Shown here piece after piece: positions 1 through 64,000 of a stretch of 64,000 nt of DNA (positions are counted from its first letter, which is position 1; every line of letters starts with the position of its first letter). The translations under genes were made by a program, and so were the position numbers. This stretch comes from Fructobacillus durionis. Its GTDB lineage: Bacteria > Bacillota > Bacilli > Lactobacillales > Lactobacillaceae. Under the pieces are notes generated by a model. That model saw nothing but the letters and a program-made list of their open reading frames with translations. It searched no databases and had not been told where the DNA came from. The stretch lies in NCBI RefSeq assembly GCF_900112405.1, contig NZ_FOLI01000002.1, positions 1-64,000 of the forward strand. Reading direction: 5' to 3'.

Positions 1-142
1 GTGTGAAACTCGCCTCGAGATGAGATTTCCCATCTAATTAATAGAGTAAGACCCCTCAGAGATGATGAGGTAGATAGGCTAGAAGTGAAAGTGCTGTGAG
101 GCATGGAGCGGACTAGTACTAATCGGTCGAGGACTTAACCAA
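1..142 (+). rRNA. 23S rRNA, 3' end (partial)
   Basis: The segment carries the conserved 3' terminal part of bacterial 23S rRNA, including the sarcin-distal string GTACTAATCGGTCGAGGACT just before the mature 3' end. The gene begins upstream of the window. The exact 3' end is estimated from the usual CTTAACC(A) terminus. A 5S gene follows about 75 nt downstream, as expected for the tail of an rrn operon. No tRNA gene is visible between them. Confidence 0.95.
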
Positions 143-216
143 AGAGTCAAATGAGTGGTTTGTTTAAGGAAAAAGAGAAGTAAGGATTATTTAGTTTTGA
201 GTGTAAAAGCTCAAAA

Positions 217-336
217 GGTGTCGTGTCGATGGCAAAGAGGAACCACCTGTTCCCATCTCGAACACAGAAGTTAAGCTCTTTAGCGCCAAAAGTAGTTGCC
301 GGAACGCTGGCTGCGAGGATAGGACGATGCGATGCC
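217..336 (+). rRNA. 5S rRNA (rrn operon copy)
   Basis: The conserved 5S core (CCCATCTCGAACACAGAAGT) is present, and the ends pair: GGTGTCGTG at the 5' end with the GATGCC end, giving a helix I of about 9 bp and a length of about 120 nt. It lies directly downstream of 23S rRNA and is closed by a strong terminator. A nearly identical second 5S copy lies 3.6 kb away and differs at three positions. Confidence 0.95.
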
Positions 337-349
337 TGTACATAGTAAG

Positions 350-381
350 GAAGAACCTAATCATTAGGTTCTTCTTTTTTT
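350..381 (+). terminator. rrn operon terminator
   Basis: A perfect 12-bp stem (GAAGAACCTAAT and its complement) is followed by seven T. It lies 13 nt after the 5S gene. The next 120 nt, up to the convergent ppx terminator, show no gene or clear signal. Confidence 0.9.
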
Positions 382-504
382 GTCTTCATTTGTTTTAATT
401 GGCGGTCAATACGTACGTGTCTATCATTTTAAAGGAATTAACTGTTGGCACGTTCTATTACTACTTGATTGTCTTAAAGTGCTTCAGAGCTATTTTAAGG
501 ATAA

Positions 505-548
505 TAAAAAGACCAGGCCTAGCAATTTATACTAGGCCTGGTCTTTTT
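505..548 (-). terminator. Terminator of the ppk-ppx operon (bidirectional)
   Basis: A long hairpin with arms AAAAAGACCAGGCCTAG and CTAGGCCTGGTCTTTTT around a 9-nt loop has A-runs on one side and T-runs on the other. It can therefore stop transcription from both directions. It sits just downstream of the ppx stop codon on the minus strand. Confidence 0.9.
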
Positions 549-570
549 GCTCTTATAGGACGTTTACTGT

Positions 571-1548
571 CTAATTAAAACGTGGTCCGTTTTTCTCTGC
601 GTCATCCTCAGCATGGTTAGCCTTGCGGATGTTTGCTAACCGTTCATGCAAAATACCAAAGCGAACGCCGCGCTTTGAGAAAATCATGCGATCGGAATTC
701 AAACGGCGCATCAAGGTCATTGCTGGTGCAAGTCCACCAATAATGATATCAGCACGTTCCTTTGAAAGACCCGAAATGTTCTTTCGTTCATCCAAATTAG
801 AGGAAAGCATGTTAATAAAGATTGACTTCACTTCTTGAATGGACATGTGGAAGCCATGAATATCTTCCCAGTCTTTAATGGTGTCATCGTTACGACGCTT
901 AATCTTAGCTAGGGTACGGTTTGAACCACCTAGTGCGATGAGTGGAAGGTTTGTTCCACGGTTTAACCACCAGATATCATTATAAATGGTATTCAAATGA
1001 TCGAAGAGTTGGAAGAGCTGGCTAGCAGATGGTACATCAGTATCCAGTTGTGCCTCTGTCAACGTCACAGCACCTTGTGGAATACTGATGGCGTTTATTT
1101 CTTCACCGTTTTGGATAAGAACCAATTCGGTACTAGCACCACCAGTATCCATAATGATACCGTTTACGATTGGTAGGGAGTTAATAACACCTAAATAATC
1201 GTAGTGGGCTTCTTGCTGTCCAGTAATAACCTCTAGTTGAATGCCGGTCTTCTCGAAGACTTCTTCTAAGAACTCAGCCTGGTTGGTTGCATTTCTTGTT
1301 GCTGCTGTACAGATAGCCTTAATGTTTAAGTTTGGTAGATTTTCAAACTTCTTCTTAAAGGAGGCAATCGCTTCAATCGTTCGATCAATGGCGGGCCGTT
1401 TTAAGGTGTTTTCGGGACCCATGTTTTCAGATAGTCGAACAACTTCTTTTGCTTCTAAGATGGGCTGATATGAGGCATCGTCATTAATTTGATCAACTTC
1501 TAATCGGATTGAGTTGGAACCCAAATCAATAATGGCAAAGTTTTCCAT
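571..1548 (-). CDS. ppx: Exopolyphosphatase, Ppx/GppA family
   Basis: The 325-residue protein belongs to the ASKHA-fold Ppx/GppA phosphatases, which remove terminal phosphate from polyphosphate or from pppGpp. The N-terminal phosphate-binding signature IIDLGSNSIRLEV is at residues 6-18, and the second nucleotide/phosphate motif GIIMDTGGASTEL is near residues 129-141. The length is that of the short Ppx1-type enzymes without the C-terminal HD-like domain. The start is supported by AAAGGAGAA eight bases upstream. It follows ppk by 15 nt in one operon, so synthesis and breakdown of polyphosphate are co-encoded. Whether it prefers polyP or pppGpp cannot be told from sequence. Confidence 0.93.
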   Translation of the reverse strand: MENFAIIDLGSNSIRLEVDQINDDASYQPILEAKEVVRLSENMGPENTLKRPAIDRTIEAIASFKKKFENLPNLNIKAICTAATRNATNQAEFLEEVFEKTGIQLEVITGQQEAHYDYLGVINSLPIVNGIIMDTGGASTELVLIQNGEEINAISIPQGAVTLTEAQLDTDVPSASQLFQLFDHLNTIYNDIWWLNRGTNLPLIALGGSNRTLAKIKRRNDDTIKDWEDIHGFHMSIQEVKSIFINMLSSNLDERKNISGLSKERADIIIGGLAPAMTLMRRLNSDRMIFSKRGVRFGILHERLANIRKANHAEDDAEKNGPRFN

Positions 1549-1563
1549 GTACGATTCTCCTTT

Positions 1564-3642
1564 TTAATTTTCTTCTTTCATTATACCGGTTTCAAACAAT
1601 CGCTTGTTCATAATTGGAACCTGATTTTCCACTAGGTAGTCTTGAACGTTGAATGATTTAATGCCACGGTGAGAAATTCGTGTCCACTTGTCATTTGCTT
1701 CGAGGTTTCGTGCTTTCACGTTGTCCTTGCTAAAGTCATTGAAAATCTCTCGAACATCTCGATTAAGGACTTTGTTCAAAACAGGGAAAAGAATTTCAAC
1801 ACGGCGGCTGAGATTGCGCTTCATCAAATCGGCACTTGAAAGGTGAACCGTTGGCTTACCAGCGTTTTCGAAAATGTAGATTCGGCTATGTTCAAGTAGT
1901 CGACCAACAATTGAGTGAACGGTAATTTTGTCACTAATTCCTGGAATGCCAGTACGAAGATTACAGATACCACGAATGATCAGTGTGATTTTAATCCCAG
2001 CTGCATTGGCTTCGTAAAGTTTCTTAATCATCTTGGTATCGGATAGAGAGTTCATCTTCATCAAAATACCGTTTGGCTTGCCGGCTTTGGCGTTTTCAAT
2101 TTCTTCGTCGATTCGGTCCATTAAGTAGTCTCGAATGTTATTTGGAGAAATGACTAACTTCTTTAACGTTGGCTCTTGTGTTTTACCAGCCAAGTAATTA
2201 AATATTTTTTCTGCGTCGTCGCCAATTACCTGGTCGGCCGTAAAGAGTCCCATGTCAGTGTAAAGCTTAGCCGTTTTATCATTATAGTTTCCAGTTGCTA
2301 AATGAACATAATGCTTCTTAGCTCCAGCGACTTTACGGGTAATTAAACAGAGTTTTGAATGAACCTTCAATCCTGGAATTCCATACAAGACCTTACATCC
2401 GGCTGCTTCAAGTTCATCCGCCCACTTTAAGTTATTTGCCTCATCTGATCGAGCCTTTAGTTCAATCATGATGGAAACTTCTTTGCCGTTTCGAGCAGCT
2501 TCTAGTAGAGACTTGATGATTGGGGACTTTTTCGATACACGGTAAAGAGTCATCTTAATTGCAGTGACCGTTTTGTCCATTGCTGCTTGGTTAATGAAAC
2601 GGAGGACTGGTTTAAATGAATCATATGGATGGTGGACTAAAAGATCGTTCTTATCAATGTTGTCAAACATTGGTGTTTCTTGGAAGACCTCAGGATCATA
2701 GGGAATGACTTTTTTGAAGAGTAAATCTGCATGTCCTTCGATTTGATCAATCATTGAATTAACAAAGGTTAATTCCAAAGGAGTGGCCAATTTGAAAATA
2801 TAGGCTGGCTTCAACTTGTAGCACTTTGCTAACCAATCGATTAAAGTCAGATTTGAATTCAGAGTGGTTTCCAAACGAATGACGCTGCCGTGTTCACGTT
2901 CTTCGAGTGTTTTGACAACGGCCTGCTTATACTTCTTAGAATTACGATCATTAATATCGTAATCCATATAGCGTGTAATCTTGAAGAGTGCCCAAGCATC
3001 AACTTGCTGACCAGGAAAACAACGCTTCAAGAAGTGGCGAATGATATCTTCGATGAGAATAAATTGGTTTGAAACGCCAGGAATGGCCTGAACACGTTCC
3101 ATATCTTCTGGAAGTGGGATAATCACACGTGAGTGCTTATCTCCACGGTGTGTACGAACGATAAAGTTAATGGAGTCGTTTGCTAGGAAGGGAAGAGTTT
3201 CCGAATCATCCACTTTGAGTGGCGTGATGTTCGGGAAAATATCTTCTTCGAAAACTTCTTCAAAATAGTCTTTCTGTTCATCAGTCAACTTGGACCAGAT
3301 TAATAGTTTAATCTGGTGACGGCTCAACTGGGGTAAAACCATGCGACGTAGTATATGTCCCTGCTGAGAGATGAGCTCCTGCGTTTTTGCTAAGACCATG
3401 TCTAACTGTTCATGAGGGGTATGCCCCGCCGCATCTTCGGGTTCTTTTTCCTTCTTCTTCTTTAGAAGGGTAGCCACACGAACATTGAAAAATTCATCAA
3501 GATTATCCTGACTAATTCCAAGAAAGCGCAGGCGCTCTAAAAGTGGATTTTTTTTATCTTGTGCTTCTTCTAGAACACGGAAATCAAAATCCACCCAGGA
3601 TGTCTCGCGACTATTGAAATATTTCGGATTATCTAAGTTCAT
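1564..3642 (-). CDS. ppk: Polyphosphate kinase 1
   Basis: At 692 residues it has the usual PPK1 length and four-domain layout. It transfers the gamma phosphate of ATP reversibly to polyphosphate through a phosphohistidine. The autophosphorylated histidine lies in GLKVHSKLCLI (H428), followed by the conserved VHLATGNYN stretch. The second catalytic histidine is in LLEHSRIYIFENAG (H585). The N-terminal part (NPKYFNSRETSWVDFDFRVL) matches the PPK1 N domain. The Shine-Dalgarno is weak (AAGG 8 nt upstream). It is the first gene of the ppk-ppx operon. The 232 nt upstream towards the second 5S gene contain no other gene. Confidence 0.95.
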   Translation of the reverse strand: MNLDNPKYFNSRETSWVDFDFRVLEEAQDKKNPLLERLRFLGISQDNLDEFFNVRVATLLKKKKEKEPEDAAGHTPHEQLDMVLAKTQELISQQGHILRRMVLPQLSRHQIKLLIWSKLTDEQKDYFEEVFEEDIFPNITPLKVDDSETLPFLANDSINFIVRTHRGDKHSRVIIPLPEDMERVQAIPGVSNQFILIEDIIRHFLKRCFPGQQVDAWALFKITRYMDYDINDRNSKKYKQAVVKTLEEREHGSVIRLETTLNSNLTLIDWLAKCYKLKPAYIFKLATPLELTFVNSMIDQIEGHADLLFKKVIPYDPEVFQETPMFDNIDKNDLLVHHPYDSFKPVLRFINQAAMDKTVTAIKMTLYRVSKKSPIIKSLLEAARNGKEVSIMIELKARSDEANNLKWADELEAAGCKVLYGIPGLKVHSKLCLITRKVAGAKKHYVHLATGNYNDKTAKLYTDMGLFTADQVIGDDAEKIFNYLAGKTQEPTLKKLVISPNNIRDYLMDRIDEEIENAKAGKPNGILMKMNSLSDTKMIKKLYEANAAGIKITLIIRGICNLRTGIPGISDKITVHSIVGRLLEHSRIYIFENAGKPTVHLSSADLMKRNLSRRVEILFPVLNKVLNRDVREIFNDFSKDNVKARNLEANDKWTRISHRGIKSFNVQDYLVENQVPIMNKRLFETGIMKEEN

Positions 3643-3828
3643 TCTGTATACCTTATATATATGTTTAAATAATGTTTCAAATATCTATTAATATAGCACG
3701 TATTCGCTTTATAATGGGCTTTTTTTCCGAATATTAAAGGAAATATACACCTATTATTACGTTTATTTCGAACGTTGTTACAAACGTAATTTTACAATTA
3801 GAATGGTTATAAAACAAGGGTTAGAAAG

Positions 3829-3857
3829 TAGACAAATCAGAAAAAATGGGATAAAAT
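3829..3857 (+). promoter_or_regulatory. Promoter of the stand-alone 5S rRNA gene
   Basis: TAGACA and TAAAAT are separated by exactly 17 bp, five of six consensus matches each. Transcription would start about 10 nt before the 5S gene. A weaker second pair (TTGTTA, 18 bp, TAGAAT at 3775-3804) lies just upstream. Confidence 0.65.
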
Positions 3858-3874
3858 TTAAGCATAAATATTTA

Positions 3875-3994
3875 GGTGTCGTGTCGATAGCAAAGAGGAA
3901 CCACCTGTTCCCATCTCGAACACAGAAGTTAAGCTCTTTAGCGCCAAAAGTAGTTGCCGGAACGCTGGTTGCGAGGATAGGACGATGCGATGCT
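3875..3994 (+). rRNA. 5S rRNA, stand-alone second copy
   Basis: This copy is identical to the rrn-linked 5S over about 120 nt except for three changes: GATGGC to GATAGC near the 5' end, CTGGCTG to CTGGTTG near the 3' end, and the terminal base. Helix I still forms. No 16S or 23S sequence is adjacent: ppk lies upstream and mecA downstream. It has its own promoter and a hairpin with a T-run behind it, so it looks like an independently expressed gene and not a fragment. Confidence 0.92.
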
Positions 3995-4008
3995 AATGTT
4001 ATTGAAAG

Positions 4009-4042
4009 CAGCAGTAGGCGACCGGCCCACTGTTGTTTTTTT
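4009..4042 (+). terminator. Terminator after stand-alone 5S
   Basis: CAGCAGTAGG pairs with CCCACTGTTG (two imperfect positions, one G-U) and is followed by TTTTTTT. The T-run also overlaps the likely -35 of the mecA promoter. Confidence 0.65.
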
Positions 4043-4061
4043 AGTTAATTTTGGATAAAAT
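4033..4061 (+). promoter_or_regulatory. Likely mecA promoter
   Basis: TTGTTT and TAAAAT are spaced by 17 bp, about 56 nt before the mecA start codon. The -35 is embedded in the T-tract of the preceding terminator. Confidence 0.5.
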
Positions 4062-4116
4062 GTAGTAAATACAAGATGAAATTCAAGTAGTCTTCTGGTA
4101 GAACAGAGGTGATCTG

Positions 4117-4827
4117 ATGGAAATGGAACGTATCAACGATAACACCATCCGGGTAATGGTCGAAAACGACGACTTGAAAGACCGCGGTACTTCAGTACGC
4201 GATTTACTATCTGACCGGAATAAAATTGAAAGCTTCTTTTACAATATCTTATCTGAACTTGATACTGATCAAGATTTTGCTGACAATGATAAGGTTTCTT
4301 TTCAGGTGCTACCAAATCAAAATGGTTTAGAGCTCTTTATCTCCCGTCTTGATGACGAAGAGGCCCTTGGTTCCTTACTTTCGACTCTTTCACAGCGTGA
4401 GGAGAATGAGGCGGCTAATCAAGAACAAGCTTCGGACAGCATGTCACCAATTGATGATTTGTCCTTTGAGCAAAAACAAGCGCTTCAAGAAAGTGACCAA
4501 ACACAAGAAAACGCAGTTTCCGTATCTTCAGCGGGCCGTATCGACGTTGTCGAGTTAAAGGATTTTGAAGACTTACTGTCCTTGGTTGCACTTTTAAATG
4601 ACTTTGAAGGTAACTCTTCAGCCTACCAATATAAGAACAAATACTATCTTTCAATTGATAGCCGTTTCTTGAACCTTTCTGCATCTGAGTTAAATAGTTT
4701 CTTTGCAACATTAATCGAGTATGGCCGTTTTGCTAAGCAATCCGATTCATTCTTATCTGAGCATGGTGACTTACTCTTCAGAGGAAAGGCAATTCAGTCA
4801 TTGAATAAGATTTTTGCTTCCGCCTAG
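4117..4827 (+). CDS. mecA: Adaptor protein MecA
   Basis: MecA delivers substrates to the ClpC/ClpP protease and helps assemble the ClpC hexamer. The 236-residue protein shows the two-part architecture of the family: an N-terminal substrate-recognition domain beginning MEMERINDNTIRVMVENDDL (about residues 1-80) and a C-terminal ClpC-binding domain with the EDLLSLVALLNDF and YYLSIDSRF segments. They are separated by an acidic, glutamine-rich linker (about residues 95-130). GAGGTGAT provides a good ribosome binding site. It stands alone between the 5S gene and a membrane protein. Confidence 0.93.
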   Translation: MEMERINDNTIRVMVENDDLKDRGTSVRDLLSDRNKIESFFYNILSELDTDQDFADNDKVSFQVLPNQNGLELFISRLDDEEALGSLLSTLSQREENEAANQEQASDSMSPIDDLSFEQKQALQESDQTQENAVSVSSAGRIDVVELKDFEDLLSLVALLNDFEGNSSAYQYKNKYYLSIDSRFLNLSASELNSFFATLIEYGRFAKQSDSFLSEHGDLLFRGKAIQSLNKIFASA

Positions 4828-4856
4828 ATTTTTTCCAACTGACCTGCAAAGTCGGT

Positions 4857-4862
4857 TATAAT
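4857..4862 (+). promoter_or_regulatory. -10 box for the rhodanese-like gene
   Basis: A perfect TATAAT overlaps the first possible ATG of the following frame, so transcription from here would start downstream of that codon. This supports the internal ATG at 4891 as the real start. No clear -35 is seen. Confidence 0.5.
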
Positions 4863-4890
4863 GGCTTTATCATCTTTTTTGGAGAGAATA

Positions 4891-5292
4891 ATGCAAATTT
4901 TAAATACCATTACGCTTATTTTAGTTTTCTTCTTGCTTTTCTATGTTGTCTCAGCCTTGACTTCAAAGTTCTTGGCCCGTCAACGAGCAACGGTATTGAA
5001 GGCTGACGCTTTTATTGAAAAGCAGCAAGAATTGCACGGCCAGTTGATTGATGTGCGTGAAAAGCAACCCTTTAAGCGTTCACACCTGCGCGGTGCGCGG
5101 AACATGCCAGCGATGACTTTTTCACAAGGAAAGTCTGGTTTGCGTCAAGATATTCCCGTATTCGTTTATGGTGATACATTGGCAAACGCCTTAGGCGTTG
5201 CTAAGCGCTTGCGTAAGGAAGGCTTTAGCAAGTCCAACCTTTACTTAATGGCAGGTGGGTTCCGTCAATACACTGCAAGAAAAAATCGCTAA
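4891..5292 (+). CDS. Membrane-anchored rhodanese-like protein
   Basis: The 133-residue protein begins with one transmembrane segment (about residues 5-25) followed by a rhodanese fold: QLIDVREKQPFKRSHLRGARNMP and a C-terminal LYLMAGGFRQY. Rhodaneses normally carry a catalytic cysteine after the central strand. Here that loop reads VFVYGDTLAN with no cysteine, so sulfurtransferase activity is unlikely and a binding role is more plausible. I chose the ATG preceded by GGAGAG; a further in-frame ATG 30 nt upstream overlaps the -10 box and has no Shine-Dalgarno. The gene is monocistronic and ends at a bidirectional terminator. Confidence 0.82.
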   Translation: MQILNTITLILVFFLLFYVVSALTSKFLARQRATVLKADAFIEKQQELHGQLIDVREKQPFKRSHLRGARNMPAMTFSQGKSGLRQDIPVFVYGDTLANALGVAKRLRKEGFSKSNLYLMAGGFRQYTARKNR

Positions 5293-5300
5293 GAGCACAA

Positions 5301-5330
5301 AAAAAGAATCGCCCTTGAGCGATTCTTTTT
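5301..5330. terminator. Bidirectional terminator
   Basis: AAAAAGAATCGC and GCGATTCTTTTT form a 12-bp stem with a 6-nt loop between two convergent genes. It can serve both the rhodanese-like gene and the DUF3042 gene. Confidence 0.9.
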
Positions 5331-5341
5331 ATTTATCAGTT

Positions 5342-5527
5342 TTAGAAACGTGATTGGTGTGCAGCCTTTGAACGACGAACAGCTTGCTTTGAAACTTCTT
5401 CGTATTCTTCTTCGGCCTTTTGTTGAGGAGCAACAACGGCCTTCTTGTAACCAAATGCGGTTGCTGCAGCAGCAATAGCTGAACCTAGAATACCAGTTGC
5501 AACACCTGACTTAAATCCCTTAGCCAT
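5342..5527 (-). CDS. DUF3042 small membrane protein
   Basis: This 61-residue protein starts MAKGFKSGVATGILGSAIAA and has a single glycine/alanine-rich hydrophobic segment (about residues 8-28), then a charged tail. It matches the DUF3042 family of lactic acid bacteria, whose function is unknown. AAAGGAGA lies upstream, and a promoter (TTTACA, 17 bp, GATAAT on the minus strand, about 5555-5583) precedes it. The small size, single gene unit and good signals suggest strong expression. Confidence 0.88.
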   Translation of the reverse strand: MAKGFKSGVATGILGSAIAAAATAFGYKKAVVAPQQKAEEEYEEVSKQAVRRSKAAHQSRF

Positions 5528-5611
5528 AACAATCTCCTTTTTAGTTATATCTTATTTATTATCGTTTATTTTATGACATTTGTAAACGGCTAGTCCATGA
5601 AAGGCACTGAA

Positions 5612-6514
5612 ATGAAAAAAATCAAAGTTATTGTGATTGCTGGACCGACAGCTTCTGGTAAATCAGATCTTGCAATGGATTTAGCTGAAAAATACAATGG
5701 TGAACTGATTTCTGCTGATTCTCTCCAAGTATATAAGCAATTAGACATTGGTACAGCGAAGGCTAGCAAAGAAGAGTTGAAGCGAGGTCCGCAACACTTA
5801 ATCGACATTGTGCCCTTTGATGCTGACTATTCAGTGGCTGACTTTGTGGAAGATGCAGATGAAGCGATTGAGGAAGTGGTAGGCCGTGGTAAAGTGCCGA
5901 TTATCGTTGGTGGTACTGGCTTTTATATTAAGGCCTTACTTGGGCAGCAACAGCTAGATTTTGCACCGTCTGTGGCTGCAGAGGTAGCGGTTGATCAGCA
6001 AAAAGATTTAAAGGACTTGGTTTCTGAGCTAAAAAACAGTGCTGATTCTGAACTAGTTAGTCGTGTTGATTTGCATAATAAATCCCGTGTGATTCGAGCA
6101 CTGCAAATTGCTCGACACGGAAGTAAAGATGCTGTTAAAGTCCGTCCTGAATATGATAGCCTTGTCTTAGCAATTGATTGGCCCAGAGAGGTTCTTTACG
6201 AACGAATTAATCAACGAGTCTACAATATGGTTGAAAAGGGTTTGGAGCAGGAAGCCCGGTTGCTCTATAACGCTGGGGGATTAAACGTACAAGCCGGACG
6301 GGGAATTGGTTATAAGGAATTTTATCCTTACTTCGATGGCAATCTGACCCTCGAACAGGTGATTGAAGATATTCAACAGGACTCGAGAAGGTATGCCAAA
6401 CGTCAATTAACGTATTGGCGCCATCAGATTGAGGGCCTTGAGTGGATTGCTGGTGACAATCGTGAGGCCAAAGCAAGCGCACGCGTTCATGACTTTTTAT
6501 TAAACAAGGAGTGA
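5612..6514 (+). CDS. miaA: tRNA dimethylallyltransferase
   Basis: MiaA adds the dimethylallyl group to A37 of tRNAs that read codons beginning with U. The P-loop GPTASGKSDLA is at about residues 10-20, the DSLQVY motif binding the tRNA base follows, and GGTGFYIKAL and the YAKRQLTYWR motif near the C-terminus are intact. Length (300 aa) is normal. I prefer the ATG at 5612, which has GAAAGG seven bases upstream, over the one 15 nt earlier, which has none. A small coupled ORF follows at 4 nt. Confidence 0.95.
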   Translation: MKKIKVIVIAGPTASGKSDLAMDLAEKYNGELISADSLQVYKQLDIGTAKASKEELKRGPQHLIDIVPFDADYSVADFVEDADEAIEEVVGRGKVPIIVGGTGFYIKALLGQQQLDFAPSVAAEVAVDQQKDLKDLVSELKNSADSELVSRVDLHNKSRVIRALQIARHGSKDAVKVRPEYDSLVLAIDWPREVLYERINQRVYNMVEKGLEQEARLLYNAGGLNVQAGRGIGYKEFYPYFDGNLTLEQVIEDIQQDSRRYAKRQLTYWRHQIEGLEWIAGDNREAKASARVHDFLLNKE

Positions 6515-6518
6515 TCAA

Positions 6519-6692
6519 ATGGATTACGAAAAAGCATTATTGGATTTAAAAGACGGTAACATTGAGGAAATTGAAATTGAACCCGAAAACTTTCCTGCCT
6601 TTCAAAAGGCCTGGTCGGCATTTCCCTATCAAAACACTGTTCGAGGCATTGCTCACCGTGCTGGAAAAGTCACTTACGTTCGCGCAAAATAG
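6519..6692 (+). CDS. Small conserved-looking protein downstream of miaA
   Basis: A 57-codon frame starts MDYEKALLDLKDGNIEEI, with AAGGAG overlapping the miaA stop region and ATG 4 nt after that stop, so it is very probably translated together with miaA. It is acidic in the first half (EEIEIEPENFPAF) and basic at the end (VRGIAHRAGKVTYVRAK). It has no membrane segment and no motif I recognise. The tight coupling and good ribosome binding site argue that it is real. Confidence 0.7.
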   Translation: MDYEKALLDLKDGNIEEIEIEPENFPAFQKAWSAFPYQNTVRGIAHRAGKVTYVRAK

Positions 6693-6713
6693 GGTGTTCC
6701 TAGCAGTCTTTTG

Positions 6714-6722
6714 TGCTACAAT
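6714..6722 (+). promoter_or_regulatory. Extended -10 promoter for mreB
   Basis: TGCTACAAT is an extended -10 element (TGn followed by TACAAT) between the small ORF and mreB. No good -35 is visible, which is common with extended -10 promoters. Confidence 0.5.
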
Positions 6723-6788
6723 ATTAGCAAGTAAAGTAAAATTAAAAATGGCCAGCTATCGGCTTGGCCCTAATTGAGAGGCAAGATT

Positions 6789-7796
6789 GTGGCATTATCA
6801 TTTGGACAACATAATATCGGTATCGATTTAGGAACCAGCAACACTTATGTATACGTTGAAGGTAAGGGAATCGTACTCCGTGAACCTTCAGTTGTAGCAC
6901 GTAATACTGAGACCAATGAAATTATCGCAGTTGGTGAAGAGGCCCGTGATATGCTTGGCCGTACACCTGCATCAATTGCAGCAATCCGTCCAATGCGCGA
7001 CGGTGTTATTGCTGACTACGACACGACTGTTGCAATGATTTCATATTACATGAAGAAGGCACTTGGTGGCCGTGTTGGGAAGCCTTTCGTTACCTTGGGT
7101 GTTCCAGCAAAGATTACTGCTGTTGAACGTCGTGCGGTTATCGATGCAGCCCGTGTGGCTGGTGCTCGCGATGCTTACGTATTAGACGAACCATTTGCAG
7201 CCGCTATTGGAGCTGGTTTGCCAGTTATGGAACCTACTGGTTCAATGGTTGTTGACTTTGGTGGTGGAACAACGGACGTTGCCACAATTTCACTTGGTGG
7301 AATTGTTTCTGCACGTTCAACCCGTTTTGCCGGTGATAAGTTGAACGAAGCCATCATCTCTTATGTTCGTAACAACAACAACCTGGCAATTGGTGAATCA
7401 ACTGCTGAACGCTTGAAGATTGAAGTGGGAACTGTTTCACTTGAAGAAGCAAAGACATTGCCTGCATGTACGGCACGTGGACGTGACTTGTTGACTGGTC
7501 TTCCAAAGACTGTTGAAGTTCCTGCCATCGACATTGCACAGGCTATCCAAGATCCAATTAACGAAATTGTGAATGCAATTCGTGAAACTTTGGAATCAAC
7601 ACAACCTGAAATTGCAGCCGATGTCATCGACCACGGAATGGTTTTGACCGGTGGCGGTGCTCAATTGAAGGGCTTGCCTGAAATTATCGAAGGTGTTACT
7701 AAGGTTTCTGTACACGTTGCAGAGGACCCAATGGATGCCGTTGTTAAGGGTGTCGGTGAATCATTGAAGTCACTTGAAGTCTTGCGCCGAAACTAA
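6789..7796 (+). CDS. mreB: Rod-shape determining actin homologue MreB
   Basis: MreB polymerises under the membrane and directs lateral wall synthesis. The 335-residue protein has the phosphate-1 motif IGIDLGTSNTYVY, phosphate-2 MVVDFGGGTTDVA and the adenosine motif VLTGGGAQLKGLPEI. The start is GTG at 6789, because GAGAGG lies 7 nt before it; a TTG 15 nt upstream overlaps that site. It is separated from mreC by a strong terminator, so mreC expression may depend on read-through or its own start. Confidence 0.95.
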   Translation: MALSFGQHNIGIDLGTSNTYVYVEGKGIVLREPSVVARNTETNEIIAVGEEARDMLGRTPASIAAIRPMRDGVIADYDTTVAMISYYMKKALGGRVGKPFVTLGVPAKITAVERRAVIDAARVAGARDAYVLDEPFAAAIGAGLPVMEPTGSMVVDFGGGTTDVATISLGGIVSARSTRFAGDKLNEAIISYVRNNNNLAIGESTAERLKIEVGTVSLEEAKTLPACTARGRDLLTGLPKTVEVPAIDIAQAIQDPINEIVNAIRETLESTQPEIAADVIDHGMVLTGGGAQLKGLPEIIEGVTKVSVHVAEDPMDAVVKGVGESLKSLEVLRRN

Positions 7797-7806
7797 TGTT
7801 TTTAAA

Positions 7807-7838
7807 GAAAGCGTAGCGCTTGCGCTACGCTTTTATTT
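7807..7838 (+). terminator. Terminator between mreB and mreC
   Basis: A 9-bp GC-rich stem (GCGTAGCGC with its complement) is followed by TTTTATTT. It sits inside the mre cluster and should lower mreC/mreD expression relative to mreB. Confidence 0.85.
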
Positions 7839-7862
7839 ATAAGCGCAGAGGAGAATCAGAGC

Positions 7863-8717
7863 ATGCGTAAAATCTTTTCATCTAAGACTGTTGTCTTATT
7901 GATGCTGGGGTTCCTAGTTGTAGTCGGCTTAATTGTCGGTTCTAACTGGTGGGCAAAAAGAACGAATAATCCACCTTTCTTCCAGCGAGCAGTGAATGAT
8001 CTTACTGGAGGGGCTGCCAAAATTATCTCAATTCCAACGAATGCTGTTGGTAACCGAGCAAATTCTTTGGCGAACTTATTAAATACTTTTTCTGAAAACA
8101 AGGCTTTGAAGTCAAAGCTGGATGGTTATGCAGAAAACAAGGTGAAGTTACAAACAGTTGAAGAAGAGAATCAATCATTGAAGAAACAGCTTGATTTGAA
8201 AAAGACTCTAACTGATTATGAAACCATTTCAGCTGTGACGATTTCCCGTTCACCAACCACTTGGAACTCACAGTTGGTTATCGATAAGGGTGCTAAGTCT
8301 GGAATTAAGAAGGGGATGCCCGTTCTCGGTGATTCAGGAATTATCGGCCTGGTTTCCGAAGTAAACACGGTTAACTCAAAGGTTACTTTAATTTCAAACA
8401 CTACGGAAGATACCAACCAGATTGCCATCACCGTTAAGGGCTCTGCTGGTGATACGAATGGTATCATCACAGACTATGATGCGGATAAGAAGATGCTTGT
8501 TATGGGTTCTGTGTCAAACACAGCGAATGTGAATAAGGGTGATACGGTGGTTACTTCTGGATTGGGAGGACGTGTTCCTTCTGGTTTGTTGGTTGGAAAA
8601 ATCTCTGAAGTGACAACGGATTCTTATGGATTATCAAAGAAGATTTACATTGAACCTTCGTCTGATCTTTCAAAGATTTCAACAGTCCTAGTTGCAAAAA
8701 GTAGTATGGAGTCCTAA
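7863..8717 (+). CDS. mreC: Rod-shape determining protein MreC
   Basis: MreC is a bitopic membrane protein linking MreB to extracellular wall enzymes. The 284-residue protein has one N-terminal transmembrane segment (about residues 8-27), a predicted coiled coil (about 70-115, with KLQTVEEENQSLKKQLDLKK) and the two-barrel extracellular domain containing NSQLVIDKGAKSGIKKGMPV and VTSGLGGRVPSGLLVGKI. GAGGAGAA precedes the ATG. Its stop is immediately followed by the mreD start. Confidence 0.94.
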   Translation: MRKIFSSKTVVLLMLGFLVVVGLIVGSNWWAKRTNNPPFFQRAVNDLTGGAAKIISIPTNAVGNRANSLANLLNTFSENKALKSKLDGYAENKVKLQTVEEENQSLKKQLDLKKTLTDYETISAVTISRSPTTWNSQLVIDKGAKSGIKKGMPVLGDSGIIGLVSEVNTVNSKVTLISNTTEDTNQIAITVKGSAGDTNGIITDYDADKKMLVMGSVSNTANVNKGDTVVTSGLGGRVPSGLLVGKISEVTTDSYGLSKKIYIEPSSDLSKISTVLVAKSSMES

Positions 8718-9242
8718 ATGGCAGGCTGGCAATTTATACGTTTTCAATTTATTTTTCCATTAATTCTCTTGGTTCTATTTCTAGTAGACGGTAATTTGGC
8801 TGCTTCCTTGGGATTCTTAATGAAAGAGCCTTTCCACACCATCCCAATGTTGACCTTTACTTGGCTCTTTTACGCCATTCAGTTTGGAGCGTACAAGTCT
8901 TTGCCATACTACGTTTACGTTGTCATTTTCGGTGTACTATTTGATATTTTTTATACCGGTATCTTAGGAACCTATACGATTGCCTTTTTGTTGGGCACCT
9001 TGGTGATGGAAAAAATCCGTCCATTCTTTGATGAAAAGATGATGTCTGGATTGCTATTACTCTTGATTGGACAGGTTGTCTATTTGATTGTGACTTTCTT
9101 ATCCGGTTATCTAATTGGTTCTGCTAATTTGTCAATTTTGTCTTTCTTCGTTTACCTTTTGTTACCAACGGTATTCTTAAATTTGGTGGTCGCTGCGATT
9201 TTCTACTATCCAGCATGGTCGTTGTTGCAGCGAATTGTTTAA
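8718..9242 (+). CDS. mreD: Rod-shape determining protein MreD
   Basis: This is a 174-residue integral membrane protein with about five or six hydrophobic segments and the conserved FGVLFDIFYTGILGTYTIAF region typical of MreD. It starts directly after the mreC stop, which indicates translational coupling. It completes the mreBCD shape module. The next element is the promoter of a T-box leader. Confidence 0.9.
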   Translation: MAGWQFIRFQFIFPLILLVLFLVDGNLAASLGFLMKEPFHTIPMLTFTWLFYAIQFGAYKSLPYYVYVVIFGVLFDIFYTGILGTYTIAFLLGTLVMEKIRPFFDEKMMSGLLLLLIGQVVYLIVTFLSGYLIGSANLSILSFFVYLLLPTVFLNLVVAAIFYYPAWSLLQRIV

Positions 9243-9244
9243 AC

Positions 9245-9273
9245 TTGCAAAGTGTTCTCGACCTCGTTATAAT
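9245..9273 (+). promoter_or_regulatory. Promoter of the T-box/ABC transporter operon
   Basis: TTGCAA and a perfect TATAAT are separated by 17 bp. The predicted start at about 9280 is just upstream of the T-box Stem I. Confidence 0.75.
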
Positions 9274-9279
9274 TAAGCA

Positions 9280-9533
9280 AGTTAAATCGTGGATTAGGCG
9301 AGTAGTTATTAAGTTCTTTTTAGGAAGCTTACGGTGATTGAGAGTAAGCAAGACTTAATAACGAAACACACCTAGGAGTGTGTTAGTGAACAGTATAGTA
9401 GCTAACATCGGTTGTGCCCGTTACGCACGAACGTTCAACGAACGTTTTGAGGCTTATCTAGTAATAGGTAGGCAATTATGAGGTGGGACCGCGTCTATAC
9501 GCCCTCTAAGCAATTGCTTAGAGGGCTTTTTAT
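9280..9533 (+). promoter_or_regulatory. T-box leader, specifier CAC (tRNA-His)
   Basis: The signature AGGTGGGACCGCG is at 9481-9493, followed by a 13-bp GC-rich terminator (9501-9526) with a T-run. Stem I is visible: AGTA (9301-9304), then GTTATTAAGT (9305-9314) pairing with ACTTAATAAC (9353-9362). The 3' side of the specifier loop reads GAAACACACC, and the aligned codon is CAC (9367-9369) followed by A. The antiterminator bulge is UGGG, so its variable base G pairs with discriminator C73, which is characteristic of bacterial tRNA-His. Both readings agree on histidine. Uncharged tRNA-His should relieve termination of the downstream transporter. Confidence 0.88.
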
Positions 9534-9556
9534 ATGCTTTAAAGTAGGAGAATGAG

Positions 9557-10198
9557 ATGGAAAATATGTTGACTTTCTTACCCGGAATTTTATCTGGGTT
9601 ACAGATGACGCTTGGTGTTTTCTTTATTACAATTATTGGTTCTATTCCCTTGGGAGTTCTTGCTTCACTGGGGATGAAGTCACCATACTTCACCATCCGT
9701 TGGTTGGTGAATGGCTACATCTGGATTATGCGTGGCACGCCACTGCTTTTACAGTTGATTTTTATTTACTACGGGTTGGCAATGGTCGGTGTACCTTTTA
9801 CTCGTTTTGAATCAGCTGCTTTTGCTTTTATTATTAACTATGGTGCTTACCTGGCTGAAATTTTCCGTGGTGGGTTGCAGTCCATTCCCCAAGGACAGTT
9901 TGACGCTGCAAAAGTCTTAGGACTATCAAAGTCACAGACTTTCTTCAAAATCGTTCTTCCTCAGGTGATTAAGATTGTTGTGCCATCCTTTGGAAACGAA
10001 GTGGTGAACTTGGTTAAGGATACTTCCTTGATTTACGTTATTGGATTGGGCGATATCTTGCGTGCTGGACAAATTGCAGCCTCCCGTGACGTCACCCTTG
10101 TCCCATATTTGATTGTTGGTGTCTTGTACTTGCTGATGACGGCCATTGTGACAATTATTCTGCGTCGCAGTGAAAAGCGCCTGAATGTTTGGAGGTAA
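9557..10198 (+). CDS. Polar amino-acid ABC transporter permease (histidine-responsive)
   Basis: The 213-residue protein has about five transmembrane segments and the HisM/GlnP-type conserved EAA region, AEIFRGGLQSIPQGQFDAAKVLGLS. It is the membrane part of a polar amino-acid importer. AGGAGAATGAG precedes the ATG, 23 nt after the T-box terminator. The T-box points to histidine as the sensed, and therefore probably the transported, amino acid; the family alone only says polar amino acid. Confidence 0.92.
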   Translation: MENMLTFLPGILSGLQMTLGVFFITIIGSIPLGVLASLGMKSPYFTIRWLVNGYIWIMRGTPLLLQLIFIYYGLAMVGVPFTRFESAAFAFIINYGAYLAEIFRGGLQSIPQGQFDAAKVLGLSKSQTFFKIVLPQVIKIVVPSFGNEVVNLVKDTSLIYVIGLGDILRAGQIAASRDVTLVPYLIVGVLYLLMTAIVTIILRRSEKRLNVWR

Positions 10199-10200
10199 TT

Positions 10201-10839
10201 ATGATTGAAATCAAAGACTTATCAAAGCAGTATGGCGATAAAGTTATTTTTAAAGATTTGTCCATGACATTAAAAGATGGCGAAATCTTAGCCATTCTTG
10301 GGCCTTCAGGAATTGGAAAAACAACATTGATTAAGACCTTAACTGGTTTGGAAGAAGCGCAGTCTGGTCAAGTCGTCGTGGATGGAGAAAGCTATGCCGT
10401 TTCAGATCCTGCCATGACTTCTCAAATTGGTTTGATTTTCCAGGACTTCAATCTTTTTCCACACTTAACGGTACGTGAGAACATTAATCTGGCGCCCATG
10501 AATGTGAAAAAAGTTAGTCGTGTAGAGGCTGATAAGAAAACAGATGATTTGTTAGCTAAGTTAGGGTTGACTGAACAGGCTGACCTTTATCCATACCAGC
10601 TTTCAGGTGGTCAGAAGCAACGTGTCGGAATCGCCCGTGCTTTGGCGATGGATCCACAAGTGATCGCCTATGACGAACCAACTTCTGGTTTGGATGAAAA
10701 GGCCACGGAACAAGTTGTTGACATCATGCTTGCTTTGAAAAAAGAGGGTGTTAGTCAATTAGTGGTTACCCACGATTTGCCTTTTGCTGATAAAGTCGCC
10801 GATGAAACCTTCGACTTTGAAAAAGAGGTTCAGAAATGA
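10201..10839 (+). CDS. Polar amino-acid ABC transporter ATPase
   Basis: The 212-residue ATPase has Walker A GPSGIGKTT, the Q-loop FQDFNLFPHLTV, signature LSGGQKQRVGIARAL, Walker B VIAYDEPTSGLD and the switch histidine in VVTHDL. It is somewhat shorter than most GlnQ-type ATPases (about 240). I chose the ATG with GGAGG upstream, two bases after the permease stop. It energises the permease of the preceding gene, and its last codons overlap the binding-protein gene. Confidence 0.93.
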   Translation: MIEIKDLSKQYGDKVIFKDLSMTLKDGEILAILGPSGIGKTTLIKTLTGLEEAQSGQVVVDGESYAVSDPAMTSQIGLIFQDFNLFPHLTVRENINLAPMNVKKVSRVEADKKTDDLLAKLGLTEQADLYPYQLSGGQKQRVGIARALAMDPQVIAYDEPTSGLDEKATEQVVDIMLALKKEGVSQLVVTHDLPFADKVADETFDFEKEVQK

Positions 10840-11699
10840 TTTCGATGAAGAAAAAAATAATTGTTAATTCAATTGTTTCACTGGTCTTTTTTGCCTTAGT
10901 TGGCTGGATGATTTTTGTTATCGCACAGCCAGGTTCTGAAACGGGTGTTGCCCGAGAAGACAAGTGGTCTGAGATTAAGGAAAAAAAGTCGATTACCATT
11001 GGGCTTGATGATACCTTTGTGCCAATGGGCTTCCGCGATAGCTCAGGAAAAATTGTTGGTTTTGACGTTGATTTGGCCGAAAAAGTCTTCTCAAATCTTG
11101 GAATTAAGGTGAACTGGCAGCCAATTGACTGGTCGATGAAAGAGACGGAATTGAATACCGGAAACATCGACGCCCTTTGGAACGGTTACACGAAGACGCC
11201 AGAACGTGCTAAGCAAGTAGCCTTTTCATCTACTTATCACCGCGCCCGCCTGGCATTGGTTGTTAAGAAGAGCTCGGGTGTTCGCTCCTTCTCAGAAATG
11301 AAGGGAAAGGTCCTTGGGCTTCAAACCGGTTCTTCTGGCGAAACAGCCTTCAACAATGAACCATCCGTTTTGAAAAAGTATGTTTCTGGAAATAAGGCGG
11401 TCGGTTATGATACCTTTGACAAGGCCTTTACCGATTTGAATGCCAACCGTATTACCGGGCTATTGGTCGATGAAGACTATGCCCGCTATTACATTAAGCA
11501 TCAAGCCAATCCAGATGACTACCAAATTATGACCGGTGGCTTTACGGTGGCAGACGACGTTGTTGCCTTCCGAAAGGGTGACACAAAGCTTAAGAAGGCT
11601 GTTAATGAACAGCTTGCTAAACTTGAAAAGTCTGGTTACATTAACGAACTAGAATTGAAGTGGTTTGGTCAAACAAGTAGTAATCTTTCAAGCAAATAA
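10836..11699 (+). CDS. Amino-acid ABC transporter substrate-binding protein, membrane-anchored
   Basis: The 287-residue protein is a family 3 solute-binding protein: KSITIGLDDTFVPMGFRDSSGKIVGFDVDLA is split here into the first-lobe motifs SITIGLDDTFVPMG and VGFDVDLAEKVF, with the DALWNGYTKTPERA segment further on. The N-terminus has one hydrophobic stretch (about residues 12-30) without a lipobox cysteine, so the protein appears anchored by an uncleaved helix instead of lipid. The ATG overlaps the ATPase stop (ATGA) with GAGG upstream. The operon ends at a terminator 6 nt later. Confidence 0.92.
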   Translation: MISMKKKIIVNSIVSLVFFALVGWMIFVIAQPGSETGVAREDKWSEIKEKKSITIGLDDTFVPMGFRDSSGKIVGFDVDLAEKVFSNLGIKVNWQPIDWSMKETELNTGNIDALWNGYTKTPERAKQVAFSSTYHRARLALVVKKSSGVRSFSEMKGKVLGLQTGSSGETAFNNEPSVLKKYVSGNKAVGYDTFDKAFTDLNANRITGLLVDEDYARYYIKHQANPDDYQIMTGGFTVADDVVAFRKGDTKLKKAVNEQLAKLEKSGYINELELKWFGQTSSNLSSK

Positions 11700-11704
11700 A
11701 AGAT

Positions 11705-11743
11705 AAAAAGGTCGCGCGCTGGAATCCCGGCAGCGACTTTTTT
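11705..11743 (+). terminator. Terminator of the histidine-type ABC operon
   Basis: AAAAAGGTCGC pairs with GCGACTTTTTT around a GC-rich apical part, with T6 at the end. Confidence 0.75.
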
Positions 11744-11761
11744 AGCAGAAACAGGTGAAAA

Positions 11762-13057
11762 ATGATGAAGACGGATGAATTCATGGGATACCGTGTCAAA
11801 CAGGTTCATAGCCAGCAGTTTAATAGTAATGTGATGATGTTGGCTTTTGCACAGCCTGCCCGAAAGCATGCGACAAGTGCGCGAGCTTTGCTTTCATATT
11901 TGATGGCGGTTTCATCCACAACGTATCCGAATCAGCAGGTGGTATCGAAAGAGCTGATGGAGCTGTACGGCGCTTCCTACTCTGTGAAAGTGCTTGCCTA
12001 CGGGGATATGAACCTAATTCTCTTTTCCGTCACCTTCGTCAAGGAGGAGTGTCTGAAGAATCTGGGGCTCGCTGGCCAAAAAGTGTTAACTCGAGTATTT
12101 GAATTTCTGCGTTCGATGGCCTTTGGACTCGATTTCAAAGCCTTAGAGGAAAACCCTGCGTTGCTATCTATTGAAAAGCAAAACTTGATTCAAGCTATCT
12201 TGTCCCGGCAGGATGATAAAGTCGCCCAGGCCCTTGATGAATCACGTGTTCGGCTCTTTGAAGATGAGGCGCTGCAGGAATCCATCCTTGGGGATGTGTC
12301 GGAGATTGAAGCAGTCGGTATTCCGGAGTTGGAAGAAGCATACACCGAGATGTTGAATTCCGATGAAAGATTGTTATTCACGCATGGGGCCATCCAGGAA
12401 GACGAAGTAAGGGCGGCCTTACGTTCTTGGCCGATGAAGGATAGCTCAGAATTGCCCCCTCGTTTTGCTAAGGTGCCGCGTTTGAAAGCGAAGAATTCGG
12501 AAAAAATTAAGGTGGCTGGTTTCCAACAGGCGGTAACAATTATGAACTATCAATTGCCTGTTAAAAAGGATGATATCGCAGCAACCCTTGTCTTAAACGC
12601 GCTGTTCGGGGCGGGCCCTTCTTCACTGCTCTTCACGGAAGTTCGAGAGAAAGAATCCTTAGCTTATAACATTTCCTCTCGACTGCAGGTTGACCTCAAC
12701 CTAATCACTGTATTGGCGGAGTGCCAGCCAGAACAGGCAGAACGGATAAAGGCTCTGGTAGAAGAGCAGCTAGCTAAAATCCAAGAAAAGTCTGTTGGGC
12801 TGGAGCGCTTTTCTCAGGCGAAGCAGGCCGTCTTGTCCGATAGAATTCGACTGGAGGACCATGCTCAGGGACAAGTGGTCGAAGGCCTATTAAAGATGCT
12901 AGCGGAAGAGTCGATTTCTTCGTCTGATTTGTTGAAGGCGGTGGAAGAGATTTCATTGGATGCTGTGTCGACTTTGGCAAAGAAGATGATTGAAAAAGCA
13001 AGCTTAGTTCTTGCTGGTCAAAGAGATGAACAAAAGGAAGAGGAGGAAGGCCGATGA
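11762..13057 (+). CDS. ymfF: M16-family peptidase-like protein, inactive partner
   Basis: The 431-residue protein has the two-domain M16 (insulinase) fold. The position of the zinc motif is degenerate, with no HxxEH in the N-terminal third. This is what is known for YmfF-type subunits, which pair with an active YmfH-type subunit encoded next to them. The C-terminal half shows LNALFGAGPSSLLFTEVREKE, the conserved substrate-contact region. AGGTGAAAA precedes the ATG. The stop overlaps the next ATG. Its biological substrate is unknown in this family. Confidence 0.85.
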   Translation: MMKTDEFMGYRVKQVHSQQFNSNVMMLAFAQPARKHATSARALLSYLMAVSSTTYPNQQVVSKELMELYGASYSVKVLAYGDMNLILFSVTFVKEECLKNLGLAGQKVLTRVFEFLRSMAFGLDFKALEENPALLSIEKQNLIQAILSRQDDKVAQALDESRVRLFEDEALQESILGDVSEIEAVGIPELEEAYTEMLNSDERLLFTHGAIQEDEVRAALRSWPMKDSSELPPRFAKVPRLKAKNSEKIKVAGFQQAVTIMNYQLPVKKDDIAATLVLNALFGAGPSSLLFTEVREKESLAYNISSRLQVDLNLITVLAECQPEQAERIKALVEEQLAKIQEKSVGLERFSQAKQAVLSDRIRLEDHAQGQVVEGLLKMLAEESISSSDLLKAVEEISLDAVSTLAKKMIEKASLVLAGQRDEQKEEEEGR

Positions 13058-14307
13058 CGGATTCGATTAGAGTTTTTCATACAAAAGACGGACTCGAGGT
13101 CAACCTAGTCCAAAAGAAAGGCTACAAACAAAGTGTTGTTTCCTTAGCGGCTAAATTTGGTTCCTTAAGTGACCATTTTATTAATGAAAAGGGAGAGCTT
13201 GAAAAGATACCAGCCGGGACTGCTCACTTTTTAGAGCACAAACTCTTTGATAAAAAAGATGGCGATGCTTTAGTTCAATTAGCAAACGTGGGAGCCGATG
13301 GCAACGCTTTTACGTCCAACGGGTTAACGGCTTACTATTTTTCGGCCTATCAAAATATTCAAGAAAGCTTATCCATTTTAATGCACTTTGTTCAGGAGCC
13401 TTACTTCACTGAAGCAAGTGTGGAGCGAGAGCGGGGGATTATTGAAGAGGAGATTGCTAGCTATCAGGATGATCCTTTTACTGTCTTGTACCAAGGGCTT
13501 TTAACAACAGCCTATCCCAAGACCGCCCTGGCAGAAGACATTGCTGGAACGGCTGAATCCTTGCAGGAAATAACACCGGAACTACTGTACCGGGTGCACC
13601 GATCCTTTTACCAACCGAGAAATTTAGTTTTAACGTTGGTGGGGGATTTCGACTTTGATACGGTTCGCCAGTGGGTGGAAAACATCCAAGAAGAAGTAAA
13701 AGTCGAGCCAGCCTTGCGTCAAGAAGGACTTCCAGTAGGCCCGATTAACGCTCGTTCAAATGGGAGTGGGCAAAAAGAGATGGCGGTCTCTTTGCCCCGG
13801 ATGGGACTCTTGAAGAAGCTTCATCGAGTACCTGGAATGTCGACCGTTGAACAGGTTCAACTAGCTGAAATGGTATTAGATATCGTGCTTGGTGAACAAA
13901 GCGACTGGTACCAGGACTGTTATCAAGCCGGGATAATTGGGGATGACTTTGACTATGAGGTGACGATTGTCGATTCTTATGCCTACATGACCTTCTTTGC
14001 TGCAGGCGAAGAGCTGGATAAACAGGAAAAATTGATTCGTGAGCGACTGGAAAAAATAGAAGAAGTTATGGCACGGTCGGGTGATGACCTTCGGTTGTTA
14101 CAAAAGGGCTTAATTGGTGAGAGTATTCAAAGCCAAGACCGCTTGTCCAGACAGGGTTTAGATGAAGATTTTCTCTTGTACGGTTATTCACTCTTTGATA
14201 AAATGAAACTAATAACACAGTTCAAGCAAAGTGACCTGCTGGCGTATTGCCAAGTCGCTTTGGAACAGGGTCCGCTGACCCGATTTATTGTAAAGAAGTC
14301 GAGATAA
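13054..14307 (+). CDS. ymfH: M16-family zinc peptidase, active partner
   Basis: The 417-residue protein has the inverted zinc motif in AGTAHFLEHKLFD (HFLEH, about residues 59-63) and the downstream glutamate in ERGIIEEEIASYQDDP, so it should bind zinc and be catalytic. It begins inside the stop codon of the inactive partner, which suggests equimolar synthesis of a heterodimer. Its end overlaps the rodZ start by one base (TAATG). In other Firmicutes this pair also precedes rodZ-pgsA. Confidence 0.9.
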   Translation: MTDSIRVFHTKDGLEVNLVQKKGYKQSVVSLAAKFGSLSDHFINEKGELEKIPAGTAHFLEHKLFDKKDGDALVQLANVGADGNAFTSNGLTAYYFSAYQNIQESLSILMHFVQEPYFTEASVERERGIIEEEIASYQDDPFTVLYQGLLTTAYPKTALAEDIAGTAESLQEITPELLYRVHRSFYQPRNLVLTLVGDFDFDTVRQWVENIQEEVKVEPALRQEGLPVGPINARSNGSGQKEMAVSLPRMGLLKKLHRVPGMSTVEQVQLAEMVLDIVLGEQSDWYQDCYQAGIIGDDFDYEVTIVDSYAYMTFFAAGEELDKQEKLIRERLEKIEEVMARSGDDLRLLQKGLIGESIQSQDRLSRQGLDEDFLLYGYSLFDKMKLITQFKQSDLLAYCQVALEQGPLTRFIVKKSR

Positions 14308-15158
14308 TGGTTGAAAATTTAACGAGTGAAGTAAGGCAAGAATTGAAAGAAGCCCGTGAGGCGAAGGGGTACTCCTTTGAACAACTGGCAGAAATCACTA
14401 AGATTCAGCCAAAGTTTTTGAAGGCGATTGAAGAAGACGATACAGATGTTCTTCCTAGTCCTTTTTACACGCGTGCTTTTGCAAAGAAGTTTGCAAAGGC
14501 CGTTGGATTAAACCCTGACGACTTATTTGAAGAGGTTGAATTTGATCCTTATGTGTCATCAGATCTCTCCTATGCTCATCGTGATGACGATGGGGTTGTT
14601 CGTGCTGGAACAAGTTCGAATGAAAGCATGAAGTCACGCTTTCGTGGGTGGATTCCTAAGATTTGGCTATTGATTATCGTGATTGCCATTCTTGGTGTTG
14701 TCTGGTTTGTCATTACTCGAATGGGTGGTGGAAACGGTAGCTCAACAAACGATACAGTTCAAGTGGCCTCATCTTCAGTTCCACAGTCATCTTCTGTTGT
14801 TTCCTCTTCTTCAGCAAATACGTTGAAGTTGGAGAACCCACAGACGGATACAGCAAACCGTAAGACAACCTACAACGTTGCCAACGCCTTGACGCAATCA
14901 CATAAGTTGGTGGCCAAGGGTCAAAACGGAGATACGACTTTGAAGGTGACGGATGGAACCGGTAAGGTACTCTTCAACAAGACTGTCACAAAGGATGCGG
15001 AAGAAAACATTGATCTGCCAGCTAATACGGCATCAATTACCATTACTGCGGGACAAATTAGCCACTTGACTTTGACTTTGAATAATACGCATGTTGATGT
15101 GCCAAACTTGCCAACTGGTGCCACAGTTTGGAACGTATTAATGAACTTTAGTAAGTAA
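14307..15158 (+). CDS. rodZ: RodZ-like cytoskeletal/HTH membrane protein
   Basis: The 283-residue protein starts with an HTH_25/XRE-type domain (about residues 8-75: LKEAREAKGYSFEQLAEIT). A basic juxtamembrane stretch and one transmembrane helix (about 112-133) follow, then a serine-rich linker and an extracellular DUF4115 domain ending GATVWNVLMNFSK. RodZ links MreB to the envelope. The ATG shares a base with the preceding TAA; GAAG upstream is a modest ribosome binding site, so translation is probably coupled. Confidence 0.9.
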   Translation: MVENLTSEVRQELKEAREAKGYSFEQLAEITKIQPKFLKAIEEDDTDVLPSPFYTRAFAKKFAKAVGLNPDDLFEEVEFDPYVSSDLSYAHRDDDGVVRAGTSSNESMKSRFRGWIPKIWLLIIVIAILGVVWFVITRMGGGNGSSTNDTVQVASSSVPQSSSVVSSSSANTLKLENPQTDTANRKTTYNVANALTQSHKLVAKGQNGDTTLKVTDGTGKVLFNKTVTKDAEENIDLPANTASITITAGQISHLTLTLNNTHVDVPNLPTGATVWNVLMNFSK

Positions 15159-15169
15159 GGGGCTGCTTG

Positions 15170-15745
15170 ATGAATTTACCTAACAAATTAACCGTATTTC
15201 GAATTATCTTAATTCCTGTCTTTATGATTATTCTTTCATGGCCAGGACAGGATGAGTCAATCTTTATGACAGAGCCTAATTTAAATTGGGTGATTGCAGC
15301 GATTGTCTTTGCGGTTGCTTCATTAACTGATTTCTTAGATGGTCAAATTGCTCGTCGTAAGCATTTGGTTACAAACTTTGGAAAGTTCTTTGATCCATTG
15401 GCTGATAAACTATTGGTGATGACGGCCTTGATTTACCTTACGGCCTTCTTACAAATCCCTGCCTGGGTAACAACGGTAATCGTTGTTCGAGAACTAGCTG
15501 TTACTGGGCTGCGAACATTGGTTGTTGAAAACAACGGCACTGTTTTGGCAGCAGCATGGCCAGGTAAGATTAAGACCTTCTCCCAAATGTTTGCCATCTT
15601 CTTCCTCTATTTGAAGGATTGGCCATTTGCAGGTATGGGATTCCCAATTGGGGAAGTTCTCTTGTACATCGCCGTGTTCTTTACAATTTATTCAGGAATT
15701 GATTATTTCTGGCAGAACCGCTCGGTTTTTGCTGACGGACTATAA
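15170..15745 (+). CDS. pgsA: CDP-diacylglycerol-glycerol-3-phosphate 3-phosphatidyltransferase
   Basis: PgsA makes phosphatidylglycerol phosphate, the first committed step to phosphatidylglycerol and cardiolipin. The CDP-alcohol phosphotransferase signature DG-x2-AR-x8-G-x3-D-x3-D is complete, beginning at DGQIAR and ending at FFDPLAD. The 191-residue protein is an integral membrane enzyme with several helices. The ATG at 15170 has AAGGGG seven bases upstream; the TTG just before it is less likely. A short terminator follows, and cinA, usual between pgsA and recA in many Firmicutes, is missing. Confidence 0.94.
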   Translation: MNLPNKLTVFRIILIPVFMIILSWPGQDESIFMTEPNLNWVIAAIVFAVASLTDFLDGQIARRKHLVTNFGKFFDPLADKLLVMTALIYLTAFLQIPAWVTTVIVVRELAVTGLRTLVVENNGTVLAAAWPGKIKTFSQMFAIFFLYLKDWPFAGMGFPIGEVLLYIAVFFTIYSGIDYFWQNRSVFADGL

Positions 15746-15764
15746 GCGCATTAAGCGCTTTTTT
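15745..15764 (+). terminator. Terminator after pgsA
   Basis: AAGCGC and GCGCTT form a short stem with a small loop, followed by TTTTTT. Confidence 0.7.
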
Positions 15765-15793
15765 CGTTTAATGAAATGAAGGCGGAAAAGATA

Positions 15794-15807
15794 CGAACAA
15801 ATGTTCG
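15794..15807 (+). promoter_or_regulatory. LexA (DinR) operator of recA
   Basis: CGAACAAATGTTCG is an exact palindromic match to the Gram-positive SOS box (CGAAC-N4-GTTCG). It ends 8 bp before the recA -35 element. Confidence 0.92.
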
Positions 15808-15815
15808 AAAAAGTC

Positions 15816-15844
15816 TTGCATTTTAGAAAGATTATCCGTAAACT
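15816..15844 (+). promoter_or_regulatory. recA promoter
   Basis: TTGCAT and TAAACT are separated by 17 bp, directly downstream of the LexA operator. The predicted leader is about 20 nt with AAGGAG before the ATG. Confidence 0.75.
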
Positions 15845-15872
15845 AGTTGATAGACAATAAGGAGTTTTCAAA

Positions 15873-16988
15873 ATGGTTGCAAAGAAAACGAGTGATAATA
15901 AGAAGGACGGCCGCCAAGCTGCCTTAAACGAAGCACTTAAGAAAATTGAAAAGAACTTTGGTAAGGGATCAATTATGACCCTTGGTGATAACCAAACAAC
16001 GCAAATCGAAACGTCGCCTTCTGGCTCTGTTAAGTTGGATGTGGCTCTTGGTGTTGGTGGCTATCCAAAGGGACGAATCGTTGAAGTTTATGGTCCTGAA
16101 TCATCAGGAAAGACAACGATTGCATTACACGCTGTTGCTGAAATTCAAAAGGCCGGTGGTACTGCTGCTTATATCGATGCTGAAAACGCATTGGACGTGA
16201 AGTATGCAGAAGCCTTGGGTGTTAAGAAGGATGAATTGCTTCTTTCACAGCCTGATACCGGTGAACAAGGATTGGAAATTGCCGATGCCTTGGTTCAGTC
16301 CGGTGCGGTGGATATGGTTGTTGTCGACTCTGTTGCGGCCCTTGTTCCCCGTGTGGAAATTGAAGGGGAGATGGGCGATGCCCACGTTGGTTTGCAGGCC
16401 CGTTTGATGTCCCAAGCTTTGCGTAAGCTAGCTGGAACGTTGAACCGTACCGGAACCATTGCCATTTTCATTAACCAGATTCGTGAAAAGGTTGGGGTCA
16501 TGTTTGGTAACCCTGAAACAACACCAGGTGGTCGTGCCTTGAAGTTTTACTCAACTATCCGTTTGGAAGTTCGTCGTTCCACCCAAATTAAGGACGGTTC
16601 CGATGTCATGGGTAACTTAACCAAGGTAAAGGTGGTTAAGAACAAGGTAGCGCCTCCATTTAAGGTTGCTGAAGTCGACATCATGTATGGAAAGGGAATT
16701 TCACAAACTGGTGAAATCCTGGACCTTGCCGTTGACCAAGACATTATTGATAAGGCTGGTTCTTGGTATGCTTACCAGGGCGAGCGAATTGGTCAGGGAC
16801 GTGAACGTGCCAAGGAATACCTCGATGATCCAGAACACGCTGAACTCCGTGAAGATTTGTATCGTCAAGTTCGTAATGCCTACGGTATTGGTGATGAGCA
16901 ACCTGCTGAAGAAGGTACGGATGAAAACGCAGCTGATAAGGCTAAGCCGGCAGATGATGATCAACTGACCGATGAACCAATTATTTAA
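15873..16988 (+). CDS. recA: Recombinase A
   Basis: RecA carries out strand exchange and triggers LexA autocleavage. The 371-residue protein has Walker [10 protein letters not shown] (residues 74-82), Walker [13 protein letters not shown], loop L1 [18 protein letters not shown] and loop L2 [21 protein letters not shown]. It ends in an acidic tail ([11 protein letters not shown]). AAGGAG lies upstream. The perfect SOS box shows that it is part of the LexA regulon. It is transcribed alone and closed by a terminator. Confidence 0.98.
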
Positions 16989-17009
16989 AAGTTAATATTA
17001 AATTAATTT

Positions 17010-17036
17010 CAAAAAGCGTCCGGTACGCTTTTTTTT
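17010..17036 (+). terminator. recA terminator
   Basis: AAAAAGCGT pairs with ACGCTTTTT around CCGGT, followed by further T. Confidence 0.85.
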
Positions 17037-17044
17037 GTTATAAT
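17036..17044 (+). promoter_or_regulatory. Extended -10 promoter for the pst operon
   Basis: TGTTATAAT (TGn plus a perfect -10) follows the recA terminator. It would leave a leader of about 106 nt before pstS. I could not recognise a convincing Pho box in this leader. Confidence 0.5.
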
Positions 17045-17157
17045 GTGCTTGTTCCTTAGTATTTTGTTTCGTGTTTGCGTAACAATCGAAATATTTTCAG
17101 GAACATTTTTTCTGTTGTTAGTTTATCTTTTGCACACAGTGGGGGAAAATAGCGCTC

Positions 17158-18039
17158 ATGCAAAGATCGCATCGCGGGTCGATCATAACGACCCTTGTCG
17201 TCGTTTTCATTGGAGCTTTACTCGTATTTGCTTATCAAACACGAGATAAGAATGGAAACAATGCACCAATCACTGCCGTTGGTTCAACGGCACTTCAGCC
17301 ATTGGTTGAAGCTGCCGGTGAAGACTTTCAGAAAACACACCCAGGTGTTTCTGTTACGGTTCAAGGTGGTGGTTCTGGAACTGGGTTGTCGCAAATTGCA
17401 CAAGGAGCGGTTTCTCTTGGAAACTCAGACCTTTATGCTGAAGAAAAGAAGGGGATTGACAGTAAGAAAATTGTCGATCACCGAGTCGCCGTTGTTGGAA
17501 TTATGCCAATCGTTAATAAAAACGTTGGTGTTAACAACCTGACCCTTAGTCAGTTGACGGACATCTTTACTGGTAAGATTACCAACTGGAAACAAGTTGG
17601 TGGTAATGATCAGAAGATTGTTCTTGTTAACCGTGCTGCTGGTTCGGGAACCCGTGCCGCCTTTGAAAAGTGGGCAATGGGTGGCAAGACTTCAAAGGAA
17701 GCACAGGAACAAGATTCTTCTGGAATGGTGAAGTCCATTGTTCAGAGTACGCCTGGTGCCATTTCTTACGTAGCCTTCGCCTATAAGTCGAACGATGTGA
17801 CGACAGTTAGCGTAAACGGGGTAACTCCAAATGATACTAACGTTGAAAACGGTACTTACCCAATTTGGTCTTACGAGCACATTTATACCAAGGGTAAGCC
17901 AACTGGTGATACGGCAAAGTTCTTGGAGTACATGAACTCAGCGGATTTCCAGAAGAAGTATGTTAAAAAGTTGGGTTACATTTCAATGCATAACATGCAA
18001 ATTGATCGTGACTTAAACGGTCGAATTACCCGGAAATAA
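17158..18039 (+). CDS. pstS: Phosphate ABC transporter substrate-binding protein PstS
   Basis: PstS captures inorganic phosphate outside the cell for the PstCAB importer. The 293-residue protein shows the phosphate-binding segments AVGSTALQPLVEAAGEDF, VQGGGSGTGLSQI and NRAAGSGTRAAFEKW. The N-terminus has one hydrophobic helix (about residues 9-26) but no lipobox cysteine, unlike most Gram-positive PstS lipoproteins, so it is probably held by an uncleaved anchor. A GGGGGA stretch lies about 12 nt before the ATG, an unusually long spacing. It heads the pstSCABB-phoU operon. Confidence 0.94.
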   Translation: MQRSHRGSIITTLVVVFIGALLVFAYQTRDKNGNNAPITAVGSTALQPLVEAAGEDFQKTHPGVSVTVQGGGSGTGLSQIAQGAVSLGNSDLYAEEKKGIDSKKIVDHRVAVVGIMPIVNKNVGVNNLTLSQLTDIFTGKITNWKQVGGNDQKIVLVNRAAGSGTRAAFEKWAMGGKTSKEAQEQDSSGMVKSIVQSTPGAISYVAFAYKSNDVTTVSVNGVTPNDTNVENGTYPIWSYEHIYTKGKPTGDTAKFLEYMNSADFQKKYVKKLGYISMHNMQIDRDLNGRITRK

Positions 18040-18056
18040 AAGGGGTAGACTGAATA

Positions 18057-18980
18057 ATGGATTTAATTACTGAAAAAATTAAAAAAACTTCCTTGTCGAC
18101 GAAACAAGATCGATTTGGAAAAGCTATCTCAATTTCAGCCTTGATTTTGATTGCCGCAATCGTGGTCTTGATCTTTGGCTTTGTGATTACACGTGGAATG
18201 GCGACTTTTACAAGCGATAAAGTCTCTGTTTCAGAGTTCTTATTTGGCACTCACTGGAACCCCAGTGTTGTCAATAAAGCGACTGGTAAACCAGACGTTG
18301 GTGCTTTGCCACTAATTACTGGTTCACTGGCCGTTACCTTCCTAGCTGCTATCATTGCCACGCCATTTGCAATTGGAACGGCCGTCTTCATGACCGAAAT
18401 TGCTGAAAAGCGCGGGGCTAAGATTATGCAGCCCGTTATTGAATTGCTTGTTGGTATTCCATCCGTTGTTTACGGTGTTATTGGCTTAACAGTTGTTGTA
18501 CCAGCTGTCCGAAGTGTTTTCGGTGGTACTGGATTAGGAATTCTTTCCGGAACTGTTGTTCTTTTCGTTATGATTCTACCAACGGTTACTTCAATGACAG
18601 TCGATACCTTGAAGGGTGTGCCACGTCACTATCGTGAATCAGCTTTGGCCATTGGGGCAACTCGCTGGCAAATGATTTACAAGGTGGTTCTTCGTGCAGC
18701 AACGCCAGGTATTTTAACGGCCATTGTCTTTGGAATGGCCCGCGCCTTCGGTGAAGCTTTGGCCGTGCAGATGGTTATCGGTAACGCGGCCAACATGCCT
18801 GATTCACTAGTTTCACCCGCTGCGACTTTGACGTCCGTGTTGACCATGGGAATTGGTAACACGGTCATGGGATCATTGCAAAACAATGTTCTCTGGTCAC
18901 TAGCGATGATTCTTTTGTTAATGTCACTACTCTTTAACATTTTGATTCGTTTTATTGGAAATAAAGGAGCGATGAAATAA
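18057..18980 (+). CDS. pstC: Phosphate ABC transporter permease PstC
   Basis: The 307-residue integral membrane protein has six predicted helices and the conserved permease loop ESALAIGATRWQMIYKVVLRAATPGILTA, quoted here by its ends ESALAIGAT and PGILTA. The N-terminal cytoplasmic part (KIKKTSLSTKQDRFGK) is typical of PstC. It pairs with PstA to form the channel. AAGGGG is upstream, and the stop overlaps the pstA start by one base. Confidence 0.95.
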   Translation: MDLITEKIKKTSLSTKQDRFGKAISISALILIAAIVVLIFGFVITRGMATFTSDKVSVSEFLFGTHWNPSVVNKATGKPDVGALPLITGSLAVTFLAAIIATPFAIGTAVFMTEIAEKRGAKIMQPVIELLVGIPSVVYGVIGLTVVVPAVRSVFGGTGLGILSGTVVLFVMILPTVTSMTVDTLKGVPRHYRESALAIGATRWQMIYKVVLRAATPGILTAIVFGMARAFGEALAVQMVIGNAANMPDSLVSPAATLTSVLTMGIGNTVMGSLQNNVLWSLAMILLLMSLLFNILIRFIGNKGAMK

Positions 18981-19864
18981 TGAACGCAAAGACTGCCGAT
19001 AAAGTCGCAACAGGTGTGATTTACGCAATCGCTGCCTCCGTTGCCCTCGTCCTGGTTGCCATGCTAGCCTTTATTCTCGCTCGTGGTTTGCCACACTTGT
19101 CCTGGCATTTCTTAACAGGGGCCGCCCGCTCTTTTGAAGCTGGTGGTGGAATTGGAATTCAACTATTTAATTCCTTTTACCTGTTGATTTTGGCCATGTT
19201 GATTTCCTTCCCAATTGCTTTGGGAGCGGCGATGTATTTGAATGAATACGCTAAGCCAAGTCTATTTATCTCAATTATTCGAACGGCCATTGAAGTGATG
19301 TCTTCATTGCCTTCAGTTGTTGTTGGCCTTTTCGGTTTCTTGATTTTTGTTGTGAAGTTCCACTTTGGCTTCTCAATCTTGTCAGGGGCGATTGCCTTAA
19401 CAATCTTTAACTTACCAATTTTGACTCGTTCAATTGAAACGTCATTGAGTCAGATACCAAACTTGCAGCGTGAAGCTGGTGCGGCTTTGGGATTGTCTCG
19501 TTTTGAAACGGTTATTCACATTATTTTGCCAGCGGCAGTGCCGTCCATTGTGACTGGTGTTGTTATTTCAGCCGGTCGAGTATTTGGTGAAGCGGCCGCC
19601 TTGATTTACACTGCTGGACAGTCTGCGCCAACTTTGGATTTTGGTGATTGGAACCCATTTAACTTGGCTTCTCCTCTTTCACCATTCCGTCCTGCTGAAA
19701 CGTTGGCCGTGCACATCTGGAAGATTAACTCTGAAGGAATCATGCCTGATTTGTCAGCGGTATCTGCAGGGGCTTCAGCGGTCTTGATTATCGTTGTACT
19801 CTTGTTCAACTTCTCTGCACGTCGTCTTGGTACTTTACTGTACAAGAAGTTAACGAATTCGTGA
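18980..19864 (+). CDS. pstA: Phosphate ABC transporter permease PstA
   Basis: The 294-residue protein has six predicted transmembrane helices, SLPSVVVGLFGFLIFV in the membrane and the cytoplasmic EAA loop REAGAALGLSRFETVIHIILP. AAGGAG lies at the end of pstC. It forms the translocation path together with PstC. Confidence 0.95.
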   Translation: MNAKTADKVATGVIYAIAASVALVLVAMLAFILARGLPHLSWHFLTGAARSFEAGGGIGIQLFNSFYLLILAMLISFPIALGAAMYLNEYAKPSLFISIIRTAIEVMSSLPSVVVGLFGFLIFVVKFHFGFSILSGAIALTIFNLPILTRSIETSLSQIPNLQREAGAALGLSRFETVIHIILPAAVPSIVTGVVISAGRVFGEAAALIYTAGQSAPTLDFGDWNPFNLASPLSPFRPAETLAVHIWKINSEGIMPDLSAVSAGASAVLIIVVLLFNFSARRLGTLLYKKLTNS

Positions 19865-19871
19865 GGTTAAC

Positions 19872-20714
19872 ATGACACATAAACAGCAAGAATTAAAACC
19901 AGTTTCAGAGTTTATTTCGGACACGCGTCCTGAACGCTTTGTTTACCAAATGGATAGCGATCGTCATGAAATCGCTTTGTCGACTGAGGACCTTCAAGTT
20001 CGATACGGTGATAAGTTGGCCCTTTCCGAAGGGGACTTATCATTTGAACGTTATAAGATTACCTCATTGATTGGGGCGTCCGGTTCTGGTAAGTCAACCT
20101 TCCTCCGTTCCTTAAACCGAATGAACGATGGTGTGGCCAACGTTACTGGGAAAATCATGTACCGTGGTTTGGACATCAACTCAAAGGACATCGATGTCTA
20201 CGAGATGCGGCGCCACATTGGGATGGTTTTCCAACGTCCTAATCCATTTGCCAAGTCTATTTACGACAACATTACCTTCGCTTTGACCCGTCGTGGTAAG
20301 TACAGCAAGGAAGAGTTGGACGAGATCGTTGAAACGACACTAAAGCAAGCTGCTTTGTGGGACCAGGTGAAAGACGAATTGAACAAGTCTGCCTTGGCAC
20401 TGTCTGGTGGTCAAGCACAGCGTCTTGTGATTGCTCGTGCCTTGGCTTTGAAGCCTGATATTTTGTTGCTCGATGAGCCATCATCTGCACTGGACCCAAT
20501 TTCATCAGCGAAGTTCGAAGAGACTTTGATGGAATTGAAGCAGTATTACACTATCATCATTGTGACGCACAATATGCAGCAAGCGGCTCGTATCTCTGAT
20601 TACACCGCCTTCTTCCACCAGGGAAAAGTCATTGAATATGACTTGACTCGTAAGATTTTCACACGACCAAAGGTCAAGTTGACCGACGATTATATTTCAG
20701 GTAATTTTGGATGA
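19872..20714 (+). CDS. pstB: Phosphate ABC transporter ATPase PstB, first copy
   Basis: The 280-residue ATPase has Walker [10 protein letters not shown], the Q-loop [16 protein letters not shown], signature [15 protein letters not shown] and Walker [14 protein letters not shown]. An N-terminal extension of about 30 residues ([20 protein letters not shown]) distinguishes it from the second copy. Two adjacent pstB genes are common in Lactobacillales. It is translated from GAGG 5 nt upstream. Confidence 0.94.
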
Positions 20715-21478
20715 CAAAAGAAAATGAAACAATCTTAGAAACAAGTAACGTGAAGCTCTGGTACGGGAAAAAGGAAGCCTTACACGGAATCGACCTCGAC
20801 TTTCCTAAGAAGGGGATTACGGCTTTAATCGGCCCTTCCGGTTCTGGTAAGTCAACCTACTTGCGTGCCTTGAATCGCATGCACGATTTGGAAGATAACG
20901 TGACGGTTACTGGTTCCTTTAACTTCATGGGACAGGATATCTACGCGCCAACAATGGATACTGTTGAATTGCGTAAGCAAATTGGAATGGTTTTCCAACA
21001 GCCCAATCCATTTCCATTCTCAATCTATGATAACGTTGCCTTCGGTTTGCGCCTCTCAGGCGTGAAGGATAAGGCCGTTTTGGATAAGGCTGTCGAAGAA
21101 TCTTTGAAGGCTGCTTCCATCTGGGATGAAGTGAAGGATGTTTTAGGAAAGTCCGCCTTGGGCTTGTCTGGTGGACAGCAGCAACGTGTTTCAATTGCGC
21201 GTGTACTTGCTACTCAGCCAAAGCTACTTTTGTTGGATGAACCAACGTCCGCTTTGGATCCAGTATCTGCTCACAACATTGAAGATACTTTGCTTGAACT
21301 ACGTGATAAGTACGCCATGATTATCGTGACGCATTCTTTGTCACAGGCATCTCGTATTTCTGACCGGACCGCCTTCTTCATGAATGGTGACCTAGTTGAA
21401 GTTGGGGATACACGAAAGATTTTCATTAACCCTAAGAAGCAGGAAACGGCAGATTATATTTCTGGTCGTTTTGGATAA
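20711..21478 (+). CDS. pstB: Phosphate ABC transporter ATPase PstB, second copy
   Basis: The 255-residue protein is a standard-length PstB: Walker [59 protein letters not shown] and the switch histidine in IIVTHSL. It overlaps the end of the first pstB by 4 nt (ATGA). The two ATPases clearly differ, so they could form a heterodimer or alternate; the sequence does not decide. Confidence 0.95.
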
Positions 21479-21526
21479 TGATTGACTTGCTTTACATTGG
21501 CTATTTAATTTGAAAGGAACATTGCC

Positions 21527-22201
21527 ATGCGTCGACTATTTGATGATGAATTAGCAGATTTGGACTCATCCTTTACTGAAATGGGTGAATTGGTTGCCAA
21601 AACAATTCAAGCGGCTGTGCAGTCCTTTATTAAGCACGACCGTGAAGGCGCTCGTAAAATCATTGATAACGATTACAAGATCAATGAACGTGAAGCGGCT
21701 TTGGAAAAGAAGACCTTTGAAATGATTGCTCTTTACCAGCCAGTGACAACTGACTTGCGTGAAATTGTGACCATCTTGAAGGCGGTTTCTGTTCTTGAAC
21801 GAATGGGTGACCAGGCACGTAACGTGGCAACGTCAACCATCCGTGTGAAGGGAACAAAGCACATGAAGCCAGTTGAAAAGCAACTGGGTGAAATGGGTGA
21901 ATTGGTTTCAGGTATGGTTTCTGAAGTTATGTCTTACTACGTTAAGAATGACGCCTTAGGGGCCGAAGCAATTGCGTCTAAGAACCACCAGTTGTCAAAC
22001 GCGGCCGCTAAGGTTCGTACTGAATCCGTGAAGGGAATGAAAGAAGATCCTGAACTCGTTGACTCAGCTGCGGATTACTTGGTGATTGCTGGATACATTA
22101 AGCGAATCGGTGATTATACAACCGATATTGCTGAATGGATCGTTTATAAGCGAACGGGTAAGATTATCGAATTGAACCCTGGTTACAACTACTTTATTTA
22201 A
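21527..22201 (+). CDS. phoU: Phosphate uptake regulator PhoU
   Basis: PhoU tunes the Pst transporter and PhoR signalling. The 224-residue all-helical protein has the two repeated three-helix units, each with the metal-binding ExxxD pattern, seen as VSVLERMGDQARNVA in the first and YIKRIGDYTTDIAEW in the second. AAAGGAAC precedes the ATG. It ends the operon in front of a good terminator. Confidence 0.95.
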   Translation: MRRLFDDELADLDSSFTEMGELVAKTIQAAVQSFIKHDREGARKIIDNDYKINEREAALEKKTFEMIALYQPVTTDLREIVTILKAVSVLERMGDQARNVATSTIRVKGTKHMKPVEKQLGEMGELVSGMVSEVMSYYVKNDALGAEAIASKNHQLSNAAAKVRTESVKGMKEDPELVDSAADYLVIAGYIKRIGDYTTDIAEWIVYKRTGKIIELNPGYNYFI

Positions 22202-22214
22202 TAAAAAGTCCGAG

Positions 22215-22239
22215 AAAAGCCCTATTTTAGGGCTTTTTT
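22215..22239 (+). terminator. pst-phoU terminator
   Basis: AAAAGCCCTA pairs with TAGGGCTTTT, with a 3-nt loop and a T-run. Confidence 0.88.
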
Positions 22240-22270
22240 CTGTGTTTTAATTTAAGCTATACTTAGATTT

Positions 22271-22279
22271 TGCTATAAT
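22271..22279 (+). promoter_or_regulatory. Extended -10 promoter of the yvlD-hprK-gpsA operon
   Basis: TGCTATAAT is a perfect extended -10 element 31 nt before the first start codon. No strong -35 is seen. Confidence 0.6.
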
Positions 22280-22309
22280 AGAGCTAGTACAATAATCAAA
22301 GGAGAGCCT

Positions 22310-22666
22310 ATGCGTTTTATTATGCAAGCGGCCATTAACATGGCCGTATTCCTGGCCTGTGCCTTAATTTTTCCAAGTGGATTTATCCTAGCAAATATGA
22401 CGGCGGCTGCCATAGCAGCCCTTGTGTTAGCTGCTTTAAACCAATTAGTAAAACCTCTGTTAATGATTTTATCCTTACCGTTATTAATTATTAGCCTAGG
22501 TGCGTTTTCGTTGATTATTAACGCAATGATGTTGGAATTAACCGCTTGGTTTGTTCCGGGCTTTCATTTCGAAAGCTTCTGGTGGGCTTTCCTCGTTGCT
22601 CTATTCCTCACCATTGCTAACGTAATTTTTATGAACCCAACACATATTCAGATTAGGAGACAATGA
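22310..22666 (+). CDS. YvlD/holin superfamily IV membrane protein
   Basis: The 118-residue protein has four hydrophobic segments with LVLAALNQLVKPLLMILSLPL and a tryptophan-rich third loop (FHFESFWWAFLVAL). This matches the YvlD-type family often annotated as phage holin family protein. In lactobacilli it commonly precedes hprK, as here, with the stop overlapping the hprK start region. It is probably an envelope protein and not a phage holin. AAAGGAGAG precedes the ATG. Confidence 0.82.
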   Translation: MRFIMQAAINMAVFLACALIFPSGFILANMTAAAIAALVLAALNQLVKPLLMILSLPLLIISLGAFSLIINAMMLELTAWFVPGFHFESFWWAFLVALFLTIANVIFMNPTHIQIRRQ

Positions 22667-22667
22667 C

Positions 22668-23633
22668 ATGGCAGACAAAACTGTAACTGTTAAAGAGCTG
22701 GTTGATAACACTCGGCTAAACATCGTATCTGGTACTGAATATTTAAATCGGCCAATCACGACGGCTGACATTTCACGTCCTGGATTAGAGATGACGGGAT
22801 ACTTCACGTATTATGCTCCAGAGCGTGTTCAGCTACTTGGTATTACTGAAACTTCTTTCTCAAAGCGTATGTCACACGATGAACTATTAATGGTTTACCG
22901 TAAGATGGCCGATGCACAGACACCTGCCTTCGTTGTTTCAACGAACCTGCCAATTGCGGATGAATTGAAGCAGGCTGCCGATGAAGCACACATTCCAATT
23001 CTGACGACTCATTTGACTTCATCACAAATCTTGTCGAACATGACCTATTACCTGGGGGGCGAGTTAACTCCCCGTCAATCTGTACACGGTGTTTTGATTG
23101 ATGTCCACGGATTAGGTGTTTTGATTACTGGGGATGCCGGTATTGGAAAGACTGAATCGGCCTTGGAATTGATTCAGCAAGGGAAGGCTCGTTTGGTTGC
23201 TGATGACCGAGTTGATATTCACCAAGAAGATGAGCAACGTTTGATTGGTCAACCTTCAGAAGTGTTACAAAATTTGATGGAAGTCCGTGGTGTTGGAATC
23301 ATTGATGTTCAGCAGGTTTATGGAGCGGTGTCTGTTCGTTCCCATGCATCCGTTCGATTGAACATTCACCTTTCAAACGGAAAGATTGGTGAAGAAAATT
23401 TTGACCGTCTTGGAAATGAAGATGAGACCCTAGAAATCCTGGGTGTCAAAATAAAAAAGATGGTCGTACCCGTTACGCCAGGCCGAAACACGGCCTCAGT
23501 AATTGATGCGGCGGCTGTTAAGTTCCGTACACAAAACATGGGCTATGACGCCCTAAAGACTCTCGAACAGCGGATGGATAAGGCAATTTCGGCTAACGAG
23601 AAGGAAGACGCAGAGGAAAAGAAACATGACTAA
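22668..23633 (+). CDS. hprK: HPr kinase/phosphorylase
   Basis: HprK phosphorylates HPr on Ser46 and so controls carbon catabolite repression and PTS activity. The 321-residue protein has the P-loop GDAGIGKTES (residues 155-164), the HprK signature MEVRGVGIIDV and the C-terminal VPVTPGRNTASVID region. The N-terminal regulatory domain (about residues 1-130) is complete. AGGAGAC lies upstream. The last codons overlap gpsA by 8 nt. Confidence 0.95.
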   Translation: MADKTVTVKELVDNTRLNIVSGTEYLNRPITTADISRPGLEMTGYFTYYAPERVQLLGITETSFSKRMSHDELLMVYRKMADAQTPAFVVSTNLPIADELKQAADEAHIPILTTHLTSSQILSNMTYYLGGELTPRQSVHGVLIDVHGLGVLITGDAGIGKTESALELIQQGKARLVADDRVDIHQEDEQRLIGQPSEVLQNLMEVRGVGIIDVQQVYGAVSVRSHASVRLNIHLSNGKIGEENFDRLGNEDETLEILGVKIKKMVVPVTPGRNTASVIDAAAVKFRTQNMGYDALKTLEQRMDKAISANEKEDAEEKKHD

Positions 23634-24636
23634 AGTTGCTGTACTTGGAGCTGGTTCTTGGGGAACAGCTTTAGCCAATACGATGGCTAAAAATGGTAAC
23701 GAAGTTGTTATCTGGTCCCATAAGGCAGAACAGGCTGCAGAGATTAATGACAGTCACCGTAACGAACGTTACCTACCAGGAGCGGCTCTTGATCAAAAGT
23801 TACTTGCGACCGATGATATGAAGGTCGCAGTTGATGGTGCCGCCATCGTCTTGTTCGTTGTTCCAACGAAGGCCATCCGAATGGTAGCTAAGCAATTAGC
23901 CGAGGTACTGGCAGAACTTGACCAACAAGTGATTCTGGCCCATGCAGCTAAGGGCTTGGAGCAGGGGACACACTTGCGCATTTCACAAATGATTGCAGAA
24001 GAAGTGCCTGCTAAGGATTATACGGGCCTCGCTGTTATCTCAGGGCCATCCCACGCGGAAGACGTTGTGAAGGGTGACCTAACGGCCATCTCAATTGGTT
24101 CTGATGATGCGACTGCAGCCAAGGCTTTACAGCAGGCGCTTGCTAATAAGGACTTCCGTCCCTATACGAACTCTGACCTAATTGGTTCCGAACTCGGGGG
24201 CGCCTTGAAGAATATCATTGCCATTGGTTCTGGAATGCTAATTGGAAAAGGCTATGGCGCTAACGCGCAAGCCGCCTTGCTAACGCGTGGCTTGGTTGAA
24301 ATTCGCCGTGTTGGGCAAGCCCTTGGCGCACAGCCCGAAACCTTCTTAGGTTTAGCTGGTATTGGGGATTTGATTGTGACGGGGATGTCACCTAACTCCC
24401 GTAATTACCGTGCCGGTGTTGCCTTGGCTTCTGGTAAGCCTCTATCTCAGGTAGAAGAAGAGATGGGGATGGTTATTGAGGGTGTGAATACCATCAAGGC
24501 CGTGGTTGACTTTGAAAAGGAATTTAACTTGGAATTGCCAATTACTCGGACACTTTATCAAGTGATTTATGAAGGTAAGACGATTGACCAAGGAATTACT
24601 GATTTAATGACTCGACCTTTAAAGGCTGAAGATTAG
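23626..24636 (+). CDS. gpsA: Glycerol-3-phosphate dehydrogenase (NAD(P)+)
   Basis: GpsA reduces dihydroxyacetone phosphate to sn-glycerol 3-phosphate for lipid synthesis. The 336-residue protein starts with the Rossmann motif VLGAGSWGTALA. SGPSHAEDV contains a conserved catalytic-region motif, and GSELGGALKNIIAIGSGM carries the active-site lysine. It overlaps hprK directly. In many lactobacilli lgt lies between these two genes, and here there is no space for it. Confidence 0.95.
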   Translation: MTKVAVLGAGSWGTALANTMAKNGNEVVIWSHKAEQAAEINDSHRNERYLPGAALDQKLLATDDMKVAVDGAAIVLFVVPTKAIRMVAKQLAEVLAELDQQVILAHAAKGLEQGTHLRISQMIAEEVPAKDYTGLAVISGPSHAEDVVKGDLTAISIGSDDATAAKALQQALANKDFRPYTNSDLIGSELGGALKNIIAIGSGMLIGKGYGANAQAALLTRGLVEIRRVGQALGAQPETFLGLAGIGDLIVTGMSPNSRNYRAGVALASGKPLSQVEEEMGMVIEGVNTIKAVVDFEKEFNLELPITRTLYQVIYEGKTIDQGITDLMTRPLKAED

Positions 24637-24645
24637 CGATTTTTT

Positions 24646-24654
24646 TGGTATAAT
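24646..24654 (+). promoter_or_regulatory. Extended -10 promoter for galU
   Basis: TGGTATAAT overlaps the region just after the gpsA stop. It would give a leader of about 45 nt before galU. Confidence 0.5.
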
Positions 24655-24705
24655 AAAAAAGAATACGGTGGTAGATTACTATCTCCGAAAAGAAAGTAGG
24701 ATACA

Positions 24706-25578
24706 ATGAAACCTGTACGTAAAGCTATTATCCCAGCGGCCGGTTTGGGAACACGTTTTTTGCCAGCAACAAAGGCTTTGGCAAAGGAAATGTTGCCAAT
24801 CGTTGATACACCAACGATTGAATATATCGTTCGTGAAGCGATTGCTTCTGGAATTGAAGATATCGTTGTTGTCGATGGAAAGTCAAAGCGTTCCATCGAA
24901 GATCACTTCGATTCAAATCCTGAGTTGGAAAACAACTTGCGTGAAAAGAATAAGTTGGAATTGTTGGAATTGGTTGAAGAAACAACTGATATCAACATGT
25001 ACTTCATTCGTCAATCACATCCTAAGGGATTGGGTGACGCTATCTTGACTGCCAAGGACTTCATTGGCGACGAACCATTCGTTGTTCTCTTGGGCGATGA
25101 CTTGATGCAAGATGAAGTGCCATTGACAAAGCAATTGATTGACCGTTACCACGAAACTGGTGAATCGACTTTGGCTGTTATGGAAGTGCCACACGAACAA
25201 GTATCTGAATACGGTGTGATTGATCCAGCCGCTAAGGTGAAGGATGGTCTTTACCGTGTGAAGTCCTTTGTTGAAAAGCCAAAGCCAGAAGAAGCACCAT
25301 CAGACTTGGCAATCATCGGTCGTTACTTGTTGACCCCTGAAATCTTCGAAGAATTGGAAAAGACAAAGCCTGGTAAGGGTGGCGAAATCCAATTGACGGA
25401 TGCAATTGATACATTGAACAACCGTCAACATGTTTACGCTCACAAGTTTACTGGTGACCGTTATGACATCGGTTCAAAGATTGGCTTCCTTGAAACAAAC
25501 ATTACCTTTGGTTTGAAGCACCCACAAGTGAAAGACGAGTTGCGTGCTTATATTAAGGAATTGGCTGCAAAGCTCTAA
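24706..25578 (+). CDS. galU: UTP-glucose-1-phosphate uridylyltransferase
   Basis: GalU makes UDP-glucose for glycolipid, teichoic acid and exopolysaccharide synthesis. The 290-residue protein has the nucleotide-binding loop [31 protein letters not shown] for the metal site, and the C-terminal [19 protein letters not shown] lies 4 nt before the ATG. A strong terminator closes it. With pgm further on, it covers glucose 6-phosphate to UDP-glucose. Confidence 0.96.
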
Positions 25579-25588
25579 TTCTTTTTCT

Positions 25589-25621
25589 AAGAAGAGGTCT
25601 AGATAACCTCTTCTTTTTTTG
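25589..25621 (+). terminator. galU terminator
   Basis: AAGAAGAGGT pairs with ACCTCTTCTT, with a 6-8 nt loop and a T8 tail. Confidence 0.9.
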
Positions 25622-25650
25622 TGGACTATTGTACCTTTTAAATGTACAAT
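25622..25650 (+). promoter_or_regulatory. trxB promoter with inverted-repeat operator
   Basis: TGGACT and TACAAT are 17 bp apart. The perfect inverted repeat ATTGTAC-N9-GTACAAT (25628-25650) fills the spacer and the -10 box. It looks like a repressor operator, although I cannot assign it to a known regulator. Confidence 0.5.
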
Positions 25651-25686
25651 ATGGTTACGCTAATTCTGAGTGGTAAAGGAGAGACC

Positions 25687-26628
25687 ATGGCTGAAATTAA
25701 AAAGTATGATGTCATCATTGTCGGAGCAGGTCCTGCGGGGATGACGGCCGCTACCTATGCCTCACGAGCTGAATTAAAAACCGTGATGGTTGACCAGGGG
25801 ATCTATGGTGGTCAAATGAATAATACCGCCGAAATTGAGAATTATCCCGGCTACAATCAAATTATGGGACCAGACTTATCTGAAAAGATGTATGCTTCCT
25901 CAACTCAATTTGGTGCTGAATACAGCTTTGGTTCTGTTTCTGGTATTGATATCCTAGATAACCAAGAAAAAGTCGTTCATACAGACATGGGAGACTTACA
26001 GGCCCCTGTTGTCATTATCGCCACTGGATCTGAGCACACCCACCTTGGTGTTCCTGGTGAAGAAGATTACCAGGGAAAGGGTGTCTCCTACTGTGCGGTC
26101 TGTGACGCTGCTTTCTTTAAGGGTGAATCAGTTTCTGTTGTTGGTGGTGGTGATTCGGCAGTCGAAGAAGCCATCTACCTGGCTAACATCGTAAAAGATG
26201 TGACGGTTTTTGTTCGTGGTGATCAGTTGCGAGCACAACCCATTTTGCAGCAACGGGCTATGAAGAAGGAAAACTTGCGATTCGTTTACAATACTTCGGT
26301 TACTGCTATCCAAGGAGATGGTGAAGAAGTACAGTCTGTGGAATTGGTTAATAACAAGACCGATGAACGCTCGACTTTTGAAACCGCTGGAGTCTTTATC
26401 TATATTGGATTAAAGCCAAACACAACGGCGTTAGAGAGTCTTGGTATCACGGACCAGCAAGGATGGGTTCAAGCCAACGAGAAGATGGAAACAAAGGTTC
26501 CAGGGATCTTCGCAGCTGGTGATGTGCTAGCTAAGGAACTACGTCAAATTACGACCGCTGTTGGTGATGGTGGCTTGGCTGGTCAAGCAGCTTACAATTA
26601 TATTGCTGCTAATCGTTCTGAAGCCTAA
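25687..26628 (+). CDS. trxB: Thioredoxin reductase
   Basis: TrxB reduces thioredoxin with NADPH through FAD and a redox-active disulfide. The 313-residue protein has the FAD motif GAGPAGMTAATYA, the active site CAVCDAAFF (CxxC), the NADPH motif GGGDSAVEEA and the C-terminal FAD contact GIFAAGDVLA. The ATG at 25687 has AAAGGAGAG just upstream; an earlier in-frame ATG lies inside the promoter. A terminator follows. Confidence 0.95.
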   Translation: MAEIKKYDVIIVGAGPAGMTAATYASRAELKTVMVDQGIYGGQMNNTAEIENYPGYNQIMGPDLSEKMYASSTQFGAEYSFGSVSGIDILDNQEKVVHTDMGDLQAPVVIIATGSEHTHLGVPGEEDYQGKGVSYCAVCDAAFFKGESVSVVGGGDSAVEEAIYLANIVKDVTVFVRGDQLRAQPILQQRAMKKENLRFVYNTSVTAIQGDGEEVQSVELVNNKTDERSTFETAGVFIYIGLKPNTTALESLGITDQQGWVQANEKMETKVPGIFAAGDVLAKELRQITTAVGDGGLAGQAAYNYIAANRSEA

Positions 26629-26645
26629 AAATAATGTTTTGACAG

Positions 26646-26676
26646 AAAAAGCATAGCTAATTAGCTATGCTTTTTT
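26646..26676 (+). terminator. trxB terminator
   Basis: AAAAAGCATAGCTAA pairs perfectly with TTAGCTATGCTTTTT and T follows. Confidence 0.92.
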
Positions 26677-26690
26677 GTTTTATACAAATA

Positions 26691-26720
26691 AAAACAACCT
26701 CAAGTATGAACTTGAGGTTG
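26691..26720 (-). terminator. Terminator of the glyoxalase-fold gene
   Basis: CAACCTCAAG and CTTGAGGTTG form a 10-bp stem. On the minus strand it is followed by TTTTTATTTG. Confidence 0.82.
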
Positions 26721-26736
26721 CTTTGTTTAGCTTTGA

Positions 26737-27123
26737 TTAGCCTTTGACTTTTTCACAGAATTCAACGATAACACCGTCAGGGTTGCGAACGTTGAAGAAC
26801 TTGATACCGTGTTCCCAGAAAGGCAAGTGCTGCACTTCTGTATCGATAAGATCAAGTCCCATCTTCTTAGCTTCTTCAAATGCTGCATCTGCGTCTGAAG
26901 TATTCATTGAAATATGGTTGATAGCACCAGGCTTACCAGTACCTTCATCACCAAGCCATGTCTCGATAACAAGGTGACCATATTGCATGAACTTAACAGG
27001 ACCAGCTGCAAATTCACCAATCTTCTTAAAACCGATGCTTGACCAGAACTTTTCAGCACGGTCTAAGTCAGTGGTTGGAACACCAACGTGTTGGATATCG
27101 TCAAAATAATCAGTTAATGCCAT
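26737..27123 (-). CDS. VOC/glyoxalase-fold metalloprotein
   Basis: The 128-residue protein has two beta-alpha-beta-beta-beta modules of the vicinal oxygen chelate fold. Likely metal ligands are H12 (IQHVGVP), E54 (VIETWLG), H70 (INHISMN) and E121 (IVEFCE), the pattern of glyoxalase I-like enzymes. The substrate is unknown, and methylmalonyl-CoA epimerase or glyoxalase activity cannot be separated by eye. AAAGGATG lies upstream. It is a single gene. Confidence 0.82.
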   Translation of the reverse strand: MALTDYFDDIQHVGVPTTDLDRAEKFWSSIGFKKIGEFAAGPVKFMQYGHLVIETWLGDEGTGKPGAINHISMNTSDADAAFEEAKKMGLDLIDTEVQHLPFWEHGIKFFNVRNPDGVIVEFCEKVKG

Positions 27124-27159
27124 GTGAACACATCCTTTTTTTATTAACAGTATACTATT

Positions 27160-27873
27160 TTACTCGATTGTAATGCCTTGGTGCTTGAGGTTCTTGAAAA
27201 TCGCTTTATCAGCCCATCCAGTGATATTTCCCTGGAAGAGGAAGGCGAAGATTGTTCCTAAACCATAGTTTGAAAAGTCAGGAACGGCGATGAGGGCGAT
27301 AATACCAATAATAGTAGGGGGAATATAGGATACCCACATCGCGATTCCAGCATTACCCTTGAAGTACTTAAATCGTAGAATTTGCATCAAATCATCGGCA
27401 GGGTGCAAAACAATGTTTGTTCGCTGATAGATTGAAATAGCAATGGCGATTAAAGCCACTCCAAGGAAATTTAGTACCACATAAAGCATCATCATACCAA
27501 AGCCGTGGGCATCTGGCATAATCTTGTTGAACCAGCCTGAGAAAGCACCAATCAACATTGAGAAGGGAACCATAAACGCTAAGTTTCCGAAGAAACGGAT
27601 TAAATCAACCTTACGGTCTAGCACCATGTTCAATAGGGCGATAATGACCCCAACAACGAAGAAAGTGATGGATAGACCGAACGATGTATTTCCCATGAAG
27701 GAAATGTTCCAGCCGTTTTCGGCGGCCGTCCAGTAGGCTGAACCAAGGAATGCAGGGTGAATCTTTTGACTCGTTGCAATCGTTAGCACGTTACCCATGG
27801 AGTTAATGACCAGTGAAAAGGCGAAGAAGGAAAGGGATGCACCCCAACCCAGTGTTCGTTTACTTTTCTGCAT
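27160..27873 (-). CDS. YczE/YitT-like integral membrane protein, next to mannitol dehydrogenase
   Basis: The 237-residue protein has six to seven hydrophobic segments, with a conserved-looking HPADDLMQILRFKYF loop near residue 155. It resembles the YczE/YyaS group of membrane proteins, whose function is not known. It lies 11 nt downstream of the mannitol dehydrogenase gene, so the two are co-transcribed. A role in mannitol or sugar movement is only an inference from that position. No ABC, PTS or MFS signature is present. Confidence 0.65.
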   Translation of the reverse strand: MQKSKRTLGWGASLSFFAFSLVINSMGNVLTIATSQKIHPAFLGSAYWTAAENGWNISFMGNTSFGLSITFFVVGVIIALLNMVLDRKVDLIRFFGNLAFMVPFSMLIGAFSGWFNKIMPDAHGFGMMMLYVVLNFLGVALIAIAISIYQRTNIVLHPADDLMQILRFKYFKGNAGIAMWVSYIPPTIIGIIALIAVPDFSNYGLGTIFAFLFQGNITGWADKAIFKNLKHQGITIE

Positions 27874-27884
27874 GATACTTACCT

Positions 27885-28901
27885 TTAGGCTTCTTCTCCA
27901 CCGACCTTAACGACAGCCTTTGACACTACGCCAAGCTTACCGTTAACGAAGTCATCAACTTGTGCCAATGACAATTCGTGTGACATCAATGGCTTAACGT
28001 TCAACTTACCAGATGAAAGCAAGGCCAATGAATCTTCAAAGGCGTTAGGGTTGATGAATGAACCTTGGATAGTCAATTCCTTTTGGAAGATTTCGTAAGT
28101 GTTCATTTCGAACTTAGCTTGAGGTCCACCAACACCGAACATCAAGACCTGACCACCACGGGCAGCTGATTCAACGGCTGATTCCTGTGTTTGTGGCATT
28201 CCAACGGCTTCGATAACGATGTCGTATTCTGAAGCAGGGATCTTGTCACCGTTCATTGTGTTGTAAGTGTTCTTAACACCGAACAAGTCCTTGTTCATCT
28301 TCAACTTTTCGTCAACGATTCCAGCCAAATCAACTTGGTGAATACCGTAGGCTTGCAAGATTTGAACGAAGAGTTCACCCATGAAACCGTCACCGATAAC
28401 CAAAGCCTTTTGGTAAGGAGATGGCTTCAACAACTTCATACCGTGGATAGCACATGAAATTGGTTCAACAATGGCAGCTGACTTCAAGTCAACGTTGTCA
28501 GGGATTGGATAAACAACTTCTGCAGGGGCTGTGAAGTATTCTTCAAAACCACCATCACGGGTAACACCAACAGCTGAAAGGTGCTCACACAATTCAGGAC
28601 GGTTTGTGTGGCAGAACTTGCACTGTCCACAGTAGATGTTAGGGTCAACTGACACGCGGTCACCGACCTTCAAGTTTGTAACAGCTGAACCAACTTCAGC
28701 AACAACACCTGAGTTTTCGTGTCCCAAGACGATTGGTGGAACAGCGCTAGCTGATCCTGGTTCTCCGGCGTACAAAGCGTGGTCAGTTCCACAAACACCA
28801 GCAAAGGCAGTGTGGATCAATACCTCGTTAGGCTTAACTTCTGGCTTATCAATGTTCTTGATTTCCAATTGCTTCTTACCAGTTAAAACAAGTGCTTCCA
28901 T
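27885..28901 (-). CDS. mdh: Mannitol 2-dehydrogenase (zinc MDR type)
   Basis: This enzyme reduces fructose to mannitol with NAD(P)H, the electron sink of heterofermentative and fructophilic lactic acid bacteria. The 338-residue protein is a zinc medium-chain dehydrogenase: catalytic zinc site GVCGTDHALYAG and GHENSGVVAEVG, structural zinc cysteines in YCGQCKFCHTNRPELC, and nucleotide loop VIGDGFMGELFVQ. Its sequence closely follows the Leuconostoc mannitol dehydrogenase that I know. The ATG at 28901 has TTGGAGGACA upstream; an extension of 26 residues is possible in frame but overlaps the promoter. Confidence 0.9.
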   Translation of the reverse strand: MEALVLTGKKQLEIKNIDKPEVKPNEVLIHTAFAGVCGTDHALYAGEPGSASAVPPIVLGHENSGVVAEVGSAVTNLKVGDRVSVDPNIYCGQCKFCHTNRPELCEHLSAVGVTRDGGFEEYFTAPAEVVYPIPDNVDLKSAAIVEPISCAIHGMKLLKPSPYQKALVIGDGFMGELFVQILQAYGIHQVDLAGIVDEKLKMNKDLFGVKNTYNTMNGDKIPASEYDIVIEAVGMPQTQESAVESAARGGQVLMFGVGGPQAKFEMNTYEIFQKELTIQGSFINPNAFEDSLALLSSGKLNVKPLMSHELSLAQVDDFVNGKLGVVSKAVVKVGGEEA

Positions 28902-28944
28902 GACTTGTGTCCTCCAATATTCTTTGTTCTTCTTTACACAATAT

Positions 28945-28973
28945 ATAATAATAATTGAGCAAACTTTTGTCAA
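28945..28973 (-). promoter_or_regulatory. mdh promoter
   Basis: On the minus strand a perfect TTGACA is 17 bp from TATTAT. This is one of the strongest promoters in the window. It lies about 45 nt before the mdh start. Confidence 0.8.
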
Positions 28974-29213
28974 TACCAATTTAGAATTATTTTTTAATGC
29001 CTTCTTAATAGCTTTTTATGGGCTTTTCACTAATTATTTATATTGCATAATATGTAACAATGTTGCGATATCGTTTCAATCAGCTGATTTGCTTTTAATT
29101 ATAGAAGGAAGGTTTTGAAAATGTGATGACTGATGAGCATAAAAATAGAAACCCTTTGACGATTAATGTTTAATAGAAAGATTCTTTAAGTAAAATCAAG
29201 AATTGGAGGAAGA
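28974..29213. other. Intergenic region with candidate DedA promoter
   Basis: No gene is visible. The only candidate signal is TTGAAA-17-CATAAA at 29115-29143, which would start a leader of about 225 nt in front of the DedA gene. The segment is AT-rich, and the short frames in it lack ribosome binding sites. Confidence 0.4.
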
Positions 29214-29360
29214 TTTTGACTGGTTCTTAGCGTATGATGGGAATAGGTAAAGAAGTAGAATTTATTTTTGGTTAATCTTTTTTTCTTAGAATAGTAGGGA
29301 GAAGATAAGAAAGATTTTTTTGCTTTTTTACTAGTGTGTCGACTGTTGAACCAGTCAAAA
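29214..29360 (+). promoter_or_regulatory. Structured leader in front of the DedA gene
   Basis: TTTTGACTGGTTC (29214-29226) and its exact complement GAACCAGTCAAAA (29348-29360) form a 13-bp closing stem around 121 nt. Inside is a terminator-like hairpin, AATCTTT/AAAGATT plus CTTA/TAAG, followed by T7 (29274-29321). The 3' arm ends directly at the ribosome binding site GAGGAG. It could be a cis-regulatory RNA. I do not recognise a known riboswitch class. Confidence 0.5.
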
Positions 29361-29376
29361 GAGGAGAAAGAAACAC

Positions 29377-30054
29377 ATGATATTAGCCTTTAGCTCTGTG
29401 GCTGATTGGGTGACCCATATTGGCCATGCAGATGCAAACTTTTCTTTAATCGAATTATCAATACTCTTTCTATTGATATTGATTGAGACCGGGGCCATTG
29501 TTGCCGGATTTATTCCAGGGGATGCTCTGGTGATGACGGCAGCGGGGTTGGCTGGCCGTCACCATTCAGTGACTGAGTTTGCCATTTTAGTGGTTTTATT
29601 TGCTGTTGCTTCAGCGATTGGCGATTCAATTAACTACTGGCTAGGAGCATGGATAGTCAAACAGGTGGATAAGATTGCCTGGGTGAAAAAACATGTGAAT
29701 GATGATTTGTCTGAAAAAATTGCAGAGAATCTAAATCCTAAGCGCTGGCGTTTGTTTATTATTATGGGACGGTTTATTCCTTATGTTCGAACCGTAGTTC
29801 CTCTCTCAGCGCACCGGTTGAAGCTCCCCTTTAAACTCTATGTTCAAATGTCGGTTGAAGCATCGGCCCTATGGTCCTTAACGATGGTCACGGTTGGCTA
29901 TTTCTTTGGCCACCTGATGCTGCCAAAGGGCGTCTTGCCAGCAATCATTGTTGCTGGATTTATTGCAGCGGTTTTGACATTGCGTTCAAAGCGCTTTCGT
30001 CAAGCCATCCTTCGCTTAATTATGAAGCCTAGTCAAGAGAAAGAAGAAAAATAA
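29377..30054 (+). CDS. DedA-family membrane protein (SNARE-associated type)
   Basis: The 225-residue protein has the DedA features: FIPGDALVMTAAGLAG, GDSINYWLG, and the conserved arginine-rich GRFIPYVRTVVPLSA segment near residue 140. DedA proteins are membrane transporters or flippases; members act on undecaprenyl phosphate or phosphatidylethanolamine, and some help keep membrane potential. GAGGAGAAAG is upstream. It ends 1 nt before pgm, so the two are co-transcribed. Confidence 0.9.
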   Translation: MILAFSSVADWVTHIGHADANFSLIELSILFLLILIETGAIVAGFIPGDALVMTAAGLAGRHHSVTEFAILVVLFAVASAIGDSINYWLGAWIVKQVDKIAWVKKHVNDDLSEKIAENLNPKRWRLFIIMGRFIPYVRTVVPLSAHRLKLPFKLYVQMSVEASALWSLTMVTVGYFFGHLMLPKGVLPAIIVAGFIAAVLTLRSKRFRQAILRLIMKPSQEKEEK

Positions 30055-30055
30055 C

Positions 30056-31762
30056 ATGACAACTTATCAAGAAACTTCTAACGAGTGGAAGCAGGCGGAT
30101 TTACCTGCTGACCTAAAAACTGAATTGAATAACATGCCAGCAGATGCTATTGAAGAAGCCTTCTATCAAGATATGGCCTTTGGTACTGCCGGTATGCGTG
30201 GCCACATGGGCGTTGGAACCAACCACATTAACGTGGTAACGGTTGCTAAAGTCACGGAAGCGTTGGCTACTTACATTGATCAAAACGGTCAAGCAGCAAA
30301 GGACCGTGGTGTTGTGATCGCCTTTGACTCACGCCACCACTCCACTGAATTTGCGATTGAAGCCTCACAGGTTTTGTCAGCCCATGGCATTAAGGTTTAC
30401 CGTTTTTCATCTTTGCGCCCAACGCCTGAACTATCCTTTGCCGTTCGTGATTGGAAGGCCTTTGCCGGTATCATGATTACGGCCTCTCATAACCCTAAGG
30501 AAGATAATGGTTATAAAGTCTATGGTGAAGACGGGGGTCAGATGATTCCTGAAGCGGTCCAAGCAGTTATTGATGCTCGTGCCGCCATTACAAACCCATT
30601 CGATATTAAAAAGGATGCGTCCGAAAAGACGGTACAAGTCATTGACGATGTTGTCGATGATGCCTACCTGGCACAAGTTAAGACAATTTCAGTTGACCAT
30701 GACCTCATTAAGAAGGAAGGGGCGGCCTTGAAATTCGTCTACACACCTTTGCACGGAACGGGTCAGTACATTGGTGAAAAGGCCTTGCAACAAGCGGGTT
30801 TCACGAACTATACAATTGTGAAGGAACAGGCGATTTTGGATGGGGACTTCCCAACGGTTAAGAAGCCAAATCCTGAAGACCCAGCCGCACTCGCTCTTGG
30901 TATTGAATATGCCAAGAAGGAAGAGGCTGACCTTGTGGTGGCGACCGACCCAGATGCTGATCGTATGGGTGCCGCTGTTCGTTTGGCCGATGGTTCTTAC
31001 CAAGTGTTGACTGGTAACCAGATTGCCGCATTGATGGTGAACTATTTGTTGACGGCTAAGAAGAAGACAAAGACTTTGCCAGATAATGGTGCCATTGTCA
31101 CGTCAATCGTTTCATCACGTTTTGCCTCTGAAATCGCCAAGTCATTTGGCGTGACAACCTTTGATGTCTTGACTGGATTTAAGTACATCGCGGCCATGAT
31201 TGATCGTTTCGATGAAAAGAAGGACTACACATACCTCTTTGGGTTTGAAGAGTCATTTGGTTACTTGATTAAGCCATTCTCACATGATAAGGATGCCATT
31301 CAAGCCTTAGTACTCTTTGCCGAGATGGCTGCTTACTACAAGTCTGAAGGTCGTTCATTTGCCGATGGTTTGGAAGACTTGTACAAGAAGTTCGGTTACT
31401 TCAAGGAAAAGACGATTGCTTACGAATTCCCAGGTGTTTCTGGTCACCAGGAAATGGCAGACCTCATGACAAAGTTCCGTAACGAAAAGCTTGAAAAAGT
31501 CGCAGGACAATTGGTATTGGCGACACAGGACTTTGCTAGTCAAACACAGGTTGACCGCGCTGGTGCCGTTAAGAAGATGCCACAGCCAAAGGCCAACGTA
31601 TTGAAGTACTGGTTGGTAGACGGCTCTTGGATTGCCCTTCGTCCTTCAGGTACGGAACCAAAGTTGAAGCTCTACCTTGGTGTTGTGGCTGATTCTGATA
31701 AGGAAGCCGAAGAAAAGTTGGTTGCCTATGAAACGGAAATGGCTGCCAAGGTTCAAGGTTAA
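30056..31762 (+). CDS. pgm: Phosphoglucomutase / phosphomannomutase
   Basis: The enzyme interconverts glucose 6-phosphate and glucose 1-phosphate, feeding GalU. The 568-residue alpha-D-phosphohexomutase has the active serine in MITASHNPKEDNGYK, the metal loop DPDADRMG, the sugar-binding loop GFEESFGYL and the phosphate-binding loop RPSGTEPKLKLY. Length fits PgcA-type enzymes. AAAGAAG upstream is a moderate ribosome binding site. Confidence 0.95.
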   Translation: MTTYQETSNEWKQADLPADLKTELNNMPADAIEEAFYQDMAFGTAGMRGHMGVGTNHINVVTVAKVTEALATYIDQNGQAAKDRGVVIAFDSRHHSTEFAIEASQVLSAHGIKVYRFSSLRPTPELSFAVRDWKAFAGIMITASHNPKEDNGYKVYGEDGGQMIPEAVQAVIDARAAITNPFDIKKDASEKTVQVIDDVVDDAYLAQVKTISVDHDLIKKEGAALKFVYTPLHGTGQYIGEKALQQAGFTNYTIVKEQAILDGDFPTVKKPNPEDPAALALGIEYAKKEEADLVVATDPDADRMGAAVRLADGSYQVLTGNQIAALMVNYLLTAKKKTKTLPDNGAIVTSIVSSRFASEIAKSFGVTTFDVLTGFKYIAAMIDRFDEKKDYTYLFGFEESFGYLIKPFSHDKDAIQALVLFAEMAAYYKSEGRSFADGLEDLYKKFGYFKEKTIAYEFPGVSGHQEMADLMTKFRNEKLEKVAGQLVLATQDFASQTQVDRAGAVKKMPQPKANVLKYWLVDGSWIALRPSGTEPKLKLYLGVVADSDKEAEEKLVAYETEMAAKVQG

Positions 31763-31769
31763 GCGACCG

Positions 31770-31798
31770 TTGCAAGAAAGTTTGCCCTTTGGTATACT
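31770..31798 (+). promoter_or_regulatory. rplS promoter
   Basis: TTGCAA and TATACT are separated by exactly 17 bp, right after pgm. Confidence 0.75.
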
Positions 31799-31804
31799 AT
31801 TAAA

Positions 31805-31886
31805 AGGCAATAAGCCATAAATTAACGGTAATCCGCTGTGCGTTAGTCGGTTCGGCAAGCATAAGATTGGCGATTAGGAGAATGAC
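31805..31886 (+). promoter_or_regulatory. Candidate L19 autoregulatory leader
   Basis: An 80-nt leader precedes rplS in the place where Firmicutes carry the L19 ribosomal-protein leader. It contains GGTTCGGCAAGC and possible short pairings, but I could not fold it convincingly by eye. Confidence 0.35.
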
Positions 31887-32246
31887 ATGCGTCAAAACAT
31901 TTTGTTAGAAAAAGTTACTTCAGCCCAATTGCGGAACGATATTCCTGAATTCCGTGCAGGGGACACTGTTCGAGTTCACGCTCGAATCGTTGAAGGTACT
32001 CGCGAACGTATCCAGCTCTTTGAAGGAGTTGTGATCAAGCGTAAGGGAACTGGAATCCAGGCCACTTACACTGTTCGTAAGATCTCTTCTGGTGTTGGTG
32101 TGGAACGTACTTTCCCAGTACATTCACCACGTGTTGACAAGATCGAAGTTACTCGCTACGGTCAAGTTCGCCGCGCCAAGCTTTACTACTTGCGTGCATT
32201 GCAAGGTAAGGCAGCTCGTATCAAGGAACGTCGTCGCGACGTCTAA
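31887..32246 (+). CDS. rplS: 50S ribosomal protein L19
   Basis: The 119-residue protein has the L19 core [20 protein letters not shown] and the signature [20 protein letters not shown], ending in the basic [13 protein letters not shown]19 sits at the 30S-50S interface. TAGGAGAATG precedes the ATG. It is transcribed alone, whereas trmD and rimM, often upstream, are not here. Confidence 0.97.
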
Positions 32247-32254
32247 GTTCGAGT

Positions 32255-32287
32255 TAAAGTCTCCACTTCTAGTGGGGACTTTTTATT
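32255..32287 (+). terminator. rplS terminator
   Basis: AAAGTCTCCACT and AGTGGGGACTTT form a 12-bp stem with one G-U pair, followed by T5. Confidence 0.9.
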
Positions 32288-32317
32288 TTGCTTAAATAGT
32301 TGGAAAGGGGGACTGCT

Positions 32318-33412
32318 ATGTCAGAGTTTTTGCAGGCAAAGGATCATCGGCGAATTTTACATGTTGATATCGATGCTTTTTACGCCCAAGTCGAAATGCG
32401 TGATAATCCGAAACTGCGGCAGGTCCCCCTTGGTATTGGACGCGATCCTGACCAGCACCACGGGCACGGTGTGATTGCCACGGCCAACTATATTGCCCGA
32501 AAGGCCGGGGTTCACTCGGCCATGGGCGCGATTGAGGCTAAGAAGGCCTGCCCGAATTTAGTCTTTGTTGCACCAAACTTTGAGAAATACCGGGCTATTT
32601 CAGCGCAGATTCATGCCATTTTTCATGAGTTCACCGATATGATTGAACCGGTTGCTTTGGATGAGGCTTATCTAGATGTGTCGGCCAATAAGATGGCCGC
32701 GCCAACCCTGGCGGCACAGCTGCGCCATCGCATTTGGGAGGAGACTCATCTGACCTGCTCGGTGGGAGTTTCCTACAACAAGGTGTTGGCGAAGCTTGGT
32801 TCTGAGCACCATAAGCCAAACGGGGTGACGGTGATTCCCCATGACTTGGCCCAGGACTTCATGTTGAACTTGCCAATCCGCAAGTTCCGTGGTGTTGGTC
32901 AAAAGACCCTAGAGAAGTTTGAAAAGCTGGGGGTTAAGGATGGCCGTGATTTATTTGCCATGTCCTTAGACGACTTGCGTGTGCATTTCGGTTCTTTTGG
33001 GGATGTTTTGTACTGGCAGGCTCGGGCAACCCACTTTTCCCCAGTGAAAGATCGATCGGTTCGCCAATCCGTTGGGAAGGAATCGACCTTTGAGTTTGCT
33101 CTACACGACCGCTCACAGATTGAAGCAGCCTTTAAAGATTTGGCTGAAAAAGTCGTCGCGAATATGACGAAGCGGAAACTATTGGGACGAACCCTGACGG
33201 TGAAAATTCGTGACGAGCAGTTTAAGACGCAGACCAAGGGAATTACCCAGTCAACGACTTTTGATTTGGACCCAGCCTTTATGGCTCGGCAGGCCATGTT
33301 GATTTTTGATGAACTGTATCCAGAAGAATTCGCCATTCGCTTGTTAGGAATCACTTTCTCTAACATTGTGGAGCAAAAGTATGAGGCGGTATCGCTCTTC
33401 GACCAGTTCTAA
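32318..33412 (+). CDS. dinB: DNA polymerase IV (Y family)
   Basis: DinB carries out error-prone translesion synthesis. The 364-residue protein has the catalytic acids in HVDIDAFYAQVE and ALDEAYLDVS, the SVGVSYNKVLAKLGS palm segment and the C-terminal little finger, ending near a beta-clamp-type sequence (VSLFDQF). The ATG with AAAGGGGG upstream is preferred to an earlier TTG. No LexA box like that of recA is visible upstream. Confidence 0.94.
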   Translation: MSEFLQAKDHRRILHVDIDAFYAQVEMRDNPKLRQVPLGIGRDPDQHHGHGVIATANYIARKAGVHSAMGAIEAKKACPNLVFVAPNFEKYRAISAQIHAIFHEFTDMIEPVALDEAYLDVSANKMAAPTLAAQLRHRIWEETHLTCSVGVSYNKVLAKLGSEHHKPNGVTVIPHDLAQDFMLNLPIRKFRGVGQKTLEKFEKLGVKDGRDLFAMSLDDLRVHFGSFGDVLYWQARATHFSPVKDRSVRQSVGKESTFEFALHDRSQIEAAFKDLAEKVVANMTKRKLLGRTLTVKIRDEQFKTQTKGITQSTTFDLDPAFMARQAMLIFDELYPEEFAIRLLGITFSNIVEQKYEAVSLFDQF

Positions 33413-33426
33413 GGATTGATTTCCCT

Positions 33427-33455
33427 TTGGTTCCAGACTCTAGCTAGGGTATAAT
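33427..33455 (+). promoter_or_regulatory. nrnA promoter
   Basis: TTGGTT and a perfect TATAAT are 17 bp apart, about 32 nt before the start codon. Confidence 0.65.
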
Positions 33456-33487
33456 AAAAAGTAGACAAAAAAGACAAGGATATATTT

Positions 33488-34450
33488 ATGGCAAGCATCC
33501 AAGAAGATATTTTGGCGCAAATTAAGCGTTACGACACAATCATTATTCACCGCCACCAACGACCTGACCCTGATGCCTATGGTTCTCAGCTTGGATTGCA
33601 GGCTATTTTGAAGGCTTCATTCCCTGAAAAGAAAATCTATGCAGCAGGGAAGCAGATTCCTGGTTTGGCCTGGATTGGTGATGGTCAGCCAATTGCGGAT
33701 GATGTGCCGGATTCAGCCTATAAGAAAGCCTTGGTTATTGTTGTCGATACAGCTAACGACCCTCGTGTTGATGATCAACGTTGGCGCAACGGGATGGAAG
33801 TGGTTAAGATTGACCACCATCCAAACGTGGAACCATACGGTGATTGGCAGTGGGTCGAAGATGATGCTGCGGCGACCGCTGTTTTGATTTACAAGTTCTA
33901 TGAAATGTTGAAGGACCAGGGACTAAAGATGACAAAGGAAGCCGCCCGCTTCCTTTACATCGGAATCATCGGTGACACTGGTCGCTTTATGTATTCTTTG
34001 AATGAAGATGTCTTCAACGTTGCTGGAAAGTTAGTTTCCTACGGATTTGACTACCAGAAGATGTACACACAGATGACAACGCTACCAGAAGCGGCAGTGA
34101 AGTTGTCTGGTTGGGTGATGCAGCACATTACGGTTTTGGATTCAGGCTTCGCCTACGTGATTTTGGACCGTGATTTGCTCGAATCCTTCCACTTGGGGGA
34201 TGCTGGTACTTCTTATACCGTTTCAATTCCATCACGAATTGACCGCGTGAAGGCCTGGGCTATTTTTGAAGAACAAGATAACGGAGATTACCGAGTACGT
34301 TTGCGCTCCCGTTCCGTTGTCATTAATACCATTGCACAAGACTTTGATGGTGGGGGACACCCACTGGCATCTGGTGCTTGGGCATATGGTAAGGAGCAGA
34401 TTCAAGAGGTCGTTGACCGCGTGGATGCTGCCCTTAAGAATGCGAAGTAA
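33488..34450 (+). CDS. nrnA: DHH-family oligoribonuclease/phosphatase NrnA-like
   Basis: NrnA-type enzymes degrade nanoRNA and dephosphorylate pAp. The 320-residue protein has the DHH motifs RPDPDAYGSQLGL, VVDTAND and KIDHHPNV, and the DHHA1 domain motif FDGGGHPLASGAW. AAGGA lies about 10 nt before the ATG. The DEAD-box helicase gene begins 63 nt downstream, which fits a joint role in RNA turnover. Confidence 0.93.
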   Translation: MASIQEDILAQIKRYDTIIIHRHQRPDPDAYGSQLGLQAILKASFPEKKIYAAGKQIPGLAWIGDGQPIADDVPDSAYKKALVIVVDTANDPRVDDQRWRNGMEVVKIDHHPNVEPYGDWQWVEDDAAATAVLIYKFYEMLKDQGLKMTKEAARFLYIGIIGDTGRFMYSLNEDVFNVAGKLVSYGFDYQKMYTQMTTLPEAAVKLSGWVMQHITVLDSGFAYVILDRDLLESFHLGDAGTSYTVSIPSRIDRVKAWAIFEEQDNGDYRVRLRSRSVVINTIAQDFDGGGHPLASGAWAYGKEQIQEVVDRVDAALKNAK

Positions 34451-34513
34451 AAGTCTTTAACCGTTTGAAGCGAATTGTCGTTATACGGGCAAAGACAAGA
34501 AAGTAAGGACAAT

Positions 34514-35875
34514 ATGTCAGATCAAAGCCAACAATTTGGCCAATTTAATCTGAAGCCGGAAGTGCTGTCAGCACTTAAGAAGATCGGCTTCGACCAACCA
34601 ACACCAATCCAAGCAAAGTTGATTCCAACGGCTTTGCGTGGTGGAGATGTCGTTGGTCAATCTCAGACGGGGTCGGGGAAGACCCACGCCTTTTTGGTGC
34701 CCGTCTTTAATAACTTAAAGCCTGAGTTGCAAAAGACGCAGGTTGTGATTACCACGCCTTCTCGTGAATTAGCGGCACAAATTGCCAAGGCAGCCCGTGT
34801 GTTTGCGGAAGCCATGGAAATGGAAAAGGTTTCCATCGTCGAATACGTTGGGGGAACCGATAAGGCCCGTCAAATGCGACAGTTACAAAAGCATCAACCA
34901 CAGGTTGTTGTGGGAACACCTGGCCGTTTGGCCGACTTGGTCAAGACAGGTGCTTTAGTTGTTAACCAGGCTGAAACGCTGGTTGTTGATGAAGCCGACA
35001 TGACTTTGGACATGGGATTCTTGCCAGATGTTGATTTCTTGGCAGCCGCTATGCCAAAGGATTTGCAGACTTTGGTCTTCTCAGCTACGATGCCTGAAAA
35101 GTTGAAGCCTTTCTTGCGTAAGTACTTGGAGAACCCAACCTTTACGACCATTCCAACGTCAGCTACGATTGCGGATACGATTGACAACTGGTTGATTTCA
35201 ACCCGTTCAAAGGATAAGGAAGAAGTAATCGACAAGTTGTTGTCAATCTTCAACCCATATCTGGCCTTGATCTTTGGTAACACAAAGGAACGTGTGAAGG
35301 AATTGGCCATGCACCTTCGTCACCAAGGCTTGAAGGTTGCCGAAATTCACGGCGATATTCCACCTCGCGAACGTCGTCGTGTGATGAAGGGAATTATGAA
35401 CCTTGAGTATCAATACGTGGTGGCCACTGATTTAGCTGCCCGTGGAATTGATATTGAGGGAGTATCCCACGTTATTAACGATGGAGTTCCTGGTGAATTG
35501 GAATTCTTCGTGCACCGTGTTGGCCGAACAGGCCGTAACGGTTTACCTGGAACGGCGGTAACGCTCTATGGGCCTGACGAAGAAAAGAAAATTGCTGAAC
35601 TGGAAAAGTTAGGAATTGTTTTCCAGAACAAGCAGATTAAGAACGGTGAGATTGTTGATATTAAGGACCGTAAGGCCCGTTATCAGCGTCAAGCTACCAC
35701 CAAGAAGCTTGACCCAGAAATGGTCGGTATGGTGAAGAAGAAAAAGAAGAAGGTTAAGCCTGGCTATAAGCGTCAGATTAAGAATAACCTGAAGCGTAAG
35801 CAACAAATGGACCGTCGTATCGAAGCGCGTCAAGAACGCCGGAATACAATGCGTAAGAACAAGCAAAACGGTTAA
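34514..35875 (+). CDS. DEAD-box RNA helicase
   Basis: The 453-residue protein has a Q-motif (IGFDQPTPIQ), Walker A SQTGSGKTHAF, TPSRELAAQI, the DEAD box in VVDEADMTLDMGF, SAT in FSATMPE and the C-terminal HRVGRTGRNG. After the core (about residue 370) there is a lysine/arginine-rich tail containing KKKKKKVKPGYKRQIK, as in CshB-type helicases, likely for RNA binding. The ATG at 34514 has AAGGA upstream. A strong terminator follows. Confidence 0.93.
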   Translation: MSDQSQQFGQFNLKPEVLSALKKIGFDQPTPIQAKLIPTALRGGDVVGQSQTGSGKTHAFLVPVFNNLKPELQKTQVVITTPSRELAAQIAKAARVFAEAMEMEKVSIVEYVGGTDKARQMRQLQKHQPQVVVGTPGRLADLVKTGALVVNQAETLVVDEADMTLDMGFLPDVDFLAAAMPKDLQTLVFSATMPEKLKPFLRKYLENPTFTTIPTSATIADTIDNWLISTRSKDKEEVIDKLLSIFNPYLALIFGNTKERVKELAMHLRHQGLKVAEIHGDIPPRERRRVMKGIMNLEYQYVVATDLAARGIDIEGVSHVINDGVPGELEFFVHRVGRTGRNGLPGTAVTLYGPDEEKKIAELEKLGIVFQNKQIKNGEIVDIKDRKARYQRQATTKKLDPEMVGMVKKKKKKVKPGYKRQIKNNLKRKQQMDRRIEARQERRNTMRKNKQNG

Positions 35876-35885
35876 TGATTTGCAT

Positions 35886-35918
35886 AAAAAAGCACCCGAA
35901 TTGATCGGGTGCTTTTTT
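35886..35918. terminator. Bidirectional terminator
   Basis: AAAAAGCACCCGA pairs with TCGGGTGCTTTTT between the convergent helicase and yslB genes. Confidence 0.92.
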
Positions 35919-35925
35919 AATATGT

Positions 35926-36759
35926 TTAGTAATCTAAAGTACTCTTTGAATCACGGTTCTTTTTAGCCTTTGGATCGAAGGCTAGAAGGGAGTTCGTAAT
36001 GGATTGTTCCACTGAGAGTTCTTCCTCTTCTTCGGACATGGCCACGTGTTCGTCAACTTCAGCTTCAGAAGCAAGGGATGCAGCCTGTTCCAATTGGCTC
36101 TGGCTGTCTTCTGTGGATTCTGGCGTAGTGGAGTTCACACTAGCACTTAAGGCTTCATCCGTTGACAGCTCTGTTTCCTCATCAATGAAGTGTGATTCGG
36201 AAGCGGGCTTAATTGTACCGGATTGTTCAATCTGTTCTTGAACGGATTCCGTCTTGGCATCCATCATATCGAAGAAACGGTCACGAAAGGTAACCTGTTC
36301 GGATGACGTTAGTGAGTTAATCTTATGTTCGTTATCGACCATGATAGTGATGGTAACGGAGTTTTTACGGTTCACAACCTGGAAGTATCCTTCAGAGATT
36401 GCTTGGTTTTGCATTTCAACCTGCTGCGCTAGAAAACCGGTTTCCAGTGAAAAGTCAGCCTGACGGTTAAGTGACAAACGGTCAGCTACCACTGGACCAG
36501 CCAAAACCCATTGCTGTTCGGATTCACCCTGGTAGGCAATTTCAAGCGTACCAAAGGAGGCGTTATCAAAGAACTCTGATAATTCACCAATTGATTCCAA
36601 TGGGAATTGACGGGCTAATTCCTTACCAGCCCAGTAAGTGATGTTGGCGTAATCATCTGTTAATAAGTTTTGCAATAAACCGTCTCGCAAAAGAAGGGAT
36701 GCGAAGGCGTTTTCTGTCCGGTTAGAACCGATTCTTTTATTGGCTTTAGCGTTTGGCAT
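35926..36759 (-). CDS. yslB: YslB-like (DUF2507) protein with long acidic C-terminal extension
   Basis: The first about 150 residues match YslB/DUF2507: LLRDGLLQNLLTDDYANITY and WAGKELARQFPLESIGELSEFF. The family function is unknown. After about residue 160 comes a Ser/Glu/Thr-rich, low-complexity tail (SEEEEELSVEQ near the end), which makes the protein 277 residues long against about 150 for simple members. AAAGGA lies upstream, and a -10 TATAAT with TGn precedes it. It is divergent from murI, as yslB neighbours racE in Bacillus. Confidence 0.75.
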   Translation of the reverse strand: MPNAKANKRIGSNRTENAFASLLLRDGLLQNLLTDDYANITYWAGKELARQFPLESIGELSEFFDNASFGTLEIAYQGESEQQWVLAGPVVADRLSLNRQADFSLETGFLAQQVEMQNQAISEGYFQVVNRKNSVTITIMVDNEHKINSLTSSEQVTFRDRFFDMMDAKTESVQEQIEQSGTIKPASESHFIDEETELSTDEALSASVNSTTPESTEDSQSQLEQAASLASEAEVDEHVAMSEEEEELSVEQSITNSLLAFDPKAKKNRDSKSTLDY

Positions 36760-36783
36760 TAGGCAAAATCCTTTCTTCTAACC

Positions 36784-36792
36784 ATTATAACA
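36784..36792 (-). promoter_or_regulatory. Extended -10 promoter of yslB-like gene
   Basis: On the minus strand TGTTATAAT lies 24 nt before the start codon. Confidence 0.55.
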
Positions 36793-36820
36793 AAAGCCAG
36801 GCAAAACGACGCAGTCTCTC

Positions 36821-36848
36821 TTGCTTTTTTTCATGAATCTTCCATAAT
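36821..36848 (+). promoter_or_regulatory. murI promoter, start codon 7 nt after -10
   Basis: TTGCTT and CATAAT are 16 bp apart. The ATG of murI begins 7 nt after the -10, so the transcript may be leaderless. Confidence 0.5.
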
Positions 36849-36855
36849 AGGAAGT

Positions 36856-37686
36856 ATGAAAAAATCGATGAACGCAATTGGAATGATGGATTCTGGTATC
36901 GGTGGTTTGACTGTTTTAAAAGCAGCGAAAACCCTGTTACCACAGGAATCGATTGTCTTTATTGGCGACAATGCCAGAAACCCATATGGGCCCCGTCGGC
37001 CTGAAGAAGTAGTGCAATTTGCCCGACAGATTGCGCATTTTCTGGTTGAAAAATACGATATCAAGGTTTTCGTTATTGCCTGCAATACAGCCACGGCTTG
37101 TGCTTTGCCGGTTTTACAAGCAGAACTCGAGATCCCCGTCATTGGGGTGATTGATTCGGGTGCCGAAGCGGCTGTTAAGACCAGTCAAACGGGTCGAATC
37201 GGTTTGATTGCAACTGAAGGAACCGTGAAGTCTGGTAAGTACCAAGATGAGATTAAGACTTTGCAACCGGAGGCGAAAGTCTTTGCACAGGCCGAGCCGG
37301 ACTTTGTTCAGTTGGTTGAAAAAAATACCTACCAGACGGCTGTAGCTGAAAAAGAGGTGGATGAACACCTAAAGACTTTTGCAGCTGATGATATCGATAC
37401 CTTGATTTTGGGCTGCACGCACTTCCCATTGCTGACAGATTCAATTCAGAAGGCGGTTGGAAAAAATGTCACCTTGGTTGATGCGGGCTCAGCGACGGCT
37501 GTTGATTTAGCTGATTATTTGAAGAATGCTGATTTGTTGAATAATGAACCGGTATCGGCTGCAACCTATGACTTGTACACCACCGGTCCGGTTGATGCCT
37601 TTGAAACCATTGCCAAAGATTGGCTTGGTGATGGGGATTGGCACTTTGCCCATCTACCAGTAAAAGAATTAGAACAAAAAGATTGA
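36856..37686 (+). CDS. murI: Glutamate racemase
   Basis: MurI makes D-glutamate for peptidoglycan. The 276-residue protein has the first catalytic cysteine in VIACNTATACALPV, the second in LGCTHFPLLTDSI, and the N-terminal MMDSGIGGLTVL and FIGDNARNPYGPR motifs. AGGAAG directly abuts the ATG, too close for an ordinary Shine-Dalgarno, and the -10 is 7 nt away; a second ATG 12 nt downstream is the alternative start. rdgB follows at 13 nt. Confidence 0.95.
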   Translation: MKKSMNAIGMMDSGIGGLTVLKAAKTLLPQESIVFIGDNARNPYGPRRPEEVVQFARQIAHFLVEKYDIKVFVIACNTATACALPVLQAELEIPVIGVIDSGAEAAVKTSQTGRIGLIATEGTVKSGKYQDEIKTLQPEAKVFAQAEPDFVQLVEKNTYQTAVAEKEVDEHLKTFAADDIDTLILGCTHFPLLTDSIQKAVGKNVTLVDAGSATAVDLADYLKNADLLNNEPVSAATYDLYTTGPVDAFETIAKDWLGDGDWHFAHLPVKELEQKD

Positions 37687-37699
37687 TTGAGGGATTGTC

Positions 37700-38305
37700 A
37701 TGGCACGATTGATTATTGCAAGTAAGAACGCCCATAAGGTAGAAGAAATTGAAGCGGCCTTAAAGGATGCTAAGATTGATTTAGACGTTTTATCATTGGC
37801 TGACTTGCCAGAACTACCTGATGTTGTGGAAGATGGTCAGACTTTTTTGGAAAATGCTAGCAAGAAGGCGGAAGCAATCGCTGCTGTTTACCCTGATGAC
37901 TACATCTTGGCCGATGATTCTGGCTTGGTCATTCCTTCTTTGAATGGTGAACCGGGTGTGTACTCGGCCCGCTATGCCGGTGACCACGATGATGTGGCGA
38001 ATAACCAGAAGGTTTTGAAAAAGATGGCCGGTCTTCAAGCGATTGACCGGGAAGCCTTTTTTACAACAGTAATGGTGGTAGCTGGTAAGGGCCGTTCAAA
38101 CTTGGAAGCGGCTGGTCGCGTGGACGGCTTTATCACCGAGGATTGGGACGGCCGGGAGAGCTTTGGCTATGATCCAATTTTCTACTATGCACCCGCAGAA
38201 AAGACTTTTGCGGAAATGACGATGGATGAAAAGAACGCCGTTTCCCATCGTGGTCGTGCCTTGAAAGAAATGATTGCAAAATTGCCAACATGGTTGGCAG
38301 AATAA
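37700..38305 (+). CDS. rdgB: Non-canonical purine NTP pyrophosphatase (RdgB/HAM1)
   Basis: The enzyme removes ITP, dITP and XTP from the nucleotide pool. The 201-residue protein shows the substrate loop IIASKNAHKVEEI, FLENASKKAEAIA, the catalytic ADDSGLVIPSLNG, ESFGYDPIFYY and SHRGRALKEM. It is the second gene of the murI-rdgB operon, an order shared with other Firmicutes, and ends at a short terminator. Confidence 0.95.
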   Translation: MARLIIASKNAHKVEEIEAALKDAKIDLDVLSLADLPELPDVVEDGQTFLENASKKAEAIAAVYPDDYILADDSGLVIPSLNGEPGVYSARYAGDHDDVANNQKVLKKMAGLQAIDREAFFTTVMVVAGKGRSNLEAAGRVDGFITEDWDGRESFGYDPIFYYAPAEKTFAEMTMDEKNAVSHRGRALKEMIAKLPTWLAE

Positions 38306-38325
38306 GTCGGGGAACCGACTTTTTT
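38303..38325 (+). terminator. murI-rdgB terminator
   Basis: AAGTCGG pairs with CCGACTT around GGAA, with a T-run; it starts at the rdgB stop codon. Confidence 0.75.
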
Positions 38326-38374
38326 AATTGGGAAAAGTCTGTTTGCGGGCGGGCAAAAGTAGCGCTGATTAGGT

Positions 38375-38380
38375 TATAAT
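38375..38380 (+). promoter_or_regulatory. -10 box of ruvB, start codon 7 nt downstream
   Basis: A perfect TATAAT ends 7 nt before the ruvB ATG. No good -35 is visible. The usual start-site distance would place the first transcribed base at or next to the A of the ATG. Confidence 0.5.
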
Positions 38381-38387
38381 AGGACTA

Positions 38388-39440
38388 ATGACTGACGAAA
38401 ATCCACAATTTAACGCCTGGTATGAAGGGCAAAACGAGACGGATGAACTTTTGAAGAACGCTTCGGCTAATCAAGAGGAGCAGGAGAACGAACTCTCGCT
38501 GCGTCCAAAGAAGCTGTCGGAATACATTGGCCAGCGGGCATTGAAAGAAGAGCTTTCGGTTTATTTGCAGGCAGCTAAAATGCGTGAAGAAGCGCTGGAC
38601 CACGTTTTGCTATTTGGACCTCCGGGACTTGGTAAAACAACCTTGGCGATGATTATCGCTAATGAGTTGGGTGTCCACTTGAAGACGGCTTCTGGTCCTG
38701 CCATTGAAAAGGGCGGTGATTTAGTGGCCCTTTTGAACGGGCTCGAACCAGGAGATGTGCTCTTCATCGATGAGATTCACCGTCTACCAATGAACGTTGA
38801 AGAAATGCTCTATTCGGCCATGGAAGATTACTACATCGATATCATGGTTGGACAGGGACCAACGGCCCGGGCCGTGCACTTCCCACTGCCACCCTTCACA
38901 TTGGTGGGGGCGACGACCCGTCCAGGAATGTTGTCAAAGCCACTGCGTGATCGTTTTGGTATCATCAACTCTTTGGCCTACTACGAGCCGGAAGATTTGG
39001 CGGAGATTGTCAAACGTACGGCGGCGATTTTTGAGGCACCAATTACGAAAGAGGGAGCCTTGGCCGTGGCCCTACGTTCCCGTGGGACGCCAAGAATTGC
39101 CAACCGCTTGTTAAAGCGGGTGCGCGACTTTGCCCAGGTGGCCGGTAAGACAGCGATTGAACCGGAACTGGTTGACATGGCCTTGGATAAGCTACGTGTC
39201 GATCAAAAGGGCTTGGATGAAACCGACCACAAGTTGCTGCTGTCGATGATTGATTTGTACAATGGTGGACCGGTTGGTCTGGCAACGATTGCCGCTAACA
39301 TTGGTGAAGAACAGGACACCATTGAATCAATGGTCGAACCCTACTTGCTACAAATCGGTTTTTTGAAACGGACACCTCGTGGCCGTGTTGTGACAGAGGC
39401 GGCTTACGAGCACCTTGGTCGACCATATCCTGAGAAATAA
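38388..39440 (+). CDS. ruvB: Holliday junction branch migration ATPase RuvB
   Basis: RuvB drives branch migration with RuvA. The 350-residue AAA+ protein has [12 protein letters not shown], Walker [13 protein letters not shown], Walker [12 protein letters not shown], sensor [19 protein letters not shown] and the winged-helix C-terminus ending [13 protein letters not shown]. The first about 35 residues form an acidic, asparagine-rich extension. There is no normal ribosome binding site; the -10 box sits 7 nt upstream. ruvA is not adjacent, so it must lie elsewhere. Confidence 0.96.
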
Positions 39441-39469
39441 ATTTGATAAATTAAAAAGGGGGGCCTTCC

Positions 39470-40531
39470 ATGACGGAAGCACCACATTACCAACTATCTG
39501 ATTTTGACTATGATTTACCTGAAGAATTAATTGCGCAAACACCTTTGAAGGACCGTTCGTCATCCCGTTTGCTGGTTCTGAACGCTTTGACGGGTGCTTA
39601 TGAAGACAAGCATTTTTACGACATCATTGATTATTTGAACCCGGGCGATGCCTTGGTTATGAATAACTCACGTGTCTTGCCAGCCCGTTTGCACGGTATT
39701 CGTCCAACAACTGGCGGGCATGCCGAAGTGCTCTTGCTCCGTCAGGATCACGACGATGTCTGGGAAGTTTTGGTTAAGCCAGCGAAAAAATCACCGGTTG
39801 GTTCAACCATTGTCTTTGGGGATGACCCAGAGAACCCAGTGATGACTGGTACCATTGTCAAGGAATTGGAGCACGGTGGCCGTTACATCGAATTCAGTTA
39901 CCAGGGCATCTTCATGGAACGCTTGGAAGAACTTGGTGAAATGCCACTGCCTCCATATATTAAGGAAAAACTTGATGACCAGGAGCGCTATCAGACCGTT
40001 TACTCAAAGGTGGATGGTTCAGCGGCTGCACCAACGGCCGGCTTGCACTGGACGCCGGAGCTCTTGCAAAAAGTCGCCGATAAGGGTGTTGAATTGGTGG
40101 AATTGACTTTGCACGTTGGACTAGGAACCTTCCGTCCGGTGGACGAAGAAAACATTGAAGATCATAAGATGCACTCCGAGTTCTACCAGTTGTCGGAAGA
40201 GGCTGCCGAAAAGTTAAACAAGGTGCGTGCCAACGGTGGCCGTGTGGTTGCCACTGGTACGACTTCAATTCGTACCTTGGAAACAATTGGAACGAAGTTC
40301 CATGGTGACTTAAAGGCGGATTCTGGCTGGACTGATATCTTCATCAAACCTGGCTACGACTGGCAGGTTGTGGACGCCTTCATTACGAACTTCCACTTGC
40401 CAAAGTCAACCCTTGTGATGTTGGTTGCGGCCTTTACCGGTCGTGATAACATCTTGAACGCCTACAAGCACGCGGTGGCGGATAAGTACCGTTTCTTCTC
40501 CTTCGGGGATGCCATGTTCGTGCATAAATAA
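39470..40531 (+). CDS. queA: S-adenosylmethionine:tRNA ribosyltransferase-isomerase
   Basis: QueA makes epoxyqueuosine on tRNAs with GUN anticodons. The 353-residue protein has the N-terminal [15 protein letters not shown], the [10 protein letters not shown] motif, the [14 protein letters not shown] signature and the [19 protein letters not shown] segment. AAAGGGGGG precedes the ATG. It follows ruvB, as in many Firmicutes, without an intervening terminator, and ends at one. Confidence 0.96.
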
Positions 40532-40540
40532 ATGATAAAT

Positions 40541-40567
40541 AAAAGCAGCCTTTATTGGCTGCTTTTT
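40541..40567 (+). terminator. queA terminator
   Basis: AAAAGCAGCC pairs with GGCTGCTTTT around a 6-nt loop, with T5. Confidence 0.9.
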
Positions 40568-40602
40568 GCTTGATTCGGTTCAGACCGTCTCTTTGTGGAC
40601 CA

Positions 40603-40611
40603 TGTTATAAT
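40603..40611 (+). promoter_or_regulatory. Extended -10 promoter of tsaE, start codon 7 nt downstream
   Basis: TGTTATAAT is a perfect extended -10. The ATG of tsaE starts after exactly 7 nt (AGACTCT), leaving no room for a leader. Confidence 0.55.
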
Positions 40612-40618
40612 AGACTCT

Positions 40619-41074
40619 ATGAAAAAATACGAAAGCAAAAATGCAAAAGAAACCCAGGCCTTGGCAGAACAGATTGCCAACCTTGCACAGCCTGGTTTGG
40701 TCATTACCTTGAACGGTGACCTCGGGGCTGGGAAGACGACTTTTACGAAAGGGTTTGCCCAAGCTTTGGGGGTTGAAGACCGTGTGAAGAGCCCAACCTT
40801 TAATATCTTGAATACCTACGAATCTGGTCGAATTCCTTTGTACCACTTCGACGCCTACCGTTTGGAAGAATCCGGTGCGGCTGACCAGGGATTTGAAGAT
40901 TACTTGGGAACCGATGGGGTCACTTTGATTGAGTGGCCACAGTTTATGGCGGACTTACTACCAAACGACCGCTTGGTGATGACCTTTGAGCGAACGGGGG
41001 AGTCTGAGTCTGACCGTGTGATTACCGTCAAGGGCCTCGGTTCTGCTGCAAGTATTGAAGAGGATTTGTCATGA
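40619..41074 (+). CDS. tsaE: tRNA threonylcarbamoyladenosine synthesis ATPase TsaE
   Basis: TsaE is the ATPase of the TsaBDE complex that makes t6A37 in tRNA. The 151-residue protein has Walker A NGDLGAGKTTFTKG, the SPTFNILNTYE switch region and LYHFDAYRLEE. I set the start at the ATG directly after the extended -10; an in-frame GTG 24 nt upstream lies before the promoter. No ribosome binding site exists, which supports a leaderless mRNA. A GNAT gene overlaps its stop, as with rimI in related clusters. Confidence 0.93.
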   Translation: MKKYESKNAKETQALAEQIANLAQPGLVITLNGDLGAGKTTFTKGFAQALGVEDRVKSPTFNILNTYESGRIPLYHFDAYRLEESGAADQGFEDYLGTDGVTLIEWPQFMADLLPNDRLVMTFERTGESESDRVITVKGLGSAASIEEDLS

Positions 41075-41628
41075 TGGCGGAAAAGCGGGATGGGGATGAA
41101 GTGACTTTAACCTATAGTTTAAAGGGGATGGACCTGTCCAATGCTCAGGCTGCTCAAGATTTATTAGCCGTGCTGAAGCAGGAGTCCGATACCTTTTTAC
41201 TAGCCGACGAATTGGCTCGCCAACAGTCCCAGTCCTTTGATGAAGATGACCTGGACCCAGAGGACGATTTACCGGCAAAGTCTTGGTTGATTTGGGCGGA
41301 AGCTGAATCGGATGCTGATTCAGCTGATAATCCTGCTGTTTCTTATCCGGTTGGCATTGGATCAATTTCAGCTGGTGAAGTGGGGATTGCCGTTTTGAAT
41401 GACTATCAGAACCAAGGCTTAGGACGTCTGACGATTGAAGCCATGATTGATTGGGCTGAGCAGGTTGGGTACGACCGGCTCTGGTTGGATGTTGACGTTA
41501 GCAATGCGCCGGCCCGTCATCTTTACGATGAACTGGGCTTTGAAGTACAGCCTGGGGATGAGCAAGAGGTGAAGTTACCCAACGGACGGGTGGCAGAATT
41601 AGAGCGAAGGGAGTTGAGTCTAGCATGA
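41071..41628 (+). CDS. GNAT-family acetyltransferase
   Basis: The 185-residue protein has the acetyl-CoA binding motif A, GIAVLNDYQNQGLGRLTIEA, and the C-terminal DVDVSNAPARHLYDELGF. An acidic insertion (FDEDDLDPEDDLP, about residues 50-65) is unusual. Its place after tsaE recalls RimI, but the sequence is not clearly RimI, so the substrate is open. GAGG precedes the ATG, which overlaps the tsaE stop. Confidence 0.85.
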   Translation: MMAEKRDGDEVTLTYSLKGMDLSNAQAAQDLLAVLKQESDTFLLADELARQQSQSFDEDDLDPEDDLPAKSWLIWAEAESDADSADNPAVSYPVGIGSISAGEVGIAVLNDYQNQGLGRLTIEAMIDWAEQVGYDRLWLDVDVSNAPARHLYDELGFEVQPGDEQEVKLPNGRVAELERRELSLA

Positions 41629-42158
41629 ACTTTGTAGCAATTGACTTTGAAACGGCCTCTGGCCAGCGGCATTCTGCCGTTTCGCTAGCTCTTGTTGTTG
41701 TTCGCGATGATAAAATTGTTGACCAGTTTTATACCCTGTTGAAGCCGGATACACATTTTTCGGCTCGCAACTCACAGATTCATGGTATTTACGAAAAAGA
41801 CGTGGTGGATGCACCGACTTTTAAAAATATTTGGCCAACAATTGCACCTTTCTTTACCGAGGATAAATTGGTAGTAGCCCACAATGCGACTTTTGATGTA
41901 TCCGTCTTGAAGGCCTGCCTGGACTATTACGACCTACCGGATGCGCACTTTCAGGTCTTGGATACTTTGCGCACTTCTCGTAAGTTAATGCCGGACCTAC
42001 CTAACCATAAGTTGAATACGGTTTCGGCTTCCTTAGACATCTCATTGAAGAACCACCACAACGCCTTAGCTGACGCGGTGGCCTGTGCTGAGATTTTAAT
42101 TCGACAGGGTCAACTCTTTGGAACGGCACCATTGAAGCAGGCGGTAAGGTATAAGTAA
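41625..42158 (+). CDS. DEDDh 3'-5' exonuclease (DnaQ/PolC-exo-like)
   Basis: The 177-residue protein carries the five DEDDh positions: D7 and E9 in VAIDFETASG, the aspartate in AHNATFDVSVL, and H and D in HHNALADAVACAEIL. It is a stand-alone exonuclease, similar to the epsilon-like proofreading domain. It overlaps the GNAT stop, so tsaE-GNAT-exonuclease is one operon. The terminator just after it marks the end of the core block before the bacteriocin island. Confidence 0.88.
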   Translation: MNFVAIDFETASGQRHSAVSLALVVVRDDKIVDQFYTLLKPDTHFSARNSQIHGIYEKDVVDAPTFKNIWPTIAPFFTEDKLVVAHNATFDVSVLKACLDYYDLPDAHFQVLDTLRTSRKLMPDLPNHKLNTVSASLDISLKNHHNALADAVACAEILIRQGQLFGTAPLKQAVRYK

Positions 42159-42174
42159 TAGTACTCATTCAAAT

Positions 42175-42211
42175 TAAAAGCCATTCGTTCGAAAGAACGG
42201 ATGGCTTTTAT
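42175..42211 (+). terminator. Terminator after exonuclease gene
   Basis: AAAAGCCATTCGTTC pairs with GAACGGATGGCTTTT (one G-U), capped by a GAAA tetraloop. Confidence 0.88.
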
Positions 42212-42272
42212 GATGCAATTGGAAAATACGTAATAAAAAATGAGATGCACAAGCAATAGTTGGTGATGAGTT

Positions 42273-42288
42273 TGCTATTTATTTAGCA
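42273..42288 (+). promoter_or_regulatory. Inverted repeat upstream of bacteriocin pair 1
   Basis: TGCTATTTATTTAGCA is an inverted repeat (TGCTA-N6-TAGCA). The same 16-mer with one central change occurs in the regulator/exporter intergenic region. It is a candidate operator of the XRE-TetR regulator and lies about 17 bp upstream of the putative -35. Confidence 0.55.
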
Positions 42289-42304
42289 GAATGTTTCTAA
42301 GAGC

Positions 42305-42332
42305 TTGTTATGCTAAATGTGTTAGCTAACGC
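42305..42332 (+). promoter_or_regulatory. Candidate promoter and GTTA box of bacteriocin pair 1
   Basis: TTGTTA, 16 bp, then TAACGC. The spacer ends in the palindrome GTTAGCTAAC (42321-42330). GTTA-N10-GTTA at 42307-42324 matches, in spacing and position, boxes in front of pair 2. The -10 is poor, which is typical of activator-dependent promoters. Confidence 0.4.
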
Positions 42333-42382
42333 ATTAAATAATTATTAGTTGTATTTTCGGTTAATAAAAAGGAGTGACACTT

Positions 42383-42556
42383 ATGTATGAGTTAAGTTTA
42401 AACGATAAGGTATTATCAAATCATGAATTAGAGAATATTAATGGGGGCTTATTTCCAATCGTAATTGCTGGAATGGTGATTACTGGAAAGTCAGCAGCAT
42501 GGGGAGCTGGAGCTCTGGCGGCTGGAGCAGCAACAGGTTATTTGTTAAACAGATAG
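42383..42556 (+). CDS. Double-glycine bacteriocin precursor, pair 1 peptide A
   Basis: The 57-residue precursor has a 22-residue leader ending ELENINGG, the cleavage signal for C39-peptidase exporters. The 35-residue mature part is hydrophobic, starts LFPIVIAG and contains a GAATG (GxxxG) motif, ending YLLNR. This fits a class IIb (two-peptide) bacteriocin subunit. AAAGGAG lies upstream of the ATG. It is followed 9 nt later by a second double-glycine peptide. It is related to peptide A of pair 2, which has the same mature length. No named bacteriocin was recognised. Confidence 0.85.
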   Translation: MYELSLNDKVLSNHELENINGGLFPIVIAGMVITGKSAAWGAGALAAGAATGYLLNR

Positions 42557-42565
42557 GGGAATAAT

Positions 42566-42718
42566 ATGAACGTTAATAATGCAATTATGGAAAAGAAATA
42601 TTTGTTAACTGATAAAGAGTTATCTGACGTTAATGGAGGAATCGCACCCGGAATTTTGTTAGGACTCTATATGGCAGGATATACGATGGGGAAAGATTTT
42701 GCATCGCGAAAAAGGTAA
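42566..42718 (+). CDS. Double-glycine bacteriocin precursor, pair 1 peptide B
   Basis: The 50-residue precursor has a leader ending ELSDVNGG at residue 25. The mature part of 25 residues, IAPGILLGLYMAG followed by YTMGKDFASRKR, contains GYTMG (GxxxG) and a strongly basic end. This suits the partner of a two-peptide bacteriocin. AGGGGAATAAT precedes the ATG; an internal ATG at residue 8 would give an 18-residue leader. The last codons overlap the putative immunity gene, indicating coupled translation. Confidence 0.82.
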   Translation: MNVNNAIMEKKYLLTDKELSDVNGGIAPGILLGLYMAGYTMGKDFASRKR

Positions 42719-42893
42719 AAGTTTCAACTTTTTGATTGCCGTATTTATAATTTATTTGCTTGCTATTATATTGAATGATTTAAATTTTATTTCTTTGCCT
42801 AGTATTTTAGAAAAATCTTATGGTGGCTTTCTGGTGATTTATATATGTTGTATTACTATCCAAGAGTCTAATAATGTAAGCGGTAAACGGTAA
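42699..42893 (+). CDS. Putative bacteriocin immunity protein, pair 1 (TTG start)
   Basis: The 64-residue protein has two hydrophobic segments (about residues 9-27 and 40-55) flanked by charged ends, like many small immunity proteins. It overlaps the end of peptide B, with GGGGAAAG upstream of a TTG start; no ATG is available in frame. It has no cysteine-rich or enzymatic motif. Immunity is inferred only from position and topology. A comparable TTG-started membrane protein follows pair 2. Confidence 0.6.
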   Translation: MHREKGKSFNFLIAVFIIYLLAIILNDLNFISLPSILEKSYGGFLVIYICCITIQESNNVSGKR

Positions 42894-42932
42894 TTGTTAA
42901 ATATATTTTTTCAAATTCTTGGTTATTAATCT

Positions 42933-42968
42933 AAAAAAAGCTTCTCAATTTATTTGAGAAGCTTTTTT
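42933..42968. terminator. Bidirectional terminator between pair 1 and the regulator
   Basis: AAAAAAGCTTCTCAA pairs with TTGAGAAGCTTTTTT around TTTAT (perfect 15-bp stem). It serves both convergent units. Confidence 0.92.
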
Positions 42969-42976
42969 AAGAATGA

Positions 42977-43744
42977 TTAATTTTCTAATAGAATTTTAGT
43001 TGAATAATAGCTGAATTGTTTAAAAAGTAATTGAATATCTCTTAAAGATGGGGAAGTTGGATGACGCATCCATGTTTCGATAAAAGACATTAGTTGACGA
43101 GATACTAAATATATTTGAAAAGACCGATCAATTAGTAGATGAGTCAACTGTCGTTGTTGTAATTCTTTGTCAATTATTTGGTTAAAAACATTCTCGAGTA
43201 CTTCATTCCAATATGCTCGTGAAATTGCATTTTGATATAAAATCCGGATATTATCTTGTTGTTGATAAAGGACGGGGAAAATTCGGTTTTGTACTCTAGC
43301 TAAGGAATCTGACTGCTCATGAAGCGAATGATTTAATTGTATGTAAATGCTTTTCTCAATGTTTTTAATGATGTCGATTAGAACATCTTCACTGTTTAAA
43401 AAGTACAATTGTACTTCATTCTTTTTTAGGTTACTTTCCTTAGCGATATCTTGTAGAGTTTCTAAAGTATTTTGTGTACGGACTAGTGATTGTAAAAAAG
43501 CCTGTTTTATTTTTTCTTTTTTAATTTCTGAGTTTTTTAAATGATTATTTTTATTGTATACATCCAATTCATCTATATCCATGTTAAATAATGTGGCAAT
43601 TAATTTTTTATTCTCTAGACTAGGTTCACTTTTATCTTGTTCCCAGTTTGAAACCAATTGTCTCGAAACAAATATTAAATCAGCAAATTCTTGTTGTGAC
43701 AACGAGTGCTTTTTTCGTAATTCTAAAATAAAGTTTCTTTGCAT
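42977..43744 (-). CDS. XRE-TetR fusion regulator of the bacteriocin locus
   Basis: The 255-residue protein has an N-terminal XRE/Cro helix-turn-helix (about residues 1-60; SLSQQEFADLIFVSRQLVSN). After a lysine-rich linker comes a second, TetR-like DNA-binding unit (about 75-125; KQAFLQSLVRTQNTLETLQD, then IAKESNL and YFLNSEDVLIDII) and an all-helical C-terminal domain. Two DNA-binding domains in one chain are unusual. AGGAG lies 7 nt before the ATG. It is divergent from the exporter gene and very likely controls this locus; the ligand is unknown. Confidence 0.75.
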   Translation of the reverse strand: MQRNFILELRKKHSLSQQEFADLIFVSRQLVSNWEQDKSEPSLENKKLIATLFNMDIDELDVYNKNNHLKNSEIKKEKIKQAFLQSLVRTQNTLETLQDIAKESNLKKNEVQLYFLNSEDVLIDIIKNIEKSIYIQLNHSLHEQSDSLARVQNRIFPVLYQQQDNIRILYQNAISRAYWNEVLENVFNQIIDKELQQRQLTHLLIDRSFQIYLVSRQLMSFIETWMRHPTSPSLRDIQLLFKQFSYYSTKILLEN

Positions 43745-43806
43745 CACTATGCTCCTTTTAAACGGGGCTGAATCTTACATAAGCATGAGAACTACTAATT
43801 TTTTTA

Positions 43807-43835
43807 AAGTTATCATTTTAAGTTTGGACAGGCAA
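43807..43835 (-). promoter_or_regulatory. Candidate promoter of the regulator
   Basis: On the minus strand TTGCCT is 17 bp from TAACTT, about 62 nt before the start codon. Confidence 0.4.
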
Positions 43836-43854
43836 GATAAAATTGGTGTTTGCT

Positions 43855-43870
43855 TGCTATTTTTTTAGCA
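43855..43870 (+). promoter_or_regulatory. Inverted repeat in the regulator/exporter intergenic region
   Basis: TGCTATTTTTTTAGCA differs from the repeat upstream of pair 1 at one central base. It lies in the -35 region of an extended -10 (TGTTATATT, 43889-43897) that could drive the exporter gene, and about 20 bp upstream of the regulator -35. A regulator bound here could control both genes. Confidence 0.55.
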
Positions 43871-43983
43871 ATTCTTAGTTATTTTTCTTGTTATATTTTG
43901 GGTGCCTTAAAACAGAAGATAAAAATTATAAGCAATATAAAAAAGTAAATACTGGTTTGTATTAGTGAAAAACGGAGGAAAGA

Positions 43984-46146
43984 GTGTTTTTTAAATATAT
44001 TTCCCAAGTGGATGAACGAGATTGTGGTGTTGCTTGTTTAGCTATGGTACTAAAATCATATAAACATATTGTATCCATTGCCCGGTTACGGGAATTAGCA
44101 AAGACTAATTTGGAGGGAACAACTGCACTCGGCATTAAACGTGCAGCCGAGAAAGAAAATTTTACCGTTCAAGCAGTTCAAGCAAACATGACATTATTTG
44201 ATGAATATAAAAAATTACCTTTGCCCTTTATCATTCACGTTCAAAAACCTGATAAAGGGCAAATTGTAGAACATTACTATGTTATTTATAAGGTTGGCCA
44301 CAACCGAATATATATTGCAGATCCTGATCCGAATGTAAAAAAAATGGCAATGTCATATGTCGAAATTTCGAAACAGTGGACAGGAGTTGCATTGTTTTTT
44401 GCTCCTAATCCAGAGTTTAGTCCAGAAAAAATGCATGATAGTTATTTGTCATCAATTTTTTCGATTATGAAAAAGTACAAAGGTTTGATTGTTAATACAG
44501 TGATAGCTGCTTTATTTGTCACTCTTGTAGGCGTTGTGGGTTCATATTTTGTCCAGTTATTAGTCGATGAATATGTGCCAAATAGTATGACAAGTACATT
44601 AACAATAGTGAGTTGTGGATTAATCATTGCATACAGTTTTCAACAAATAATGTCCTATACTGAACAATATCTTTTGATAGTTATAGGGCAACGTTTATCA
44701 ATTGATTTGATTCTTTCTTATATCAAACACCTTTTCCAACTGCCAATGAGTTTTTTTTATAATCGAAGAATTGGGGAGTTAACTTCACGTTTTAATGATG
44801 CTAATTCAGTTATTGAAGCAATAGCTTCTTCGATTCTTTCACTACTTATTGATGTGATTGTAGTTTTAATGATGGCAATTATTTTATTAAATTACAATGC
44901 ACAGCTTTTTTTAATAACAATATTATCTATTCCGATTTATTGCATAATTATTATGCTTTTTGTTAAAAAGTTTTCGCGATTAAACCATGAAGTGATGAGT
45001 GCTGGAGCTAATTTGGAAGCTTCAATTATTGAACGCTTGAAGGGAATGGAAACCGTTAAGGCTTTGGGGGCTGAACAAAAAAGCTATGGAAGCATTGATC
45101 ATGATTATGTTGTTTTTTTGACAAAATCTTTTTTGAAAGAAAAAGCTATAGCAATTCAAGAAGCAGTTAAAGGGTTAATAAAATTAATGTTGCAAGTCAT
45201 TATTTTATGGGTTGGTGCTCAACTAGTGATTAAGGGTGAGATGACGATTGGAAAATTAATGGCCTATAATGCTTTACTAAGTTATTTTACTGATCCATTA
45301 CAGTCAATCATTAATTTACAAAGTAAAATCCAAATGGCCATGGTTGCTGCTCATCGATTACAAGAAGTGTATGAGGTGCAATCTGAATTTCAATTAAATG
45401 ATGAATCTTTCACATTAAGTGCAGAAAAAATAGAAATTGAATTTAAGTCTCTTTCATTTGGATATCAATATAATCACTCAATTTTTAACCACCTTGATTT
45501 ATTAATTAAAGCCAATCAAAAAGTAGCTTTAGTTGGATCAACAGGATCTGGAAAATCGACTTTAGTAAAGTTATTAATTCGTTTTTTTGAAGTGGAAAAT
45601 GGAAGTGGGGAAATTAGGATAAATGGTCATAACATTAAACACGTTAATAAGGAATCACTTCGTTCGATTATTTCTTACGTTCCACAAGAATCGCAGTTCT
45701 TTTCTGGAAAAATTATTGATAATTTACTTTTAGGCGTAGAAAGTGAAATTGATATTAATGATGTTTTCAAAGCTTGCGAAATGGTTGAGATACGAGCTGA
45801 TATTGAGGCAATGCCAAATGGTTTTTTCACTGAACTGTCAGATACTACTACACTTTCTGGAGGGCAGAAGCAAAGGCTAGCGATAGCTCGAGTACTATTG
45901 AGAAATTCTAAAGTACTAATTTTAGATGAATCAACCAGTAACTTAGATCGACTGACAGAAAAAAAGGTTATTAGCCGATTAATGGCTATTCAAGACAAAA
46001 CTATCATTTTTGTAGCCCATCGTTTAACCATTGCTGAATACGCTGAAAGAGTCGTAATGTTAGAGAAGGGAAATGTTGTGGCAGACGGGTCGCACGGTTT
46101 ATTACTTAAAAGTAATAAACACTATCAGACGCTAGTTCAAAAATAA
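43984..46146 (+). CDS. C39-peptidase bacteriocin ABC exporter
   Basis: This 720-residue protein cleaves double-glycine leaders and exports the peptides. The N-terminal C39 peptidase has Q8 and C14 (SQVDERDCGVACL), H97 (EHYYVIYKV) and D113 (IADPDPN). A six-helix ABC membrane domain follows (about 165-430). The ATPase has Walker A GSTGSGKST (518-526), signature LSGGQ (624-628) and Walker B VLILDE (644-649). The start is GTG with CGGAGGAAAGA upstream. Family relatives are LagD, LcnC and MesD. Both flanking peptide pairs have the matching leader motif. Confidence 0.92.
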   Translation: MFFKYISQVDERDCGVACLAMVLKSYKHIVSIARLRELAKTNLEGTTALGIKRAAEKENFTVQAVQANMTLFDEYKKLPLPFIIHVQKPDKGQIVEHYYVIYKVGHNRIYIADPDPNVKKMAMSYVEISKQWTGVALFFAPNPEFSPEKMHDSYLSSIFSIMKKYKGLIVNTVIAALFVTLVGVVGSYFVQLLVDEYVPNSMTSTLTIVSCGLIIAYSFQQIMSYTEQYLLIVIGQRLSIDLILSYIKHLFQLPMSFFYNRRIGELTSRFNDANSVIEAIASSILSLLIDVIVVLMMAIILLNYNAQLFLITILSIPIYCIIIMLFVKKFSRLNHEVMSAGANLEASIIERLKGMETVKALGAEQKSYGSIDHDYVVFLTKSFLKEKAIAIQEAVKGLIKLMLQVIILWVGAQLVIKGEMTIGKLMAYNALLSYFTDPLQSIINLQSKIQMAMVAAHRLQEVYEVQSEFQLNDESFTLSAEKIEIEFKSLSFGYQYNHSIFNHLDLLIKANQKVALVGSTGSGKSTLVKLLIRFFEVENGSGEIRINGHNIKHVNKESLRSIISYVPQESQFFSGKIIDNLLLGVESEIDINDVFKACEMVEIRADIEAMPNGFFTELSDTTTLSGGQKQRLAIARVLLRNSKVLILDESTSNLDRLTEKKVISRLMAIQDKTIIFVAHRLTIAEYAERVVMLEKGNVVADGSHGLLLKSNKHYQTLVQK

Positions 46147-46159
46147 GTGAGGTGGTTTT

Positions 46160-47263
46160 TTGAACGATGAAATGAAATTTGAGAGTGCTGAGTTTTATCA
46201 TCGTCGGTTTGGAAGTTTTGCAACAAAGATAATTTGGCCAATTGTTACAGTGTTCATTATTTCAATTCTTATTTTATTTATTACTAAAAAGGAAATAACT
46301 GTTAAGTCAGTGGGTAAAATCATTCCGGGAGAAGCAATTTTGAAAATCTATTCCAATGCAGAAGGTGTGATTATTGAAAATAATTTGAGTGAAAATAAAG
46401 TGGTCCATACGGGTGAGACTTTATTGAAATTATCTAATCCATCAATGAAAATTAATTTGAAAAATAATATACAGAAACAAAAGGAAATTCAGAAACAAAA
46501 AGAGGAGTTAGAGGGTTATAAAAATAGTGTCGAATCGAATAAGAAACCCTTTTCAGTTAGTAATCATTATGGTTATGAGGAGCTATTTGCTGAATATCAA
46601 AACCATATAAATGAAGTCGATAGACAAAACCAAAATAATATTGATGAAATTAACAAAATGGATTTGAGTATCGAAGAGAGAAACAAAAAGATAGCACAAT
46701 GTCATGAATCATTTTCTCAAGAAAAGATGGGCTTGAAACTAAAAACATTGGCAGGAATTAAACAAGATATTCAAGGTATAAAAAATAAAATTATTGGTTT
46801 AAAGGGTGAGTATGAATTTTTGAATAGTAATATGGAACACTTGACGGTTAGAGCTCCAGAAGATGGTATATTGCATTTGAAAAATAGCAATTTTAAATCT
46901 AAAAGTATTTCTCTTGGTACAGAAGTTGCCGATGTTTATCCTAAAATTAACAAGAAAAATAAGTTGATAATCCAATTTTTTGTCCCTGCTAACAAAATGA
47001 ATGAATTGAAGGTAAAACAAAGTGTTCGTTTTAAAGCGAATCAAACTGGTCCGACTCCCCTTGTTGCCACTGGCAGCATTCGTAGTATTCAGGTAGCACC
47101 TACAGAGACGGAAAGTGGAAGTCTATATCAAGTACAGGCTTTGATTCAGACGGAATCAAAAGACATTTCTAAGGTGCGCTATGGTTTAGAAGGAAGGGTA
47201 TCGGTTATCACTGGTAAAATAACATGGTTTAATTATTTAAGGAATTTGATTTTTAACGATTAA
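46160..47263 (+). CDS. HlyD-family bacteriocin secretion accessory protein
   Basis: The 367-residue protein has one transmembrane helix (about residues 22-42), a biotinyl-lipoyl-like half motif (KIYSNAEGVIIENNLSENK), a long lysine/glutamine-rich coiled coil (about 95-225) and the second lipoyl half with VRAPEDGILHL. It bridges the exporter through the wall, as MesE/LcnD do. The preferred start is TTG, 6 nt after GAGGTGG; an ATG three codons later is possible. It lies 13 nt after the exporter gene. Confidence 0.88.
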   Translation: MNDEMKFESAEFYHRRFGSFATKIIWPIVTVFIISILILFITKKEITVKSVGKIIPGEAILKIYSNAEGVIIENNLSENKVVHTGETLLKLSNPSMKINLKNNIQKQKEIQKQKEELEGYKNSVESNKKPFSVSNHYGYEELFAEYQNHINEVDRQNQNNIDEINKMDLSIEERNKKIAQCHESFSQEKMGLKLKTLAGIKQDIQGIKNKIIGLKGEYEFLNSNMEHLTVRAPEDGILHLKNSNFKSKSISLGTEVADVYPKINKKNKLIIQFFVPANKMNELKVKQSVRFKANQTGPTPLVATGSIRSIQVAPTETESGSLYQVQALIQTESKDISKVRYGLEGRVSVITGKITWFNYLRNLIFND

Positions 47264-47535
47264 GAAAAAAAAGAAAATATTACTATTAGAAAATACTTTA
47301 TTCTATACCATGGGAAATATTCCATTGAAAAAAATAATTCAACTGTTTAGTGTTGAGAAATTAATGACAGAACCTAAATTACTTAGTAGTAATTTAATTG
47401 CGAGTATCGTTTAAAATTAATTCTTTAACATTGACTTTTTTGATCTGAGTTTAAGTTGATGGTTGATATTTTTATCGATAAATTGATGAAAACTAATTAT
47501 TAAAAGGTTTTTATATAAGTCAAGATAATTTTTAA
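47264..47535. other. AT-rich intergenic region before bacteriocin pair 2
   Basis: No convincing gene. One 34-codon frame (47310-47414, MGNIPLKKIIQLFSVEK) has no ribosome binding site. The regulatory repeats of pair 2 begin directly after this segment. There is no clear terminator for the exporter/HlyD unit, so read-through into pair 2 is possible. Confidence 0.5.
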
Positions 47536-47604
47536 GTTACAGTTGCTAAGTTATTATCAATATACATGTATTTTTATTGTTACAGTTGTAGTGTTAGCTA
47601 ACAA
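47536..47604 (+). promoter_or_regulatory. Direct repeats and promoter of bacteriocin pair 2
   Basis: GTTACAGTTG occurs twice, at 47536-47545 and 47579-47588, 43 bp apart (about four helical turns). Each belongs to a longer box GTTACAGTTG-N4-GTTA. The second box overlaps a putative promoter TTGTTA (47577-47582), 16 bp, TAACAA, and runs into the palindrome GTTAGCTAAC (47593-47602) also found before pair 1. Such direct repeats upstream of a weak core promoter suggest an activator site. Confidence 0.55.
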
Positions 47605-47628
47605 ATTTTGAGTATAAAGGAGATTTAC

Positions 47629-47796
47629 ATGGATTCTAATGGTTTTCAAATTATGGAAGAGTACGAATTAGCAAAAGTGAATGGGGGAATATTTCCAATT
47701 GTTATTGGTGGTGTGTTAATTACAAAGGGTGCTGCAATTGGAGCAGGTTGCTTTACTGCTGGAATTGGTGCTGGTTTGTATTTGGGATTGCGTTAA
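47629..47796 (+). CDS. Double-glycine bacteriocin precursor, pair 2 peptide A
   Basis: The 55-residue precursor has a 20-residue leader ending ELAKVNGG. The mature part is 35 residues, starts IFPIVIGGVLITKG, contains a GIGAG (GxxxG) motif and ends LYLGLR. It is clearly related to peptide A of pair 1: same mature length and a shared FPIVI-G-ITxG opening. It has one cysteine, so no internal disulfide. AAAGGAG lies upstream of the ATG; an in-frame ATG seven codons earlier has no such site. Confidence 0.85.
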   Translation: MDSNGFQIMEEYELAKVNGGIFPIVIGGVLITKGAAIGAGCFTAGIGAGLYLGLR

Positions 47797-47811
47797 AAAA
47801 GGAGCCATATT

Positions 47812-47967
47812 ATGACAATTAATCTTAAAGATGAGAATTTAATCAATGTTACTGGGGGAAAAAGATATTATAAAGTTTCAGGTAAAAGTGTAGCTATGGG
47901 TGCAGGTTTATTTACAGGCGGATTTGAGCTTGGCTATAAGATTGGAAAAGCAATGCGGAGAAAATAA
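47812..47967 (+). CDS. Double-glycine bacteriocin precursor, pair 2 peptide B
   Basis: The 51-residue precursor has a short 16-residue leader (MTINLKDENLINVTGG) and a 35-residue mature part that is strongly basic: KRYYKVSGKSVAMGAGLF at the start and KIGKAMRRK at the end. Two overlapping GxxxG motifs, GFELG and GYKIG, are typical of the helix-helix contact of two-peptide bacteriocins. AAAAGGAG precedes the ATG, 15 nt after peptide A. The leader has T rather than N before GG. Confidence 0.83.
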   Translation: MTINLKDENLINVTGGKRYYKVSGKSVAMGAGLFTGGFELGYKIGKAMRRK

Positions 47968-47968
47968 T

Positions 47969-48145
47969 TTGAAGAAAACGAGAGTTGTTAATCTACAGTC
48001 AATCGTTAATTTTATTTTTGTCATTGATTTACTAGCTAGTGTTATTTATTTCATAATGGTTGTTATAGGTATTCAGAAATTAGATATTTTAGAGGTTATT
48101 TTATTACTAATAACAGGCATCTTGCTATATTTTTCGAGAAAATAA
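47969..48145 (+). CDS. Putative bacteriocin immunity protein, pair 2 (TTG start)
   Basis: The 58-residue protein, starting LKKTRVVNLQSIVNFIFVID with TTG read as Met, has two hydrophobic segments (about residues 12-32 and 37-54) and basic ends. GGAG lies 8 nt upstream, inside the end of peptide B. No in-frame ATG with a ribosome binding site exists. Position, size and topology parallel the protein behind pair 1, though the sequences are not obviously alike. Immunity is an inference. Confidence 0.6.
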   Translation: MKKTRVVNLQSIVNFIFVIDLLASVIYFIMVVIGIQKLDILEVILLLITGILLYFSRK

Positions 48146-48199
48146 CCAGTAACTTGGAATATCAATACAATAATTAATCGGATGTTATGAGGCTAAAAG

Positions 48200-48236
48200 A
48201 AAAAGGTCTATCAACAATTGTTGATAGTACCTTTTT
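48200..48236. terminator. Bidirectional terminator closing the bacteriocin island
   Basis: AAAAAGGTCTATCAACAA pairs with TTGTTGATAGTACCTTTTT with one interruption. It also serves the convergent methyltransferase gene. Confidence 0.88.
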
Positions 48237-48936
48237 ACTTGTTTTTTTGAGCTGTAATAATGGTGGTTGCCATCCACGGCCCACCCCACCAACCGTTGTA
48301 ACCATTTTTTACTGATTGAACGGTAGTGAATTGATTACTATGTAGTAATGTTTCTTGATATTCGCGAGCATATTTTAAGTCAATGATGAGAAGCTTACCG
48401 TTTGGCTTTAAAACGCGTGTTGCTTCTGTAAGGGCGATTGCTCTTTCTGTATTCGATTTAAGGTTGTGAATGGATAAGCTAGCGGTGATAATGTCAAAAC
48501 TATTATCTGGGAAGGGGAGTGCAAGCATGTTTGCCGTCATAACGTTTGCGACTTTTTCATACCCCAGTCGATGAATGTTTGATGTTGCCGATTCACTGGA
48601 GTTATTCGATTGATCGCTACTACGCCAGATATCAATCCCAGTTGCTTTACCAGGAACTTTTAAATATTTAGCAACTTCAGTTAGGACAATGCCATGGCCT
48701 GTCCCCAGGTCTAAAATTTGATTATCTGTTTTAATGTGTAGTCGTCGTACAGCAGCCTCTATAATTTTATACTTTCCAAAGTAGGTTGTATGAAAGTATG
48801 TAACAGCTGAGAAGGATAAAACAATGGTAGAAATCCAGAAAATCAGATTATTGGTTCGAATGGCTTGAAAACAGAACAGTATAGCTGCAAAAGTCATCCC
48901 AAATAATGCATATGGTGCATCGACACCTTTTTTCAT
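48235..48936 (-). CDS. Membrane-anchored class I SAM-dependent methyltransferase
   Basis: The 233-residue protein has two N-terminal transmembrane segments (about residues 8-26 and 31-48). The methyltransferase domain follows with motif I ILDLGTGHGIVL, GIDIW, the post-I region VMTANMLALPFPDNSFDII and LKPNGKLLIIDL. The substrate is unknown. The transmembrane anchor and UbiE/Methyltransf_11-like core suggest a lipid or membrane substrate. GGAGAGAAG lies upstream. It flanks the bacteriocin island but its base composition is closer to the core genes. Confidence 0.8.
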   Translation of the reverse strand: MKKGVDAPYALFGMTFAAILFCFQAIRTNNLIFWISTIVLSFSAVTYFHTTYFGKYKIIEAAVRRLHIKTDNQILDLGTGHGIVLTEVAKYLKVPGKATGIDIWRSSDQSNNSSESATSNIHRLGYEKVANVMTANMLALPFPDNSFDIITASLSIHNLKSNTERAIALTEATRVLKPNGKLLIIDLKYAREYQETLLHSNQFTTVQSVKNGYNGWWGGPWMATTIITAQKNK

Positions 48937-49009
48937 TGTGCTTCTCTCCGTTGAAAGTTTTATTTAATATACCATACAAGACGTTCAATATTTTGCATTG
49001 TTGAATTAA

Positions 49010-49058
49010 GTAAATAAAAAAGCCTCACAGTTATTAGTTGCGAAGCTTCTTTATTTAC
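49010..49058 (-). terminator. exoA terminator
   Basis: GTAAATAAA-AAGC and GCTT-TTTATTTAC form an interrupted long stem that overlaps the exoA stop codon region. Confidence 0.6.
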
Positions 49059-49873
49059 ATCTTAATATCTAATTCCAATGGCGCGTGATCCTGACGGGCA
49101 CCAGTGTCAACGACATGGATGTCTTCGACTTTATCGGCGATGCGGTTTGAGACCAAGTAGTAGTCAATCCGCCAGCCGGAGTTGTTGATCTTCGAAGTTT
49201 TTGAACGCTGTGCCCACCAAGAGTAGATGTCTGGTTGGTCAGGGTACATAGCACGGAGAGTGTCCGTGTAACCAGCATCCAAAAGCTTGGTGAAGTGCTC
49301 ACGCTCTTCGTCGGTAAAACCAGCGGAGTGGTGGTTTTGCTTAGGATGCTTCAAATCGATTTCTTCGTGGGCAACGTTGAAGTCCCCGGAGAAAATGACT
49401 GGCTTCTTTTCGTTTAACCCATCGATGTAATTGCGGTAGGCATCGTCCCAGAGTTGGCGATCATCTAGACGGGCAAGTTCGCCACCGGCGTTTGGTGTGT
49501 AGACGGTTGAAACATAGCAGTCTTCGAACTCTGCCGTGACGATACGTCCTTCCTGATCCATTTCACCGGGGGCACCAATGGCTGGGAAGTCGACCATGAT
49601 TGGTTCGTCCTTAGTAATGAGCATCGTCCCCGCATAGGACTTGCGGGCTGAAGATGAGTTGGCGTAGAAATGGTAGCCGGGGAAGAGGCCTTCCAGGGCT
49701 TCCTTTTGCTTTTTAGTCATACCATCGACTTTAAGTTTTGTTTCTTGAATGGCAACAACGTCGGGTTGCTTAGCCGCAATCCCTTCGAGTACGCCCCAGG
49801 TCATGAGACCACGGTCGGATTTGTGCTCGACAGCTGCGTTGATGGAATCAATGTTCCAGGAAATCAGTTTCAT
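49055..49873 (-). CDS. exoA: Exodeoxyribonuclease III / AP endonuclease
   Basis: ExoA repairs abasic sites. The 272-residue protein has the ExoIII fold motifs MKLISWNIDSINA, AIQETKL, VYTPNAGGE, the catalytic FSGDFNVAHEEIDL and the C-terminal SGWRIDYYLVS and QDHAPLELDI (catalytic histidine). AGCAT/AAGGAAG provides the ribosome binding region. It lies 21 nt downstream of nnrD on the same strand. Confidence 0.95.
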   Translation of the reverse strand: MKLISWNIDSINAAVEHKSDRGLMTWGVLEGIAAKQPDVVAIQETKLKVDGMTKKQKEALEGLFPGYHFYANSSSARKSYAGTMLITKDEPIMVDFPAIGAPGEMDQEGRIVTAEFEDCYVSTVYTPNAGGELARLDDRQLWDDAYRNYIDGLNEKKPVIFSGDFNVAHEEIDLKHPKQNHHSAGFTDEEREHFTKLLDAGYTDTLRAMYPDQPDIYSWWAQRSKTSKINNSGWRIDYYLVSNRIADKVEDIHVVDTGARQDHAPLELDIKM

Positions 49874-49894
49874 TTGAGTGCGCTTCCTTTATGC

Positions 49895-50755
49895 TTATTC
49901 TTCTTGTTCTTCATCAAGCCCGGTGGCCGAGAGGGGCATGTCCGCTAACTTGTTCATGTAGGCGGGGATGGCTTCGGCAATCTTCGATGGCAGCGTCACG
50001 TAGGCCGATTTGCTGAGTTCAGCGGCGATGGCTGAATGGCAGTAAACGGCGGATAGAACGGCTGGACCAAGTGGGTGGAACTGGGCAGTAAAGCCAGCAA
50101 TCATGCCGGCTAACGTATCGCCCATGCCACCCGTCGCTTGGTAAGGACCACCAACCGAAAGTTGATAAAGTTCATGTTCTAAGTATACCTGGGTGGCATT
50201 TGATTTCAAAACTAAGATTGGTTCTGGATGAAAACTAACCAGGGCCTCCCAGTTGTTGTCCTCACGACTTTGGTCGGCAATCGCCACTTCACCTAAGCGT
50301 TGCCATTCCATTTGATGGGGGGTGAGCACGACTTGAGCCTTGGGGAGGTCAAGGTTGTGCTCGGCCATCATGGTAATCGCCGAACCATCAATAATAACAA
50401 TTTGATTTTCTTGTACGGCTTTGAGACAGGTTTTTAAGATGTCAACTTCCTCACCGAGCCCGGATCCAATCAGCACAACGTCGGCTTTTTGAATATAATC
50501 TGCTAAATGATCATGGTAGTCAACTACCATGGCCTCGGGTAGGCGGGCGTGAATGGCGGTCTTATTCGAAAAGTCCGTGGCCACCGTCACTAGTCCAGCA
50601 CCGGATTGGACAGCCGCTTGGGCGTTCATGATGACGGCGCCACCAAGGTTGGCGTTTCCTCCAATGATGAGGACGCGACCGTAGGTACCCTTGTAACTCT
50701 GTGACTTACGTGGCTGAATCACATTGGCTGCGATTTTTTGTGAAAGTTGAATCAT
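49895..50755 (-). CDS. nnrD: ADP-dependent NAD(P)H-hydrate dehydratase
   Basis: NnrD repairs hydrated NAD(P)H. The 286-residue ribokinase-fold protein has the YGRVLIIGGNANLGGAVIMN opening, IGSGLGEE, VLTPHQMEWQRLG and the signature GGMGDTLAGMIAGF. The ATG at 50755 has AGGAGG upstream; a GTG seven codons earlier would overlap that site. The epimerase partner (nnrE) is not fused here. Confidence 0.92.
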   Translation of the reverse strand: MIQLSQKIAANVIQPRKSQSYKGTYGRVLIIGGNANLGGAVIMNAQAAVQSGAGLVTVATDFSNKTAIHARLPEAMVVDYHDHLADYIQKADVVLIGSGLGEEVDILKTCLKAVQENQIVIIDGSAITMMAEHNLDLPKAQVVLTPHQMEWQRLGEVAIADQSREDNNWEALVSFHPEPILVLKSNATQVYLEHELYQLSVGGPYQATGGMGDTLAGMIAGFTAQFHPLGPAVLSAVYCHSAIAAELSKSAYVTLPSKIAEAIPAYMNKLADMPLSATGLDEEQEE

Positions 50756-50870
50756 AAAATTTGTCCTCCTATGCACATTTTAACGCGGAGTTGTGTATAA
50801 TTAAAATCAAATCATTAGAATATTATGAAAAAGCCCGGAGCGACTTTTCAGATGACATGAGGAGGTTTCC

Positions 50871-52286
50871 ATGATCAATTGGCAAGAGAAAGCAAAGGAA
50901 GAAGAGGCGGCTTATTTAGCTGACCTCGCTGATTATTTAGCAATTCCTTCCGTTCGTGATGATAGTAAGGCAACAAAGGATGCACCATTGGGTCCTGGCC
51001 CACGTGATGCTTTGGTACATGTTTTGTCCTTGGCTGAACGTGATGGTTTCAAAACGAAGAACATCGAGAACATTGTTGGCTACATTGAAATCGGTCCTGA
51101 AGACAGCGACGAATACGTTGCCCTCTTGGCCCATGCCGATGTCATGCCAGCCGGTGAAGGTTGGGACACCGACCCATTTACGGCGGTTATCGAAGACGGT
51201 AAAGTCATTGCCCGTGGGGCTTCCGATGATAAGGGGCCTGGATTGGCCGCTTACTACGCCTTCAAGATGATTCGTGACTTGAACTTGCCTTTGAAGCGCC
51301 GCGTTCGTTTGATCTTCGGTACTGATGAAGAAAACGACTGGACGGGAATGACTCGTTACTTCGAAGTCGAACCAGCGCCAGCCTTTGGCTTCTCACCCGA
51401 TGCCGAATACCCAATCATCAATGGTGAAAAGGGAAACATGCAGGTTAACGTGACGGCCGCTGGTACGAACGGAGATAAGGCCCAGTTGTTGAACTTTGAA
51501 TCCGGACTTCGTACCAACATGGTGCCAGGTGTGGCCCGTGCGACGGTTAGCGGTTTGACTTTTGACCAAGTGGATGACGATTTCAAGGCCTTCTTGGCAG
51601 CCCATCCTCAAGTGCACGGAAAAGTCACATTGGACGGCGACGAAGTGCAACTCGAAGTAATTGGAAAGCAAGTCCACGGCTCATTACCTGAAACGGGTGA
51701 GAACGCCGGTACTTACTTGGCTCACTTCTTGGAAAAGTATGAATTTGGCGGATCAGCTGCCGGATTCTTGGCCTACTTGGGGACTTGGTCACACGATGAC
51801 CCAACCGGTCGTCAATTGGGCGTTGCCTTTGAGGACGAAGTGATGGGTGCCTTGTCAATGAACGTCGGAATCATCCGCTTCAACGAAGAAGAGGGTGCCT
51901 TCATCAACTATAACTTCCGTTATCCAAAGGGTATCTCACCAGACTTCATCCGTGGACAGTTGGCAAACGCCGTGTCATCATGGCCACACGAAGCCAAGAT
52001 TGGTGGCCACTCACAGGTACCTCACTACGTTGCCCCTGATGATCCAGTTGTTCGGACGCTTTTGAACATTTACCATGATCAAACAGGTTTGCCTGCCTAT
52101 GACCAAGTGATTGGTGGTGGAACTTACGGTCGTTTGATGGATCGTGGTGTCGCCTTTGGTACCTTGTTCCCAGATTCACCAGAAACTATGCACCAGGTGA
52201 ACGAATTTGCCTTGGTTGACGATTTGGTTCGCTCAATGGGAATCTATGGCCAAGCCATTTACGAATTGGCAAATTTGCCTGAATAA
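50871..52286 (+). CDS. pepV: Dipeptidase PepV (M20 family)
   Basis: PepV hydrolyses dipeptides inside the cell, the last step of peptide use in lactic acid bacteria. The 471-residue protein has zinc-binding HADVMPAGEGWDTDP, RGASDDKGPGLAAYYA, FGTDEENDWTGMTRY and DAEYPIINGEKG; the C-terminal histidine lies in the TMHQVNEF region. GAGGAGG precedes the ATG. It is transcribed alone, with TATAAT about 70 nt upstream. Confidence 0.96.
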   Translation: MINWQEKAKEEEAAYLADLADYLAIPSVRDDSKATKDAPLGPGPRDALVHVLSLAERDGFKTKNIENIVGYIEIGPEDSDEYVALLAHADVMPAGEGWDTDPFTAVIEDGKVIARGASDDKGPGLAAYYAFKMIRDLNLPLKRRVRLIFGTDEENDWTGMTRYFEVEPAPAFGFSPDAEYPIINGEKGNMQVNVTAAGTNGDKAQLLNFESGLRTNMVPGVARATVSGLTFDQVDDDFKAFLAAHPQVHGKVTLDGDEVQLEVIGKQVHGSLPETGENAGTYLAHFLEKYEFGGSAAGFLAYLGTWSHDDPTGRQLGVAFEDEVMGALSMNVGIIRFNEEEGAFINYNFRYPKGISPDFIRGQLANAVSSWPHEAKIGGHSQVPHYVAPDDPVVRTLLNIYHDQTGLPAYDQVIGGGTYGRLMDRGVAFGTLFPDSPETMHQVNEFALVDDLVRSMGIYGQAIYELANLPE

Positions 52287-52297
52287 TGAACTGTAAT

Positions 52298-52332
52298 AAA
52301 AAATGCTGTGCAATTGATGCACAGCATTTTTA
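52298..52332. terminator. pepV terminator (bidirectional)
   Basis: AAAAATGCTGTGCA pairs with TGCACAGCATTTTT, with T-runs at both outer sides. Confidence 0.92.
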
Positions 52333-52356
52333 TTTTTTTTAAAATTAATCTTCCAC

Positions 52357-52788
52357 TCAATCAACCTGAGTTTCAGCTTGTTCCTTTTTCTGCTTATCAC
52401 GGAAAACATAGAACTTTGCTAAGTAGTAGTTCGGAATCAGTAGCATGGCGTTACGGGCGATGTTGACGTAAAAGTCGTTGAAGGACATTAGGTAAACACC
52501 AATCCACATGATGACCAGTCCCAGCCAGAAAGTCAGGCCACGGGATGAATAGTACTTGATGATTTCGGGGATGATTTGCCAGCCAGAAACCTTGGATTCA
52601 AAGACCCACTGCCGGTTTGTAACGTAGGCAAAGAGAACGGCAATTCCCCAGGCTAGTGTGTATGCAATGGAGTAGTTGGCCACCTTTGAAATGAAACCAT
52701 AGGCCCACATGTTCACTAAAAAAGTCCCAAATCCTAGAATAAGGTAACGAATGATGCGGTCGTATTTGATTAGTAACTTTTTAACCAT
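52357..52788 (-). CDS. GtrA-family membrane protein
   Basis: The 143-residue protein has four transmembrane segments and the GtrA features LILGFGTFLVNMWAYGF at the start and AYVTNRQWVFESK between helices 2 and 3. GtrA proteins are proposed to move lipid-linked sugars or take part in cell-wall polysaccharide synthesis. No glycosyltransferase partner is adjacent. GAGGGAAG lies upstream. Confidence 0.85.
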   Translation of the reverse strand: MVKKLLIKYDRIIRYLILGFGTFLVNMWAYGFISKVANYSIAYTLAWGIAVLFAYVTNRQWVFESKVSGWQIIPEIIKYYSSRGLTFWLGLVIMWIGVYLMSFNDFYVNIARNAMLLIPNYYLAKFYVFRDKQKKEQAETQVD

Positions 52789-52907
52789 GGCTCTTCCCTC
52801 TAAACCGTGTTATTTCAATATATAATAGCAAATATTAACAAAATGAACATTAAAAATTTGTAAATTAGAAATATGATGGAACTTTCTAGGAAATCGGGGC
52901 AGAAACC

Positions 52908-52936
52908 TTGTGATAATCGTCTATTTAGTCTAAAAT
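52908..52936 (+). promoter_or_regulatory. tig promoter
   Basis: TTGTGA and TAAAAT are 17 bp apart, about 31 nt before the tig start. Confidence 0.7.
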
Positions 52937-52967
52937 TAGTAGGAAGAAATAACTTGGAGGATTTACT

Positions 52968-54260
52968 ATGTCTAAATGGACAGCAGCTGCGGATGCAAAC
53001 CGCGGAACATTAGAATTTTCAATCGCACAAGCGGATGTACAAAAGGGCTTGAAGGCCGCTTTTGAAAAGAACAAGGACAAGATCGCCGTTCCTGGTTTCC
53101 GTAAGGGTAAGGTACCAATGTCACTATTCTTGCAAAAGTTTGGTGAAGAAGCTTTGTACCAAGACGTAATGGACTTTGTTTTGCCAGCCGCTTACCAAGC
53201 TGCTGTTGCAGAAGCAGGTATTACGGTTGTTGGACAACCTGACATCGCTCCAGTTTCAATGGAAAAGGGTGCTGACTGGGAAATGAAGGCTGAAGTTGCC
53301 GTTGCCCCAGAAATCAAGTTGGGTGACTACACTGGTTTGACTGTTGAAAAGCAAGATGCCACTGTTTCAGATGCAGACGTTGATGCTGAAATCAAGCGTA
53401 TGCAAGAAAACCAAGCTGAATTGGTTTTGCAACCTGAAGGAACAAAGGCTGAAAACGGCGATACTGTCGTAATCGACTTTGACGGTTCAATTGATGGTGA
53501 CCACTTCGAAGGTGGACAATCAAAGGACTACTCACTTGAATTGGGTTCAGGCTCATTCATCCCTGGCTTCGAAGACCAATTGGTTGGACACGTTGCCGGT
53601 GACGATGTTGACGTGAAGGTAACCTTCCCAGAAGATTACCAAGCAAAGGACTTGGCTGGTAAGGAAGCTTTGTTCGAAGTAAAGCTTCACGAAATTAAGC
53701 GCAAGTCATTGCCTGACTTGGATGACGAATTTGCTAAGGATGTTGACGAAGACGTTGACACACTTGACGAATTGAAGGCTAAGACAAAGAAGAACTTGGA
53801 AGAAGCTCGTGAAGAAGCAGCCAAGGATGCCTTCGAAGACGCAGCCGTTGAAGCTGCTGTAAAGAATGCCGAAGTTGTTGGTGGTGACATTCCACAAGAA
53901 ATGATCGATGAAGACGTTAACCGTCAAATGCAACAATACCTCGGTCAATTGCAACAACAAGGTATCTCACCACAAATGTTCTTCCAAATCTCTGGTCAAA
54001 CAGAAGATTCATTGAAGAAGCAATTTGCTGAAGGTGCTGACAACCGTGTTAAGACTAACTTGGTATTGGAAGCCATCGTTAAGGCTGAAGATGTTCAACC
54101 ATCAGACGAAGAAGTTGCTGCTGAAGTGAAGGATTTGGCTTCACAGTACAACATCTCTGAAGAACAAGTTAAGCAATCATTGTCAGACGCTTTGTTGAAG
54201 CATGACATCGCCATGAAGGCAGCGGTTGATAAGATCGTTTCTTCTGCTAAGGCAAAGTAA
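52968..54260 (+). CDS. tig: Trigger factor
   Basis: Trigger factor is the ribosome-bound chaperone. The 430-residue protein has the ribosome-binding signature AVPGFRKGKVPMSLFLQKFG (about residues 41-60), the PPIase domain (about 160-245; GDTVVIDFDGSIDGDHFEGG) and the helical C-terminal arms. Codon use is strongly biased, fitting a highly expressed gene. TTGGAGGATT precedes the ATG. clpX follows after a terminator, the usual tig-clpX-engB order. Confidence 0.96.
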   Translation: MSKWTAAADANRGTLEFSIAQADVQKGLKAAFEKNKDKIAVPGFRKGKVPMSLFLQKFGEEALYQDVMDFVLPAAYQAAVAEAGITVVGQPDIAPVSMEKGADWEMKAEVAVAPEIKLGDYTGLTVEKQDATVSDADVDAEIKRMQENQAELVLQPEGTKAENGDTVVIDFDGSIDGDHFEGGQSKDYSLELGSGSFIPGFEDQLVGHVAGDDVDVKVTFPEDYQAKDLAGKEALFEVKLHEIKRKSLPDLDDEFAKDVDEDVDTLDELKAKTKKNLEEAREEAAKDAFEDAAVEAAVKNAEVVGGDIPQEMIDEDVNRQMQQYLGQLQQQGISPQMFFQISGQTEDSLKKQFAEGADNRVKTNLVLEAIVKAEDVQPSDEEVAAEVKDLASQYNISEEQVKQSLSDALLKHDIAMKAAVDKIVSSAKAK

Positions 54261-54268
54261 ACGAGATT

Positions 54269-54292
54269 AAAAGCCCATTGCGGGCTTTTTTT
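54269..54292 (+). terminator. tig terminator
   Basis: AAAAGCCC pairs with GGGCTTTT around ATTGC, T8 tail. Confidence 0.85.
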
Positions 54293-54332
54293 CTTATAAA
54301 GAAGTTTTGAGTAAAAAACGAAAGGACGGCTT

Positions 54333-55580
54333 ATGGCTGAGCAAAATCAAGGACCTATGATTCACTGTTCCTTCTGTGGGAAGGGTGCTGATGAGGTTAA
54401 AAAGTTAGTTGCCGGACCTGATGGCTTGTACATCTGTAATGAATGTACTGACCTGGCTGAACAGATCATTAAAGAGGACTTAGCTATTGATGCTAAGGAG
54501 GAGCAAATTGACTTGCCAACTCCAAAGCAAATTGTTGAATCACTGGGCGACTACGTGATTGGACAAGATGATGCTAAGAAGACTCTGGCAGTGGCTGTTT
54601 ATAACCACTACAAGCGTGTTAATGAAAACGCCTTGAAGACGACGGATGTCGAACTGCAAAAGTCAAACATCGCCTTGCTTGGACCTACTGGGTCCGGTAA
54701 GACTTACTTGGCTCAGTCATTGGCTAAGATTCTGCAGGTGCCATTCGCTATCGCAGATGCCACGACTTTGACAGAAGCCGGATATGTTGGGGAAGACGTG
54801 GAGAACATCTTGTTGAAGTTGCTGCAAACAGCGGATTTCGATGTTGAATCTGCCCAACGTGGTATTATCTATGTCGATGAAATTGATAAGATTGCCAAGA
54901 AGTCCGAAAACGTTTCCATTACCCGTGATGTTTCCGGTGAAGGTGTTCAGCAGGCCTTGTTGAAGATGCTAGAGGGGACAATTGCCTCCGTTCCACCTCA
55001 GGGTGGACGTAAACACCCCAACCAAGAGTTGATTCAGGTGGATACGACCAACATTCTCTTTATTGTCGGTGGAGCCTTTGCAGGTTTGGATACCATTATT
55101 AAAGAACGCCTGGGTAAGCGAGTGATTGGATTTGGCTCTGCTTCTTCTGAAAACGCAGAAGCTTTGTCAAAGGATAATATTCTACAAAACGTCGAACCAG
55201 AAGATCTTTCAAAGTTCGGGTTGATTCCTGAATTTATTGGTCGTTTACCAATTATCACGGTCTTGGACGAGTTGACAGTCGAAGATTTGACTCACATCTT
55301 AACCCAGCCTAAGAACGCCTTGGTTAAGCAGTATAAAGCCCTCTTGGGATTGGATGGCGTGGACTTAGAGTTCCAACCAGCCGCTTTGAAGGCAATGGCT
55401 GATTTGGCCATCTCCCGTGGTACCGGTGCCCGTGGCTTGCGTTCCATTATCGAAAAAGTCATGAAGGACATCATGTACGAAATTCCTTCCCGTGACGACG
55501 TTGAAAAGGTAGTCATTACCAAGGCTGCCGTTGAGTCTGGTAAAGAGCCAAAGCTGGTTCTGAAGAAAGAAGAGAAGTAA
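54333..55580 (+). CDS. clpX: ClpXP protease ATPase subunit ClpX
   Basis: ClpX unfolds substrates for ClpP. The 415-residue protein starts with the four-cysteine zinc domain ([20 protein letters not shown] to ICNEC), followed by Walker [12 protein letters not shown], Walker [19 protein letters not shown], the [19 protein letters not shown] segment and the pore loop [19 protein letters not shown] lies upstream. engB follows at 3 nt. Confidence 0.97.
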
Positions 55581-55583
55581 AAC

Positions 55584-56168
55584 ATGGATGTTCATAACGT
55601 TGAAATGGTCATGTCGGCCGTTTCCCCAAGTCAATATCCAGAGGATGGACGTCCTGAATTTGCCCTTGTTGGCCGTTCAAACGTTGGAAAGTCCTCGTTG
55701 ACAAATACCCTAATTAACCGAAAAAACTTTGCGCGTACTTCTAGTCAGCCTGGTAAAACACAGACTTTGAACTTTTATTCAGTCGAAGATGAAATGTACT
55801 TCGTTGATGTTCCGGGTTATGGTTATGCCAAGGTTTCAAAGAAGAAGCGTGAAGAGTTCGGCCAAATGATTGAAACCTACATTAGTACCCGTAAGCAATT
55901 ACGAGGCGTGATCTCACTGGTTGATGCTCGCCATAAGCCTAGTGAAGAAGACGTGATGATGTATCAGTGGTTGGATTACTACAATATTCCAATTCTCTTG
56001 GTTGCAACCAAGGCGGACAAGATTGCCCGTGGTAAGTTGAACCAGTCGGAATCAATCATCAAGAAGGCGGTTGGTTTTGATTCAGCCAACTCCGACTTTT
56101 GCTTCTTCTCGTCCATTACGAAATCTGGTAAGGACACGGTTTGGAACTGGATTGAAGAACGAATGTAA
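55584..56168 (+). CDS. engB: Ribosome biogenesis GTPase EngB (YsxC)
   Basis: EngB is a GTPase needed for 50S subunit assembly. The 194-residue protein has G1 [13 protein letters not shown]2 around [13 protein letters not shown]3 [12 protein letters not shown] and G4 VATKADKI. It begins 3 nt after clpX, so the two are translated together. The hairpin that follows acts both as a likely terminator and as a cover for the msrA ribosome binding site. Confidence 0.95.
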
Positions 56169-56176
56169 GATAAGAA

Positions 56177-56204
56177 TTGACCTAAAAGACCTCCTTGGTA
56201 CAAT
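56177..56204 (+). promoter_or_regulatory. msrA promoter inside the hairpin
   Basis: TTGACC and TACAAT are 16 bp apart. The -35 lies before the hairpin, the spacer is its 5' arm and the -10 spans the end of that arm and the loop. Transcription would start about 56211, in the 3' arm. Confidence 0.6.
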
Positions 56205-56225
56205 AGAGTACCAAGGAGGTCTTTT
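56184..56225 (+). terminator. 18-bp hairpin between engB and msrA sequestering the msrA RBS
   Basis: AAAAGACCTCCTTGGTAC and GTACCAAGGAGGTCTTTT form a perfect 18-bp stem with a 6-nt loop. The 3' arm contains AAGGAGGT, the perfect ribosome binding site of msrA, 8 nt before its ATG. It ends in TTTT, so it can also terminate transcripts from clpX-engB. Confidence 0.8.
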
Positions 56226-56228
56226 CAT

Positions 56229-56753
56229 ATGGCAGAAGATAGTGCAATTTTTGCGGGTGGTTGTTTTTGGTGCATGGTCGAACCCTTTGATTCCCTACCA
56301 GGGATTATTAAGGTTCGTTCCGGTTACACCGGCGGCCACGTCGCAAACCCAACATACGAAGAAGTTTGCTCACACACGACAGGGCATACGGAAGCGGTTA
56401 AGATTGACTTTGACCCAGATGTCATTTCCTACCGTGAACTAGTGGACCTATATTGGCAGGTAGCGGATCCAACCGATGCCATGGGGCAGTTTGCAGACCG
56501 TGGGGACTCTTACCGACCGGTTATTTTTGTGAATTCTCCTGAACAACGGAAGGTGGCGGAAGAATCTAAGAAAGCCTTGGAAGAATCTGGAAGATTCAAG
56601 AAGTCAATTGTGACAACGATTGAGGATGCCAAGCCCTTTTATGAAGCGGAGGAGTACCACCAGGACTTCTATAAGAAAGACCCATTGCGTGAAGCCATGA
56701 TGATGGTGCCAAGGCAGCAGTACCGGGCTAAGTATTGGAGGGATAAGCGATGA
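56229..56753 (+). CDS. msrA: Peptide methionine (S)-S-oxide reductase
   Basis: MsrA repairs the S epimer of oxidised methionine. The 174-residue protein has the catalytic motif [12 protein letters not shown] and the downstream [18 protein letters not shown] and [10 protein letters not shown] segments. Its ribosome binding site AAGGAGGT is inside a perfect hairpin whose loop carries the promoter. msrB overlaps its stop by 4 nt. Confidence 0.95.
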
Positions 56754-57187
56754 CAAAGTACAACCAAGAAGACTTGAAAAAACGACTAACTTCTGAGCAG
56801 TATGAAGTGACGCAAAACGCTGGAACGGAGCGTCCTTTCACTGGAAAGTACGATCAATGGTGGGAGGATGGCATCTTTGTTGATGTTGTTTCGGGTGAGC
56901 CACTCTTTTCATCAACTGATAAGTACGATTCAGGCTGCGGTTGGCCTGCCTTTACAAAGGGAATCGATGAGGCTGATTTAAAGGAGAATACGGATAGCTC
57001 CTTCGGAATGGTGCGGACTGAAGTTCGTTCAGCTGAAGCGAACTCTCATTTAGGCCATGTTTTCCCCGATGGACCTGCTGACCAGGGTGGTCTACGTTAC
57101 TGCATTAATTCCGCTGCCTTACGTTTTGTTCCAAAGGCGGACATGGAAAAAGAAGGTTACGGCCGTTACTTAAAATTATTTAAGTGA
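56750..57187 (+). CDS. msrB: Peptide methionine (R)-S-oxide reductase
   Basis: MsrB repairs the R epimer. The 145-residue protein has [32 protein letters not shown] and the catalytic cysteine in [14 protein letters not shown]. It lacks the two CxxC zinc pairs ([10 protein letters not shown] at the first), as in the zinc-free form known from Bacillus. It is coupled to msrA and followed by a terminator. Confidence 0.95.
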
Positions 57188-57196
57188 CCCTTTTAG

Positions 57197-57227
57197 AAAA
57201 GCCCTTGCGTGAATGCAAGGACTTTTT
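57197..57227 (+). terminator. msrAB terminator
   Basis: AAAAGCCCTTGC pairs with GCAAGGACTTTTT with one mismatch. Confidence 0.85.
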
Positions 57228-57252
57228 AATTTGAATTTTTTTAATTAGAATA

Positions 57253-57288
57253 TTTACCTTGAATACTATATCTTATATAATATTGTAT
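57253..57288 (+). promoter_or_regulatory. PadR operon promoter with inverted repeat
   Basis: TTTACC and TATAAT are 17 bp apart. ATACTATAT-N8-ATATTGTAT (57263-57288), a nearly perfect inverted repeat with ATAC/GTAT ends, covers the spacer and -10. This resembles PadR-type operators, so autorepression by the first gene is likely. Confidence 0.6.
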
Positions 57289-57300
57289 GAGGAGAGTAGT

Positions 57301-57609
57301 ATGGCTATTAAGATTCCTAATCGAGTGCTCGAAGCAGTGATTCTTTCTGTTTTACAAGAAGAACCTTTGTACGGGTACGCCCTGACAAAGAAGATTCAAA
57401 GTGAGGTGCCAATTTCAGACTCAACGACCTATCCGGTATTACGTCGTTTAGAGAAAGAGGGTTTGGTGACAACAAGTTCTAAGGTATTTGCGGAGCGGAT
57501 TCGTAAATACTATGAATTAACTGACGCGGGACAGTTACACCTAAAAGAAGCCTGTGCGGACTGGCTGACTTTTGAAGAGCAGATTAATTCGTTTCTGGGA
57601 GAAGGGTAA
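57301..57609 (+). CDS. PadR-family transcriptional regulator
   Basis: The 102-residue protein is a PadR winged helix: LQEEPLYGYALTKKIQ, STTYPVLRRLEKEGLV and YYELTDAGQLHLKE. It heads an operon with a HAAS-domain membrane protein and a DUF4097 protein, a common three-gene envelope-response module in Firmicutes. GGAG lies 6 nt before the ATG. The near-palindrome at the promoter is its probable binding site. Confidence 0.9.
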   Translation: MAIKIPNRVLEAVILSVLQEEPLYGYALTKKIQSEVPISDSTTYPVLRRLEKEGLVTTSSKVFAERIRKYYELTDAGQLHLKEACADWLTFEEQINSFLGEG

Positions 57610-57611
57610 GT

Positions 57612-58184
57612 ATGACCTATTTACAAGAGCTCGAGCAGGCCTTAACAGACCTGCCTCAAAGCGAGCAAGAAAATATTATCGATTACTACCGAAACTACTT
57701 TGCTGACGGGAAGTTATCGGATACCGCAGCGCGTGAAAAGTTAGGTGAACCCGCTGCACTGGCAAAGAAATTACGAGTGGAATTTGTTCCTGACGAGGAG
57801 CAGGATAACAGTGCAACTGGTAAAACGGCATCGCTTTTTAGACGCGATGGTTGGCTCTTCTGGTTGATGGTGTTAATTAGCGCCCCCATTTGGTTCCCAC
57901 TGCTCATTACTGCCTATGTTTTGATTATCATTTTGCCATTCATGGCATGGGTGGTGGCGATTGCCTTTATTTTGGCTTCGGCCTTTGTCGTGATTGCCGG
58001 GGCGGTTGTTTGCCCGCAAAACCTTTGGGCCGGTTTATTTTACATTGGAATTGGCCTCGCTTTACTGGGTGTCCCGATTATTGCCTCGTCTTATGCCAGT
58101 TGGCTGTCGTTAAAGGCCAGTGACTGGGCCAAGTCTTTGACCCATACCCTTTACCGATTGATTCGAAAGGTGGCTAAACGATGA
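57612..58184 (+). CDS. HAAS/DUF1700 membrane protein
   Basis: The 190-residue protein has an N-terminal helical HAAS domain (YLQELEQALTDLPQSEQENI, YYRNYFADG, AREKLGEPAALAKKL), then three to four transmembrane segments (about residues 80-175). HAAS domains sit in PadR-controlled membrane operons and probably regulate signalling. It starts 2 nt after padR and overlaps the next gene by 4 nt. Confidence 0.85.
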   Translation: MTYLQELEQALTDLPQSEQENIIDYYRNYFADGKLSDTAAREKLGEPAALAKKLRVEFVPDEEQDNSATGKTASLFRRDGWLFWLMVLISAPIWFPLLITAYVLIIILPFMAWVVAIAFILASAFVVIAGAVVCPQNLWAGLFYIGIGLALLGVPIIASSYASWLSLKASDWAKSLTHTLYRLIRKVAKR

Positions 58185-58888
58185 ATAAAAAAGTCTTAGT
58201 CGGCCTTGTCTTTATTGTGGCTGGTTTATCCCTATCTGCTCTAGCCGTTTGCCGTGGTGGACTGCCTGGTGAGCTGTATTGGAATAACGGCCCCATCTAT
58301 TTGTCCGATCAGGATGAAAAGGGGACGGCAGATATTACCCCCGACCAGGTAACAACTGGGAAACAGGATGTTACTGCGCTGGATGTGACGAGCAAGGATG
58401 CGGATATTGTTTTGAAGCATGGCGAGCACTTCGCTGTGTTAACGGATCCTGCTGAAAAAACTAGCGTAACAGTTTCTGCAATCGACGGAACTGTTAAAGT
58501 CACTGGTGATGAAAAGAATAATTGGTCCTTTGGTATTAAAAACCATGGTCGTCATCAGATTACAGTGGTTGTTCCCGAGAAATTTGACTTGAAGAACGTT
58601 GCTTTGGGAAATATTAATGGCGATATTCACTTGTCAAAGATAGAGACGGAGAATATTCAGATGACCAATGTCAATGGTGATATCTTCCTTTCAGATAGTA
58701 AGGTTAACAAGTCTGGTGATGTTGAAAACCGGAATGGTGATATTCAAGTTCGAGATTCAACCCTACCTAAACTAAAAAGTTATAGTCGTAATGGCGATAT
58801 TAACATTACCAATTGTTACCAAAATGTTCCGGCTAACCAAGCGGTCCTTTCCTTTAGAAATTGGAATGGCGATATTTCACTCACTTAA
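58181..58888 (+). CDS. DUF4097 protein with NGDI repeats
   Basis: The 235-residue protein has an N-terminal transmembrane or signal segment (about residues 5-24) and a DUF4097 beta-helix domain. From about residue 150 the motif NGDI recurs five times (INGDIHL, VNGDIFL, RNGDIQV, RNGDINI, WNGDISL), spaced roughly 16-23 residues apart, as expected for turns of a beta-solenoid. The LAVC near residue 23 is not a standard lipobox because valine precedes the cysteine. It is the last gene of the PadR operon. Confidence 0.85.
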   Translation: MNKKVLVGLVFIVAGLSLSALAVCRGGLPGELYWNNGPIYLSDQDEKGTADITPDQVTTGKQDVTALDVTSKDADIVLKHGEHFAVLTDPAEKTSVTVSAIDGTVKVTGDEKNNWSFGIKNHGRHQITVVVPEKFDLKNVALGNINGDIHLSKIETENIQMTNVNGDIFLSDSKVNKSGDVENRNGDIQVRDSTLPKLKSYSRNGDINITNCYQNVPANQAVLSFRNWNGDISLT

Positions 58889-58904
58889 ATAACGATGACA
58901 TGCA

Positions 58905-58931
58905 GGCGCTCTCATTTTGAGGCGCTTTTTT
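58905..58931 (+). terminator. Terminator of PadR operon
   Basis: GCGC-CTCA pairs with TGAG-GCGC with a bulged T, followed by T6. Confidence 0.75.
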
Positions 58932-58973
58932 ATTTGATATTTGAGAAGGACTTTTTCAGTCCTAGTTGTAATT

Positions 58974-58982
58974 TGATATAAT
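58974..58982 (+). promoter_or_regulatory. Extended -10 promoter of nadR
   Basis: TGATATAAT is an extended -10. The short leader contains a small hairpin, GGCCC-TT-GGGCC. Confidence 0.5.
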
Positions 58983-59026
58983 AAAAGCAATTCGGCCCTT
59001 GGGCCAGTCAACTTCGGTAGGAGAAA

Positions 59027-60142
59027 ATGGTTAAAGCAAATCTAATAAAAGAAAACCTAGCAGGAGATCGCATTGGGGTCTTCTTTGGAACCTTAGCACC
59101 CATGCATATCGGACATCAGGCTGAAATCTATAAGGCGGCTGCCTTAAATGATGGTGTTGTGGTGATTACCTCTGGCTACACGGGGGACCGTGGCGACCAA
59201 ATCGGTCTTCCAGTTGAGAAACGCTTCCGCTACTTGCGTGAAGCTTTCAACGATGAAAAGCGCATCAAGGTTGATTACATTAACGAAGATGATATTCCAC
59301 AAATGCCTAATGGCTGGCAGGAGTGGACAAACCGTTTAGTCGAAACGATTAAGCGTAACATTACTAATCCAAACGCCCATATCACTCTCTATACTGGTGA
59401 AGAAGACTATAAGGAGAGACTAGAAACGTTGCTGCCTGATGATGAACACTGGTCCGTTTCATTGATGGATCGGACGATTTTGAAAGTTTCTGCCACAGCA
59501 GTCCGTAAGGATCCACTTGGAAACTGGGACTACATTAATCGTGTTTTTCGCCGTCATTTTGCTAAGAAAATTTTGGTTGTTGGGGCACCACAAACCGGTA
59601 AGTCAACTTTGACAAGGCGATTGGCCCGTACCTCGAACTCGCCATTCTCCGTTGAGTTTTCAAGAACCTACCAAGAGAAGTCAAACGTCTTTGATTCCGA
59701 GCTTTTGTTAAAAGACTACTCGCGAATCATTCAAGGACAGTACGATGCGAATTCGGCTGAAATTAATTCACCGGCCAACAACGGCCTGACCTTCTTTGAC
59801 ACGGACGCTATGGTCACCATGGCCGAAACTCGGGCCTGGTTGTCGGATGCAGATAACCAGAAGTTAAAGGCACTCTTTGACAATACAATTGGCGAAGAGG
59901 AGTTGGACCTTATTTTGGTTATTCCACCAGAGGTCGCGGTTGATAACGGAGCGGATGAAGACTATTCCCGTCTCTTTGATAAGCATCTTTGGCAGATCAT
60001 TAAAGAGTATGGCTTTGAAGACAAGGCCGTGGCTTTGAAGCACGAGGGCCAAGGTGTTGACCACGATGGTTATTACGCCCGTTACCTACAAGCTTTACAC
60101 ATTATTGAAGAACGTGTTGGTGTGAACCTGACAAAGGTTTAA
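59027..60142 (+). CDS. nadR: NadR-type NMN adenylyltransferase / ribosylnicotinamide kinase
   Basis: The 371-residue bifunctional protein makes NAD from ribosylnicotinamide. The adenylyltransferase domain has GVFFGTLAPMHIGHQAEI and KVSATAVRKDPL. The kinase domain (from about residue 180) has Walker A VGAPQTGKSTLTRRLA and FFDTDAMVT. The DNA-binding domain of enterobacterial NadR is absent, as usual in lactic acid bacteria. This suggests salvage of exogenous ribosylnicotinamide. TAGGAG precedes the ATG. Confidence 0.93.
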   Translation: MVKANLIKENLAGDRIGVFFGTLAPMHIGHQAEIYKAAALNDGVVVITSGYTGDRGDQIGLPVEKRFRYLREAFNDEKRIKVDYINEDDIPQMPNGWQEWTNRLVETIKRNITNPNAHITLYTGEEDYKERLETLLPDDEHWSVSLMDRTILKVSATAVRKDPLGNWDYINRVFRRHFAKKILVVGAPQTGKSTLTRRLARTSNSPFSVEFSRTYQEKSNVFDSELLLKDYSRIIQGQYDANSAEINSPANNGLTFFDTDAMVTMAETRAWLSDADNQKLKALFDNTIGEEELDLILVIPPEVAVDNGADEDYSRLFDKHLWQIIKEYGFEDKAVALKHEGQGVDHDGYYARYLQALHIIEERVGVNLTKV

Positions 60143-60151
60143 TGCCTGAGA

Positions 60152-60180
60152 GGGGGCTGCCGTTTGGTAGGCCCCTTTAT
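60152..60180 (+). terminator. Possible nadR terminator
   Basis: GGGGGCTGCC pairs with GGTAGGCCCC, imperfectly. Only three T follow, so termination may be partial. Confidence 0.5.
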
Positions 60181-60228
60181 AGTATTTTAATTTGAATTCT
60201 GTATAGTATTTTTAACGAAAGGAGTGTC

Positions 60229-62652
60229 ATGAAGCAATCATATGCACAGGTTGTCGTCGATGTACCGACACAGCAGACAAACCGACCATATACCTATTTA
60301 ATTCCAAGTGAATTAGCTGACCAAGTGCGACCAGGTGTACGTGTTTTGGTTGCCTTTGGGCACCGTTCGGTATTGGGCTATGTCGTGAATTTAACAGAAG
60401 AACTACCTGCTGATTTAAAAGAGGAACAGGTCAAGGATGTGTTGACGGTACTGGATGAAAAGCCGGTACTCTCAAAAGAGCTATTGACGCTAGCCCATGA
60501 CTTGGCAGAAAGTAACTTTTCCTACTGGGTCTCCTTTTTAGCCTTGATGTTACCAACGGCTTTAAAGGCGGATTATCGGAAGAAGTTAACGGCCTTAGAA
60601 GGCTTGTCCGACGAAGACCGAGTGACTTATTTGGATGGTCAGCAAGAACGCCTGGTTAAGACCAAGAACTTCACGGCCAAGGGCTGGCGGGCCATTCGAG
60701 AATTACAAAAAGAAGGCCAGCTGGCCGTTGTTCCAGTTATTGAGAATAAGGGGAAAGTCAAAACCGTTTTAGCCTACCAAACGAATGCTGATCACGAGGC
60801 TTTAGAGGCCATCCAAGAGCAGCTGGGGAAGGGCGCGAAGCAGCAACAACGTTTGCTAGACTTTGCAATGGCACACCCTGGGCAAACCTTCTCTAAGCAG
60901 GAGTGGCTTAGTCAGCTCGATACTTCAGTTGCTTCTTTGAATACCGCCGTTGAAAAGGGGACTTTGAAAAAAGTCCAGGTTGAAGTGAAGCGTCGTCCGG
61001 ATAGTGTTTCCGGTAGCTGGGTTGAGCAGGAAAAGGTGTTGAATCCAGAGCAAAGGGCTGCCTATGACGCCATCACGACAGCCATTGTTAAAAAGAAAAA
61101 CGAGACTTTTCTTTTAGAGGGAATTACCGGTTCTGGTAAGACCGAGGTGTACCTACAGGCTGCTCAAGAGGCCATTAATCGGGGTGAACAGGTGCTTTTC
61201 TTAGTACCAGAAATCGCACTGACCCCACAGATGCAAAAACGGGTACAGGACCGTTTTGGCGATAAAACCGCTCTCTTGCACTCTGGCCTTTCCGCCGGTG
61301 AGCGCTATGATGAATGGCGTCGTATCCGAGAAGGAAAGGTGCAGGTGGTTGTTGGGGCTCGTTCGGCGGTGTTTGCGCCGCTGGACAAGTTGGGTTTGAT
61401 CATCGTAGACGAAGAGCATGAAGCTTCGTATAGCCAAAGTGAGAATCCCCATTATTCAGCCCGCGACGTTGCCCTTTGGCGTGGCGCCTACCACCATGCG
61501 CCGGTTGTACTTGGATCGGCCACCCCATCGTTGGAAAGTCGGGCCCGTGCGCAAAAGGGTGTCTACCAATTGTTGACGTTGACAGCCCGCGCCAATCCGG
61601 CTGCTAGTCTTCCTAAAGTCGACATTGTCGATATGCGACAGGAATTGTTAGACCGTGGTGATACAAACTTCTCTCAGGAACTTTTGGATAAGTTGAAGGA
61701 GCACTTAGGACGGGGTGAACAGGCGGTTTTGATGTTGAACCGGCGTGGCTTTTCTTCCTTTGTGATGTGTCGTGACTGTGGTTATGTCCCACGGGACCCG
61801 AACTGTAATTTGGCCATGACACTGCACATGGACACGCGCACTTTGAAGTGCCATTACTGTGATTACCAGGAAGCCATTCCTCAAGTTTGCCCTGCCTGTG
61901 GTTCCCGTCGTATTCGTTATTACGGGACGGGCACTGAAAAGGTGGAGGCAGAATTAAAAGAATTGCTGCCGGAATACGCTGTTATTCGATTAGACCAGGA
62001 TACAACGCGTAAGAAGGGGGCCATGGCTAAAGCCTTGGCCGACTTTGGTAAAAAGAAGGCTCAAATTCTTTTGGGAACTCAGATGGTTGCCAAGGGATTG
62101 GATTTCCCTGATGTCACTTTAGTTGGTGTGTTAAATGCCGATACGGGTTTGGGTTTGCCGGATTTCCGCGCCTCTGAAAAAACCTTCCAACTCTTAACGC
62201 AGGTGGCTGGCCGTGCTGGTCGTGCTGAACAGCAGGGAGAGGTGGTCATTCAAACCTTTAACCCAGACCACTACGTTTTGAAGTTCGCTCAAAACCACGA
62301 TTACGAGGGATTCTACCGGCAGGAGATGCAGATTCGACACGCGGCGGAATTTCCACCATACTTCTACACGATTCAAATTCAGTGTTCGGATCTTGATGAA
62401 TCGAAGGTTGCCTTGCAGACGGCAAAGATTGCTGCCTGGCTAAAGAAGCGCTTGCCGGAAGATGTTTTGGTGCTGGGACCGTCACCTCGTTCGATTGCGA
62501 AAATGCAGGGACGCTACTTCTTCCAAATGATTTTGAAGATGAAAAAGCCCAATGAGGCAGACGAACTGCTGCGGGACTTAGTGGACCGTTCGCAAAAAGC
62601 AGAGAAGGGCTTCCGTCTGGAAGTTCGACGTGACCCGGTTTCTTTCATGTGA
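60229..62652 (+). CDS. priA: Primosomal replication restart helicase PriA
   Basis: PriA restarts stalled forks. The 807-residue protein has the N-terminal 3'-end binding domain (QVVVDVPTQQTNRPYTYLIP), Walker A LEGITGSGKTEVYL, the DEEH box in LIIVDEEHEASYSQ, a zinc cluster with eight cysteines (CRDCGY, CNLAM, CHYC and CPACGS) and the C-terminal VAGRAGRAEQQGEVVIQT helicase motif. AAAGGAG precedes the ATG. fmt and rsmB follow, the common priA-fmt-rsmB order. Confidence 0.96.
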   Translation: MKQSYAQVVVDVPTQQTNRPYTYLIPSELADQVRPGVRVLVAFGHRSVLGYVVNLTEELPADLKEEQVKDVLTVLDEKPVLSKELLTLAHDLAESNFSYWVSFLALMLPTALKADYRKKLTALEGLSDEDRVTYLDGQQERLVKTKNFTAKGWRAIRELQKEGQLAVVPVIENKGKVKTVLAYQTNADHEALEAIQEQLGKGAKQQQRLLDFAMAHPGQTFSKQEWLSQLDTSVASLNTAVEKGTLKKVQVEVKRRPDSVSGSWVEQEKVLNPEQRAAYDAITTAIVKKKNETFLLEGITGSGKTEVYLQAAQEAINRGEQVLFLVPEIALTPQMQKRVQDRFGDKTALLHSGLSAGERYDEWRRIREGKVQVVVGARSAVFAPLDKLGLIIVDEEHEASYSQSENPHYSARDVALWRGAYHHAPVVLGSATPSLESRARAQKGVYQLLTLTARANPAASLPKVDIVDMRQELLDRGDTNFSQELLDKLKEHLGRGEQAVLMLNRRGFSSFVMCRDCGYVPRDPNCNLAMTLHMDTRTLKCHYCDYQEAIPQVCPACGSRRIRYYGTGTEKVEAELKELLPEYAVIRLDQDTTRKKGAMAKALADFGKKKAQILLGTQMVAKGLDFPDVTLVGVLNADTGLGLPDFRASEKTFQLLTQVAGRAGRAEQQGEVVIQTFNPDHYVLKFAQNHDYEGFYRQEMQIRHAAEFPPYFYTIQIQCSDLDESKVALQTAKIAAWLKKRLPEDVLVLGPSPRSIAKMQGRYFFQMILKMKKPNEADELLRDLVDRSQKAEKGFRLEVRRDPVSFM

Positions 62653-62684
62653 TTGCTCTGGTCGTTTTGGCCCTTAGTAATTTT

Positions 62685-62693
62685 TGTTATAAT
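62685..62693 (+). promoter_or_regulatory. Extended -10 promoter of fmt
   Basis: TGTTATAAT lies 46 nt before the fmt start. TTTTGG 17 bp before TATAAT may act as a weak -35. Confidence 0.5.
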
Positions 62694-62738
62694 GTAAATA
62701 TTGAGACTTTTTTAGAAAATAGAGTGAGGTAGAAGAAC

Positions 62739-63710
62739 ATGGCTTTATCAATCGTCTTTATGGGGACCCCACAGTTTGCGGTTCCAACTTTAGAAGCCCT
62801 AGCTTCAGATGATCGTTTTGACGTCAAAGCTGTGGTAACGCAGCCTGACCGTCCTTTTGGTCGTAAGCGCCAGTTGAAGGCCAGTCCCGTGAAGGAAGCG
62901 GCTGAAAAATTAGGACTACCTGTGTTACAGCCAGAAAAGATTTCTGGTTCAGAAGAAATGGCAAAGGTCATTGAAATTGCACCAGACTTCATTGTGACGG
63001 CGGCCTTTGGTCAGTTCCTGCCAGTCAAGTTATTGGAAGCTGCTAAGTACGGTGCCGTGAACGCCCATGCTTCCTTGCTACCAAAGTACCGTGGGGGAGC
63101 GCCTGTTCACTACGCCATTATGAATGGTGATCAGGAAACCGGTGTGACATTGATGTACATGGTGAAGAAGATGGATGCTGGGGATGCTTTGGCGGTTGTC
63201 AAAGTCCCAATTACGCCATCTGATAATGTCGGTACGATGTTTGATAAGTTAGGGGCTGCAGCTGTTAGCCTCGTGACTGACAACTTGGAGAAGATTGCTT
63301 CTGGTGAGTTGAAGGGGCAAGCACAGGACGAAGACAAAGTGACTTTTTCACCTAACATTGCCCGGGAACAGCAGGAATTGCACTTTGATAAGGAAACGGC
63401 ACAGGAGCTGGACTGGCACATTCGAGGCCTCTATCCAACGCATCCTGCCCACGCTAAGTCAAAGGGGCAGTCAATTAAGTTTGTCAAAGTCAGCCCACTG
63501 GCTGAAAAGACGGATGCTCAGCCTGGTGTCATCACTTTGAAGGATAAGAAGCACTTACACGTGGCGGCGGCCGATGGTAGCCAAATCGCCGTGGAAGAAT
63601 TGCAACCAGCCGGTAAGGCTGTTATGCCAATTGCAGCATTTTTGAACGGGGCGGGTCAGAACCTAGCCGTTGGGGATGCTTGGATTGATTTAGGAGAGGC
63701 GAATGCCTAA
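62739..63710 (+). CDS. fmt: Methionyl-tRNA formyltransferase
   Basis: Fmt formylates initiator Met-tRNA. The 323-residue protein has FMGTPQFAVPTLEAL, the tetrahydrofolate-site FIVTAAFGQFLPVKLLE, and the catalytic NAHASLLPKYRGGAPVHYAI with NGDQETGVTLMYMVKKMDAG. The C-terminal OB-like domain is complete. GTGAGG precedes the ATG. It overlaps the start of rsmB by 8 nt. Confidence 0.96.
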   Translation: MALSIVFMGTPQFAVPTLEALASDDRFDVKAVVTQPDRPFGRKRQLKASPVKEAAEKLGLPVLQPEKISGSEEMAKVIEIAPDFIVTAAFGQFLPVKLLEAAKYGAVNAHASLLPKYRGGAPVHYAIMNGDQETGVTLMYMVKKMDAGDALAVVKVPITPSDNVGTMFDKLGAAAVSLVTDNLEKIASGELKGQAQDEDKVTFSPNIAREQQELHFDKETAQELDWHIRGLYPTHPAHAKSKGQSIKFVKVSPLAEKTDAQPGVITLKDKKHLHVAAADGSQIAVEELQPAGKAVMPIAAFLNGAGQNLAVGDAWIDLGEANA

Positions 63711-64000
63711 GAAAACGTTACGTTCAAATAACCCCCGTCTGTTAGCGGCTGTGACTTTGGCCAAAGTGAAAAACGGGGCTTACTCGAACTTACAGTTGAA
63801 CCAGATTATTAAGCAAAATCCTTTGAAAGATTCTGATAAAGGACTCTTGACCAGCTTGGTTTATGGGACAATTCAGTATCGTTTGCTACTAGAATACTGG
63901 TTGAACCCCTTCGTTAAGGGAAAGAAGATGGAACCCTGGTTGAAGGAGTTGCTATTGACGGCCCTTTACCAGTGGAAAGAGTTGGACCGAATTCCAAAGC
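63703..64000 (+). CDS. rsmB: 16S rRNA (cytosine-967-C5) methyltransferase RsmB, 5' part
   Basis: The frame starts MPKKTLRSNNPRLLAAVTLA with AGGAG upstream and overlaps fmt. The visible 99 residues form the NusB-like RNA-binding domain of RsmB/Sun (VKNGAYSNLQLNQII, LTSLVYGTIQYRLLLEYWL). The methyltransferase domain lies beyond the window end. The fmt-rsmB order is widespread in Firmicutes. Confidence 0.88.
   Translation, partial: MPKKTLRSNNPRLLAAVTLAKVKNGAYSNLQLNQIIKQNPLKDSDKGLLTSLVYGTIQYRLLLEYWLNPFVKGKKMEPWLKELLLTALYQWKELDRIPK

Follow-up and report, generated by a model that had tools for sequence, protein, structure and literature searches.

Bacteriocins have been sought across Fructobacillus with BAGEL4, and among the 24 genomes scanned one was reported in a single strain only, F. 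durionis DSM 19113T, in which a pair of peptides with 59.52% and 51.67% identity to chains A and B of LS2 lies near an ABC transporter gene (PMC9934391). LS2 itself has been treated in several papers (PMC4300991, PMC13415356, PMC5471241, PMC12194870, PMC11153084, PMC5610712, PMC6998098), as has weissellicin MBF (PMC10758620, PMC5270697). For plantaricin S and its kin, a model has been described in which helices pair and the membrane is permeabilised (PMC6382864), and for enterocin C a receptor-based action on BacA (PMC12765074). The lactobin A/cerein 7B family of class IIb bacteriocins (TIGR03949) has double-glycine leaders, short glycine-rich mature parts and paired genes. The locus analyzed here shares all of these features; three of its four peptides (P1, P2, and P3) score above the family cut-off, and the fourth (P4) scores below it.

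The window, by which we mean the whole 64-kb stretch of DNA that was analyzed, is part of a contig 175,703 bases long in the genome (G000) of F. durionis, a fermented-fruit bacterium; the genome is a draft of 1,327,392 bases in 17 contigs that is stated to be 93% complete. An earlier note on this DNA had placed a two-peptide bacteriocin with an adjoining membrane protein at 42383-42893. The genes of this feature were confirmed, yet they are only one part of a larger, two-pair cluster spanning about 42.2–48.2 kb of the window. The cluster runs in the order P1, P2, two-helix protein, inverted repeat, regulator (on the opposite strand), C39-ABC exporter, accessory protein, P3, P4, and a second two-helix protein (Table 1). 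From reading the ORFs, we take the genes on one side to be tsaE, an acetyltransferase gene and an exonuclease gene, and those on the other to encode a methyltransferase and exonuclease III. In the congener G006 a bacteriocin cluster is found at the same chromosomal place, and the ruvB-like and exonuclease III-like ORFs on its two sides are those of F. durionis. All nine ORFs of the F. durionis cluster are open, and purine-rich stretches precede the starts of all six small ones. A strict double-glycine-leader pattern picked out four ATG-started ORFs in the 64 kb, every one inside the cluster; in eight order-1 Markov windows the same pattern gave 0, 0, 0, 0, 0, 2, 0, and 0 matches.

Table 1. Features of the bacteriocin cluster, with positions in the window
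Feature	Position	Strand	Details
Dyad TGCTATTTATTTAGCA, possible second operator type	42273..42288	.	Upstream of pair 1
Palindrome GTTAGCTAAC, candidate operator of pair 1	42321..42330	.	Ends 53 bases before P1 start
P1, alpha precursor of pair 1	42383..42556	+	ATG, 57 aa; 22-aa leader ending INGG, 35-aa mature part
P2, beta precursor of pair 1	42566..42718	+	ATG, 50 aa; 25-aa leader ending VNGG, 25-aa mature part
Two-helix protein, likely immunity protein of pair 1	42699..42893	+	TTG start, 64 aa; 20-base overlap with 3' end of P2
Inverted repeat, likely shared terminator	42925..42977	.	Converging genes either side; arms 24 nt, 88% complementary, 5 nt apart
XRE+TetR-like regulator	42977..43747	-	XRE helix-turn-helix 7-61; TetR-like part about 71-250
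Dyad TGCTATTTTTTTAGCA	43855..43870	.	Between regulator and exporter starts
Peptidase C39/ABC exporter	43984..46146	+	TIGR01193 904.7 bits, cut-off 523.85
HlyD-like secretion accessory protein	46160..47263	+	TIGR01000 288.8 bits, cut-off 258.85
Palindrome GTTAGCTAAC, candidate operator of pair 2	47593..47602	.	Ends 27 bases before P3 start
P3, alpha precursor of pair 2	47629..47796	+	55 aa
P4, beta precursor of pair 2	47812..47967	+	51 aa; assigned by position and beta alignment
Two-helix protein, likely immunity protein of pair 2	47969..48145	+	TTG start preceded by GGAG; assigned by position and topology

Pair 1 had been described as two adjacent double-glycine precursors with leaders ending INGG and VNGG and mature parts of 35 and 25 residues, and both coordinates and translations bore this out. 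Nine bases separate the P1 stop from the P2 start, and the bases upstream of the two genes read AAAAAGGAGTGACACTTA and ATAGGGGAATAATA, respectively. A search against class IIb family models, which the earlier note had proposed as a check, placed both peptides over the curated TIGR03949 cut-off of 21.5 (P1 36.5 bits, E = 3.1e-9; P2 32.6 bits, E = 5e-8). Pfam Bacteriocin_IIc also matched P1 (20) and P3 (24.2), both under its own cut-off of 27.1. No solved structure resembled a profile of P1 and P3 at E 1, and the lone solved-structure match of P2, a capsid protein (E = 0.65), was taken as chance. The GxxxG motifs that had been offered as a sign of class IIb are present in the two mature parts, as GAATG in P1 and GYTMG in P2, but they do not discriminate against shuffled sequence: at least one GxxxG occurred in 60, 38, 91, and 73% of the shuffled mature parts of P1, P2, P3, and P4, respectively. 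Because so many shuffles of P1 and P2 also contain the motif, GxxxG is near chance level and on its own is weak evidence for class IIb.

The stretch 47629-48145 is a second alpha-beta-immunity set, paralogous to pair 1, and the genes of its two peptides likewise lie close together. P3 gave 27.5 bits against TIGR03949, above the cut-off, when scanned as a 62-aa frame from the TTG at 47608, and P4 gave 18.7 bits, below it. The alphas P1 and P3 are 48% identical (E = 4e-14); the likeness between the betas P2 and P4 has an E of 0.003, their mature parts being 25 and 35 residues long with 8 of 23 aligned residues in common. A C-terminal GYxxGK stretch is common to the betas.

The TTG-started ORF seen to overlap the end of P2 was confirmed at 42699-42893, and its start is preceded by GATGGGGAAAGATTT. 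The two-helix membrane topology proposed for it shows at a lenient hydropathy setting, with a strong segment at residues 9-25 (2.89) and a weaker second one at 36-52 (1.53); a stricter setting retained the first segment only. At the lenient threshold a small two-helix ORF directly follows the pair in eight of the nine pairs examined, the exception being one of two tandem copies in genome G114. The pair-1 protein is identical at 21/56 positions to the product of the ORF that follows an alpha-beta pair in G711 (shuffle z 7.2) and at 18/60 to its counterpart in G289 (z 4.6), its likeness to the G114 counterpart is doubtful (z 2.4), and the pair-2 protein shows weak sequence similarity to the other candidates (z up to 2.3). 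No Pfam model matched the immunity candidate of either pair, and no NCBIfam model matched that of pair 1. In the six loci of family f4 that were read (6 of the 34 genomes of the order that match the alpha profile, two of the six loci being almost the same in sequence), five have the two-helix ORF between the alpha and beta genes and one has it after beta.

The exporter contains the catalytic stretches DCG, EHYYV, and ADPDP, all intact. It is the sole C39 match in the draft G000 genome, in which three bacteriocin pairs are present. Among solved structures, it is best matched by ComA and an ABC-type bacteriocin transporter. Close relatives of the exporter (E 1e-120) were found in 5 of 13 genomes of the genus, G000 included, and the peptides encoded there differ. 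The peptide pair that accompanies the exporter relative in G003 (L018:5060-5445) is of quite another sort and divergently placed, and one of its members gave a weak lactococcin G/enterocin 1071-type match, under the cut-off. In G002 (L021:6353-7268) five consecutive short double-glycine ORFs stand near the exporter relative.

In the regulator, the N-terminal part matched HTH_3 (E = 1.3e-12), with CylR2 among its nearest solved structures, and residues 71-154 matched the BetI model with an E of 1.4e-5 and 24.9 bits, far under that model's cut-off of 201.3. For a structural model of moderate confidence built from 2 sequences (mean pLDDT 70.7), most of the rows listed in Foldseek and VIA-align were of the TetR type; the best Foldseek row had an E of 0.012 and a TM of about 0.3, with none at E 0.001, and the best VIA-align row had a Z of 10.9 (rmsd 3.8, 104 aligned). 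All 13 genomes of the genus match the regulator somewhere, mostly in the helix-turn-helix part, and a full-length relative was found in G000 and G006 only (31% identical), in both within the cluster of the exporter. Across the family, relatives at E 1e-20 occurred in 26 of 359 genomes, and one stands near double-glycine ORFs in G292 (within about 1 kb) and in G027 (about 2 kb). Short ORFs of another kind, in which a double-glycine-type leader runs into an XRE-like part that we read as an XRE-type helix-turn-helix, were observed in G279 (L029:700-963), G027 (L030:1152-1415 and L048:1072-1332), and G292 (L036:1113-1388). They sit upstream of bacteriocin-like peptides, and each would be a regulator with the look of an exporter substrate.

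Two copies of the palindrome GTTAGCTAAC stand in the window, where 0.04 would be expected, and the rest of the 1.33-Mb genome has none. G006 has a single site, 48 bases before the first short peptide ORF of its bacteriocin cluster, whose peptides are not alpha or beta relatives. Since GTTAGCTAAC was first picked from the window region, G006 is the only independent test of the motif; the chance of a site in a given 300 bases was estimated at roughly 3 in 10,000 (about 1.4 sites per genome). The 11 other genomes of the genus hold 15 sites in total, 0 to 3 each, as bare counts irrespective of what neighbors the sites. None is found in the three other exporter loci of the genus that were read (L018, L019, and L021), and the reversed pattern has 3 occurrences in G000 and 7 in G006. 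This distribution, together with the restriction of the full-length regulator to G000 and G006, makes GTTAGCTAAC a likely operator of the XRE+TetR-like regulator, as predicted from sequence, and the placing of the two sites so shortly before the start codons of P1 and P3 (Table 1) suits repression. The dyad TGCTAN6TAGCA was also considered as an operator. It occurs 3 times in the 64 kb (at 42273, 43855, and 6714; 0.04 expected) and was set aside as less specific than GTTAGCTAAC, its third site preceding a distant gene and the G006 cluster containing none. That third dyad, at 6714-6729, lies just ahead of an ORF at 6774 that we take to be mreB-like.

Relatives of the peptides were found in other lactic acid bacteria. 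The mature part of P1 is closest to the alpha peptide of G289 (26/34 identical, shuffle z 15.0) and that of P2 to the adjacent beta peptide of the same genome (12/24 identical, z 10.6), these being the best values reached by pair 1 against alpha-beta pairs elsewhere. P3 has three nearest relatives of much the same closeness, in G206, G222, and G289 (z 10.6 to 11.0), and P4 is closest to G027 (z 6.7). At E 0.01 a profile of P1 and P3 matched 14 of 397 genomes of the family; a seven-row alpha profile matched 26 and a beta profile 33 of the 397, and many of the weak matches extend over the leader only. Adjacent alpha and beta peptides, both below E 1e-15, were present in seven of the 397 genomes, belonging to four genera (G000, G289, G114, G027, G064, G206, and G222), and six of these seven, all except G064, had supplied alpha or beta profile rows. 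Within the genus, the two-row profile found no alpha match in the 12 other genomes at E 0.01, and the seven-row profile gave a single weak match, in G002 (E = 0.006). Across the order, the alpha profile at E 0.001 matched 34 of 395 genomes, 25 of them in genus g43 of family f4. The pairs in G289, G114, G027, G064, G206, and G222 and in family f4 consist of the same peptide types as those of the window, with a two-helix ORF alongside. All 8 rows of the beta alignment keep both glycines of GYxxG; of the two glycines in the GAATG of P1, just the second is invariant among the aligned alphas. In G114 (L118:8284-9306) the alpha-beta pair is tandemly duplicated, with identical alpha precursors and diverging betas.

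The LS2-like pair (PMC9934391) and the window's pairs almost surely come from one strain, and both are of the two-peptide kind. A third double-glycine pair, of a type unlike the window's two, was observed in the G000 genome, at 22.7–23.1 kb of contig C11 (L179:6677-7110, minus strand), with Cys-containing mature parts of 60 and 44 aa. In a genome-wide TIGR03949 search it fell below the cut-off, and it lies above that of Pfam Bacteriocin_IIc. No C39 exporter accompanies this pair; about 4.4 kb away stands a gene for an ABC ATPase. For alignments of up to 89 columns, an identity of 59.52% can be only 25/42 or 50/84, and one of 51.67% only 31/60. These lengths fit the 44- and 60-aa parts of the C11 pair, to which the window's peptides, with mature parts of 25 to 35 residues and precursors of 50 to 57, compare as a poorer fit; therefore the reported pair is very probably that of C11, and the idea that the report concerned the window's own pair was dropped. 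It follows that the window's pairs appear to be unreported, and the values given in PMC9934391 suggest that the BAGEL4 scan had picked up another of that strain's pairs. Among the matches listed in a literature search on bacteriocins of Fructobacillus and F. durionis, with most subscription journals outside its coverage, the window's pairs were likewise unreported, and a text search with peptide strings of P1 to P4 and their relatives returned no paper containing any. The novelty claimed for the bacteriocin stands as regards the sequences, and the kind is one already known. The published mass of LS2 (4115.1 Da) matched none of the double-glycine ORFs of the collected loci, and tblastn of the C11 peptides against plasmids returned nothing.

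Of the plasmid-borne systems, the weissellicin MBF locus on pWcMBF8-1 of Weissella confusa has an exporter 60% identical, over its full length, to that of the window, the same exporter-accessory order and several short double-glycine peptides nearby, but it differs from the chromosomal cluster in its plasmid location. pWcMBF8-1 was absent from the plasmid tblastn matches of P1 and P3 (E 1) and of P2 and P4 (E 10). P1 had no plasmid match, P3 had one irrelevant match, and the alpha peptide of a relative had none. Three Streptococcus suis plasmids (NZ_CP029399, NZ_KX785328, and NZ_MT180124) encode peptides annotated as lactobin A/cerein 7B that matched P2 (51.4% over 37 aa, E = 1e-3) or P4 (35.4%, E = 8e-3). 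Two of these three plasmid stretches also encode a response regulator and a GHKL-domain protein, whereas neither was seen in the window locus. In S. suis plasmid pSH0918 (L116), which also has lactobin A/cerein 7B peptides, an annotated optrA lies between IS1216 copies.

We read P1 and P2 as class IIb because of the family models that they match, the conservation of their mature parts and the two-helix ORF after eight of nine pairs. The original proposal of such a bacteriocin beside an immunity-type neighbor is supported by these findings and by the exporter and accessory models. It is very likely, in our assessment of the sequences, that P1 and P2 form a class IIb bacteriocin with its immunity protein, that the exporter at 43984-46146 is common to the second set, and that the genes are repressed via GTTAGCTAAC. 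From its family and locus, the C39 domain of the exporter would cut the leaders of P1 and P2 after the double glycine, and the exporter, working with the accessory protein, would secrete both mature peptides. By analogy with characterized class IIb bacteriocins, each mature peptide would adopt a helical fold, and the two helices, probably with a receptor as docking site, would pair within the membrane of a related bacterium and permeabilize it. The 64-aa two-helix protein would protect the producer, the pair-2 set (47629-48145) would use the same exporter, and the XRE+TetR-like protein would most likely repress both pairs through GTTAGCTAAC, judging from where the motif occurs.

The two sets may not be separate in their action, since either alpha could pair with either beta, giving up to four killing specificities. 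The 48% identity of P1 and P3, the GYxxGK stretch of the betas, and the exporter and probable operator common to both sets would all favor mixing, and some mixed plantaricin S/muricidin pairs are active (PMC6382864). Against this stand the unequal lengths of the P2 and P4 mature parts, with just 8 of 23 aligned residues in common, and the separate membrane protein of each set, and we regard mixing as rather unlikely. The fuller proposition that three pairs (the two of the cluster and the LS2-like one of C11) leave through the single C39 exporter, with the two cluster pairs under an unusual one-component XRE+TetR-like repressor reading GTTAGCTAAC and their four peptides mixable into more than two specificities, we hold to be a little less likely still.

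That P1 and P2 (and P3 and P4) are instead independent one-peptide bacteriocins of a class IId or Blp-like pool, their gene order being incidental, is improbable. Related clusters elsewhere do hold many different double-glycine peptides side by side, and the likeness of P1 to P3 (E = 4e-14) far exceeds that of P2 to P4; however, alpha and beta travel as adjacent genes beside a small membrane protein. Slightly more improbable again is a silent or decayed remnant. Bacteriocin genes in a genome do not always give activity (PMC6036575), but here the nine ORFs are open, the six small ones are preceded by purine-rich stretches and the exporter stretches are intact. Pheromone precursors likewise carry double-glycine leaders and use C39 exporters, but a role for the peptides as secreted signals, not killers, is very improbable indeed, as no histidine kinase or response regulator was found among the nine cluster proteins scanned (Pfam, NCBIfam), the sole regulator is a one-component DNA-binding protein, and the peptides match bacteriocin models and adjoin small membrane proteins.

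The preferred reading of the cluster as class IIb is thus well supported. It is ordinary in kind, and its control system and the mixing of partners are the parts of most promise. With the cluster, the genus would gain two new two-peptide bacteriocins and their likely immunity proteins, where the BAGEL4 scan of 24 genomes had reported a bacteriocin in a single strain (PMC9934391). The candidate operator and its XRE+TetR-like regulator offer a directly testable mode of control in a cluster where neither a kinase nor a response regulator was seen, and, as paralogs with a single exporter between them, the two pairs lend themselves to testing how specific class IIb partners are for each other.
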